The translations under genes were made by a program, and so were the position numbers. This document shows positions 1 through 35,446 of a stretch of 35,446 nucleotides of DNA, in pieces. The number at the start of each line of letters is the position of its first letter. Position 1 is the first letter of the stretch. Origin of the DNA: a virus; IMG/VR virus record IMGVR_UViG_3300017922_000001, positions 1 through 35,446 of that record; one strand, 5' to 3'. The notes below the pieces were generated by a model. It searched no databases and was not told the DNA's origin. It saw only the letters and a program-made list of their open reading frames with translations.

Positions 1-123
1 CTGGATAAGACGACCATCCAAGAGATAGCTCTTAAAAGTGGGATGGCCGATACAAAAGAAGAAATAACTAAAGCGATGGAGGCTCAAATATTACTCGATG
101 AGATTTATAAACAATCCGGTGAC
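1..123. repeat. Terminal direct repeat, left copy (circular overlap)
   Basis: This 123-base stretch is identical to the last 123 bases of the window. It lies inside the tape-measure gene, and the reading frame runs without a break from the right copy into the left copy. It is therefore best read as the overlap of a circular or circularly permuted genome cut open by assembly. A biological terminal repeat is not expected inside a structural gene. Confidence 0.95.
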
Positions 124-1431
124 GCATTGAGCGCGTACACCGAGGAAAACCTGGACGCGAAAACTAAATTACTACTTTTAAAATCCGAGGTAATAGACAT
201 GGCCCAAGTATACGGGGCCCGATTACTACCAGGATTAAACAATATTATAGATAAAATGCGAGCTTTGACCGAGAGGTTTAAAAACTTATCTCCTGAAGCT
301 CAAACTTTAATAATGAAAATTATGGCAGTAGCCGGAGCTATCGGCCCGGTAATATTAATCGTCGGAAAATTGACGGCCATGTTTGGATTTATGCTTTCGC
401 CGATGGGCTTAGTAATAGCGACTTTATCTTTAGTAGCTTTATCATTAGCCGAGCTTTGGAGGACGAGCGAAGTCTTCAGGGAAATAGTAACGACAGCTTT
501 TCAAAATGTAAGAGATAAAGCAATACAGATATTCACTAATATAAAAGATTTTATATTACAATTTATAGCAGACTTTAAAGCATTTTGGACCGAGTATGGA
601 GACAGTATTGTAACGACCACTCGAGATAAGTTTAATGCTATTTGGCAGAATGTAAGTAAGTTTATGACTATGATTTTTATGAGAGTCGATAAGATAATGA
701 CTTCTTTAAAGGAATTGTTTGCCGTAGTTTGGGGCGTGATTCAAGACATTTGGAAAAAGCACGGAGATACAATAATAACGGTAGTTAAAACTACTTTCGA
801 AGTTATAAAAACAGTTATTAAAACGGCCCTGGATATTGTAAATGATATCATCCAGGCTTTCACAGCATTATTAAGTGGAGACTGGGAAACATTTTGGGAA
901 GAGATTTTTAGCATAGTTAAAAGAATTTGGGATACAATTGTAGATACCGTACCGACGCTACTTGAAAACTTTGATAAAGCTTGGAGAATGGGCGTCGACA
1001 TCCTAAAAGACACCGGAAAGGCCATGATGGAGGGCCTTTGGGAAGGATTGAAAGCGATTTGGGAAAAGATTAAAGGATGGATAGACGATAGTATCGGTTG
1101 GCTTAAAGAGCAGGTCCAGTTTTGGAAAAAGGAAACCGGAGAAATGCAGGAAGACCCAAGGCTTTCAGGAGGGAACTTTAGGACCGGAACAGGTTACGGC
1201 TCAGCTCCAACGTATTCAAAAGACGTAGCCGAGGATAAATACGGCAAAGACGCAATTAATGCTTTCGCAAAAGAGCACGACGTCGATGTTGGAACAGCGT
1301 CGGGAATGATGAACAGTGGCAACTTTACTATTAATAATACGATAAATGCAAAAACGACAGTTGATGAAGACGAGATGAGAAATATATTTGACGAGAACAA
1401 TGCACGTTGGAGCTTTGAATTAGGAACGTAG
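1..1431 (+). CDS. Tail tape measure protein, C-terminal part (continues from 34817-35323)
   Basis: The frame is open from base 1, with no start here. Joined to the 169 codons at 34817-35323 across the circular junction it gives about 645 residues. The protein sets tail length and is threaded through the tail tube. Visible signs are a hydrophobic stretch (AVAGAIGPVILIVG and the following VIATLSLVALSLA), then long amphipathic helices rich in W, K and E with repeated 'W..I...' segments, and a Gly/Ser-rich C-terminus. The length is short for the family, implying a fairly short tail if the usual proportionality holds. It precedes Dit by 10 bases, the normal siphovirus order. Confidence 0.93.
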   Translation: MDKTTIQEIALKSGMADTKEEITKAMEAQILLDEIYKQSGDALSAYTEENLDAKTKLLLLKSEVIDMAQVYGARLLPGLNNIIDKMRALTERFKNLSPEAQTLIMKIMAVAGAIGPVILIVGKLTAMFGFMLSPMGLVIATLSLVALSLAELWRTSEVFREIVTTAFQNVRDKAIQIFTNIKDFILQFIADFKAFWTEYGDSIVTTTRDKFNAIWQNVSKFMTMIFMRVDKIMTSLKELFAVVWGVIQDIWKKHGDTIITVVKTTFEVIKTVIKTALDIVNDIIQAFTALLSGDWETFWEEIFSIVKRIWDTIVDTVPTLLENFDKAWRMGVDILKDTGKAMMEGLWEGLKAIWEKIKGWIDDSIGWLKEQVQFWKKETGEMQEDPRLSGGNFRTGTGYGSAPTYSKDVAEDKYGKDAINAFAKEHDVDVGTASGMMNSGNFTINNTINAKTTVDEDEMRNIFDENNARWSFELGT

Positions 1432-1441
1432 GAGGTGGAAC

Positions 1442-2359
1442 GTGAGCAAATTAACGATTAAAAATCCTTATGGAGATAAAATAATATTCGAATCAGGCGG
1501 GAAACCTTTCAGATTAATAAGTCGTAACGATTTTGGAAATATAGAATATTCACTAAAAACAGAAAAAGGATTCCTGCAAAGAGGTGTGTCGGTGGTTAGC
1601 AAATCCATGCAAAGCAAAATACAGCCGATAGAATTAGCGATATTATCTAACTCATATTCGGACCTCAAAAAGAGATTGAAGCAGATTTCTAATCTATTCG
1701 AGCCCGAGTATCATAATACAGATGATTTAACACCGTTCACACTGGAATACGAGGACGAAAACAAATTTAGTGAGATAAAGGTCATGCGAGCATTTTTAAG
1801 AAGTTCGCCGACGCTTAAAGATAAGCCCGACGAGTCGATAAAATACTATCAGAAAATGTTGACGACGTTCTTATTACCCGAGCCAGTTTGGAAAAGTAAA
1901 TATTACTCAGAGGAACTTTTAACAACTCAGGAAGATTTATTTGTATGGCCGGTAAGCATTCAAGACGGATATACATTCGGTAGTATTTCACAGGGCGGTG
2001 TGGAAATAAGCAACGACGGAAATTTATCATCATCTTTAATAGTTGAATTTAAAGGCCCGGCTACAAACCCTATGTTGGAAAACTTGACATACGGAGAAAG
2101 CTTAAAGCTAAACTACACACTTGAAACAGGAGATACGGCGATAATAGATACAAGCTATAATGAGCCGAGGCTTTTAATAACTAAAGCCGACGGCACAGAA
2201 ATAAAAGCTTTCAAATATATAATACCTGAGCATTCAGATTTGAATATGAGAATCAGGCGAGGAATAAACGAGATTAAATTTTCAAGTGACGATACAACGG
2301 CAGTCGAAGCAGTAATTAAATGGTATCGAAATTACACGACACCGTTCGGAGGCGAATAA
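1442..2359 (+). CDS. Distal tail protein (Dit-like siphovirus tail component)
   Basis: A 305-residue protein between tape measure and tail hub, the fixed position of Dit. Dit forms the hexameric ring joining the tail tube to the tip and adsorption apparatus. The N-terminus ('...NPYGDKIIFES... RGVSVVSKSM') and the later 'F.W.VSIQDGYTFGS' and 'EV..GPATNP.LEN' type strands resemble the PF05709 siphovirus tail family, with an N-terminal tube-like half and a C-terminal galectin-like beta half. The GTG start is chosen because GGAGGTGG lies just upstream. The 3' end closely abuts the next start. Confidence 0.85.
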   Translation: MSKLTIKNPYGDKIIFESGGKPFRLISRNDFGNIEYSLKTEKGFLQRGVSVVSKSMQSKIQPIELAILSNSYSDLKKRLKQISNLFEPEYHNTDDLTPFTLEYEDENKFSEIKVMRAFLRSSPTLKDKPDESIKYYQKMLTTFLLPEPVWKSKYYSEELLTTQEDLFVWPVSIQDGYTFGSISQGGVEISNDGNLSSSLIVEFKGPATNPMLENLTYGESLKLNYTLETGDTAIIDTSYNEPRLLITKADGTEIKAFKYIIPEHSDLNMRIRRGINEIKFSSDDTTAVEAVIKWYRNYTTPFGGE

Positions 2360-2361
2360 TA

Positions 2362-4191
2362 ATGTTAGAGATTTATAATCAGAGTATAGAACTTCAAGGA
2401 GTTATAAATAATTATGCTCTATTAGACTATAAAAAAGAAATGAGAGGACCGGGCCATTTCAGGTTGCAATTAAATGCGTATAAGACAAATGCCGAGCATT
2501 TAACGGTCGGAAACTTCGTGAAGATAGACGAGCTTGACGGGATAATAAATAAGCGAGAAAAACGGACTAACAACGGTCAGGCTCAATTATTAATCGAGGG
2601 TACATACCTAATAAGCATTTTAAACTGGAGAGTAACAGACGAGCTTGAATTGTCGGCTTCGGCAGAAACTTTAGCGAAAACGATTGTAGATAATAACTGT
2701 GTGAGTTCGGCAAATACCGATAGAAATTTCAATAATTTAACGATAGACACAGATTTGAACGAGGGAACAGCAACAAGCATAGTTACAAGAAAAGACCCGC
2801 TGCTCAAAGTTTTGGAAAAGGTTTTGAGTATAGATGATTACGGGCACGAAATAGTTATCGAAAACGGCGGCCTAGTTTATCGAGTTATCAAACCCGTAGA
2901 CAGAAGCAATGAGGTACAGTTTTCAAATAAACTTGGGAACATACAGACTTCGAAAGAAATTGTAATGGATAGTAATTACAGAAATTATATCTATGTAGAG
3001 GGCGACGGACTTGAAAACTCGTTCGGCAGCAGCTCAGGCTTTGACCGTCGAGAAACTTATATTAAAGATACAAGGATAAAAACCGAGTCAGGTTTGCAGA
3101 ATAAAGCAACTCAGGAATTGAGCAGCAAACATAAGAGGACAGAAAACGTTGACGCAACTCTTAAAATAACTAATACACTATTCGAATACGGTGTGGACTT
3201 TTCTCTTGGAGATACCGTGTCTATGGTTTTAAGTGGAAATATATATACGACTCAGGTATCGGAGCTTTTAGTTAAAAGGACTGGGGAAGAAAAAGAGCTT
3301 AAATTGACTTTTGGCACACCTCAAAGAGGAACGACGGACATGATAAAGGACATTAAAGAGGACGTCGCTAATCAGAATAAAACGGCAGATACGAGCACTT
3401 TAATGAAGATTACCGACTATGATTCGAATGACGACGGAACGGTTGACAATGCAGATAATGCAACGAATGCAGATAATGCAACGAATGCAGATAATGCAGA
3501 CACCGTTGATGGAAAACATGCAAGTGAGAGTAATGTAGCAAATACAGTAGTTACAAGAAGTTCCAGTGGAGATATTGTTGTTAGATTATTGAGACCAGAA
3601 TATACTTCAAATAATACTTCTCCAAACCATATAATGACACAAGTAGAAACAGGAAGCGGAACAAATAATTATGTAAGACCTACTTCATTAGCAACTCTAA
3701 AAAGTGCTTTAGGTAGTATGCCAGCAAATGGTGGTAATGCAGATACGGTTGACGGAGAACACGCAAGTGCTTTTGCTAATGCCGTTCACGGGCATGCATA
3801 TTTACCTGAAAATGACCCGGCAGTTGGAATTAATGGAGATGATTCAAGAGATAATAATTATAATCCTGATGTATATATGTCGAGTGGGGCAAGGTATTTA
3901 GGGAGAGCAAGCGTACAGTCTGAATTTAAGTATTGCAATGTTATTAATGTAGATAGTATAATAAGTTCAACATATTGTTTTTTAATGACCTATACACCTT
4001 GGAGCGATGGTACGGGAGGATACCCAATCCAAATGGCAATGGGTAGTAATGGGGATTTTGCAATAAGAACGGGAACGGGCAATACAACATGGGGTGCTTG
4101 GAGAAAAGTTTATCATAATGGTAACATCACCTCCGGAACGGCTAATCCAAGTGGTGGCTCTGATGGAGATATTTATTTGCAGTATGAATAA
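2362..4191 (+). CDS. Tail hub/Tal-like protein (Gp37-like) with pyocin-knob C-terminus
   Basis: About 609 residues from an ATG spaced correctly after CGGAGG; an in-frame ATG 14 codons upstream lacks such a site. Residues 1 to about 340 ('MLEIYNQSIELQGVINNY...', '...MRGPGHFRLQLNA') resemble the ReqiPepy6 Gp37-like tail family, the hub and baseplate protein under the tape measure. A short low-complexity spacer of N-A-D/T-N units follows, then two 'NADTVDGxHAS' fibre motifs. A C-terminal pyocin-knob-like domain (WGAWRKVYHNGN) follows, probably a receptor- or glycan-contact module. The protein ends PSGGSDGDIYLQYE, a tail shared with the next gene product. Fusion of hub and fibre tip in one chain is my inference. 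Confidence 0.82.
   Translation: MLEIYNQSIELQGVINNYALLDYKKEMRGPGHFRLQLNAYKTNAEHLTVGNFVKIDELDGIINKREKRTNNGQAQLLIEGTYLISILNWRVTDELELSASAETLAKTIVDNNCVSSANTDRNFNNLTIDTDLNEGTATSIVTRKDPLLKVLEKVLSIDDYGHEIVIENGGLVYRVIKPVDRSNEVQFSNKLGNIQTSKEIVMDSNYRNYIYVEGDGLENSFGSSSGFDRRETYIKDTRIKTESGLQNKATQELSSKHKRTENVDATLKITNTLFEYGVDFSLGDTVSMVLSGNIYTTQVSELLVKRTGEEKELKLTFGTPQRGTTDMIKDIKEDVANQNKTADTSTLMKITDYDSNDDGTVDNADNATNADNATNADNADTVDGKHASESNVANTVVTRSSSGDIVVRLLRPEYTSNNTSPNHIMTQVETGSGTNNYVRPTSLATLKSALGSMPANGGNADTVDGEHASAFANAVHGHAYLPENDPAVGINGDDSRDNNYNPDVYMSSGARYLGRASVQSEFKYCNVINVDSIISSTYCFLMTYTPWSDGTGGYPIQMAMGSNGDFAIRTGTGNTTWGAWRKVYHNGNITSGTANPSGGSDGDIYLQYE
3443..3496 (+). repeat. In-frame 18-bp tandem repeat in the tail hub gene
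   Basis: The unit CAACGAATGCAGATAATG occurs twice exactly, preceded by one degenerate copy, encoding repeated Asn-Ala-Asp-Asn-Ala-Thr. It lies between the hub domain and the fibre/knob part. Copy number can change in frame, so linker length could vary between isolates. Confidence 0.9.
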
Positions 4192-4228
4192 AATTAATGA
4201 TAGTATATATTAAAGGAGGAATGAAGAA

Positions 4229-5281
4229 ATGGCGACAGGTAGTTTAGGAGAACAAGGATTCCCGTTTAATGATAGTGGCGGAGATAGGACATATAATGCG
4301 ACAACTTGGGCAGAATACTTTGACTCTATATTTGAAACTGGGGTAGTGCCGAGAGTTGAAAATGAATGCGAAGTAATTGAAGCCGACACACCTGCAAAAG
4401 AGGTTGTTGTTCAAACTGGATATGTTTTAATTAAAGGACATATGTATTATAACAATGCTAATAAGACTTTAGGTGTGAGTGACAATACGAGCGGAAGTAC
4501 AAGAATTGACCGAGTAGTTGCAAGGTTAGATACGGCAGACAGATTGGTTGAAATAGCAATTTTACAAGGTACACCGGGCGACGGAGCACCGGCTTTAACT
4601 CAGACGTCGGTAACTTGGGAAATATCTTTGGCTCAGTTATATTTGAGTGATGGATATAGTACAATCACGAACGGAGATATAACGAATGATAGAACATTTA
4701 CAAGGTCGAGAATTATTATAGATTCAGATTTTTTAAATGGAGAAAGCCCGTCTTATTATTTAGCAAGAGCAAATCACACAGGAACACAACCGTCGAGCAC
4801 TATAAGCGACTTTCTTTCAAGCGTGAGAGGAACAGTTTTAACGGGCTTAGATAAAACTATAAATGCAGTTATCACGGCAAGTGATACGATTTTATCGGCT
4901 CTTGGAAAGTTGCAAAAACAGATAAGCGATAATAAATCGACGGCAGATTCTCATATAGCAAGTACAGACAATCCTCACAGTGTGAATCATTCGCAAGTCG
5001 GAGCAGCGCCGAGTTCACACGTCGGAGGAACTGGAAGCGAACACGGACAAGTTACAACGAGTGTGAACGGTTTTATGATTTCAAGTGATAAAAACAAATT
5101 GGACGGTATAGATTCGGGAGCAGAAGTGAATGATGTAAATTCAGTTAATGGATATACCGGAGTGGTAGTATTAGACAAGGCCGACGTTGGTTTGTCGAAT
5201 GTAGATAATATAAATATCACACACGGAACGAGCGACCCGAGCGGTGGCTCAGATGGCGATATTTATTTGCAACACCTTTAA
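4229..5281 (+). CDS. Tail-tip/baseplate fibre protein
   Basis: A 350-residue protein. The N-terminal part ('GEQGFPFNDSGGDRTYNATTWAEYF', '...RIDRVVARLDTADRLVEIAILQGTPG') matches the general pattern of Gram-positive phage baseplate/fibre proteins that attach to the tail tip. The C-terminal half has fibre-shaft motifs (KNKLDGIDSGAEVNDV, LDKADVGLSNVDN) typical of trimeric tail fibres. It ends PSGGSDGDIYLQHL, nearly the same as the end of the upstream hub protein. The start is preceded by AAAGGAGG with normal spacing. A receptor-binding role is inferred from motif and position. Confidence 0.78.
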   Translation: MATGSLGEQGFPFNDSGGDRTYNATTWAEYFDSIFETGVVPRVENECEVIEADTPAKEVVVQTGYVLIKGHMYYNNANKTLGVSDNTSGSTRIDRVVARLDTADRLVEIAILQGTPGDGAPALTQTSVTWEISLAQLYLSDGYSTITNGDITNDRTFTRSRIIIDSDFLNGESPSYYLARANHTGTQPSSTISDFLSSVRGTVLTGLDKTINAVITASDTILSALGKLQKQISDNKSTADSHIASTDNPHSVNHSQVGAAPSSHVGGTGSEHGQVTTSVNGFMISSDKNKLDGIDSGAEVNDVNSVNGYTGVVVLDKADVGLSNVDNINITHGTSDPSGGSDGDIYLQHL

Positions 5282-5293
5282 GGAGGTGATTTA

Positions 5294-6307
5294 ATGGCTA
5301 AACAAACTTGGACAAATGTAAATGGAACATACAAGAAGTGCAAATCCGTTTGGAGGAAAATTAATGGTACTTGGGTAGAGGATATAGTGCCTCATAAGAA
5401 AGTTAGTGGAATTTGGAAAGAGTGTATGGCTTATGCACCTGATATTATATATTATAATCAAGCAGATAGCGAATTAGTGAGATATAGTTTGAATGCAGAC
5501 GGCATAATTTGGTCAGCAACTCTCAGTTGTAACGAGGCTTATGATATGTTGGTTTCTCCTGATGGCGACGGAGTTTATTTAGCACTCATGGACGATTCTT
5601 ATAATGACAGTTATATTTATAAGTATAATATAGAAACAGGGGCACAAGAATGGACGCACGATGACACCGCAAGTGGTTATATGAATAGAATAGCTATAAG
5701 AGCAGACGGAAGTTATGTTTATTTTGACACAGATGATTATATGAGAAAATTTAGTAGGTCAGGCTCTTTAATATATTCAGTTAATAACGGAGCGCTTGAC
5801 AGAGGGTATGGGGTTGTTTTAACAGATAACGACACAAGGATTGTAGTTGGTACTTATGAAGGTATGGGAAAAGCATATGAGTCAAATTTTGATGATATTA
5901 CTTATTACGGAGGGGATCTACCTTCAACCCCTGAAGCATTAACTTTATCCCCTGACGGGACGGAAGTTTATGCAGCATTAGGTACTGGTGGCTTGTGGAA
6001 AATGCAAGTCAGTTCGATAGGCACAAGGGAAGAATTGTCAAGCACAGATGCAGATTATGTTAAGGCTTCTGAAGATGGCAGAATATATACTTGTCGTACT
6101 AATTATGATTATATACATGCTTATGATTCTACGGGAACTCAAATTGCCAGTTTGGATATAGGAACGGCTTCACATCAAATGTCTGTTTCGGGAAGCAAGA
6201 AATATGTAGCAAGTGGCGGGCAAGTAGTAGATTATGAATTATCCAGTGTAGTTAAGTCATTAGGGTATAAAACACTAATGGCATTCGTTGATGAAAGATA
6301 TAATTAG
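5294..6307 (+). CDS. Beta-propeller tail fibre protein
   Basis: A 337-residue protein with two parts. Residues 1-45 hold three degenerate W/G repeats (TNVNGTYKKC, RKINGTWVED, KKVSGIWKEC), common at the start of phage tail appendage proteins. The rest shows repeated 'LSPDGTEVYAALGTGG', 'IRADGSYVYFDTDD' and 'SEDGRIYTCRTN' units typical of WD40/PQQ-like propeller blades. A propeller at the tail tip probably binds a host surface polymer; the ligand cannot be read from the sequence. AGGAGGTGAT lies at the end of the previous gene, giving close coupling. Confidence 0.72.
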   Translation: MAKQTWTNVNGTYKKCKSVWRKINGTWVEDIVPHKKVSGIWKECMAYAPDIIYYNQADSELVRYSLNADGIIWSATLSCNEAYDMLVSPDGDGVYLALMDDSYNDSYIYKYNIETGAQEWTHDDTASGYMNRIAIRADGSYVYFDTDDYMRKFSRSGSLIYSVNNGALDRGYGVVLTDNDTRIVVGTYEGMGKAYESNFDDITYYGGDLPSTPEALTLSPDGTEVYAALGTGGLWKMQVSSIGTREELSSTDADYVKASEDGRIYTCRTNYDYIHAYDSTGTQIASLDIGTASHQMSVSGSKKYVASGGQVVDYELSSVVKSLGYKTLMAFVDERYN

Positions 6308-6321
6308 AAAGGAGAAATAAA

Positions 6322-6648
6322 ATGATATTTATAAAATTAAATGATAAGAATGAGGTTATACAGACTCATTATAGACCGAGTGATTTAAGTGATGAGGTTT
6401 TAGAAAAAGGGTATCTTGTGGATTCCATTCCTGATATGCCGGAAGGAAAACAGAAAAGAGGTAAAGCAAGAAGGTTAAAGTATTATCCTGATACCAAAAC
6501 TTTTGAAGTTGTTGAGATAGATAGACCTCTAAGAGATGGCGAAAAATTGGATATGTTAAATGAACGTATAACGAAAATGGAGGATAATATAACAAAGATA
6601 TTGTCGAAAATAATTTTGTTGAAAGATAGTTCGGGAACGTCTGAATAA
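6322..6648 (+). CDS. Small tail-region protein with C-terminal coiled coil
   Basis: A 108-residue protein that I do not assign to a named family. The N-terminal half is a small charged domain (LNDKNEVIQTHY...). The C-terminal third ('LNERITKMEDNITKILSKIILL') is a heptad-like coiled coil. Small proteins of this shape commonly sit between the fibre genes and the holin in clostridial-type phages. It may be a fibre accessory or trimerisation protein. AAAGGAG precedes the ATG. Confidence 0.55.
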   Translation: MIFIKLNDKNEVIQTHYRPSDLSDEVLEKGYLVDSIPDMPEGKQKRGKARRLKYYPDTKTFEVVEIDRPLRDGEKLDMLNERITKMEDNITKILSKIILLKDSSGTSE

Positions 6649-6660
6649 AGGAGCAGTTAA

Positions 6661-7041
6661 ATGACGGAATTTATATTACGGTATTGGATAGTAGTTGTAT
6701 TTGGTGGGATAGTGGCAATTTTAACTTGGAATATAAACTTTATTAAAAAACATATAATATTATATTTCGAGAGAAAAGACGATAAAATTGACAAAATTGC
6801 CGAGGATATGGAGATTGTAAAAGAAGAACTGAGGCAGCAAAAAAAAACAGACATGTTAATATTAAGAGACAGACTAAATCAGATTTTGAGATATTATCTT
6901 GAAAAAGGATATTGCAGCATGGACGAGAGGGATAATATAGCAAAAATGTATGAACAGTATCAGCTGCGGGGCGGAAATGGAGCAATGCAGGAATTTATGG
7001 ACCGGCTTTGCAGTTTACCGTTTGGCCCGCCCACTGATTAG
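6661..7041 (+). CDS. Membrane-anchored coiled-coil protein of the lysis region
   Basis: A 126-residue protein with one N-terminal membrane segment (ILRYWIVVVFGGIVAILTW), then a charged helical region (KIDKIAEDMEIVKEELRQQ) and a compact C-terminus (MDERDNIAKMYEQYQLRGG). One membrane helix followed by a cytoplasmic or external coiled coil resembles XhlA-type or accessory holin proteins. Its place directly before a holin and lysin supports a lysis-accessory role. It could also be a small structural protein, since the C-terminal motif does not itself indicate membrane permeabilisation. Confidence 0.55.
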   Translation: MTEFILRYWIVVVFGGIVAILTWNINFIKKHIILYFERKDDKIDKIAEDMEIVKEELRQQKKTDMLILRDRLNQILRYYLEKGYCSMDERDNIAKMYEQYQLRGGNGAMQEFMDRLCSLPFGPPTD

Positions 7042-7094
7042 CTTTTAAGGAAAGTTTAGATGATATAGGTGTATAGATATAAGGAGGTGTTAAA

Positions 7095-7427
7095 ATGGAT
7101 TTTGACATAGGAAATTTTATCGCAGGGCTAACGTTACTCGAGCTAGTGGTTGCTTTAATCGTTATTGAAGTTTTAGAGGTGGTATCGGGCCTTTTGAGGG
7201 CTTGGAAAAATAATATTCCTATTAAAGGAGCTATAACGAGAGAAAGCATAGTTAAAAAATTCGAGGGCTGGAAGTATATATTTGGCCTCATGGCTATATT
7301 TATTTATGTGGGCCAGCTCGAATTGGCAAAGGCGCTGCTCGGATTTGTATTATTGCCGGAGATAGTGTCTTTTGTAGAAAACTTTAAGAAAAGTATTACC
7401 GGAGAGGTGGAAAAATGGCAAGTTTAA
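7095..7427 (+). CDS. Holin
   Basis: A 110-residue protein with hydrophobic segments at about residues 8-35 (FIAGLTLLELVVALIVIEVLEVVSGLL) and 62-92 (YIFGLMAIFIYVG and ALLGFVLLPEIVSF). These flank a polar loop with WKNNIPIKG, and a charged tail follows. This fits the phage holin 4/toxin-secretion holin group of Gram-positive phages, which opens the membrane to let the lysin act. The AAGGAGGTG ribosome site is strong, and the 3' end overlaps the lysin gene by 13 bases, so the two are translationally coupled. Confidence 0.75.
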   Translation: MDFDIGNFIAGLTLLELVVALIVIEVLEVVSGLLRAWKNNIPIKGAITRESIVKKFEGWKYIFGLMAIFIYVGQLELAKALLGFVLLPEIVSFVENFKKSITGEVEKWQV

Positions 7428-8830
7428 CATACGCAGAATGGGTGGAAAAAATGAAGCAAGAAACACACAACGAACACAATATTGCAGAATGGCACCGGGC
7501 CGGGTATTTGGGGCAAGGTGTTAAAGTCTTAAATCTCGAGGGCTATTCGGGCCACGGCAAAACAACTTTTGATAATATAGTTAGAACTGCGCCGGAGGCA
7601 AAAGTCGATTGGTGTCAAATAGGATTCGGCTTAAAGGCCGATAAGCTCTATCATTTTAACGCGGAAACTGCGGACCGGACCTTCACACTGGAAGACCTCG
7701 AGGATTTTGCGGACTTTTTAAAAGGTTATGATATTATAACTGTTAGCAAATCCAGCAGCTACGGCCCGGAACTCGAAGAAGTATTTTCGGAAAGCGGAGC
7801 GATTTTGATTTCAAGTGCCGGAAATGATGATTTTGACGGAGTAACGGGCCGCTTTAAGGATATAGGCTTTTCAATCGGGGCTGTTGAAATGAGGGCCGGA
7901 GGCGTCCACCGCGAAAGCTATTCAGCGGTTGGAGAGAAACTCGACTTTGTTTGCTTTCATTATGAGCGCGAGGGAACGAGTTTTAGCGCGCCGACATTTG
8001 CGGGTATTGACGCAATAGTTTTAAGCAAATATCCGACAGTGAACAAATACGAAATGTATGAGGTTATGAAGTCAATTTGTGTGGACCTCGGAGAACAAGG
8101 ATTTGACGAGCATTTCGGGCACGGTTTGCCGGTATTGCCGGAGGACGTAAAAATTGAATTACTAGAAAAAGAGCCGGAGCCGCAGCCCGAGCCTGAGAAA
8201 GTTAAACAATGGACTTGCAGGATTTTACATAACAGCAGCAACTTTGATTGGCAGCCCGGAGACACAATCAAAAAGGGCGAAAAGGTTTGCAGAATGGGCT
8301 CAACGGGTACGGATTTAATTCACGCTCATATTGACGCAGTTAAAGGCTTGGTTAAACAGTATAGTTTAATGGATATTGAGAGAGACTTATATATGCCGTT
8401 AAAGGCAAAAATAGAGTCATTGATAGTATGGGGCCTATTTCAGTACAAACCCGTAATAACATGCGAATATTTGTGTGAAAACTACATGCAGGACCAAAAG
8501 GTCAGTTATAATCACTGGGCTATTGACGTGGTACCTGAGAATAGAAAAATCACGGCCGAGAATTACGACATATATTGGCCGCTAGACACACCGGCGGTAG
8601 TAATGAATGTGGGAACATATTCAGACGGTACAAAATATATAGTGTTAGGAGTTGACGAAACAATGGAATATAAAGACGTTCCGAAAGATAAATGGTATTA
8701 TGAAGAAGTTGATTGGGTATCAAACGAAGGTTTAATGACAGGATATAAAGACGGAACTTTCAGGCCTGATGAGCCTATAACTCGGGCTGAGGTAGCTCAG
8801 ATTTTATACAACTTGAAACATCAGCAATAA
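7415..8830 (+). CDS. Modular lysin: subtilisin-like (S8) + M23-like + SLH domain
   Basis: A 471-residue protein. Residues about 30-245 are S8-like: SAGN at 134-137 (oxyanion Asn), GTSFSAP at 187-193 (Ser189) and GHG at 46-48 (His47). The usual Asp position reads LNLEG, suggesting Glu42, and the Asp-His spacing is very short. A Pro/Glu linker (about 252-262) follows. Residues 268-415 carry M23 peptidase signatures in reversed order: GDTIKKGEKVCRMGSTG with HAHID (303-307) first, NHWAIDVVP (366-374) second. Residues about 418-466 are an SLH repeat (DVPKDKWYYEEVDW...GYKDGTFRPDEPITRAEVAQILY) that would anchor the enzyme to secondary wall polymer. No signal peptide is seen, so export through the holin is expected. 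Whether each catalytic module is active is unknown. Confidence 0.8.
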   Translation: MASLTYAEWVEKMKQETHNEHNIAEWHRAGYLGQGVKVLNLEGYSGHGKTTFDNIVRTAPEAKVDWCQIGFGLKADKLYHFNAETADRTFTLEDLEDFADFLKGYDIITVSKSSSYGPELEEVFSESGAILISSAGNDDFDGVTGRFKDIGFSIGAVEMRAGGVHRESYSAVGEKLDFVCFHYEREGTSFSAPTFAGIDAIVLSKYPTVNKYEMYEVMKSICVDLGEQGFDEHFGHGLPVLPEDVKIELLEKEPEPQPEPEKVKQWTCRILHNSSNFDWQPGDTIKKGEKVCRMGSTGTDLIHAHIDAVKGLVKQYSLMDIERDLYMPLKAKIESLIVWGLFQYKPVITCEYLCENYMQDQKVSYNHWAIDVVPENRKITAENYDIYWPLDTPAVVMNVGTYSDGTKYIVLGVDETMEYKDVPKDKWYYEEVDWVSNEGLMTGYKDGTFRPDEPITRAEVAQILYNLKHQQ

Positions 8831-8838
8831 GGTTTTTA

Positions 8839-8893
8839 GAGGTAGTTCGGTAATACCTCCTTGGACCACGTCCTTAATTGGGCGTGGTTTTTA
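8839..8893 (+). terminator. Rho-independent terminator after the lysis genes (two hairpins)
   Basis: The second hairpin pairs ACCACGTCC (8865-8873) with GGGCGTGGT (8880-8888) around a 6-base loop, followed by TTTTT. It is a strong intrinsic terminator. Just upstream, GAGGTA/TACCTC (8839-8844/8854-8859) forms a smaller stem. It closes the late transcription unit, which on the circle runs from 24.3 kb through the origin of numbering. Confidence 0.88.
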
Positions 8894-9193
8894 TTTATGC
8901 ACAAACTCACTATATATAGTGAAATCTGAAAGGTTTTGAGTACCTGGTTTGGTTTGGCTGTCGATGTGAGGACCTCTATTCCTGGATTATAAATAATCAA
9001 ATAATCATAAATAATGACTGTATACACGTTCGTTATTTACTGGGATGTAGTCGTATCAGGGGCTTAGGTATCGTAAATAATGTAAATAATCAAATTGGTA
9101 GGAGATTTAGGTTTCAAAAATAAAAAAAATAATTCCTATATATAAGGAATATTAGCATTATTGAAACATTTTAGAACTTTTTAGGTTAAAGGG
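8894..9193. promoter_or_regulatory. Gene-free control region 1 with TTATTTA-type repeats
   Basis: No credible gene lies here; the reverse-strand open frame over 8836-9027 has no ribosome site and crosses the terminator. The region holds a palindrome TCACTATATATAGTGA (8907-8922) and a block at 8945-8967 that recurs inverted at 24209-24231. From about 8986 to 9092 there are at least five copies of a 10-base word of form NRTTATTTAY or its complement (ATAAATAATC, ATAAATAATG, CGTTATTTAC, GTAAATAATG, GTAAATAATC). A dyad ATTCCT-N7-AGGAAT lies at 9132-9150. The same word is repeated in the other control region. It may be an origin with iterons or an operator array. Confidence 0.7.
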
Positions 9194-9222
9194 TTGACAC
9201 TATGTAACATATATGTTATACT
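9194..9222 (+). promoter_or_regulatory. Early promoter P1 with overlapping dyad operator
   Basis: TTGACA and TATACT are separated by exactly 17 bases, a near-consensus sigma-A promoter. The perfect palindrome TAACATATATGTTA (9205-9218) overlaps the spacer and -10 box, so a bound protein would block polymerase. It drives the gene at 9285 and the SprT-like gene. Confidence 0.88.
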
Positions 9223-9251
9223 TATTATAGAAAGTAGGAAATGAGATATAA

Positions 9252-9277
9252 AACACAAGGAGGAAACACAAGGAGGA
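9252..9277 (+). repeat. Tandem duplicated ribosome-binding site
   Basis: The 13-base unit AACACAAGGAGGA occurs twice in tandem, and a third partial copy runs into the ATG (AACACAAATG). Each full unit contains a complete Shine-Dalgarno; only the second is at normal spacing. The same leader in single copy precedes the gene at 10273. Confidence 0.9.
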
Positions 9278-9284
9278 AACACAA

Positions 9285-9590
9285 ATGGATATAAGAGAAT
9301 TAAAGGAACTAAAGAAAATGGCAAAGAGGGAAATTAAGACATCGGCAAGAGCTAAAAATAATCACATGGCGCTATCATACAATATCGATAAAGTTTTAGA
9401 TGAGTTATACGAAAAGGTAAGTCAAATACTCTTCAACAAATATACTCATCCCTACAGAAATGAATATAACGAAATGATAAACAATATGGAAAATGTAACC
9501 AAAAGAGAACTCGACTCAAAAGTAAGATTGGTAAAATCAAATATAGTAAATGAAATACAAAGTTTCATCGATGATAAGGAGGTAAAGTAA
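9285..9590 (+). CDS. Hypothetical early protein, first gene after P1
   Basis: A 101-residue, highly charged, mainly helical protein (RELKELKKMAKREIKTSARAK... DKVLDELYEKVSQILF... FIDDKEVK). I do not recognise a family. As the first gene behind the strongest early promoter with a doubled ribosome site, it should be made early and abundantly, the usual profile of host-takeover or regulatory proteins. Its stop overlaps the start of the SprT-like gene by one base. Confidence 0.65.
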   Translation: MDIRELKELKKMAKREIKTSARAKNNHMALSYNIDKVLDELYEKVSQILFNKYTHPYRNEYNEMINNMENVTKRELDSKVRLVKSNIVNEIQSFIDDKEVK

Positions 9591-10093
9591 TGACTACTAA
9601 AGCCAAACAAGAAAGATTGGACAAATACCAAAGAAGAGCTCAGGAAATCCTGGAAACCTTAAATATCCAAACTCAGATAATAGGCCAAATGAAAGTGACT
9701 AAAAATCAGGTTTGGGGAAAGTGCCACCGAGTAGCGCCGGGCTTATATGATATCCAAATCAACGAATTACTACTCGTAAAGGACAAAGGACATGAGGCCA
9801 TGACAACGGTCCTGCATGAAATGTTACACACTGTAAAAGGATGTTTTAACCACGGCCCGAAATGGAAAGAATTAGCCGACCTGGTAAATAAGAATTATCA
9901 CTACAATATAAAGAGAACTACCTCATGTGACGAAAAGGGAATTAAAGAAGATGATTTTAGGAAAGTAAGATATATCCTTGAATGTCAAGGCTGTGGCTAT
10001 AAGATAAAGCGTACTAAAAAAAGTAAGATAATTAAAAATCCCGAGCATTACCTGTGTGGGAAATGTCGAGGAAAGTTAAAGCGAATAAAATAG
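9590..10093 (+). CDS. SprT-like zinc metalloprotease with zinc ribbon
   Basis: A 167-residue protein with the SprT-family active site: HEMLH (His76, Glu77, His80) followed by HGPKWKELADLVN with a third ligand candidate, His88. A C-terminal zinc ribbon is visible (C132-QG-C135, C156-GK-C159). Length and order match short phage and bacterial SprT-like proteins, relatives of the Spartan DNA-protein crosslink protease. In phages the substrate is not established. Processing of protein bound to replicating DNA is a reasonable guess. It is coupled to the preceding gene. Confidence 0.85.
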   Translation: MTTKAKQERLDKYQRRAQEILETLNIQTQIIGQMKVTKNQVWGKCHRVAPGLYDIQINELLLVKDKGHEAMTTVLHEMLHTVKGCFNHGPKWKELADLVNKNYHYNIKRTTSCDEKGIKEDDFRKVRYILECQGCGYKIKRTKKSKIIKNPEHYLCGKCRGKLKRIK

Positions 10094-10100
10094 AAAACAC

Positions 10101-10121
10101 GGCCCGGGAAACTGGGCCCTT
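10101..10121 (+). terminator. GC-rich hairpin after the SprT-like gene (weak terminator)
   Basis: GGCCCGG and CTGGGCC pair around a GAAA tetraloop (one G-T pair), a very stable stem followed only by CTTT. The short T-run suggests partial termination or 3'-end protection between the P1 unit and promoter P2. Confidence 0.6.
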
Positions 10122-10196
10122 TAAAACCAAGGCTAAAGATCTTGAACGTGGCCCGAAATAAAACATAAAAAAAGTTGAATAAAAACACTTGAACGC

Positions 10197-10225
10197 TTGA
10201 CGGATTATAATATATATGTTATACT
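10197..10225 (+). promoter_or_regulatory. Early promoter P2 with near-dyad operator
   Basis: TTGACG-17 bases-TATACT. The spacer and -10 carry TAATATATATGTTA (10208-10221), one base away from the perfect dyad at P1 and P3. It drives the long early operon starting at 10273. Confidence 0.85.
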
Positions 10226-10272
10226 ATGTATACAAGATAAGAAAAGAAAACAAATACAAGGAGGAAACACAA

Positions 10273-10791
10273 ATGCTAAATAAAGACAAAGCGAAACTTA
10301 TAAGAAAAGAATTAAAAGAGGAATTAGGATTAACGTCAAGACAAGTATCAGTTAGGACCTCAGGCTCAGCTATAAGGTGCGAAATAAAAGACTTAAACGT
10401 AAGTAAAAGAGAAGTTGAAGAGGTAGCAAACAAGCAAGAGCATTACAGAAAAGATTTTGCAACCGGCGAAATATTACTCGGTGGAAACACATTCATCAAC
10501 GTAGTTTATAACTGGAATATCGTAAAAGAAGAATCTCAAAAGTACAAAGAATTAATCGAGAAAAAAGTCAACGGCACGGATTCAAATCATATAAAATTGG
10601 CCGAGTCAAAAGACGGAAAAGCCGAGGCGATATACAATAGAGATTTCGACCAAATAGAAACTTGGGTATCAGTACCAGGAAGAGATGAGGATTGGAAATC
10701 AATGAGTAAAAGATATTTAGCAAGTAACATTGATAACATGGCTCAGGTAATAGTCGAGCTAATGGCAAACTATAAAATGGAAATAATATAA
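10273..10791 (+). CDS. Hypothetical protein with LPD-like N-terminal domain
   Basis: 172 residues. The ATG following AAGGAGGAAACACAA is chosen; an upstream in-frame ATG would lie inside the P2 -10 box. The N-terminal part (KLIRKELKEELGLTSRQVSVRTSGSAIRCEIKD) resembles the small 'Rkelk...SvRs...i.v..kd' domain found alone or in large polyvalent proteins of phages and mobile elements. A middle GGNTF.NV.YN motif follows. The function is unknown to me. As the first gene of the P2 operon it should be expressed early. Confidence 0.6.
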   Translation: MLNKDKAKLIRKELKEELGLTSRQVSVRTSGSAIRCEIKDLNVSKREVEEVANKQEHYRKDFATGEILLGGNTFINVVYNWNIVKEESQKYKELIEKKVNGTDSNHIKLAESKDGKAEAIYNRDFDQIETWVSVPGRDEDWKSMSKRYLASNIDNMAQVIVELMANYKMEII

Positions 10792-10802
10792 GGAGGGTTA
10801 CA

Positions 10803-10964
10803 ATGAATGAAGAAGTAAGAGCAAAGATCTTAACACTCAGGGATAAGGTTTGGGGCTATGATATACCAAGCCCGACCATCCCGGAATACTGAGAACACCA
10901 CGAACAAATACAAGATATATTAAAGTATATCGATGAGGAATTATTAAAGGAGGAAACAGAATGA
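10803..10964 (+). pseudogene. Small conserved-looking ORF interrupted by an in-frame TGA
   Basis: From the ATG after GGAGGG the frame reads 29 codons (ending SPTIPEY), meets TGA at 10890-10892, then stays open for 23 more codons (EHHEQIQDILKYIDEELL...) to a second TGA that overlaps the next start. The part after the stop looks like real coding continuation, amphipathic and acidic. The whole would be a 53-residue protein with one unknown residue at position 30. It could be a nonsense mutant, a readthrough gene or a base error. TGA is used as a normal stop elsewhere in this genome. Confidence 0.65.
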
Positions 10965-11101
10965 AATTAGAAAAGGCGCTTAACATCGCGATTGGCTGTG
11001 TGATGGCGTCGAATATACACGAAGAAACGGCGCGGGATATAATAAACACATTAACAGAATTGATGGAATATTTAGGAATATCAAAGGAGGAAACAGAATG
11101 A
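10961..11101 (+). CDS. Small hypothetical protein, 46 aa
   Basis: ATG overlaps the preceding stop (ATGA) and follows AAAGGAGGAAACAG. The short helical protein reads MKLEKALNIAIGCVMASNI and continues with HEETARDIINTLTELM, and has no recognised family. Its end overlaps the next start in the same ATGA pattern. Tight coupling on both sides argues it is translated. Confidence 0.6.
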   Translation: MKLEKALNIAIGCVMASNIHEETARDIINTLTELMEYLGISKEETE

Positions 11102-11325
11102 AAATTAAAGAGATTTTAAGACAGAATCGAAGAGACTTTTGGGCCGACTATGAATGTCAAGCATGTGGACATATTGAAAAGAATAAATCAGGATATGACG
11201 ACGCGAACTTTCATCAAAACGTAATACCGGACATGAAATGTTCTCAGTGTGGTAAAAGCAGTAATTCAATGGATGTAGATTACAGACCTCTACAAACCAA
11301 ATACCCGGAGGGAAAAACCGTATGA
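11098..11325 (+). CDS. Small zinc-ribbon protein
   Basis: 75 residues with two CxxC knuckles: C-QA-C-GHIEKN near residue 19 and C-SQ-C-GKSSNSM near residue 55. This is the pattern of a treble-clef or ribbon zinc finger seen in many small early phage proteins. It could bind nucleic acid or a host protein; no specific role can be read. It is coupled by ATGA overlaps to both neighbours. Confidence 0.65.
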   Translation: MKIKEILRQNRRDFWADYECQACGHIEKNKSGYDDANFHQNVIPDMKCSQCGKSSNSMDVDYRPLQTKYPEGKTV

Positions 11326-11501
11326 AGAAGAGAAAACCGAAAAATAAAAAAGATAAAAACTGTATGAATTGCAGTAATGCAGTAGGGCTTGAAGACGGTG
11401 GAATAATGTGCGACTTAAACAATGAAGTTGTAATGGATGAGTACCAACCAACAGATAAATATACTTGGTGTAATGGACGAATGTTCGAGGAGGAAATTTA
11501 A
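11322..11501 (+). CDS. Small Cys-rich protein, 59 aa
   Basis: The start overlaps the upstream stop (ATGA). Basic N-terminus (KKRKPKNKKDKN), then CMNC, a single Cys in GGIMCDL, and YTWCNGRMF: four Cys in a C-x2-C...C...C arrangement, a likely single zinc site. Similar proteins are common in phages of Firmicutes and are uncharacterised. The gene ends one base before the next start. Confidence 0.65.
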   Translation: MKKRKPKNKKDKNCMNCSNAVGLEDGGIMCDLNNEVVMDEYQPTDKYTWCNGRMFEEEI

Positions 11502-12017
11502 ATGAGTAAGGAAGTTATAAAAGTAAGTGCTGAGAAAAAGCGAATAATAAAAGAGGCGGTAAATTTAAGCATGAGCATAATGGGATTAGAGGAAAGCGAC
11601 TTGATAGATATAGAAATCGGAGCAAGTCAAACGGATATAATTCTATGGGAAAGAAGAGAGGACGGAAAACCTCACAAAGTGTATAGAAGATATTATCTAT
11701 ATCATGAGGAATATTGGGAGCCTAAATTCCGAGTATCAGAATCAGGAGGCAGAAGTTTAGAGCCGGAGAAAGCATTCAGTGAGATAAGAGAATATTTAGG
11801 AATGGCCCATGATAGGACCGGCATTGAAGAGAGATTGCAGGACCCTTATAGCAGGGTGTCAATAGAAAGTTTAAGAGTCGAAGATAAGATAGGGCTACTG
11901 GAAAAGGTAATGCAAGGGCTTGAAATAGAGGGCCAGTTCAAGGAGTCATACCGAGAGCTTGAAGACCTGGTGTATAAAATAGAAGAAGAGGCAAAAGAAG
12001 AGGGATTGGATATCTAA
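11502..12017 (+). CDS. Hypothetical protein, 171 aa
   Basis: AGGAGGAAATTTAA precedes the ATG. The protein has an alpha/beta N-terminal part ('DIEIGASQTDIILWERREDGKP'), an acidic middle and a long helical C-terminus (KIGLLEKVMQGLEIEGQFKES, DLVYKIEEEAKEE). I do not recognise a family. It ends in a TAATG overlap with the next gene, so the two are probably co-translated. Confidence 0.6.
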   Translation: MSKEVIKVSAEKKRIIKEAVNLSMSIMGLEESDLIDIEIGASQTDIILWERREDGKPHKVYRRYYLYHEEYWEPKFRVSESGGRSLEPEKAFSEIREYLGMAHDRTGIEERLQDPYSRVSIESLRVEDKIGLLEKVMQGLEIEGQFKESYRELEDLVYKIEEEAKEEGLDI

Positions 12018-12250
12018 TGAAACAGAATCCTTGCTATAAATGTATACAGAAAAAGAAGAAAGCCGTAAGCCAAGAGGGTTGGACCAAATCGAAAGGGAGA
12101 GCTCTCGGCTGTCACGGCCACTGTAAAGAATATAAACAATGGGCTAATTATAACGGAGAAGTTAAACATAATCGAAGAATGAGCAAAGAGACAACGGATT
12201 ACTCAGGCAGGCAAAAGTTAAAGAATAAAATTGAAAGAGAAAGATATTAA
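12017..12250 (+). CDS. Small Cys/His-rich protein, 77 aa
   Basis: The N-terminal half reads PCYKCIQKKKK, then GCHGHCKEYKQW, a C-x2-C...C-x3-C set with His that is common in small phage proteins. The C-terminus is basic and helical. Probably one bound zinc; role unknown. The start codon overlaps the upstream stop by one base. Confidence 0.62.
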   Translation: MKQNPCYKCIQKKKKAVSQEGWTKSKGRALGCHGHCKEYKQWANYNGEVKHNRRMSKETTDYSGRQKLKNKIERERY

Positions 12251-12272
12251 TAATACGTAGGAGGTATTATCA

Positions 12273-12446
12273 ATGAATAAATTTAAGTGTATGGCATGTG
12301 GAAAACTCCAATATTCAGCGTCAAGCGATAGCTCAGCGCCATGTATCGAATGTAATAAAAGAAAAGTTGTAAAAGTAGATTGGAAAAGCGAAATACCAGT
12401 AAAGATCTTAAAGGAGGTCCACAGTGAGAATGCAAATGCAATTTAA
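12273..12446 (+). CDS. Small zinc-ribbon protein, 57 aa
   Basis: ATG follows TAGGAGGTATTATCA. The protein has C6-MA-C9 and C24-IE-C27 spaced 15 apart, a compact zinc ribbon of rubredoxin-knuckle type, and a basic segment NKRKVVKV. Its 3' end overlaps the next gene by 23 bases, and its last codons contain that gene's AAAGGAGGT ribosome site. Confidence 0.62.
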   Translation: MNKFKCMACGKLQYSASSDSSAPCIECNKRKVVKVDWKSEIPVKILKEVHSENANAI

Positions 12447-12759
12447 CGGATTAGATTTACTACTAATGGTAACATTGATAGCCATGATAGCATACGCAAC
12501 CAAATATTGGATAATCGACGGATGGCTTAAAAAGTCAAAGCCAAGATATAAATATTACAGATTTGTGAGAAAAGGGAATCTTGAAGATGAATATTTCGAT
12601 GATAGAGTTAAATATAGGATAAATTTAAAGACTCGAGATATAGAGGTTTTAATAGCCGGTACCTGGGAAAAATCATACTTTGCAACATTCGACGAGATAG
12701 AACGGGCCCTGCATGAGGGGAAAATCGAAGAGGTAGAAAGGAGGGTTGCTGAATGTTAA
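12424..12759 (+). CDS. Small membrane protein, 111 aa
   Basis: GTG start placed seven bases after AAGGAGGT. Residues about 10-30 (LDLLLMVTLIAMIAYATKYWII) form one membrane helix. The rest is a soluble, probably cytoplasmic beta-rich domain (YKYYRFVRKGNLEDEYF... YRINLKTRDIEVLIAGTWE) with an acidic tail. No family recognised. An early single-pass membrane protein could serve superinfection control or membrane docking of replication, but nothing in the sequence decides this. Confidence 0.6.
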   Translation: MRMQMQFNGLDLLLMVTLIAMIAYATKYWIIDGWLKKSKPRYKYYRFVRKGNLEDEYFDDRVKYRINLKTRDIEVLIAGTWEKSYFATFDEIERALHEGKIEEVERRVAEC

Positions 12760-13151
12760 AAGTTGGAGAAGAATATTTCCACGGTCACAGTAGCTTAACG
12801 GGGATAACGAGATATAGAAAGAAAGTATTTTACAAAGGAGACAGCCGGACAGTATACCGACTAATAAGCGAAGTTTTAAGAGTACACGACTTAGAGGGTA
12901 GGCCACTCAGCAACTTTACAACAGCGACATTTAACGGTCAAAGATTAAGAGTTATATCCCCATACGATAGGGTTGCAAGATTTGTAGATAAAAATATAAA
13001 TGTTAAAAGGTTGACGGAGCCCGGAGGTATAACAGATAACGAAGAGCTTGCAAAAGAGGACGGTTGGAAACCTGGATGGTTAAAGATAAAAATTGATAAA
13101 AACGAACATTATACATTCACATTGGAAGTAGACAAAAGGAGGAAATCATAA
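12753..13151 (+). CDS. Hypothetical basic protein, 132 aa
   Basis: Starts within the previous gene (7-base overlap) behind AAAGGAGGG and ends one base into the helicase start. Beta-rich and strongly basic (ITRYRKKVFYKGDSRTVYRLI, DKRRKS), compatible with nucleic-acid binding but without a recognisable motif. Coupling to the SNF2 helicase suggests a replication-associated role by position only. Confidence 0.58.
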   Translation: MLKVGEEYFHGHSSLTGITRYRKKVFYKGDSRTVYRLISEVLRVHDLEGRPLSNFTTATFNGQRLRVISPYDRVARFVDKNINVKRLTEPGGITDNEELAKEDGWKPGWLKIKIDKNEHYTFTLEVDKRRKS

Positions 13152-15220
13152 TGAAAGAATTTACAGTATCACAGTGGATAATGAAAAAGAACAACTTTAA
13201 AAGTCCAACACTAATAGGAGAAATATCAGTCGAAACAGATAAGGCCTTTAAGATAAAAGCCTTTGCCGTAATAAAAGAATCTGAGCATTGCCTCAGGTGT
13301 GGGCGCGAGATTAAAAACGAGATTTCAAGAGCCGTCGGCTATGGCCCTGAGTGCTCAGATAAATTGGGAATACCGAGAGATTTAAACCTCGAGGACCTGG
13401 AAAAACTTAGAAAGTACGTCGCTAAAAAGACATTATACGAGGGTTGGGTTCCGAGGAGTCACCTTGGATATGCGGATATCGGAAGATTAACGCTTGAAGA
13501 ACAGAAAGCTTTAAAGCCATCGATGAAGTTATATGAAGATGTTTACAAAACGGGCCAGGATGATAAGATTATATCAATCGGCGCCCTGGATAATGAAATA
13601 AAGATTGAGTTTGAATATGACCGAAAGATGGTTAAAGCTGTAAAGAATATACCAAATGCAAAATGGAATAAAAAAGATAAGATTTGGACCATCCCTAAGA
13701 ATGTGGAGGGATTGAAGAATATACAGAAAGAATTTTCTCAGTACAAAGATTACACATTAGAGATTAACGACGATTTAACGCCACTAATAAAAGAAAAGGA
13801 CCGAGAGCATGAAGTACAGAAAATAAAAACTAAAACCGACCTGGAACAGCCTAACGAGACGAAATTTGACGCATGGGAACATCAGTTACAAGCCTATCAC
13901 TATTTAGCAAACAAAGATAGTGTGCTATTATATATGGGTATGGGTACCGGTAAAAGTAAGGTTACAATCGATACGATAATGAATAATGACGATATGAAAA
14001 GAATATTAATAGTATGCCCTAACTCAGTTGTCGATGTGTGGCGCGAGGAATTTGAAAAGCATACAGTCAGCGACGGGTACCAAATCGAAGATAATAAGAA
14101 GGGTACAGTGGCCCAACGTACAAAGAGAGCCCTAAAAAACTATAAACTTGCTGAGCAAAGAGGCTTAAAGGGTATATATGTATGTAACTATGAAATAGTC
14201 TTTAGAAAGCATTTCAAGGCTTTCATGGATGAGGCTAAAATCGATACGATAATTTGCGACGAGTCGCACAGAATTAAAAGTCATAAGTCAGCAACTTCAA
14301 AGGCTATGTATAAATATAGCAAGCTACCAACGATCAATAAGAAAATATGCTTAACTGGTACGCCAATGCCTAACAGCCCATTGGATATATTTGGACAGAT
14401 GAGATTTTTAAACGAGAATGTATTTGGGCGCTACTGGACAAAATTTCAAAGGCAATATGCAGTCATGGGAGGTTACGGAGGTTACGAAGTTAAGGGCTAC
14501 CAAAACCAAGATGAGTTGCAACACAAAATGTATGGGTTAACATATAGGGCCGGAAGTGACGTACTGGATTTACCGGACGTAACGCATGTAAAAAGGTACG
14601 CCGAGTTATCCGGAGAAACATTAAAAGCTTATAAACAAATGGAAAGAGATTTAATAGTACAAGTTGAAAAGGGCGAATTAGTAGCAAACAACGCACTTTC
14701 AAAGCTACTGAGATTACAGCAAATTGCAAGTGGCTACATGCCGACTGAGAACGAGGGCGAACTTGTAACCCTAGGAAATGAAAAGCTGGACGTATTTAAA
14801 GAGACTATTCAAGACATAGACAAGGACGAGCCGTTAATCGTATTTTGCAGATTTAGATACGACATCGAAAAGGTAAAAAGAGTTTTAAGCCTCGAGGGCC
14901 GAACAGTGGCCGAGTTATCGGGCAATGAAAACAAACTGAGGGAATGGAAAAACGGAGAATATAACTCGATAGTAGTTCAAGTTCAGGCCGGAGGTGTCGG
15001 CGTGGATTTAACAAGGGCCAAATACTGTATATATTATAGCCTGGGCTTTAGCCTCGGAGACTATGAGCAAAGTTTAGCAAGGATTCACAGACCGGGCCAG
15101 GAAAGTAATGTAACTTATATCCACGTGATAGCAAAGAACACAGTCGATGAGAAAATTTACAAAGCATTGGACAGTAAAAAGAAAATAGTTGAGGATGTCC
15201 TCGATAATTTCATACAATAG
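13151..15220 (+). CDS. SNF2-family DNA helicase/translocase with zinc finger and HARP-like module
   Basis: 689 residues. An N-terminal DUF6011-like zinc knuckle (C47-LR-C50...GYGPEC68) is followed by a segment like the HARP domain (IEFEYDRKMVKAVKNIPNAKW ends near 171, then KIWTIPK). Superfamily 2 motifs follow: Q-like box AWEHQ (241-245), Walker A GMGTGKS (about 263-269), DESHRIK, LTGTPMPN, QAGGVGVDLT and ARIHRPGQ. SNF2 enzymes use ATP to translocate on duplex DNA. With a HARP-like module (as in SMARCAL1) an annealing or fork-remodelling activity is plausible. It sits in the replication block and probably substitutes for, or helps, a replicative helicase. AAAGGAGGAAATC precedes the start. Confidence 0.9.
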   Translation: MKEFTVSQWIMKKNNFKSPTLIGEISVETDKAFKIKAFAVIKESEHCLRCGREIKNEISRAVGYGPECSDKLGIPRDLNLEDLEKLRKYVAKKTLYEGWVPRSHLGYADIGRLTLEEQKALKPSMKLYEDVYKTGQDDKIISIGALDNEIKIEFEYDRKMVKAVKNIPNAKWNKKDKIWTIPKNVEGLKNIQKEFSQYKDYTLEINDDLTPLIKEKDREHEVQKIKTKTDLEQPNETKFDAWEHQLQAYHYLANKDSVLLYMGMGTGKSKVTIDTIMNNDDMKRILIVCPNSVVDVWREEFEKHTVSDGYQIEDNKKGTVAQRTKRALKNYKLAEQRGLKGIYVCNYEIVFRKHFKAFMDEAKIDTIICDESHRIKSHKSATSKAMYKYSKLPTINKKICLTGTPMPNSPLDIFGQMRFLNENVFGRYWTKFQRQYAVMGGYGGYEVKGYQNQDELQHKMYGLTYRAGSDVLDLPDVTHVKRYAELSGETLKAYKQMERDLIVQVEKGELVANNALSKLLRLQQIASGYMPTENEGELVTLGNEKLDVFKETIQDIDKDEPLIVFCRFRYDIEKVKRVLSLEGRTVAELSGNENKLREWKNGEYNSIVVQVQAGGVGVDLTRAKYCIYYSLGFSLGDYEQSLARIHRPGQESNVTYIHVIAKNTVDEKIYKALDSKKKIVEDVLDNFIQ

Positions 15221-15221
15221 C

Positions 15222-15250
15222 TTTACAAACTGTAAAAGATATGTTATACT
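15222..15250 (+). promoter_or_regulatory. Early promoter P4 with operator half-site
   Basis: TTTACA-17 bases-TATACT. The spacer/-10 junction carries ATATGTTA, the right half of the dyad found at P1 and P3; the left half is degenerate (TAAAAG). It drives the XRE regulator and primase operon. A weaker site upstream of a regulator gene fits autoregulation. Confidence 0.82.
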
Positions 15251-15288
15251 TATAGTATGATAAATAAGAAAGAAAGGAGGCCGAGGAA

Positions 15289-15540
15289 ATGAGAAAAGCA
15301 AGCAAGAAAAATAAAGAAATGATGATGAATCCTATAAAACAATTAAGAGTAGCAAGAAAAATCTCGATGAGAGATTTAGCCGACCAAATAGATACGACAT
15401 CCCAAGCTATATACCATTGGGAACACGGTAGCAAACCAACCTATGACAAGCTTTTAGCAATAGCAAAAGTTTTTAGCTGTGACGTAGAAGAGCTTTCGGA
15501 GGATTTAATAAGATGGAATGAATTAAGAAAGGAGGATTAA
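15289..15540 (+). CDS. XRE-family HTH regulator
   Basis: 83 residues after a basic N-terminal extension (RKASKKNKEMMMN). The HTH reads IKQLRVARKISMRDLADQID, then TTSQAIYHWEHGSKPTYDKLLAIAKVF, the classic Cro/CI-type helix-turn-helix with W-E-x-G-x-x-P after the recognition helix. It is the only clear sequence-specific regulator in the genome, so it is the best candidate for binding the dyad at the four early promoters. Start chosen for AAAGGAGG at 15273-15280; a later ATG cluster (MMMNP) is possible. There is no second regulator facing it, so it is not a lambda-type switch. Confidence 0.88.
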   Translation: MRKASKKNKEMMMNPIKQLRVARKISMRDLADQIDTTSQAIYHWEHGSKPTYDKLLAIAKVFSCDVEELSEDLIRWNELRKED

Positions 15541-15543
15541 CGC

Positions 15544-15936
15544 ATGAAAGTATTAAAGAAGTACGCCGAACTCACTAAGGAAAAGACAAGGCTCAACGCT
15601 GAGTTAAACAAGGTCAAGCAAGAAATGAAAGAGATTGAAGAAGAGGTCCTGGAATACTTTGCAGAAAACGGGATTGACAACATCAAAGTCAACGGGCTAA
15701 CATTATATCCTAAGTCTCAGGTGTGGGCCAGTGCAAAGACCGACGAAGAATTAAAGGTACTAATCGAAAACGGCCACGCTGATTTGGTCGAAGAGAAAGT
15801 TAACACTCACAGCCTGAGCGCACTGGTGCGAGAAATGTTAGAACAGACGGAGCAAAAGACGCTTGAAGAATTGCCCGAGTGGACAGAGATACTTAATATC
15901 AGTGAAAAATTTACCATCGGCCATAGGTCGAGTTAG
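15544..15936 (+). CDS. Coiled-coil early protein, 130 aa
   Basis: The N-terminal half is a strong coiled coil (KYAELTKEKTRLNAELNKVK followed by QEMKEIEEEV). A small alpha/beta part follows (NIKVNGLTLYPKSQVWAS) and an acidic C-terminus. This shape is frequent next to recombination and ssDNA-binding genes in phages, but I cannot name a family. GGAGGATTAACGC precedes the ATG; the gene is in the P4 operon. Confidence 0.6.
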   Translation: MKVLKKYAELTKEKTRLNAELNKVKQEMKEIEEEVLEYFAENGIDNIKVNGLTLYPKSQVWASAKTDEELKVLIENGHADLVEEKVNTHSLSALVREMLEQTEQKTLEELPEWTEILNISEKFTIGHRSS

Positions 15937-15946
15937 GAGGTGTTAA

Positions 15947-16327
15947 ATGAAATCATTCATAGATAAAGAAGAAATGGGAAAACTTCAAAGAGTCGGTAAC
16001 ATAATGGACGAAAATCTGAAAGAGTTTGCAAGCATGGACCGAGAACAAAGAAAGAATACATTAGAAAGACGCATTGATAAAATAGACGACGCCATAGAGG
16101 AAGAGCTTAAAGACATGCACGGCATGAAAAACGTAGATGAGTTGAAGATAATAAGCGATTTCATACTCAGATACCTAACACTAAGTGCGCCGGCAAGATT
16201 AGCCTCGAAAGATCTTCTACTAAACCTAATAGAATTTGGAGCAGTCGAGGCAAACAAAGAGTTAGCGTCAACTATCGAGGATATCTTAAAAAGAATATTA
16301 AACCAAGGAGGAAACAAGAATGACTAA
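15947..16327 (+). CDS. Hypothetical helical protein, 126 aa
   Basis: AGGAGGTGTTAA precedes the ATG. Almost entirely helical and charged (REQRKNTLERRIDKIDDAIE, LNLIEFGAVEANKELAST). No known motif. It overlaps the following gene by 8 bases and lies in the replication operon. Confidence 0.58.
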   Translation: MKSFIDKEEMGKLQRVGNIMDENLKEFASMDREQRKNTLERRIDKIDDAIEEELKDMHGMKNVDELKIISDFILRYLTLSAPARLASKDLLLNLIEFGAVEANKELASTIEDILKRILNQGGNKND

Positions 16328-17039
16328 GAAAAATGAATTAGAGGTATTAAAAAACTATGCAATAGGTAACATCGAAATCAAAGATTTTATGGAAAGCGTG
16401 GAGGAAAACTTATCCGGAGACACGTTAAGTGAGCAAGATTTACAGCGAATAAAAATACCGGCCGGAGCCGGAGGAACATTTCAAGTGCCATCCCTGGGCG
16501 AAGATGAATACGAAAAAGAAGTAACGGGTACAATCATCTTTCAACAGAATCAAAACGCATACTGGGCCGATGAGTATACCGGAGATAAAATCCCTCCAAC
16601 ATGCTCGGCTAAAGACGGAAAGCACGGCGTTGGCGACCCTGGCGGAGACTGTTCAACATGTATATTTAATCAGTGGGGCAGTGATAAGGACGGCGTCGGC
16701 AAAGCATGTAAAAACTTAAAGACACTATTTATAATCACGGAAGATAATATGCTACCATTAGTAATAAGTTTACCGCCGACAAGTTTGGGAAATGCTAAAA
16801 AATATCTATTACAGCTTGCAAGCAAGGGCAAAGTATACTGGAAAGTATCTACAAAATTAAAACTCGAGAAAGCAAAATCTCAAGGTGGAATAGAATACAT
16901 GCAGGTAAAAATGGAATGGGCCGGAGATTTAACACCGGGAGATATTAAAACACTGAGCGAATACAGAGAATCAATATTACCAGTATTGCAAAACTTTGAA
17001 GTAACCGGCGAGGCATATTCTGAGGCAGATGAAGAATAG
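16320..17039 (+). CDS. Candidate phage ssDNA-binding protein with Cys cluster
   Basis: 239 residues. The central motif PPTCSAKDGKHGVGDPGGDCSTCIFNQWGS, split here as PPTCSAKDG, GDPGGDC, STCIFNQWGS, is a conserved Cys/Gly-rich signature of a widespread phage protein usually beside primases and helicases. A later Cys (KACKN) could complete a zinc site. Flanking segments are beta-rich (TGTIIFQQNQNAYWAD; GKVYWKVSTKLKLEKAK). I infer a single-strand-binding or replisome accessory role from position and the OB-like beta pattern. The family name is not certain. It ends in an acidic tail (YSEADEE), as many SSBs do. Confidence 0.55.
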   Translation: MTKKNELEVLKNYAIGNIEIKDFMESVEENLSGDTLSEQDLQRIKIPAGAGGTFQVPSLGEDEYEKEVTGTIIFQQNQNAYWADEYTGDKIPPTCSAKDGKHGVGDPGGDCSTCIFNQWGSDKDGVGKACKNLKTLFIITEDNMLPLVISLPPTSLGNAKKYLLQLASKGKVYWKVSTKLKLEKAKSQGGIEYMQVKMEWAGDLTPGDIKTLSEYRESILPVLQNFEVTGEAYSEADEE

Positions 17040-17051
17040 AACTTATGACAA

Positions 17052-17078
17052 AGAGACGAGATTCAAACCCTCGTCTCT
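17052..17078 (+). other. Intercistronic RNA hairpin before the primase gene
   Basis: AGAGACGAG pairs perfectly with CTCGTCTCT over nine base pairs with a 9-base loop. There is no T-run after it, so it is not a standard terminator. It lies between the SSB-like gene and the primase ribosome site (AGGGGG). It may stabilise the upstream mRNA end or modulate read-through. Confidence 0.75.
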
Positions 17079-17101
17079 AATCACTCTATCAGGGGGCAAG
17101 T

Positions 17102-18805
17102 ATGAAGAAATTTATTGAAAATTTATATGAGAACATTCCGGAAGACAAATATTTTCTCATATGGTTATTTGACGGCAGTAAAACGAAAACATCCCACTGG
17201 TTTAAGAGCCCTCAAAAAGCAGTCGAATTAATAGACGAGTACCGAAAGGATAACATTAATATCTACTGTGGAGGTGGATTGAGCGGCAAAGATTACGGCC
17301 GAGGGCGTAGGTGCCGACAAAACGAAATACAAGGTTTAATAGGCCTTTATGCCGATGTGGATATCAAAGACGACGAGGCCCACAGCAAGGCAAACCTACC
17401 TAAAAATGTCAGCGAGGCAATGAGCATATTGAAGACTTTACCTCATTCGCCAACGGTAGTCGTTCACTCAGGGCACGGGTTGCAAGCCTGGTGGCTATTC
17501 AAAGAGCCTTGGATATTTGAAGATGAGGACGAAAGACGCAGTGCTGAGAATTTGAGTAAAAGGTTGAACTACTTTCTAAAAGGTAGCGCGAAAAGAATAG
17601 GCAAAAAAAGTGGAAACCCTAAGGGTTGGGATGTCGACAGCGTGTATAATTTAGACCGAGTTTTAAGAGTGCCGGGAACTATAAATGCAAAAGGAACGCC
17701 GGTACCGGTAAAAGTTATCGATAGTGACTATATGAAGAGATACGCAGTAAGCGACTTTGAAGACCTATTACCGGCCATCGAAGATTTTGACCGTAATGAA
17801 GTAGACTACAATCAGAATATAGTTGAAGATGATTTAAAATTAGACCCGAGGGCTGAGCCACCATTCGAAAAATTTCAAGCCCTACTGAGTATTGAGGATA
17901 GATTCCAAGCCAGTTGGGAAAGAACGAGGAAAGATCTTCAGGACCAATCGGCAAGTAGTTACGATTTGAGCCTTGCGAATTATTCAGCAATGGCCCAATG
18001 GACCGAGCAGGAAATTGCAAACCTAATAATTGCGTCCAGGAGAAAACACAACGACGACTTAAAACTGAGGCAAGATTACTATAAAAGGACAATCGGGATT
18101 GCAATAGCCAACGCCGAAAAATATATGGCCGACCAAAAATTGGATGAATTCAAGCAAGATGAGGTAACGGGTAACAATGATTTAATGACTAATGATAAAA
18201 GAGACAGTTTGCTCGAAATAATATCATCGGTATTTGAGATAAAAATAATACAGATAGTTAAATACATGGCCGAGCCACCGACATATAAAATATTTACAGA
18301 AAATGGAGACGTTAACGTCGGTACAGTGGAGAACTTGATACAGCAAGGGAAACTCAGGAATCATTTAGCAAGTACGACCGGGAAATATTTACCAAGAATA
18401 AAGCGCGACCAATGGGATAATATTGCGCAGTCACTATTGAGGGCATGTGTGGAAATAGAATTGGGCCAGGAGGCCACGGAGAAAGGTCAAACGAGAATTT
18501 GGATAAATGACTATATCGACGAAAACTATCTTTTCACACTAACAGATAAACATAATGAAGAAGAAGTTGACGAAATGCTCGTCAGAAAGTCACCATTTGA
18601 ATATGAAAATAAAGTACACCTATTCCTACAAAATCTAAGGAAATGGTTAAAAGTAAACGCGATGGAAAGTATCAGTAATAAAAAGTTGGCAAGGCGCATA
18701 AAGGAAATTGGAGCCGAGTCAAAACAAATAAATATAACAACATCCAACGGTCGAACGACCAGGAATGTATGGGTACTTAAAAGAGAAGATTATAACCTAG
18801 ATTAG
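17102..18805 (+). CDS. Archaeo-eukaryotic-type primase (RepB-like), 567 aa
   Basis: The N-terminal domain carries the AEP catalytic pattern: GLYADVDIKDD (Asp85-x-Asp87, metal ligands), HSGHGLQAWW (His125 in the s-H-s position) and DRVLRVPGTINAK. The enzyme would make primers for phage replication. After about residue 230 the chain is mainly helical (LDPRAEPPFEKFQALLS...), with a C-terminal winged-helix-like region (MESISNKKLARRIKEIGAES... RTTRNVWVLKRED). There is no fused P-loop helicase domain, so unwinding must come from the neighbouring SNF2 and UvrD-like proteins or the host. It is followed 11 bases later by a 17-codon leader ORF and then the UvrD-like gene. Confidence 0.85.
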   Translation: MKKFIENLYENIPEDKYFLIWLFDGSKTKTSHWFKSPQKAVELIDEYRKDNINIYCGGGLSGKDYGRGRRCRQNEIQGLIGLYADVDIKDDEAHSKANLPKNVSEAMSILKTLPHSPTVVVHSGHGLQAWWLFKEPWIFEDEDERRSAENLSKRLNYFLKGSAKRIGKKSGNPKGWDVDSVYNLDRVLRVPGTINAKGTPVPVKVIDSDYMKRYAVSDFEDLLPAIEDFDRNEVDYNQNIVEDDLKLDPRAEPPFEKFQALLSIEDRFQASWERTRKDLQDQSASSYDLSLANYSAMAQWTEQEIANLIIASRRKHNDDLKLRQDYYKRTIGIAIANAEKYMADQKLDEFKQDEVTGNNDLMTNDKRDSLLEIISSVFEIKIIQIVKYMAEPPTYKIFTENGDVNVGTVENLIQQGKLRNHLASTTGKYLPRIKRDQWDNIAQSLLRACVEIELGQEATEKGQTRIWINDYIDENYLFTLTDKHNEEEVDEMLVRKSPFEYENKVHLFLQNLRKWLKVNAMESISNKKLARRIKEIGAESKQINITTSNGRTTRNVWVLKREDYNLD

Positions 18806-18816
18806 GAGGCAAATAA

Positions 18817-18870
18817 ATGAAGATAATAAGTTTAACAAAGGAGGTGGTTCGAAATGAATACCATAAATGA
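18817..18870 (+). CDS. 17-codon ORF leading into the UvrD-like gene
   Basis: It has an ideal AGGAGG at 18804-18809 and encodes MKIISLTKEVVRNEYHK. Its TGA overlaps ATG 18867 (ATGA), which is in the frame of the helicase body. Within it lies a second strong Shine-Dalgarno (AAAGGAGGTGG) for ATG 18854 in another frame. It may allow coupled re-initiation at 18867, or be incidental. Confidence 0.4.
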   Translation: MKIISLTKEVVRNEYHK

Positions 18871-20522
18871 GACTAGGGTATTCGGTTGACCCACCGGGAA
18901 CGGGAAAAACAACGTATTTAACGCGACAGATAAGCAACGCGCTAAAGAAATATAACCCGAATGATGTTATGGTAGCAAGTTTCACAAAGACGGCCGCGAC
19001 GGAATTGGCGGGCCGTAGCTCAGGAATGCGCGGACAAATTGGCACGCTGCATAGTCATTGTTATAGAGCAATAGGCCGACCGAAGGTTTTAACACCTGAG
19101 GACATAAAGGCGTTCAACAAGCAACATCCGGCTTTTAGAATAACCGGCACGACATTCAATATAAGTATAGAGGATAAAGCCGAGGTATTTGAGACAATAG
19201 ATTCAATGGGCGACTATCTACTACATGAGGTTAACGTTCTAAGGGCTAAGATGGTACCACGGAGCAAATGGAGGCGAAACCTGAGGGCTTTCGATACAGC
19301 TTGGGAAAAATTTAAAAAGGCCTATGGCATAATAGATTTTACCGACATGATAGAGCGCGCCCTTGATGTGGACGTAGCGCCAAGCAATCCAAAGGTTGGA
19401 TTTTTCGACGAGGCCCAGGATTTTACGCCACTGGAATTTGCGGTAATAAGGCAATGGGGCCAACATATGGAGCACATCGTTTTCAGTGGAGACGACGACC
19501 AATTACTATACGGATGGATTGGAGCGACGCCGTCAAGCTTGCTCGAGGGCGAGGCTAATACGAGGATTTTAAGCCAAAGCTATCGAGTGCCGAGGGCTGT
19601 CCAGGAATACGCCGAAAAATGGATAAAGCAAGTAAGTAAGAGGCAGGAAAAGGAATATAAGCCACGGGATGAGGACGGAGAACTTTTAAGAGCGCCGTTA
19701 ACACTGAGTAATCCAAACAGCTTAATAAGTAGCATTGAAAAAGACATCGAAAATGACAAAGAAGTTATGGTCCTTTGCACATGTGGATATATGTTAGATG
19801 ATTTAATCAAAGAGCTGAGACATCGAGGGATACCATTTCACAACCCGTATAGAAAAAGGAATGGCCGTTGGAATCCGATAAGACTTGGAGGCAGTTTTGG
19901 AAGTGTATCGAACTTTCTCAGGCCATGCAGTGAAGTATTCGAGGATAACAGAATGTATAACTATACAGAACTTAACGACTGGGTAAAATTCGTCTCGAGT
20001 AGTAAAGCTTTAAAGCGTGGAGCTAAAAGAGATTTGAGAAATAAAATAGATGAGATAGAGGCCCGGAAAGATGAGTTAAGAGAAAAGGACCCAACGATCT
20101 TGGAACTCGGTTGGTATAACGACGAAGTTGATATCGAATTTCTCGACAGCATATTCGAAGATTACAGTTTTTTAGATAAATCAAATGATAAAAGGGCAAT
20201 GTTGAAATGGTTTGAAAGTAATTTGCTGAGTAGCAAGAGAAAGCAGTTTGAACTACCTATCAATTTATATAAAAATAACGATATAAAAGACGGCAACCTG
20301 GATATCAAACTCAAAATCGGTACCGTTCACAGTGTGAAAGGTGGAGAGGCCGACGTCGTATATCTATTCCCGGATTTAAGTTTCTCGGCTATGAAAGAAT
20401 ATAACAAGGTAGGTCCAGGAAGAGACGGCGTAATTAGGACAATGTATGTAGGAATGACGAGGGCAAGAGAGAAGTTGGTACTATGCGACACTAACAGTAG
20501 TAACCGTGTTAGATGGGCGTAG
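18854..20522 (+). CDS. UvrD/Rep-like superfamily 1 helicase, interrupted by TGA needing a +1 shift
   Basis: The best start by ribosome-site spacing is ATG 18854, reading MNTINETRVFG and then TGA at 18887-18889. The helicase body is in the +1 frame: skipping one T gives VFG-D-PPGTGKTTYL, the Walker A motif. The RVFG before the stop is exactly what precedes PPGTGKT in this family, so both frames look coding. The body has FTKTAATELAGR (motif Ia), GFFDEAQDFTPLE (motif II), SGDDDQLLYGW (III), GTVHSVKGGEADVV (V) and MYVGMTRAREKL (VI): a 3'-5' DNA helicase. Alternative: initiation at ATG 18867 in the body frame (MRLGYSVDPPGTGKTT, 551 residues), 20 bases from the ribosome site. Programmed +1 frameshift, coupled start, or indel remain possible. 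Confidence 0.85.
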
Positions 20523-20539
20523 GAAAGGAGGATTAAAGG

Positions 20540-20767
20540 ATGAAAAATTATACCGGAGACGAATTTAGGGCGTACCTGATGAAGTTTAAAGTTGATAAAA
20601 GATTATATGATGATGATAAGGTCAGCAAATGGGCCGAAAAGATGAGACGCAGATATATGAAGAGCGTTGACCCTGAGGGTCAAAAGAACAATTGGACAGA
20701 ATTAACGGTAGATTGGGAAAAGGACAAAGACTATATCGAATACCTATTTGAAAAAGTTAGAAAATAA
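20540..20767 (+). CDS. Small hypothetical protein after the helicase, 75 aa
   Basis: AAAGGAGGATTAAAGG precedes the ATG. Basic and helical (DKVSKWAEKMRRRYMKSV... WEKDKDYIEYLFEKVRK). No recognised family. It is the last gene before promoter P3, in the same unit as the primase and helicase. Confidence 0.6.
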   Translation: MKNYTGDEFRAYLMKFKVDKRLYDDDKVSKWAEKMRRRYMKSVDPEGQKNNWTELTVDWEKDKDYIEYLFEKVRK

Positions 20768-20789
20768 TTGAAAAACATCGTTGAATCCC

Positions 20790-20818
20790 TTGACGATACA
20801 TAACATATATGTTATACT
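20790..20818 (+). promoter_or_regulatory. Early promoter P3 with perfect dyad operator
   Basis: TTGACG-17 bases-TATACT, with the perfect palindrome TAACATATATGTTA (20801-20814) over the spacer and -10, identical to that of P1. It starts the small-gene operon that runs to 23749. Confidence 0.88.
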
Positions 20819-20871
20819 ATTTATAGAAGATGAGAAAGAGATAATAAAACAAACCAAGGGAGGAAACAAAA

Positions 20872-21279
20872 ATGACTAACTTAGAAAAGGGAGCATACGA
20901 AAACAAAATGAGAAAATCAACAAAGGCACAAATAAGAGGCGAAATAGATAATCTAATAAATGAATACATGAACGAAATAAGAGACAGATTGGACAAATTG
21001 GTAGAAGATAATAGAATAACCGGAGGTGTAAGATACTACACAAACAACCTATACGAAAATTATCACTACAAATGGTACCAAGAAGTTTTAGACAAGGCAA
21101 TGAAATCAAAGAATTACAGCAGAGCACTAAATTATCCAACGAAATGGGATTATAAATATCACGCAATGAATCTGAAAGAATTCATCGAGGACACAAAGGA
21201 ACTAATCGAAGAGCAGGAAAAACTACCATTCGAAGAAACTCAAAAGCAAGTGTTAAAAGCAAAAGGCGAACTTAAATAA
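20872..21279 (+). CDS. Hypothetical early protein, 135 aa
   Basis: First gene behind P3, with GGGAGGAAACAAAA as leader, similar to the leaders at P1 and P2. Highly charged, rich in Tyr and Asn in the middle (RYYTNNLYENYHYKWYQEVL), with acidic helices at the end (EFIEDTKELIEEQEKLPFEE). No family recognised. Like the first genes of P1 and P2, it may be an early host-directed factor. Confidence 0.6.
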   Translation: MTNLEKGAYENKMRKSTKAQIRGEIDNLINEYMNEIRDRLDKLVEDNRITGGVRYYTNNLYENYHYKWYQEVLDKAMKSKNYSRALNYPTKWDYKYHAMNLKEFIEDTKELIEEQEKLPFEETQKQVLKAKGELK

Positions 21280-21288
21280 TCCAACTCG

Positions 21289-21304
21289 GGAGGCGCGAGC
21301 CTCC
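21289..21304 (+). other. Short GC-rich hairpin between genes
   Basis: GGAGGC-GCGA-GCCTCC: six perfect pairs and a GNRA tetraloop. No T-run follows, so termination is unlikely. The GGAGG in the stem resembles a ribosome site that is hidden by pairing. It may be an RNA-stability element. Confidence 0.65.
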
Positions 21305-21331
21305 TGGACAATACGAAAGGAGAAAGGTTAA

Positions 21332-21556
21332 ATGGGTAAAGAGTTAACATTCCACCTATGTAAAATGCATCTAAAAGAGATAAAGGAGGTCACCGGCGAA
21401 GATTATAAAGAGAAATACACGGTCCATGTAGTAGAAACGAGGGATTGCGAACTATGTAAAGAAGAGGGCGTTTATGAGAGCCTGGAAAGTGTGATAGTTA
21501 ACGATAGAGATTTGAACGACGACGATTGCGAAAGTGGCGTTTGTCCAGTGAGATAA
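21332..21556 (+). CDS. Small Cys-rich acidic protein, 74 aa
   Basis: AAAGGAGAAAGG precedes the ATG. Cys residues at LCKMHL, DCELCKE and the C-terminal DDDCESGVCPVR suggest one or two metal sites; the second half is strongly acidic. Similar small proteins with C-x2-C motifs recur in this operon. No function known. Confidence 0.58.
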   Translation: MGKELTFHLCKMHLKEIKEVTGEDYKEKYTVHVVETRDCELCKEEGVYESLESVIVNDRDLNDDDCESGVCPVR

Positions 21557-21567
21557 GGAGGGTTACA

Positions 21568-21948
21568 ATGAGAGATTTAAAACTAATAGAAGTAAAACCG
21601 GAAGAGTTAACAAAGGAAATAATTACCAGTGGAAAAATCTATGCAAGAGTAAAAGACCAGGAACTTTCAAGAGTCAATAAAAACACGACCATCGATGTAA
21701 AGGCTTTAAAAGACACAGTCTTTTATACAATAGACGACGGCGAAAAAGACGAATGCGAATATTGCGAACGAGGCTCACTTAATAAGTCTATAATCAAAGT
21801 TGAAGACGAGAGGATTAACAAGGAAGAGGCATACGCTGAAATAATAAACGGAGATAAGTTAAAAATCGAAACATATTCTCCAAATGGCACATGTGTAACA
21901 GCTGTAAAAAAGATTAATGTATGTCCTATATGTGGGCGCAAATTATAG
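21568..21948 (+). CDS. Zinc-binding small protein, 126 aa
   Basis: The ATG after AAGGAGGGTTACA is chosen; an upstream ATG in the same frame lies inside the previous gene. Two Cys pairs (CEYCERGS near residue 62 and CPICGRKL at the very end) probably hold one zinc, as in a widespread small phage protein family with a C-terminal C-P-x-C-G-R-x-L motif. Role unknown. Confidence 0.62.
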   Translation: MRDLKLIEVKPEELTKEIITSGKIYARVKDQELSRVNKNTTIDVKALKDTVFYTIDDGEKDECEYCERGSLNKSIIKVEDERINKEEAYAEIINGDKLKIETYSPNGTCVTAVKKINVCPICGRKL

Positions 21949-21963
21949 AAAAGGAGGTTTGAA

Positions 21964-22191
21964 GTGACGAACATTAACGCATTTTTTATCGGGCTATTAA
22001 TCGGAACAGTTTTCACAAGCTACTTAAAGGTACGAAAAACGAAAAAGTTAGAAGAACAAGTCGAGGACCTGAGCTTTCAGGTCAGCGCTCAGGAAAAGGT
22101 TAAAAACATCGAGGTGCGAGAATATGAGAAAAACGCTCAAATATGGAAAGATCGTTATATACGAGAAAAGAAAAGGAGGTTAAACCAATGA
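21964..22191 (+). CDS. Small membrane/coiled-coil protein, 75 aa
   Basis: GTG start after AAAGGAGGTTTGAA. Residues 5-22 (NAFFIGLLIGTVFTSYL) form one membrane helix, followed by a heptad-like helix (KLEEQVEDLSFQVSAQEKVK) and a basic tail. A small early membrane anchor. Its stop overlaps the next start (ATGA). Confidence 0.6.
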   Translation: MTNINAFFIGLLIGTVFTSYLKVRKTKKLEEQVEDLSFQVSAQEKVKNIEVREYEKNAQIWKDRYIREKKRRLNQ

Positions 22192-22367
22192 AAGAAGTTG
22201 TAACATTTAGGGCCGAGACAAAAGAAATATTCGATGAAGAGTTAACAAGAGTTGTAAATGACGGAGCTGAGATATTAAAAATAGATATTGCGACAATATC
22301 AAATCCAAATCGAAGATATGAAAGTTTTATATATACAGCTGTAATAATGAGAAATTTGGAGGACTAA
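22188..22367 (+). CDS. Small hypothetical protein, 59 aa
   Basis: The ATG that overlaps the previous stop and follows AAAGGAGGTTAAACC is chosen; an upstream in-frame start lacks this signal. Compact alpha/beta protein (VVTFRAETKEIFDEELTRVV, then a 'YESFIYTAVIMRN' strand), possibly a ferredoxin-like or dodecin-like fold. No role assigned. Confidence 0.55.
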   Translation: MKEVVTFRAETKEIFDEELTRVVNDGAEILKIDIATISNPNRRYESFIYTAVIMRNLED

Positions 22368-22368
22368 A

Positions 22369-22600
22369 ATGTTAGACAGAAATTGGGCCAGTTTACTAAT
22401 CGGAATTTTATATAAAAAAGTATATAACACCGGAAATGGCCTATTGCCTATATGATACCGGGCGAATCATAAATCAACGGGGCGAAGAGTCATCTCTAAC
22501 AAAAGAAATTAAAGAGTATAGGGCCAAGGGTATAGGATATAGACAGATAAGCAAGATGGTAGGATTAAGCGTGCCGTCAGTATATGGTAGAGTAAACTAA
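22369..22600 (+). pseudogene. Frameshifted small HTH protein gene
   Basis: The ribosome site (TTGGAGGAC) and ATG 22369 open a frame that begins MLDRNWASLLI and ends after 28 codons. One base further on, the +1 frame is open from 22400 to 22600. Dropping one G near 22402 gives a continuous 76-residue protein: NWASLLI-EFYIKKYITPEMAYCL..., ending in a clear helix-turn-helix (YRAKGIGYRQISKMVGLSV followed by PSVYGRVN). The HTH part alone could be made from ATG 22436 (54 codons), but that start has no ribosome site. It may be a natural indel, a sequence error or frameshift expression. Confidence 0.65.
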
Positions 22601-22621
22601 TAATACAAGGAGGTATTACAA

Positions 22622-22882
22622 ATGGAAAAGCCAGGGAAAAGAAGACATAAAGTAACTTTGGAAAATGTAAGAGTAAAAGTAGCAGACAGAAATTATAATA
22701 GAGTTAGTATAGGAACGTCAGAAGACAACAGTTATAATACGGTAGGGTTAGAGGAAATCTTAATGGGTAACATACCGGTAGGAACTTATAGGGTAAATAT
22801 AAAGTTTGAAATTGAAGAGGTTGATTCTATAAGAGTTAAGGTTGATACGGATTTCGGAGAAAAAGATAAGGAGGCTGAATGA
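22622..22882 (+). CDS. Small beta-rich hypothetical protein, 86 aa
   Basis: AAGGAGGTATTACAA precedes the ATG. Alternating beta pattern (KVTLENVRVKVADRNYNRVSI, YRVNIKFEIEEVDSIRVKV) with an acidic C-terminus. No family recognised. Its TGA stop overlaps the next start. Confidence 0.55.
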   Translation: MEKPGKRRHKVTLENVRVKVADRNYNRVSIGTSEDNSYNTVGLEEILMGNIPVGTYRVNIKFEIEEVDSIRVKVDTDFGEKDKEAE

Positions 22883-23469
22883 TGAGAAAACGAGTTGAAG
22901 AATTGAAACACGAAATAATGAAAGATTTTATAAGGGAATCTAATGAGGCTTTTAAAAAGCCATTAAGTGAAATAGGGCACACTTGCACAGTAACGACCGA
23001 CTTCAAACACGGGCCAGGAAACCCAAGTCAGCTATGTAAAGTTTTACAAAAATGTAGTGGGGTGAAGAAAGCAACAGATAAAAAGCTTTATAAAAAAGTG
23101 CATTACAATCCACCAATGACGGTGGTTATATGGAATGATGATACTAAAACATTGGTAAAAGCAACAGATAATGAGCAGTTCGACCCGGAGCGTGGATTTC
23201 TCCAAGCCTTTTATGAAAAGCATAGTGGCCTGAGTAAGACTAAAGGAAATAAAGTTCTACATAAATTAAGGGATGAGTACGAGGACCAATATCCAAAAGT
23301 CGAAGAAGAAAGCGAAAGCCGTATAATCGAAAGGGTTAAAATCAGAATAAAGAGACTCGAGGAATTATTGACAGATAAAGACCAGTCGACTACATTGGAA
23401 CGCGCGCTTAAAGAAAGACTCGAAATATTAAAATGGGTATTGGAGGTCGAAGATGAATCCGGAGACTAA
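22882..23469 (+). CDS. Conserved-type phage protein, 195 aa
   Basis: ATG 22882 is seven bases after AGGAGG and preferred over ATG 22879 one codon upstream. The centre reads NPPMTVVIWNDDTKTLVKAT and FDPERGFLQAFYEKHSG, a motif I recognise as common to small phage proteins of unknown function (P-P-x-T-x-V-I-W-x-D-x-T-K-T-x-V). The C-terminal third is a long charged helix. It overlaps the VRR-NUC gene by 17 bases. Confidence 0.62.
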   Translation: MRKRVEELKHEIMKDFIRESNEAFKKPLSEIGHTCTVTTDFKHGPGNPSQLCKVLQKCSGVKKATDKKLYKKVHYNPPMTVVIWNDDTKTLVKATDNEQFDPERGFLQAFYEKHSGLSKTKGNKVLHKLRDEYEDQYPKVEEESESRIIERVKIRIKRLEELLTDKDQSTTLERALKERLEILKWVLEVEDESGD

Positions 23470-23749
23470 GATCGTTAACGAGATACTTGAATATCTTAAT
23501 GGCCTGGACCAGTGCCGGGCCGTAAAGGTCCACGGTGGATATTATGGAAATAATGGCGAGCCGGACATCGATTGCGTATATCGAGGCCGGAGTTTAAAGA
23601 TAGAGGTTAAAGTGCCGGGCCAGGTACCGACAAGATTACAAACTAAGAGATTGGAGCAGTGGAAAGAAGTCGGAGCCGTCTCAATATGGGTAGATAACTT
23701 GAACGGTTTGAAATCAATATTGACTCAGATAGATGCCGGAGTGATTTAA
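23453..23749 (+). CDS. VRR-NUC family nuclease
   Basis: A 98-residue stand-alone VRR-NUC domain. The catalytic PD-(D/E)xK signature is visible as GEPDID (Asp38) and KIEVK (Glu51, Lys53), followed by a Q-x-x-x-L-x-x-W-x-x-x-G-A-x-x-x-W-V pattern as QTKRLEQWKEVGAVSIWV. Length is typical. Phage members cut branched or structured DNA; here it may resolve replication or recombination intermediates before packaging. GGAGG lies six bases before ATG, and it is the last gene of the early region. Confidence 0.88.
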   Translation: MNPETKIVNEILEYLNGLDQCRAVKVHGGYYGNNGEPDIDCVYRGRSLKIEVKVPGQVPTRLQTKRLEQWKEVGAVSIWVDNLNGLKSILTQIDAGVI

Positions 23750-23770
23750 AAGCAAGGTTTTAAGAGCAGG

Positions 23771-23856
23771 GGCCGACTAAAGATATATTGTGTAATGTCT
23801 CAGAATAAAATATAGTGATGAATATTTGTTCAAATGTTGTGTCGGCCTTTGCTTTT
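23771..23856 (+). terminator. Structured terminator / possible small RNA after the early genes
   Basis: GGCCGAC (23771-23777) pairs with GTCGGCC (23841-23847) across a 63-base loop, immediately followed by TTTGCTTTT. Upstream AAAAGCAAGG (around 23749-23758) can also pair with CCTTTGCTTTT with one bulge, giving a competing or extended stem. It ends the early region. The large ordered loop is unusual for a plain terminator and might be an RNA with its own role. Confidence 0.6.
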
Positions 23857-24282
23857 AGAAAAAAAACGTTATTTATGAAAGCGTTTTCCAGGGGGGTAAA
23901 AGGGGGTTGATTATTTATCATTATTCAAAGTCGATGATGGAGGCACTGGGGCAACCGGGCTTTCAGAGGCGAAAAAAAACGTTATTTATCAGCGGTATAT
24001 AGTAAATAAATAATGAATAACGAAAAAAGTAAAAGGGGTACCTCTGGAGGTGTTTTACCCTCCAAAAACGTTATTATCATTATTTATGGTATCTTAGATA
24101 CTGGTATCACTGTAACCTAATAAATAACGAACGATATTATTTCATTATTTATGGTAATTAGGCTATTCAGGACATAGAATATTTTACAAATACCTAAAAA
24201 GTCTCGCGACATCGACAGTCTTTTCAAACCACTCACACAAAACATTAAAATAATCCCTATATATAAGAGAGATTTTGCAGGT
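23857..24282. promoter_or_regulatory. Gene-free control region 2 with repeat array
   Basis: No credible gene. At least seven copies of the 10-base word NRTTATTTAY or its complement occur between about 23868 and 24165 (for example CGTTATTTAT twice, GATTATTTAT, CATTATTTAT twice, ATAAATAACG), in both orientations. Other elements are a palindromic GTATCTTAGATAC, an inverted copy of the block at 8945-8967 (24209-24231), and AATAATCCCTATATATAAG (24249-24267), which differs by one base from 9128-9146. It may be a replication origin or an operator array for switching from early to late transcription. Confidence 0.72.
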
Positions 24283-24311
24283 TTTACATGATGTGAGATA
24301 TAAGGTATAAT
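24283..24311 (+). promoter_or_regulatory. Late promoter before the packaging genes
   Basis: TTTACA-17 bases-TATAAT, near-consensus sigma-A. It lacks the TAACATATATGTTA dyad of the early promoters, so late genes are probably controlled differently, perhaps through the repeat array just upstream. It would drive ParB-like, radical SAM, terminase and head genes. Confidence 0.78.
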
Positions 24312-24358
24312 AAACAGCAAGAAGAAGTTTATCCGAAAATATAAAAAAAGAGGTATTT

Positions 24359-24934
24359 ATGGATATAGTATATAAAAAGATTAGCGACTTGGCCGAGTAC
24401 CCAAATAATCCACGGGTTAACGATGAGGCCGTAGAAAAAGTTAAAAGAAGTATTGAAGAGTTTGGATTTAAAGTACCGATGGTAGTAGATAGTAAAGGCG
24501 TTATAATAGCCGGACATACCAGGTTAAAAGCGTCAAAAGAACTTGGCCTGGATGAAGTACCTTGTATTATTGCAGATGATTTAACGGAGGCCCAGGCTAA
24601 AGCCTTTAGACTTGCAGATAATAAAACTAATGAGTTTGCAAGATGGGATTACGACATGTTATCTAAAGAGCTTAAAGATCTTAACATGGAAGATTTTAGT
24701 ATGAGCGATTTTGGATTTGTGGATTTCACTATTGACTTTGAGCCATTTGATGGAGACGGAGACGGCGGAGGCAGTCAGATTGGAAACGGCACGAAGTTAA
24801 GAATAGTTATCGGGGCTTGCATATTAGACCTCGAGGATATTCCAAGCGAAATATATATGAAAACTAAAGAACTTGACAAAGAGCACGTTCGCGAAGTCAT
24901 GACAGACTTATTGACGAAAGGAGAATTATTTTGA
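24359..24934 (+). CDS. ParB/Srx-fold protein (stand-alone)
   Basis: 191 residues. Residues 5-100 are ParB/Srx-like: ISDLAEYPNNPR, VKRSIEEFGFKVPMVV, IIAGHTRLKASKELG (box II, 51-55 AGHTR) and DDLTEAQAKAFRLADNKTNE. This form is usually the N-terminal half of phage ParB-DNA methylase fusions placed before the terminase. Here no methylase follows. Instead there is a Gly/Asp linker (about 137-148) and a small C-terminal domain (KLRIVIGACILDLEDIPSEI) I do not recognise. Possible activities in this fold are CTP/ATP hydrolysis, nucleotidyl or phosphoryl transfer, or nicking. The stop overlaps the radical SAM gene, so they are probably co-translated. Confidence 0.82.
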   Translation: MDIVYKKISDLAEYPNNPRVNDEAVEKVKRSIEEFGFKVPMVVDSKGVIIAGHTRLKASKELGLDEVPCIIADDLTEAQAKAFRLADNKTNEFARWDYDMLSKELKDLNMEDFSMSDFGFVDFTIDFEPFDGDGDGGGSQIGNGTKLRIVIGACILDLEDIPSEIYMKTKELDKEHVREVMTDLLTKGELF

Positions 24935-26163
24935 GATATTATTACCCTCAGTTTAAAAACTCAAAGACCAGATATTTAACTTTCACGGTAGTCAGTAAGG
25001 TTTTAAGATTATACGGCCATGAAATAGTAAACACTGAGAAAGAGGCCGACGCGATTTTATTCTCAGGATGTGACGTCCTTGACATTAAGGATTTAAGACG
25101 ACTCAGGAAAGAGACGAGTAAGCCCTTAATCTTTGGTGGAGCGTACTCATTTAACTATTGGAGCGCGAAACTTTACAGCGACGCTGTATGGGTAGGAGAA
25201 ATATTCGAGTTTGCTAAGCTCAAATCATTGGCCGAGATATACGACAGCAAGCACAGCTTTACCGGAGACGATGAGGAAGGCTTAACGGCCAGCACCTTAA
25301 TAGAATGGGATAAGGTACCGATAGCTCAGGTTACAAAAACACACTGTTATTATTGGGGAGGCGTTGGATGTAAAAATAAATGTAACTTTTGCTATACGAG
25401 TTGGACCCATAAACATATTGAGAATACGAGGCAGAATATTCGCCAGGCCCAGGAAATAGCAAAGAGAAATAAAATCCACTTAATGACAGTATCAAACGAA
25501 TACAGCTATGAGGATGGAAATAAGACTAAAGACGTCCTAATTAAAGATTTTATAAAAATGCCAATAAAAGCCAGTTTAGTAAGGTGTGGAATCGAGTTTG
25601 CAACGGAGGACGTTCGAAAAAAAATGAGTAAGCCTATCACTCGAGAAGACATTTCAAAACTCGTTCAAAAGATAAGTAAAGATAATATCATGGTTAGATT
25701 ATTTCACGTTACCGGATATGAGCCGTTAGAAGATTGGCATAGATATATAAAAGAGCTCGGAGATTTATTATTCAAATATCCAAATAAGCGCATGATTCAT
25801 CTAATGTTTAACAACCTACAATATCAAAACTATACGCCGTTATATGGAGAAAGGTTTAATATTAATCCAGATAACTATATTGATATAAAACAAACAAAGG
25901 CATGGTTTGATGAATTGAGACAGCAAACGCCACATGTATTAGTAGGAGCACCGAGCCCATTTCAACACGTAGTTTGCAGAATGGGAATAGAGTTAGCAAC
26001 GGACCAGGGGCAGGCTGAGTTCTTTTTTAATATGTTAAATCATAAAAAGGATTATACGAAACAGCAGGCATACGACGCACTCATGGAATCCAATGTTTTA
26101 CATACCGAGCGTAGAAAGCTAAATCTTAAAAATGGTAAAATAACTAAAGTTAACACGCTTTAA
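24931..26163 (+). CDS. Radical SAM enzyme with N-terminal B12-binding-like region
   Basis: 410 residues from a TTG start set eight bases after AAAGGAG and overlapping the upstream stop. The [4Fe-4S] motif is C147-KNK-C151-NF-C154, canonical CxxxCxxC. Upstream, residues 15-105 show a Rossmann-like pattern (VVSKVLRLYGHEIV, ADAILFSGCDV, KPLIFGGAYSF, DAVWVGE) as in cobalamin-binding radical SAM enzymes, though no DxHxxG is seen. Later parts (RCGIEFATEDVRKKMSKPIT, MVRLFHVTGYEPLEDWHRYI) fit the Elp3/B12 radical SAM barrel. Substrate unknown. Its place between ParB-like and TerS, where a DNA methylase often sits, suggests nucleic-acid modification as a hypothesis. Confidence 0.88.
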   Translation: MRYYYPQFKNSKTRYLTFTVVSKVLRLYGHEIVNTEKEADAILFSGCDVLDIKDLRRLRKETSKPLIFGGAYSFNYWSAKLYSDAVWVGEIFEFAKLKSLAEIYDSKHSFTGDDEEGLTASTLIEWDKVPIAQVTKTHCYYWGGVGCKNKCNFCYTSWTHKHIENTRQNIRQAQEIAKRNKIHLMTVSNEYSYEDGNKTKDVLIKDFIKMPIKASLVRCGIEFATEDVRKKMSKPITREDISKLVQKISKDNIMVRLFHVTGYEPLEDWHRYIKELGDLLFKYPNKRMIHLMFNNLQYQNYTPLYGERFNINPDNYIDIKQTKAWFDELRQQTPHVLVGAPSPFQHVVCRMGIELATDQGQAEFFFNMLNHKKDYTKQQAYDALMESNVLHTERRKLNLKNGKITKVNTL

Positions 26164-26189
26164 TCGTTTAGTTAAAAGGAGGTGTGAAT

Positions 26190-26582
26190 ATGGGAAAGAC
26201 CTATAGAAAGAAACCTAACGGGAAGAATGACACGGGCAGGCCGAAAGTTGAGATTAAAAAGGACCTATTTGAAAATCTATGTAAAATACAATGTACTAAA
26301 GAGGAAATTTGCGAAGTCATGGAAGTTGACGAGAAAACAATAACGAGATTTTGCAAAGAAGAATACGGAAAGCAGTTTAAAGAGGTTTGGAAAATAAAAA
26401 GCGCGCCAGGAAAGGCAAGCCTTAGGAGGTGGCAATTTAAAGTAGCTGAGGGAGGAAACTCGACAATGCTCGTTTGGCTCGGAAAGCAATATCTCGGACA
26501 GACAGATAAGCAAGACCTTAATCATGAGGGCACAGCTTTAAATATCAATATGAACTGGGTTGATTCAAATGACGGAGATTAA
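26190..26582 (+). CDS. Terminase small subunit
   Basis: About 130 residues; ATG 26190 is preferred over GTG 26184, which is too close to AAAGGAGG. The basic N-terminus is KTYRKKPNGKNDTGRPK. An HTH follows (FENLCKIQCTKEEICEVMEV, DEKTITRFCKEEYG) to recognise the packaging site. The C-terminal part (SLRRWQFKVAEGGNSTMLVWLGKQYLGQTDK) is typical of TerS in Firmicutes phages. It is followed by TerL with a 14-base overlap. Confidence 0.88.
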   Translation: MGKTYRKKPNGKNDTGRPKVEIKKDLFENLCKIQCTKEEICEVMEVDEKTITRFCKEEYGKQFKEVWKIKSAPGKASLRRWQFKVAEGGNSTMLVWLGKQYLGQTDKQDLNHEGTALNINMNWVDSNDGD

Positions 26583-27768
26583 CGTTAATATGCAAATGAA
26601 CAAAGTTTACAAAGAGGCTTTAATCAGCGACGCCAGGTATAAGGTTTTATACGGAGGCGCCGGAAGTGGAAAGTCAAAAGTCGTTGCTCAAAAAATAGTC
26701 TTAGACATGCTCAGCGATGGACGTTATAAAATATTATGCGTCAGGAAAACTAATAAAAGTATAAAGGAATCTGTATTCGCTGAGATTAAGGAGGTTATAT
26801 CGGAGAACGATCTTGACGCTTTCTTTAAAATAAATAAAACTAATATGAGCTTTACTTGCTTAAACGGGGCCAGGGTTATAACATCCGGCCTGGATGATGT
26901 CGAGAAACTAAAATCGATAAAAGGTATTAATAGGATTTGGGCCGAAGAGGCCAGTGAGATAAGCGAAAAGGATTTCAGACAGTTAAACCTCAGGATGAGA
27001 GGAAAGAATAAACTCGGCTATCAAATATATTTAACATTCAATCCGATATCAGAATTACACTGGTTAAAGAGGGTATTTGTGGATGTGGGTCTCGATGACA
27101 GTTACGTTTTGAAGACGACATACGAAGATAATGCTTTCTTGGATGAGGCTTATATTAAAACATTAATAGCTTTGAAAGAGCAGGATTACCAATATTATAA
27201 AATATATTGTCTCGGAGAATGGGGCAGTCTTGGAAACTTAGTTTACAGCAACTGGGAAAAAGCAGACCTCAGTAAAGAAGTTGAAAGATTTGATAATTTC
27301 TATAATGGTTTAGACTGGGGCTTTAGCTCAGACCCGACAGCATTTGTAAGAGCTCACTTGGACCAGGCCAGGAAGAAAATTTATATAGTTCAAGATTTTG
27401 CGCATAGGGAAACACATAACGAGGACATTGCAAAAGAGGTTAAAGACATAATCGGGCGCGAAATAGTTACATGCGACAGCTCGGAGCCTCGAAGTATTGC
27501 CGAGGTGTGCAAATATGGCGTTAATGCTATTGGAGCTAAAAAAGGCAAAGGCAGTATAGAGCACGGGATTAAATGGTTACAGAAATACAGAATTATAGTC
27601 GATGAAAATTGCGTCGATACTATAAATGAGTTATCAACTTATAAATATAGAGAAGATAAAGACGGGAACGTATTACCAAAGCCATTGGACAAAAACAATC
27701 ACATTATGGACGCTTTAAGATACGCATTTGAAGAAGAAATGGTGGACTCAGGCCAGTGGGGTTGGTAG
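26569..27768 (+). CDS. Terminase large subunit
   Basis: About 399 residues from ATG 26569; a TTG nine bases earlier is possible. The ATPase has Walker A GGAGSGKS (29-36) and Walker B-like IWAEEAS, with the motor motif LTFNP. The RNase-H-like nuclease shows LDWGFSSDPTA, VTCDSSEPRS and HIMDALRYAFEE. It fits the PBSX/SPP1-type terminase group, which packages by a headful mechanism. Together with the circular map this supports circularly permuted virion DNA. Confidence 0.93.
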   Translation: MTEINVNMQMNKVYKEALISDARYKVLYGGAGSGKSKVVAQKIVLDMLSDGRYKILCVRKTNKSIKESVFAEIKEVISENDLDAFFKINKTNMSFTCLNGARVITSGLDDVEKLKSIKGINRIWAEEASEISEKDFRQLNLRMRGKNKLGYQIYLTFNPISELHWLKRVFVDVGLDDSYVLKTTYEDNAFLDEAYIKTLIALKEQDYQYYKIYCLGEWGSLGNLVYSNWEKADLSKEVERFDNFYNGLDWGFSSDPTAFVRAHLDQARKKIYIVQDFAHRETHNEDIAKEVKDIIGREIVTCDSSEPRSIAEVCKYGVNAIGAKKGKGSIEHGIKWLQKYRIIVDENCVDTINELSTYKYREDKDGNVLPKPLDKNNHIMDALRYAFEEEMVDSGQWGW

Positions 27769-27781
27769 AAAGGAGAATTAA

Positions 27782-29104
27782 ATGGATATAAACAAGCGCA
27801 TAGAGTCAAGGCAGAAAAGCGAAAGGTTTAAGTATTTTATTTACGGAGAAAATTACTATGTAGCAAGAAATGATTTAATCAAGAATAGAGCTAAAAAGGT
27901 ATATATAGAGGGCGTAGGTCCAGTTGAAAATCCGTTCCAGGCCAATTATAAGAGCGCGTCGGCTATATTAAAAAAGATTATAGACCAAAAAGTAACATAT
28001 CTACTCGGTAACGGTGTGGTATTCAAAGACGACAACACGAAAGACGGTATAGATGATTATTTTGAATACACATTCGATGATTTTATGGAAGAGCTCGGGA
28101 TTGAAACGAGTAAAAAATCTGAGGCCTGGGCCTATGCTTATAAAGAAGATGGGATTTTAAGGTTTACCATGATTCCGGCCGAGCAACTTTGTCCCATATA
28201 TGATGAGCGTGGACGACTTGATAAAATGGTTAGGCAATTCATATTAGATGATACGACAGTAAGATTGGTATTTGACAAAAATACAGTATCGAGATTTGAA
28301 AAGAAGAGCGACGAAAAAGAGTACGAGCGTATTGGCGTATATGGGCATTATACTAAAGCCAACTATTTTAACGGCAAAATGATGAGCGAAGAAGAGCACG
28401 GATTTGGAGAAGTGCCGTTCATCCCTCTATACAACAACCGAGAGCAAGTCAGCGACCTATACCGAGTTAAAGAGGATATTGACATTTATGATGTGATAAA
28501 GTCAGATTTTGCAAACAACGTCGATGATTTTCAAGAGGCCTTTATAACCTTTAAAGGATATACCGGAGATTTAAAACACGCAGAAAAAATATTGCGTCAG
28601 ATACGCCAAGCTAAAACATTGCCGATTTCAAAGGACGGAGAAGTCGATATTAAGCAGCTTGAAATCCCGACTAATGCGAGAGAAACTCTATTAAAGATAT
28701 TAAAAAAAGATATATACGAAAATTCAATGTCGGTAGATATTACGGAATTATCCGGAGGCAGTATCACGAATGTAGTTGTTCAAGCTATGTTTGCCGACCT
28801 GGATTTAAAGGCCGACCAATTTGAGAATCAGGTAGTTAAATTCATATATAAACTCATAAGTTTTATAAATAAAGTTGACGGCAAGGGCTTTGACCCTGAG
28901 ATAGAATTGAGTCGTAGTTTAATTATAAATAGAAAAGAAGAATCGGAAACTATTCTAAAAATGCAAGGGCCAGTATCACAGAAAACAATCCGAGAGCTAT
29001 TGCCATATAATATTGACGAAGAGCAAGAGCAGGAAAGACTTAAAGAAGAGGCCGGAGACGTAGTTTTAAACTCTAAAATAAACTCAGATAATGTCGACGA
29101 ATAG
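27782..29104 (+). CDS. Portal protein (SPP1 gp6-like)
   Basis: 440 residues. SPP1 gp6-type pattern: YYVARNDLIKNR near the start, KIIDQKVTYLLGNGV, AEQLCPIYDERGRLDKMVRQ, GEVPFIPLYNNREQVSDLYRVK and IDIYDVIKSDFANNVDDFQE. The C-terminal acidic tail is normal. It forms the dodecameric DNA gate at one capsid vertex and works with TerL. AAAGGAG precedes the ATG. Confidence 0.92.
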   Translation: MDINKRIESRQKSERFKYFIYGENYYVARNDLIKNRAKKVYIEGVGPVENPFQANYKSASAILKKIIDQKVTYLLGNGVVFKDDNTKDGIDDYFEYTFDDFMEELGIETSKKSEAWAYAYKEDGILRFTMIPAEQLCPIYDERGRLDKMVRQFILDDTTVRLVFDKNTVSRFEKKSDEKEYERIGVYGHYTKANYFNGKMMSEEEHGFGEVPFIPLYNNREQVSDLYRVKEDIDIYDVIKSDFANNVDDFQEAFITFKGYTGDLKHAEKILRQIRQAKTLPISKDGEVDIKQLEIPTNARETLLKILKKDIYENSMSVDITELSGGSITNVVVQAMFADLDLKADQFENQVVKFIYKLISFINKVDGKGFDPEIELSRSLIINRKEESETILKMQGPVSQKTIRELLPYNIDEEQEQERLKEEAGDVVLNSKINSDNVDE

Positions 29105-29115
29105 GAGGCGTTTAA

Positions 29116-29946
29116 ATGATTATAAAACACGCCCAAGCCGAGCAGGAAACGAGAGCTCTTGAAAGGGCTTATATTAAAAAGGTTGAAAAAGCCTATCAGG
29201 CCAGTTTGGACGAAATCGAGAGAAAGCTTGAAAGGTATTATTCAAAGTTTGGCGTCGAAGGATCCTTGACTCAGGAAAGTATGGCGAAAATGACGACCTA
29301 CCACAAGCGCCGAGTGACAAGACTCGAGAGCATGAGGTTAACAATCGGAGACGAGTTGAATTCTTTAAATAGAGGAAAACCTCAACAGATGAGGTCCTTT
29401 CTAACGGATGTGTATAATACGAACTTTCTATTAACGGCTAAAAACATCGATACTTTTACAAATATGAATACGTCTTTTAGTTTGCCAAGTAGGCAAGTTA
29501 TTTATAATTCGACGATAAGGCCAATGACTAAAATAGCTCTGGAGGATAATTCCCGAGCTATTAAAATGGCTATAAGGCGAGATTTAACTCGGGGCGTAGT
29601 TCAGGGCTCATCTATTCAAGAGACGGCCAAAAATATAGAGAAGTCTCTTAAAGATAATGCTAACAGTGCTATACAGATAGCACGGACCGAAACGACCGGG
29701 ATTAAAGGCATGGCCCGTGTGGATGTTCAAGCCGAGGCCCGAGATAAGTACGGCATAGAGCTTAAAAAGGTTTGGAGCGCGTCACCTTGGGGCAATACTC
29801 GAGAATCCCACGCCAACCTGGACGGCACAGCTATTGAAGTTGAAGAGGTTTTTAGCAACGGTTTAATGTACCCAGGCGACCAAAACGGAGAGGCAAGCGA
29901 AGTAGTTAATTGTAGGTGTACTTTATATACGGAGATTATTGACTAA
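29116..29946 (+). CDS. Minor head protein (SPP1 gp7-like head morphogenesis)
   Basis: 276 residues. The C-terminal part has the Mu gpF/SPP1 gp7 signature: ARTETTGIKGMARVDVQAEA, KVWSASPWGNTRESHANLDG, MYPGDQNGEASEVVNCRC. The N-terminal half is helical. These proteins sit inside the capsid near the portal and affect DNA ejection. TAGGAGGCG precedes the ATG. Confidence 0.9.
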   Translation: MIIKHAQAEQETRALERAYIKKVEKAYQASLDEIERKLERYYSKFGVEGSLTQESMAKMTTYHKRRVTRLESMRLTIGDELNSLNRGKPQQMRSFLTDVYNTNFLLTAKNIDTFTNMNTSFSLPSRQVIYNSTIRPMTKIALEDNSRAIKMAIRRDLTRGVVQGSSIQETAKNIEKSLKDNANSAIQIARTETTGIKGMARVDVQAEARDKYGIELKKVWSASPWGNTRESHANLDGTAIEVEEVFSNGLMYPGDQNGEASEVVNCRCTLYTEIID

Positions 29947-29950
29947 ATAT

Positions 29951-29979
29951 TTGATATTATTCGTATTTTATAGTAAAAT
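29951..29979 (+). promoter_or_regulatory. Possible promoter before scaffold and coat genes
   Basis: TTGATA-17 bases-TAAAAT in the 111-base gap upstream of the scaffold gene. Both boxes have one or two deviations. A separate promoter for the highly expressed scaffold and coat genes would make sense. No other element is seen in the gap except AAGGAGG for the next gene. Confidence 0.45.
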
Positions 29980-30057
29980 AAAGCAAAGTCAGTTGGAGAA
30001 CTATAAACTCAAATCCAATCAGAGTAACACTCTATAAAAGTTAAGGAGGATTAATCA

Positions 30058-30654
30058 GTGGAATTTTTAAAAGATATCATAAAGGAATATGTGGAAGACG
30101 AGAAAAAGGTTGACGAAGTTGTAGACAAAATCAATAAAAAGGCGCCGGAATATTACGTACCAAAGGCAAAGTTTAATGATTTGACAGAAGAGCATAAGTT
30201 AACCAAACAGCAACTTGACGAGCAAAAGAAAACAGTCGAGGAATTGGGAAAGAAAGCCGAGAGTCTTGAAGAGTATGAGAGTCAATTAGAAGAATTGAGA
30301 AAAAAGAATAAAGAGATTGAAGAAAAGACGGCCGAGGATATTAAGAAGATATCCACAAAAACTCAGATGAAAGAGTTATTGTTTGGAAAAGCCCACCAGG
30401 ACGCAATCGATTTATTAGTTGACAGATATTCTGAGAGTGCCGAGCTTGGAGACGATAAAACTTTAAAGAACGCCGAGGATTTACTTAAAAAGATGAAAGA
30501 GGAAAAATCAGGCCTATTCATCGAGACTAAAGAAAATAGCAAAGATAAGGACGAACATAAAAACAAAGGTGGAGAAAAGAGCCCGGCTGAAATGGACGAA
30601 TCGGAATATGCCCAATACTTCAATGAGAGAGAAAGTAAACGAGTGGATTTATAA
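30058..30654 (+). CDS. Capsid scaffolding protein (DUF4355/Gp20-like)
   Basis: 198 residues from a GTG after AAGGAGGATTAATCA. Long charged coiled coil (EEHKLTKQQLDEQKKTVEEL, EEYESQLEELRKKNKEIEEK), then a compact helical C-terminus. This composition and the position directly before the coat gene are those of phage scaffolds, which guide coat assembly and then leave. Confidence 0.85.
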   Translation: MEFLKDIIKEYVEDEKKVDEVVDKINKKAPEYYVPKAKFNDLTEEHKLTKQQLDEQKKTVEELGKKAESLEEYESQLEELRKKNKEIEEKTAEDIKKISTKTQMKELLFGKAHQDAIDLLVDRYSESAELGDDKTLKNAEDLLKKMKEEKSGLFIETKENSKDKDEHKNKGGEKSPAEMDESEYAQYFNERESKRVDL

Positions 30655-30673
30655 TATAAAGGAGATGGAATAA

Positions 30674-31813
30674 ATGCCAAACGAATATTTGACGTTAGAC
30701 CAGATAGCAAAAGAAAGTTTAATGAGGCTGAGAAATAATCTCGTATTCGCTAACTTAGTGCATAGAGATTACAGCGATGAATACGCGTCCTATGGAGATA
30801 AAATCCAGGTTAAAAAGCCGGCAACTTTTGAGGCAAAGGATTTTGTGGCCGATGGTAGCACAAGTAAGCAGGACATAAAAGAGGGCAAGGTTGATGTTTA
30901 CCTGAACAAAATTGCAGATATCACAGTAGAGGTATCAGCTAAGGAATTGACTTTAAATATCCAGGACTTTGGAGCTCAGGTTGCAGAAGGAGCAATGCAG
31001 GCCATAGCTCAAAAAGTTGACGCAGATTTAGCAAATCAGTATAAAACTATTCCGTATTATGCAGGAGACGCAGGCACCGAGCCGGCAACTTTATCGGACC
31101 TTGCAAATGCGAGAAAGACTTTAAATAAAAATAAAGCGCCGATGATGAATAGAAGATTAGTATTGAGCCCGGACGCAGAAAGTAATTTACTGGTACTTGA
31201 CTCAGTGGTTAATGCTGAAAAATCAGGAACTACTCAGGCATTAAGAGAGGCAAGTTTAGGTAAATTGATGGGATTCAACACTTTTATGAGTCAGAATATT
31301 GTATCTCATACAAAGGGAACTTTAGCAGTATCAGGAACAGATGACATCGTAGTTAATGCTGAGGTTGCAGTTGGAGCCAGTGAGATTGTACTTGGAACAT
31401 CCAGCACAGATACTTTAACTGGAACGGTTTTAGTTGGAGATATCTTAAACATCGACGGAAATAAATATGTAGCGACAAAAGAGGCAACAGCGAATGCCGA
31501 CGCAACTTTAACTGTCAAGATAGCACCGGCAACAGAAGTTGTATTGCCGGCCGACACAGTTGTAACTATAAGCGCGTCAAATGTAGGAAACTTAGCATTC
31601 CACAGAAACGCGTTCGCATTAGTAAATAGACCTATGGCATTGCCAATGGGAGGCGCTGAGGGCGCAGTTGCAAACTTTGAGGGATTGAGTATAAGAGTAA
31701 CAAGAGATTATACAATGTCCAGTAAATCTAATGAGATATCCTTTGATATTTTATATGGAATCAAAACTCTTGAAGAAAAACTTGCTACAAGAGCATGGGG
31801 AACTTCGGGATAA
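30674..31813 (+). CDS. Major capsid protein (P22 coat-like)
   Basis: 379 residues. The N-terminus MPNEYLTLDQIAKESLMRLR, 'LVHRDYSDEYASYGDKIQVKKP' strands and RLVLSPDAESNLL resemble the P22-type coat family (HK97 fold). An inserted beta-rich segment at about 215-300 (TDDIVVNAEVAVGASEIVLG, GDILNIDGNKYVATKEATAN) is probably an accessory Ig-like or I-domain. The C-terminal part (LALVNRPMALPMGG-like, FEGLSIRVTRDYTM) is typical. It is followed by a clear terminator hairpin. Confidence 0.88.
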   Translation: MPNEYLTLDQIAKESLMRLRNNLVFANLVHRDYSDEYASYGDKIQVKKPATFEAKDFVADGSTSKQDIKEGKVDVYLNKIADITVEVSAKELTLNIQDFGAQVAEGAMQAIAQKVDADLANQYKTIPYYAGDAGTEPATLSDLANARKTLNKNKAPMMNRRLVLSPDAESNLLVLDSVVNAEKSGTTQALREASLGKLMGFNTFMSQNIVSHTKGTLAVSGTDDIVVNAEVAVGASEIVLGTSSTDTLTGTVLVGDILNIDGNKYVATKEATANADATLTVKIAPATEVVLPADTVVTISASNVGNLAFHRNAFALVNRPMALPMGGAEGAVANFEGLSIRVTRDYTMSSKSNEISFDILYGIKTLEEKLATRAWGTSG

Positions 31814-31822
31814 TAAAAATAT

Positions 31823-31857
31823 AGAGGTAGTTTTCTACCTCTTTTATTCTTTTTTAT
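31823..31857 (+). terminator. Terminator after the major capsid gene
   Basis: AGAGGTAG-TTTT-CTACCTCT, eight perfect base pairs with a 4-base loop, followed by TTTATTCTTTTTT. It probably lowers transcription of the tail genes relative to coat. No promoter is obvious right after it, so it must be leaky. Confidence 0.9.
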
Positions 31858-31874
31858 AAAAGGAGGATGAGCAA

Positions 31875-32177
31875 ATGTTTAAATGGAATTGCCCGAGGTG
31901 TGGCTTTTATACTAATAGTGAAGAAATGAAAAGACTACATACACATGAGGCAAAGCATGAGTGCGACGCGAGAATTAAAGAGCTCGAAACTTTGAGAAAT
32001 CAGGACGGCGAAGTAATTGACGAAAATACAGAAGTGCCTAACGAGGCCGAGGTTGAAGAATTGACCGTCGACGATATGACTAAAAAGGAAATAATGGCAG
32101 AATTGGATAAAAAAGAAATCGAGTACAACAGCAAAGATCTTAAAGCTGAGCTATTTGATTTGTTAGTAGGTGACTAA
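31875..32177 (+). CDS. Small head-region protein: zinc finger plus Rho-N/HeH-like domain
   Basis: 100 residues. The N-terminus has C6-PR-C9 and H-x-H...H-x-C (CPRCGFYTN, HTHEAKHEC), a likely zinc finger. The C-terminal 35 residues (TVDDMTKKEIMAELDKKEIE, KDLKAELFDLLVGD) look like the Rho-N/HeH/LEM-type helix-extension-helix module found in many small head-tail region proteins. Between them lies an acidic linker. AAAGGAGG precedes the ATG. Confidence 0.65.
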   Translation: MFKWNCPRCGFYTNSEEMKRLHTHEAKHECDARIKELETLRNQDGEVIDENTEVPNEAEVEELTVDDMTKKEIMAELDKKEIEYNSKDLKAELFDLLVGD

Positions 32178-32179
32178 AA

Positions 32180-32650
32180 TTGATAGAAGAAGTTTTACGA
32201 GACATTAATAATTTCTTTGTGAGCTTTAGAGACGAGGGCCACAACATAGAATCTAAAAAAGTAACGGTTGATAATCCTGATAAATTTTTGGTAGGCCAGT
32301 ATATCCTGATTAAAGGCTCGAGGTTGAGCGATGGCGTTTATGAAATTAGCAATATAGCCCAGGGCCAGTTGCTTTTAACCGAGGAAGTCGAAGGGGATTT
32401 AGAAGATGAAACCGACGACTTTTATGTTTACGGATTAAAGATTCCTAAAAACGTAATTCATATACACGATGACATAATGACATTTTATAACGATAGCGTT
32501 AAAGGGATTGACAGCGAAAGCCTCGGAGATTATTCAGTTAAATATACATCGGACGGCAAAGGAGACACAACCTGGAAAACAGCTTTTGCGTCAAGGTTAA
32601 ATCCTTACAGACAAATGTATCTCGATTTAGATTCTAATTTAGATTTGTAG
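32180..32650 (+). CDS. Head-tail connector protein (gp15-like)
   Basis: 156 residues from a TTG that follows the upstream stop by two bases, with TAGGTG as weak ribosome site. Position after coat and 'MIEEVLRDINNFFVSFRDEG' plus a 'LGDYSVKYTSDGKGDTTWKT' C-terminus correspond to the adaptor ring bound under the portal in SPP1-type phages. Assignment rests mostly on order. Confidence 0.65.
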   Translation: MIEEVLRDINNFFVSFRDEGHNIESKKVTVDNPDKFLVGQYILIKGSRLSDGVYEISNIAQGQLLLTEEVEGDLEDETDDFYVYGLKIPKNVIHIHDDIMTFYNDSVKGIDSESLGDYSVKYTSDGKGDTTWKTAFASRLNPYRQMYLDLDSNLDL

Positions 32651-32662
32651 GTGGTTAGTTAA

Positions 32663-32992
32663 ATGAATATAGAAAAATTCTATGAGGCAGGCATTGAAAT
32701 ATTAGAGCCCACAAAGACACAGAATGATTTTGGCGAGTATGAGGTAGCCTATACCGTCAAAAAGGCTATAATGGGTAGAATTCGTCCTCTTAGTGGAAAT
32801 GAGAGGTATGTCTCAGGGGCAAGGCACCAAGAAAGTACCCATAAACTATATTGTAGCTTTGATGAGTACGGCGAAATGGATGTGGACCACAAAATCAGAG
32901 GGAACGACGGTGTTGAATATGACATCATTTTTATAGGAAACCCGATGAATTTTGATAGATGGCTCCAAGTCGATTTGGAAGTGATAAGATGA
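32663..32992 (+). CDS. Head closure/head-tail joining protein
   Basis: 109 residues, beta-rich: GIEILEPTKTQNDFGEYEVA, IMGRIRPLSGNERYVSGARH, GNDGVEYDIIFIGNPMNFDR. This matches the general pattern of the PF05521 head-tail adaptor family (SPP1 gp16, phi29-like stoppers), which plugs the connector after packaging. Its TGA stop overlaps the next ATG. Confidence 0.82.
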   Translation: MNIEKFYEAGIEILEPTKTQNDFGEYEVAYTVKKAIMGRIRPLSGNERYVSGARHQESTHKLYCSFDEYGEMDVDHKIRGNDGVEYDIIFIGNPMNFDRWLQVDLEVIR

Positions 32993-33345
32993 AAAAGACA
33001 AAAGTAACTATTATAGATAAAACGGGCCAGGCTAAAAAGGAATTAAAGAGTGAATTATGGCTTGCAATGAAAAAGTCAGCGATGGAGGTTGAGGCCAAAT
33101 CAATTAGGATTGTACCGGTAGACACGGGGAATCTTAAAGGCAGTATAACGCACAGAGTGACGCCAGATTTTGGAAGAATAAGAGGATTCGTCGGAACTAA
33201 TGTCGAATATGCGCCGTATATAGAATTTGGACACTCTAAAAAAGCACCTCAGGGATTTTTAAGACCGGCCCTATACATGAGCCGTGAGAGAATAAATAAA
33301 TTCCATAGGCAGGCCTTAAAGAATTTGGAGAGGAAGTTTAAATGA
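32989..33345 (+). CDS. Tail completion protein (HK97 gp10-like)
   Basis: 118 residues. The ATG overlapping the upstream stop is chosen, since the protein naturally begins MKKTKVTIIDKTGQ; an in-frame ATG ten codons earlier lies within the upstream gene. Signature: AMEVEAKSIRIVPVDTGNLK, VEYAPYIEFGHSKKAPQGFL, typical of the HK97 gp10 family. It works at the head-tail joint. Confidence 0.85.
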   Translation: MKKTKVTIIDKTGQAKKELKSELWLAMKKSAMEVEAKSIRIVPVDTGNLKGSITHRVTPDFGRIRGFVGTNVEYAPYIEFGHSKKAPQGFLRPALYMSRERINKFHRQALKNLERKFK

Positions 33346-33704
33346 TAGGAAAAGTTATAACCAATTTATTGAACGCCTCAGGGATTGAAGTTATCCCTCA
33401 TGGACATGAGAAAGTTTATCCCGTTGCAACCTATAATAAAATAGCAAATAGTCAAGGATATACCCACCAGGGAAAAGACGGAATCGGTCGAGAGATATTT
33501 CAAATATCATGTTGGGCCGAGACTTTTGCCAGTGCTGAAATATTAAGGGATAACGTTAAAGACATCCTGGATAGTTATACCGGCACGGTGGAGGGCGTTA
33601 ATGTAAAGACAGTTTTTAATGTTAACGAAAACGACCTTTATGAAAATGAAACTGGGATTTATCAAAACATTGTAGATTTTGAATTTATATTTGAGGAGGA
33701 ATAA
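33342..33704 (+). CDS. Tail terminator/completion protein (gp17-like)
   Basis: 120 residues. Position and pattern (VYPVATYNKIANSQGYTHQG, REIFQISCWAETFASAEILR, ETGIYQNIVDFEFIFEEE) fit the DUF3168/SPP1 gp17 family that caps the tail tube at the head end. The start overlaps the upstream stop (ATGA), and GAGAGGAAG provides the ribosome site. Confidence 0.78.
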   Translation: MIGKVITNLLNASGIEVIPHGHEKVYPVATYNKIANSQGYTHQGKDGIGREIFQISCWAETFASAEILRDNVKDILDSYTGTVEGVNVKTVFNVNENDLYENETGIYQNIVDFEFIFEEE

Positions 33705-33707
33705 TTA

Positions 33708-34112
33708 ATGAGTGGAAAATTTGGTTTTGGAACAACTTTTAGTGTTACAATAGCAGACGTTTTGGAGGCTATTGCAGAATTAACAAGTATCAGTGGCCCG
33801 GAAATTTCTGTTAATGAGATTGACGTAACCTCACATGACAGCCCGGACGGCTATATGGAATTCTTGCCGGGATTAAAAGACGGTGGCAGTGTGACGATTG
33901 AGGGGAACTTTGAGAATGACGCGTCGCAACTTCACTTTCAAACATTGATTGACAACGGGGTAGCTGTGCCGATGGAAATTGCATTCCCAAATGCTTTGGC
34001 AACTTGGACATTTGACGGATTTGTGACAGCATTTTCAACCGACGCACCTCATGACGACAAGATTGATTTCACAGCTACTATCAAAGTAACTGGGAAACCG
34101 GTATTAGCTTAG
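33708..34112 (+). CDS. Major tail protein
   Basis: 134 residues: FGFGTTFSVTIADVLEAIAE, GPEISVNEIDVTSHDSPDGY, ATWTFDGFVTAFSTDAPHDD, KIDFTATIKVTGKP. This is the standard pattern of the small tail-tube protein of Gram-positive siphoviruses. Highly expressed genes of this type often have strong ribosome sites; GAGGAGGAAT precedes the ATG. Confidence 0.88.
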   Translation: MSGKFGFGTTFSVTIADVLEAIAELTSISGPEISVNEIDVTSHDSPDGYMEFLPGLKDGGSVTIEGNFENDASQLHFQTLIDNGVAVPMEIAFPNALATWTFDGFVTAFSTDAPHDDKIDFTATIKVTGKPVLA

Positions 34113-34122
34113 GAGTGATTAA

Positions 34123-34452
34123 ATGAGAGAATATACATTCGAAGTAAAGGATAAGACATATACGTTAAGATATGATTTCAACGCTATATGCGATATAGAA
34201 GAAGAGGCCCAACTCGGAATACCTGAGTTGATGAGTCAAAAGAGAATCGGAATGAACACGGCCAGGATTGTAATTTGGGGAGGATTGGCAAGGCAAAAAG
34301 GTACCATGACAAAACAGCAAGTCGGAGAACTCATCCAGGAATATATAAACGAGGGGAACGACTTTACAAAGTTGATGCAAGATTCGATGGAGCTCCTTGC
34401 TGAATCGATTTCCAAAGAGGAAACGAGTGTATCAACAAAAAAAAAGAAGTAG
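34123..34452 (+). CDS. Tail assembly chaperone G
   Basis: 109 residues ending STKKKK. It starts MREYTFEVKDKTYTLRYDFN and has ICDIEEEAQLGIPELM, typical of tail assembly chaperones that bind the tape measure protein. Its last codons lie on a run of nine A's that forms a slippery site for making the longer G-T product. Confidence 0.85.
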   Translation: MREYTFEVKDKTYTLRYDFNAICDIEEEAQLGIPELMSQKRIGMNTARIVIWGGLARQKGTMTKQQVGELIQEYINEGNDFTKLMQDSMELLAESISKEETSVSTKKKK

Positions 34453-34817
34453 ACGGCAAGGATGAAAGTCCTTGCTTTCTTAAAATAGCAAAGCAAGCTG
34501 AGGAAGTGGCTTATTACTTTGGTATAATGCCCGACGAGTTTTGGGGTATGATACCCAGGGAATTATATAAATATCTCGACATGCAAGTTGATAGAGACAA
34601 AACAAAGCGCGAGGCCGACCAAAGAAACACGGCTTTAATATGTGCTACAATAGCTAATTTCTCAATGACAAAACCTAAAAATAAGAAATATAAAATAGAT
34701 GATTTTATCCCTAAAGAGAAAAAGGAAATGACCGAAGAAGATATGTTAAAAGAAGTTGAAAAGATTAACAGACTTTTAGGGGGTAAAGATCTTAGGCAGG
34801 AAGAAGGTGTTAAATAA
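34123..34817 (+). CDS. Tail assembly chaperone GT by -1 ribosomal frameshift
   Basis: The -1 frame entered at the A-run is open without interruption from about 34437 to the stop at 34815-34817. It adds about 123 residues (EVDGKDESPCFLKIAKQAEE, VAYYFGIMPDEFWGMIPREL, ... RLLGGKDLRQEEGVK) to the 108 codons of G, for about 231 residues. The T part has no ribosome site of its own; GTG 34506 is only the first start codon in that frame. GT/G ratio control is a classic feature of long-tailed phages. The stop overlaps the tape-measure ATG (TAATG). Confidence 0.88.
34440..34475 (+). promoter_or_regulatory. Programmed -1 frameshift signal
   Basis: Slippery heptamer A AAA AAG (34440-34446) in register with the G frame, nine bases before a hairpin GCAAGGA-TGAAAG-TCCTTGC (34456-34475; seven perfect pairs, an extra G-T possible). 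The stop of G (TAG, 34450-34452) lies in the spacer. All parts of the standard signal are present. Confidence 0.92.
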
Positions 34818-35446
34818 TGAGTGTCGGTAAAATGTCAGTTGAAATAAACTCGGACGAATCGGGCGCATTGCGTAGTTTAGACCGTGTGAGCGCAAAAATG
34901 AAAAAGGTCGGCGAAAAAATGCAGGTATTTGGCAAAAAAATGACAACTATGGTAACTTTGCCAGTAGCCGGAGCATTCGCCGGAATGGCTAAAAGTGCGA
35001 TGGAGCTCGAGGCAACGGAGGCAAAATTTTATACAGTATTTGGTAATATGAGCGATGACGCCGACGCATTTTTAGATAAATTTAGAGAATTGACGCCGGC
35101 CACAAAGGCTGAGTCAAGAAGTTTAGCGTCAAGCATTCAGGACTTAATGGTACCGATGGGAATTGCAAGAGACGAGGCGACTAAAATGACCGGGGAATTT
35201 ATGCACGTAACCGGGGCTTTGGCGAACTTTAACAGTGGTACTCACAGCGCCGAGGATGTAGCAATAGCAATGCAAAGTGCTTTGACTGGTATGTATAGAC
35301 CTTTAAAAGGTTTAGGCGTTCAACTGGATAAGACGACCATCCAAGAGATAGCTCTTAAAAGTGGGATGGCCGATACAAAAGAAGAAATAACTAAAGCGAT
35401 GGAGGCTCAAATATTACTCGATGAGATTTATAAACAATCCGGTGAC
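34817..35446 (+). CDS. Tail tape measure protein, N-terminal part (continues at 1-1431)
   Basis: The ATG overlaps the chaperone stop. 210 codons are present here, of which the last 41 are the repeated copy of bases 1-123. The N-terminus has a short coiled region (VSAKMKKVGEKMQVFGKKMT), then hydrophobic LPVAGAFAGMAKSAMELEAT and the phage TMP pattern LMVPMGIARDEATKMTGEF, ...ALTGMYRPLKGLGVQLDKTT. Together with the left part the full protein is about 645 residues. Confidence 0.93.
   Translation, partial: MSVGKMSVEINSDESGALRSLDRVSAKMKKVGEKMQVFGKKMTTMVTLPVAGAFAGMAKSAMELEATEAKFYTVFGNMSDDADAFLDKFRELTPATKAESRSLASSIQDLMVPMGIARDEATKMTGEFMHVTGALANFNSGTHSAEDVAIAMQSALTGMYRPLKGLGVQLDKTTIQEIALKSGMADTKEEITKAMEAQILLDEIYKQSGD
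35324..35446. repeat. Terminal direct repeat, right copy (circular overlap)
   Basis: Exact copy of the first 123 bases. It should be counted once; the unit genome is 35,323 bp. Confidence 0.95.

What the first reader, a model, noticed from the sequence alone, without database searches (positions are those of the whole stretch)
18817..18905. UvrD-like helicase split at its Walker A by a prfB-like UGAC, a candidate +1 programmed frameshift
Seen: ATG 18854 has the ideal ribosome site (AAAGGAGGTGG) and reads NETRVFG then TGA. The next frame continues with (D)PPGTGKTTYL. R-V-F-G directly followed by PPGTGKTT is the expected family sequence, so the reading switches by +1 (or by removal of TGAC) exactly at GGT-TGA-C. 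Known: bacterial prfB uses SD-like AGGGGG, a slip codon and UGA-C for +1 shifting. Here AGGG lies five bases before GGT-TGA-C. Inference: helicase output could be tied to release-factor 2 level or to re-initiation. Against: GGU is not a good slip codon on pairing grounds. A 17-codon leader ORF ends in ATGA at an alternative start, 18867. A simple indel is also possible.
Basis: partly seen in the sequence, partly recalled or inferred. Interest (0 to 1): 0.82.

Follow-up and report, generated by a model that had tools for sequence, protein, structure and literature searches.

The report
Stop-hopping element in phage helicase gene
This phage helicase gene carries a stop signal at its ATP-binding site just after an RNA hairpin, as do at least 31 other phage helicases of the family (often beside a DNA-cutting homing enzyme), which suggests that ribosomes are programmed to jump over the stop to make the intact protein, something not previously reported in nature in this form.

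Summary
ATG 18854 (best ribosome site checked) reads MNTINETRVFG-UGA; four bases on, another frame gives PPGTGKTT and 541 more helicase codons. Joined, this is exactly the family's RVFGPPGTGKTT.
It is probably not an isolated indel. A scan of 2.9 million viral contigs for a stop after GPP of a Walker A gave 40 hits. All 40 are the same UvrD-like helicase, reading GPP-stop-(CUN/CCN)-G(T/S/A)GKTT, the family sequence plus 6 nt. UAA, UAG and UGA all occur. In 31/31 non-redundant cases an 8-18 bp stem abuts the codon before the stop, against 0/129 stop-less relatives. Downstream bodies are under purifying selection. Thirteen of 31 have an HNH endonuclease gene directly upstream (0/129 controls); one near-identical phage pair differs by that cassette.
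Best reading: programmed translational bypass. The ribosome takes off before the stop, is pulled forward by the re-forming hairpin and lands 6 nt (window: 4 nt) on, restoring the canonical Walker A: a miniature, mobile cousin of T4 gene 60/MobA.
The window fits as a 4-nt variant: same site, stem abutting GGU, nearest kin stop-bearing; but no HNH neighbour and a poor landing codon. The prfB/RF2 model is not supported. Nothing was tested at the bench.

The parts
17102..18805 (+). Upstream gene: primase-like protein (567 aa), same neighbour in related phages; the small HNH gene that sits between primase and helicase in many stop-bearing relatives is absent here
   Evidence: no significant HNH match in the window
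18817..18870 (+). 17-codon leader ORF MKIISLTKEVVRNEYHK with SD TAGGAGG (18803-18809), stop overlapping ATG 18867 (ATGA); role unknown
18837..18847 (+). Ribosome-binding site AAAGGAGGTGG of the helicase start; its GGTGG (18843-18847) is also the outer 5' arm of the predicted hairpin
18854..18889 (+). First ORF of the helicase: ATG to TGA, MNTINETRVFG; carries the family's first beta strand and first Gly of the Walker A
18856..18883 (+). Stem-loop against the take-off codon: GAATACC 18856-18862 / GGTATTC 18877-18883, loop 14 nt
   Evidence: helix score 17; 0/129 stop-less homologs reach this at the equivalent codon; 0.4% of positions of this genome; z -2.6
18843..18895 (+). Extended hairpin GGTGG/CCACC, TCGA/TTGA and GAATACC/GGTATTC that encloses take-off codon, stop and landing site
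   Evidence: -21.3 kcal/mol, z -3.3, 0/200 dinucleotide shuffles as stable
18884..18886 (+). Proposed take-off codon GGT (Gly of the Walker A)
   Evidence: by position against the 31 relatives; inferred role
18887..18890 (+). Stop TGA followed by C; the four extra bases relative to the family (TGAC 18887-18890, equivalently TTGA 18886-18889). Proposed landing triplet GAC 18888-18890
   Evidence: landing inferred
18891..20522 (+). Second ORF part: PPGTGKTT... UvrD-like SF1 helicase body with intact motifs (DEAQD, GDDDQ, VHSVKGGEAD, YVGMTRARE)
   Evidence: PF00580, phrog_1967
18867..18869 (+). Alternative ATG in the body frame (restart product MRLGYSVDPPGTGKTT); no ribosome site of its own

Best explanation
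The window carries a programmed translational bypass ('stop-hop') element in the Walker A of a phage UvrD-like helicase. Ribosomes start at 18854, reach GGU with UGA in the A site and lose codon-anticodon contact. The upstream stem-loop, whose 3' arm abuts the take-off codon, re-forms at the mRNA exit and pulls the mRNA so that the ribosome moves forward. Peptidyl-tRNA lands four bases on (six in the common form, where tRNA-Pro goes from CCN over the stop to CCN or CUN) and translation resumes at CCA, giving canonical RVFGPPGTGKTT. In many relatives the element travels with an HNH endonuclease gene just upstream. There the insert most likely destroys the enzyme's cleavage site in the conserved Walker A DNA, while the hop keeps the protein intact, as proposed for T4 MobA and the gene 60 gap. 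Shown by sequence: the two-frame layout, the recurrent stops, the hairpins with compensatory changes, purifying selection downstream, HNH linkage, and one occupied/empty pair. Inferred: that ribosomes hop, that the hairpin drives it, that HNH cuts the empty site, and that the window's 4-nt form works like the 6-nt form.
For: A pattern scan that required only GPP-TRR-NNN-GxGKT and allowed TGG gave 40 contigs, all the same helicase with TAA, TAG or TGA and then CCN or CTN, none with TGG. Stems: all 31 non-redundant elements score at least 18.8 and the window 17, against at most 15.6 in 129 stop-less homologs; mean z of the 60 nt upstream -4.6 against +0.26, Mann-Whitney p 7e-17. The stem shows G-C/A-U/C-G exchange at the position next to the take-off codon; 94.6% of cells pair, covariation 0.206 against 0.02-0.08 when slid. 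Take-off and landing codons share the third base in 21/31 (0 of 20,000 permutations as high). dN/dS of the body between stop-bearing pairs is 0.04-0.18. HNH gene 40-80 nt upstream in 13/31 against 0/129. Pair L263/L046: flanks 96% and 95% identical, differing by the HNH region plus TAACTG in the Walker A. Tree: the window groups with stop-bearing L279 and L295 (SH 97), at least 10 changes of state. Window hairpin -21.3 kcal/mol, z -3.3. Joining RVFG|PPG scores best. T4 gene 60 precedent and 5' stem-loop 'motor' (PMC5009743); an upstream hairpin stimulates +1 frameshifting in 70S translation (PMC6321510).
Against: No ribosome profiling, peptide or reporter data. The window is the only 4-nt, Gly-codon case: a search for its exact layout found no other. 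Its landing triplet GAC mismatches the Gly anticodon at the middle base. Its innermost stem is 7 bp against 8-18 in the class, and its 60-nt upstream fold ending at GGT is not itself unusual (z 0.03); significance appears only with the pairing across the insert or in the short stem. No HNH gene is nearby. One element (L271) also has a weak hairpin. Most landing codons (20/31) are CUN, not a perfect match to the take-off codon. The permutation and covariation tests ignore shared ancestry. No cultured phage with the element was found.
Confidence: 0.64

Rival explanations
1. Plain frameshift in this one virus or its consensus: four bases inserted by mutation or by assembly, with no function; the helicase is broken or the record is wrong.
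For: Single contig; the 123-nt end repeat suggests a short-read k-mer assembly (the assembler is from memory). No other phage has the 4-nt layout. The window lacks the HNH neighbour.
Against: The break falls at the site where relatives repeatedly carry stops, with stop+C and a stem abutting the codon before it. The inserted TTGA is itself base-paired with the leader. Nearest kin are stop-bearing. The body is fully intact.
Confidence: 0.17
2. Programmed +1 frameshift at GGU-UGA-C (prfB-like, possibly helped by the upstream hairpin), giving RVFG-D-PPGTGKTT.
For: UGAC; AGG 12 nt before UGA as in prfB; upstream hairpins and SD duplexes stimulate +1 shifts (PMC6321510, PMC12421855). GDPPGTGKT-type loops exist in SF2 helicases, so the product is not excluded.
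Against: GGU to GUU mispairs at the middle base. The AGGG duplex is weak (-6.1 against -12.6 kcal/mol). Extra Asp not seen in any stop-less homolog and 7.5 bits worse. The 6-nt relatives cannot use +1.
Confidence: 0.12
3. Termination and restart: the body is made from ATG 18867, coupled to the leader ORF 18817-18870 (ATGA) or to the 18854 ORF.
For: ATGA overlap; the phage uses overlapping starts elsewhere.
Against: No ribosome site. The product has an unrelated first strand (YSVD, -7.5 bits) and Asp for the invariant Gly. Relatives in general have no start between stop and Walker A.
Confidence: 0.05
4. Stop-codon readthrough by suppressor tRNA or a recoded stop.
For: In the 6-nt class the stop is in frame with the body.
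Against: All three stops are used; 28 of 31 loci use the same stop as a terminator of a long ORF. TGA ends six genes here. Readthrough would put two extra residues into the Walker A. The window needs a frame change.
Confidence: 0.02

Closest known systems
T4 gene 60 translational bypass and the MobA homing cassette
   Same: Stop directly after the take-off codon, upstream stem-loop proposed as motor, phage replication gene, linked homing endonuclease with the gap giving protection from cleavage (PMC5009743; the name MobA is from memory)
   Different: Gap of 4-6 nt instead of 50; hairpin abuts the take-off codon; gene is a UvrD-like helicase Walker A; HNH_3 endonuclease; landing codon often CUN rather than a perfect match; many phages; no known nascent-peptide signal
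Synthetic 'stop-hops' in E. coli (matched codons flanking a stop, 9 nt giving one residue; Weiss et al. 1987, as cited in PMC5009743)
   Same: Codon-stop-codon layout with hop of 6 nt, exactly the 6-nt class
   Different: Those were constructs; the review states that no natural in-frame stop-hop is known
prfB +1 programmed frameshift
   Same: UGAC, SD-like AGGG at similar spacing, short first ORF then long body
   Different: No CUUU slip site, weak SD, no preference for RF2 stops in the class, extra residue in the product
Mitochondrial byp elements of Magnusiomyces capitatus
   Same: Short bypassed inserts in coding genes, imperfect landing matches (PMC5009743), thought to be mobile
   Different: 27-55 nt (size from memory), mitochondrial ribosomes, many genes
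phrog_1967 / PF00580 UvrD-like phage helicase
   Same: The host gene; all motifs
   Different: Stop and insert inside motif I

Membership tests
Programmed translational bypass (T4 gene 60 type) | Stop codon directly 3' of a take-off codon inside one conserved coding sequence | tested here: met
   window GGT-TGA; 40/40 relatives CCN-stop
[quoted passage not shown]
   6-nt class: C-Y-N in 31/31, perfect first two bases in 11, third base equal in 21/31; window GGT to GAC matches at positions 1 and (by G34 wobble) 3 only
Programmed translational bypass (T4 gene 60 type) | Upstream stem-loop near the take-off site | tested here: met
   window weaker than the class
Programmed translational bypass (T4 gene 60 type) | Downstream part translated and functional | tested here: met
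   dN/dS 0.04-0.18 between stop-bearing pairs of the 6-nt class; in the window only the intact frame and motifs
Programmed translational bypass (T4 gene 60 type) | One polypeptide made from both parts without residues from the gap | not testable with these tools
   needs mass spectrometry or a reporter
HNH-linked mobile cassette (MobA-like) | Homing endonuclease gene adjacent, absent from empty alleles | tested here: inconclusive
   13/31 against 0/129, occupied/empty pair L263/L046: met for the class; not met in the window itself
prfB-like +1 frameshift | CUU-U or UUU-U slip site | tested here: not met
   GGT-T (criterion from PMC12421855)
prfB-like +1 frameshift | Internal SD AGGGGG three bases before the slip codon | tested here: not met
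   AGGG only; weak duplex; explained by the Arg-Val codons
prfB-like +1 frameshift | UGA-C | tested here: met
UvrD-like phage helicase (phrog_1967) | SF1 motifs I, Ia, II, III, V, VI in order | tested here: met
   motif I only after joining the two frames

The most novel reading that the evidence does not exclude
A widespread class of mobile micro-bypass cassettes: HNH homing endonucleases that target the Walker A DNA of phage UvrD-like helicases protect their own copy with a 4-6 nt stop-containing insert, and supply the complementary arm of a hairpin that makes ribosomes hop over the stop. These would be the first natural stop-hops, and the window would be an HNH-less 4-nt variant.
Probability: 0.6. 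Interest if true: 0.93.

Novelty: new variant of a known kind. Interest (0 to 1): 0.87.

Why it matters
T4 gene 60 has long been nearly the only bypass case outside mitochondria, and the main review says that no natural in-frame stop-hop is known although short-distance counterparts were expected (PMC5009743). Dozens of minimal natural examples, each a hairpin plus a stop plus a landing codon, would make the physical rules of ribosome hopping (role of the upstream hairpin, of codon matching, of the stop) directly testable by comparison. They would also show how selfish endonucleases can invade the most conserved motif of an important gene without destroying it. Gene finders truncate such genes, so many phage helicases may be mis-annotated.

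Tried and rejected
A protein search with the window helicase alone found no relative in IMG/VR. A first pattern was mistyped by one base; its only hit, L090, is unrelated: an in-frame TGA that a TGA=Gly code would read through. The terminase led to one 62% relative (L091) whose contig lacks the helicase. After 136 intact homologs I first judged this a simple indel; the two loci my script could not resolve turned out to carry stops, which reversed the verdict. The idea that Asp at Walker A position 1 is impossible was dropped: ADPPGTGKT and GDPPGTGKT occur in other phage helicases. AlphaFold models of the restart and +1 products were poor (pLDDT 59) with an uncertain P-loop, so uninformative. 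DNA search of cultured phages with an element found nothing, and the cultured relatives opened are annotated with starts upstream of the Walker A. No Rfam match. The one genome-contig scan gave only one close full-length relative, intact. The text search held no paper describing such elements; only open-access papers are held.

Full report
WHAT THE WINDOW IS. The record is a 35,446-base virus contig with a 123-nt direct end repeat, i.e. a circular phage genome. The genes include terminase, portal-like, tail chaperones, a SNF2-type helicase, a primase-like protein and, next to the last, a UvrD-like helicase.

THE OBSERVATION. ATG 18854 has the strongest ribosome site of the 13 starts checked and reads MNTINETRVFG, then TGA 18887-18889. 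The frame one base on reads DPPGTGKTTYL to 20522 with all helicase motifs. In 136 of 138 homologous loci the strand before the Walker A ([K/R][V/I][F/Y]G) and PPGTGKTT lie in one frame. RVFG fits that profile very well, the other frame's YSVD does not, and RVFG joined directly to PPG scores best against a family HMM: 420.8 bits, against 413.3 for the +1 product with its extra Asp and 408.6 for a start at 18867. So the window is the family sequence plus exactly four bases.

THE TURN. Two homologs could not be resolved by my script. Both carry a stop inside the Walker A, in frame: L015 GPP-TGA-P-GTGKTT and L070 GPP-TAA-L-GAGKTT. I then scanned 2.9 million viral contigs for GGN CCN CCN TRR NNN GGN NCN GGN AAR AC, which asks for a stop (or TGG) after GPP but not for this gene, a hairpin or a particular next codon. 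All 40 hits are this helicase with TAA, TAG or TGA, never TGG, followed by CTN or CCN. All three stops are used, so it is the stop, not an amino acid, that is kept. Six nucleotides are added to an otherwise canonical Walker A, and the body continues intact.

HAIRPIN. In 31 of 31 non-redundant cases with enough upstream sequence a stem of 8-18 bp ends at or within three bases of the codon before the stop (typically GGGGCCGAAGAT...GTCTTCGGCCCC-CCG-stop). The 60 nt upstream fold with mean z -4.6; in 129 stop-less homologs the mean is +0.26, and none has such a stem. Pairs exchange at several positions, including G-C, A-U and C-G next to the take-off codon. On an alignment of 20, 94.6% of cells pair and covariation is 0.206 against 0.02-0.08 for slid partners. 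The 3' arm is the coding sequence for (V/I)FGP; the 5' arm lies in the leader.

IT IS TRANSLATED. Between stop-bearing pairs the body has dN/dS 0.04-0.18, so the Walker A and everything after it are made and selected. There is no start codon between the stop and the Walker A in general, and readthrough would add two residues to the loop. A +6 hop of peptidyl-tRNA-Pro from CCN to CYN gives exactly GPPGTGKTT. Third bases of take-off and landing codons agree in 21/31 (0 of 20,000 permutations as high; relatedness not corrected).

IT LOOKS MOBILE. An HNH endonuclease gene (PF13392) ends 40-80 nt before the take-off codon in 13 of 31 and in 0 of 129 controls. L263 and L046 (without) are 96% and 95% identical on the two sides and differ by the HNH region with the 5' arm and by TAACTG in the Walker A; their bodies have dN/dS 0.02. 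On a helicase tree the trait changes at least 10 times (15 by parsimony; FastTree, some long branches). Two stop-bearing genes, L271 and L279, also hold intein-like inserts. This is the logic proposed for the T4 homing endonuclease and the gene 60 gap (PMC5009743).

THE WINDOW AS A MEMBER. In favour: same gene; the stop lies in the Walker A two codons earlier, after Gly; stop followed by C; a 7-bp stem GAATACC/GGTATTC ends exactly at the take-off codon (score 17; 0 of 129 controls at the equivalent codon and 1 of 129 at the Gly codon reach it; 0.4% of genome positions). The longer fold 18843-18895 pairs the inserted TTGA with TCGA and CCACC with GGTGG, -21.3 kcal/mol, z -3.3, 0/200 shuffles. 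Nearest kin on the tree are stop-bearing L279 and L295 (SH 97). Against: a 4-nt rather than 6-nt gap, a landing triplet (GAC) that matches GGU poorly, no HNH neighbour, no second example, one contig.

MECHANISM. Shown by sequence: stop, hairpin, selection, linkage. Inferred: with the stop in the A site the peptidyl-tRNA lets go; folding of the upstream stem at the mRNA exit pulls the ribosome forward, as proposed for the gene 60 5' stem-loop (PMC5009743) and as upstream hairpins do for +1 shifts in 70S translation (PMC6321510); the tRNA re-pairs 6 (window 4) nt on. prfB-type control is not supported: no CUU-U, weak SD, and RF1-only UAG used in 8 of 31.

NOVELTY AND LIMITS. The 2016 review states that no natural in-frame stop-hop is known, and later papers found by text search do not describe one (open-access papers only). 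The class-level case is strong by comparison but untested at the bench; the window's own membership is likely rather than certain.

Noticed in passing
window 34437-34450 and 34506-34817: Tail chaperone gene ends ACA AAA AAA AAG AAG TAG; the -1 frame is open into a tail-T-like ORF (PF06223): a classical A_AAA_AAG -1 frameshift of tail assembly chaperones.
   Followed up: partly
window 9194, 10197, 15222, 20790: Four sigma70-like promoters share a spacer with palindrome ACATATATGT (0 expected in shuffles; the 15222 copy has 3 mismatches): probably one operator set; 15222 precedes a small HTH gene 15289-15540.
   Followed up: partly
window 18817-18870: 17-codon leader ORF with a strong ribosome site, ending ATGA on ATG 18867; may restart or regulate helicase translation.
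   Followed up: partly
window 23750-24358: About 600 bases with no convincing ORF and no Rfam match.
   Followed up: no
window 7415-8830: Protein with subtilase part and S-layer homology domain, at the end of the tail/lysis region.
   Followed up: no
L271 and L279 (helicase bodies of 823 and 961 aa): Stop-bearing helicases that also contain intein-like inserts, before the HSVKGG motif and inside DEAQD: several selfish elements in one gene.
   Followed up: no
L271:450-1052: Mom-family protein (DNA modification) just upstream of a stop-bearing helicase.
   Followed up: no
L090 1501-2000: Phage contig with a DnaC-like P-loop gene reading through many TGA codons (TGA=Gly code likely), an in-frame look-alike of the motif.
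   Followed up: partly

Follow-up and report, generated by a model that had tools for sequence, protein, structure and literature searches.

What does a stand-alone ParB-fold gene do when its neighbor, just ahead of the DNA-packaging genes of a phage, is not a DNA methylase but a radical SAM enzyme? The question arises from IMG/VR virus record IMGVR_UViG_3300017922_000001, analyzed over its whole 35,446-nucleotide stretch (here, the window). The original prediction proposed that the two genes replace the usual ParB-methylase and could be a DNA modification or protection module acting near packaging, with a chemistry other than methyl transfer and with the ParB C-terminal part as a possible partner-docking piece. 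The observation itself holds: the pair is present as described. The interpretation is supported only in part, as set out below.

The locus and its conservation

The features are collected in the table. The ParB-fold and radical SAM genes overlap by 4 nt (TTGA) and directly precede TerS and TerL. The window has an exact 123-bp repeat at its two ends, and its last and first open frames overlap in the same tape-measure-like sequence; it therefore looks like a complete, circularly permuted siphovirus genome of about 35.3 kb, although IMG/VR lists it as linear. The nearest cultured TerL is that of Thermoanaerobacterium phage THSA-485A (47%).

Features of the ParB-radical SAM locus, in coordinates of the window
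Feature	Position	Strand	Basis
ParB-fold (ParB/Srx, ParB-CTPase fold) gene, ATG start, 191 aa, proposed adaptor	24359..24934	+	PF02195 5.3e-9, 36.5 bits vs cut-off 26.3; PHROG 620 1.2e-56; AF2 model nearest to ParB-CDP 7bnk (VIA Z 13.4, 89 aa, rmsd 1.6)
AGHTR nucleotide-binding motif of the ParB fold (residues 51-55)	24509..24523	+	Sequence; G52, H53 and R55 invariant in 14 aligned ParBs
ParB C-terminal tail (beta hairpin plus two helices), proposed docking part	24785..24931	+	Model; follows a low-confidence linker at residues 122-142
Radical SAM enzyme, TTG start, 410 aa: Rossmann N-domain (about residues 1-105), radical SAM barrel, C-terminal helical part	24931..26163	+	PF04055 6.4e-5, 23.6 bits, below cut-off of 29.5; AlphaFold2 model
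CxxxCxxC iron-sulphur/AdoMet motif (C147, C151, C154), family signature GCx3CxFC[YF]TSWT	25369..25392	+	Three Cys invariant in 24 aligned sequences
Terminase small subunit (probable)	26184..26582	+	PHROG 309 7e-5 (weak), PHROG 606 9e-4
Terminase large subunit (PBSX type)	26560..27768	+	PF04466 2.4e-59; TIGR01547 4e-67

To ask whether the pairing is more than chance, relatives of the radical SAM gene were sought without using ParB or terminase. A degenerate motif scan and two profile scans of IMG/VR, together with one locus from a scan of genome contigs, gave 36 distinct records encoding a family member: the window, 34 further IMG/VR contigs, and one Kiritimatiellae MAG contig (individual records are given L numbers here). 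Some are near-copies (L048/L049, L050/L051, L058/L059, L061/L062, L074/L075), and two (L063, L065) begin inside the enzyme and lack the upstream sequence needed. In 33 of the remaining 34, a ParB-fold gene is the neighbor, usually upstream and overlapping: 28 of 30 junctions examined overlap by 4 to 86 nt (L052 included), and L019, L025 and L037 overlap too. In L050/L051 one 80-aa frame lies between the genes, in L053 ParB follows the enzyme instead, and L058/L059 have two ParB genes in tandem. L052 has a gene in the right place with a GHHR motif but only a weak profile match (hhalign E 0.009, probability 4%) and is counted as not confirmed. One of the two genes is frame-broken in three contigs (the enzyme in L047 and L037, the ParB in L056). 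Both genes are under purifying selection between close relatives, with dN 0.04-0.06 against dS 0.55-0.68 for the enzyme and dN 0.04-0.05 against dS 0.39-0.53 for ParB (dN/dS about 0.07-0.11).

Twenty downstream long ORFs, chosen by eye from 20 records, were compared with Pfam: 12 of 20 pass a TerL family cut-off, the ORF of L044 matches a T7-type terminase domain below its cut-off, and 7 match nothing. The families differ (PF04466; PF03237/PF17289; PF03354/PF20441; PF05876/PF20454), so the module is tied to the place and not to one terminase lineage. Repeats upstream of the pair were considered as a conserved target site for this ParB and rejected, since in L044 and L046 the preceding gene ends 2 nt before ParB and leaves no such region.

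The original prediction would have been undermined had homologues of the enzyme been found mostly outside this context; this was examined and did not occur, within the limits of the searches. The scan of genome contigs, with narrow patterns, returned at least 1 confirmed relative from 80 candidate stretches, which does not show absence from cells. In 194 genomes of that relative's phylum, 20 matched at E <= 0.001, but only the one known locus scored over 65 bits (456 bits); the rest look like general B12-type radical SAM proteins. No cultured phage record was found to carry a family member: tblastn of the window enzyme and of members L055, L050 and L053 against 50,697 phage records gave no match, and L061 gave one weak hit that belongs to another radical SAM protein, with no ParB match in the stretch examined. 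A first scan of viral contigs with the single protein also found nothing, while a scan with TerL brought 17 loci, used only as a side set.

The predicted enzyme and its ParB-fold partner

Sequence libraries see only a weak radical SAM match in the enzyme, and the best NCBIfam hit, TIGR00089 MiaB/RimO, is far below its cut-off (E 1.9e-4). The AlphaFold2 model (mean pLDDT 93.1, pTM 0.90) is nonetheless plainly a radical SAM enzyme with an N-terminal Rossmann domain. An alignment of 24 sequences, from which L027/L047 (frameshifted enzyme) were left out, keeps C147, C151, C154, D84, G144, G146, T156, N189, G220, E222, R229, K234, F258, T302 and P303 in every member. The closest structure is MgmA (9ccb; Foldseek E 2.1e-14; VIA Z 23.4 over 339 residues, rmsd 3.4), followed by MiaB (Z 18.8, 311 residues, rmsd 3.5), AprD4 (17.9), RimO (17.7), CysS (17.2) and TsrM (16.4), and the family profile hits MgmA at 7e-7. 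The domain arrangement is thus that of MgmA, an archaeal cobalamin-dependent C-methylase of a methyl-coenzyme M reductase glutamine (PMC11796369), although identity in the VIA alignment is 13% and MgmA has no known ParB partner. In the profile alignment an MgmA residue discussed in that work falls on the C47 column of the phage family, if a 20-residue tag is assumed (our inference). S45 (S or T), G69-G70 and G89, at strand ends, are largely retained, which suits a bound ligand but does not prove cobalamin; AprD4, for one, is not known to use it.

The MiaB/RimO methylthiotransferases carry three N-terminal cysteines for an auxiliary cluster. No conserved Cys is found in the N-domain of the phage family: in the window enzyme only C47 is present, and it occurs mainly in the core clade and is lost even in its member L045. 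These enzymes also have a C-terminal TRAM domain; no TRAM match was seen up to E 1 in the Pfam search of the phage enzyme, and the structural alignments to MiaB stop at residue 336.

In the ParB, residues 1-91 or so form a ParB-CTPase fold with the conserved GxxR nucleotide motif. The protein is not a canonical partition ParB with the HTH and dimer domain layout: TIGR00180 scores 39.2 bits against a cut-off of 58.45, over residues 7-91 only. A tail profile built from 8 core-clade ParBs finds those 8 and none of 10 phage ParBs with other or unknown partners; other clades have their own tails. Over 20 loci (22 prepared, with the near-copies L054 and L057 dropped), tail similarity follows enzyme similarity (Spearman 0.48, Mantel p 0.0005), while N-domain similarity does not (0.00, p 0.46). 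L061 has an N-domain like that of the window (0.66) but a tail and enzyme like those of L064 (0.52 and 0.67); L045 and L046 have N-domains like that of L064 (0.68 and 0.59; 100/100 support) but core-type tails and enzymes (enzyme clade 100/100). The tail thus behaves like a partner-specific docking piece, as the original prediction suggested, but its DNA abuts the enzyme gene, so plain recombination inside ParB could give this pattern without docking, and L069 is an exception, with a different tail beside a related enzyme.

On a ParB N-domain tree of 30 rows, the radical SAM label needs at least 8 changes and is never one group in 200 bootstrap trees, whereas the enzyme tree has supported clades; the enzyme is swapped on a shared adaptor. 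The ParB tree left out L039, L050, L052, L058, L074, L080, L054, L057, L103a and L111, which were long, hard to align, or near-copies.

Partners of related ParBs in other phages

The closest cultured match to this ParB, in Lactobacillus phage c5 (61% over residues 1-126), is followed by an overlapping TET-associated glycosyltransferase (TAGT; PF20691 4.5e-54) and then, after two small genes, by TerL. The same stand-alone ParB plus TAGT arrangement is found in Microbacterium phage DelaGarza, but these ParB tails are unrelated to that of the window. Of 532 matching records, 16 regions were examined, 13 taken by hand from a 40-row spread listing and 3 from the best hits, and thus not at random. 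The partner is TAGT in 2 (the second at PF20691 1.9e-17), Tet_JBP in 1 (PF12851 1.1e-29), a separate N6_N4 methylase in 1, a fused N6_N4 methylase in 5 (two followed by a C5 methylase), an annotated glycosyltransferase with a UDP-glucose dehydrogenase in 1 (after a 76-aa gene), a P-loop/ABC ATPase in 4 (one by annotation only, one after a further small gene), a DUF4417 fusion in 1, and none in 1. By Pfam, then, 9 of 16 have a DNA-base modifier, and ParB does not always mean one. Not all of these loci lie beside a terminase. The premise that a ParB-methylase is usual at this spot holds in part: the fused methylase is the commonest of several partner types.

Published work is consistent with this picture. 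ParB-methylase fusions are enriched in phages (PMC12704722), TAGT is a DNA glucosyltransferase in T6-like phages (PMC13216743), and many phage contigs with the DNA carboxymethyltransferase CmoX carry a ParBc protein (PMC12783734). The window pair differs from the ParB-methylase (ParB_N fused to N6_N4_Mtase; PHROG 498), which is often upstream of terminase in the late-gene order and whose N-domains, in methylase-annotated genes, give matches of about 54-61% identity, in having a separate radical SAM protein instead of the methylase domain and a different tail. It differs from CmoX/CmoY carboxymethylcytosine hypermodification in that the latter relies on a C5-methylase-type enzyme using Cx-SAM, and no radical SAM enzyme is mentioned in that paper. 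In Thermus phages Cumys/phiMa, a radical SAM gene has been proposed for an unknown DNA modification, but its partners are a DUF483 protein and another protein of unknown function, with no mention of ParB (PMC11437467). Leaving aside the most relevant older survey (Iyer et al. 2013, PMC3763556), none of the passages seen in literature searched for the pair or its setting describes a ParB-radical SAM pair (the papers above, PMC11796369, PMC5512222, PMC10853773 and PMC12373910).

Other modifiers were sought in the same records. N6_N4 methylase (PF01555) matches occur in 4 of 32 viral records, plus the bacterial MAG, so mutual exclusivity with a methylase holds for the slot and not for the genome. 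TAGT (PF20691) was found in 0 of 32 and C5 methylase (PF00145) in 2 of 32, so the enzyme does not look like a helper of those pathways. Many records are fragments, making absences outside the window weak, and a search for Tet_JBP that returned none also detected no control and is not evidence. The window has no PF01555, PF20691 or PF00145 match; if it marks its DNA, this enzyme is the only candidate seen.

Weighing the explanations

Our preferred reading, held with about even confidence, is a two-protein phage DNA-modification module. In this view the ParB-fold protein is an NTP-binding adaptor whose N-terminal domain, of the kind that accompanies DNA methylases, TAGT glycosyltransferases and TET/JBP oxygenases in other phages, brings its partner to phage DNA, while its tail docks that partner, here a radical SAM enzyme of the MgmA/MiaB-like type. 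The enzyme would reduce AdoMet at a [4Fe-4S] cluster held by C147/C151/C154 and, with the 5'-deoxyadenosyl radical, change an unreactive carbon of a DNA base before packaging, most likely by adding a one-carbon group (C-methylation, possibly with cobalamin in the Rossmann domain, or a similar carbon modification); the likely benefit is protection of virion DNA from host nucleases. The analysis establishes the pair, its conservation and selection, the fold, the family-restricted context, the partner-slot comparison, and the co-inheritance of tail and enzyme, whereas DNA as the substrate, docking, cobalamin binding, C-methylation as the product, and protection are inferences. The claim that the chemistry differs from methyl transfer is not supported, because the nearest structure is a methylase and radical C-methylation is as likely as anything else; action near packaging rests only on gene position.

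The main rival, though unlikely, is that the enzyme modifies a protein (terminase, capsid protein, or a host factor), with ParB as substrate carrier or as the substrate itself. MgmA acts on protein and has an open cleft for an extended peptide, and the disordered linker and tail of ParB could be a peptide substrate; however, the pair precedes at least four unrelated TerL family types, so no single terminase is a conserved target, and the same ParB accompanies known DNA modifiers elsewhere. It is also possible, but rather less likely, that a nucleotide or small molecule is the substrate (the phage dNTP pool, or a host signalling nucleotide), since the ParB fold binds CTP, ATP or GTP (PMC12704722), ParB/Srx-fold proteins can be kinases or NTPases, and SerK and sulfiredoxin are among the fold neighbors. 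Known pre-replication routes use several genes, and thymidine or deazaguanine hypermodification pathways have accessory genes (TS-like enzyme, aGPT, QueC/D/E); no such gene, and no kinase gene, was seen among 20 window proteins compared with PHROGs or 10 compared with Pfam, a scan that was not family by family and covered one translated ORF of 29116-35446. A defense or superinfection-exclusion cassette (ParB-fold nuclease plus radical SAM effector) parked at a terminase-side hot spot also seems unlikely: ParB-fold domains with nuclease activity are reported in conflict systems (PMC5512222), but the order ParB-enzyme-terminase, kept across very different phages (L053 apart), fits a late-infection role better, and ParBs in the same slot carry methylases. 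Least likely is a captured RNA-modifying enzyme of the MiaB/RimO kind, despite the fold and NCBIfam matches, given the missing cysteines, the clearly higher MgmA match, the ParB neighbor in 33 of 34 records, and the lack of any tRNA context seen.

The pair is a real, widespread, phage-borne module. It resembles the known ParB-plus-DNA-modifier arrangement but differs in its enzyme, which we place in no named family beyond the radical SAM superfamily. A broader reading, which remains tentative, is that phages use a general system of ParB adaptor plus exchangeable base-modifying enzyme at the terminase boundary, one widespread branch of which carries a radical SAM (possibly cobalamin-dependent) enzyme that writes a mark on an unreactive base carbon directly on phage DNA, with the tail as an interchangeable plug that decides which enzyme is loaded; the swapped pairs (L061; L045/L046) are ready-made material for exploring this role. 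If the preferred reading is right, it adds radical SAM chemistry to the enzymes that act directly on phage DNA and predicts an unknown nucleoside in many uncultured phages. It would also give the ParB-fold proteins beside phage DNA-modification genes, whose purpose is stated as unknown in print (PMC12783734), a testable role as a shared loading domain with an enzyme-specific tail.

Neighbors and partners of the ParB-fold gene

In several phages (regions L086, L104, and L103, and L100 by annotation), the partner beside this ParB is a P-loop/ABC-type ATPase rather than a known base modifier, a further partner type of unknown role. Among the records carrying the ParB-radical SAM pair, extra ParB-fold genes lie next to it in L042 and in L058/L059, while in L055 and L056 a second radical SAM-like gene of another kind (PF04055, 1.3e-5 in L055) lies upstream of the pair, at about 1.5 kb (L055) or 0.7 kb (L056). 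In a further record, L046, the terminase large subunit frame is 830 aa and, as judged by eye, looks interrupted by an intein-like insert soon after its ATP-binding motif.

A far clade of the enzyme family (L019, L025, and L037), with GCRNKC or GCRHKC followed by FC[FY]YSWTHK, also has an overlapping ParB upstream; in L025, a terminase follows. The ParB of this clade ends in a CPKCGFKWLE zinc-ribbon-like tail in L025 and L037.

Positions of the additional features
Record	Position	Feature
Window	1-123 and 35324-35446	Terminal repeat
Window	7415-8830	Subtilase-like/S-layer homology protein
Window	23867-24152	CRTTATTTAT cluster
L019	942-2974	Far-clade locus
L042	7163-7426	Mini ParB, 87 aa
L046	10338-12830	Terminase large subunit frame
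L055	4846-5817	Second radical SAM-like gene
L056	182-1153	Second radical SAM-like gene
L058	6234-7878	Two tandem ParB genes (also in L059)
L086	4498-5172	P-loop/ABC-type ATPase
L103	4571-5197	P-loop/ABC-type ATPase
L104	3989-4663	P-loop/ABC-type ATPase

Genome form, repeats, and likely host

The window has an exact 123-base terminal repeat inside the tape-measure gene, and the record looks like a complete circularly permuted genome although it is listed as linear. Six of the seven copies of CRTTATTTAT in the window lie, on both strands, within 286 bases just upstream of ParB (0.7 expected in the whole window); perhaps this is an origin, operator, or packaging site. A protein with subtilase-like and S-layer homology domains, encoded after a holin-like gene, points to a host with an S-layer, probably Gram-positive.
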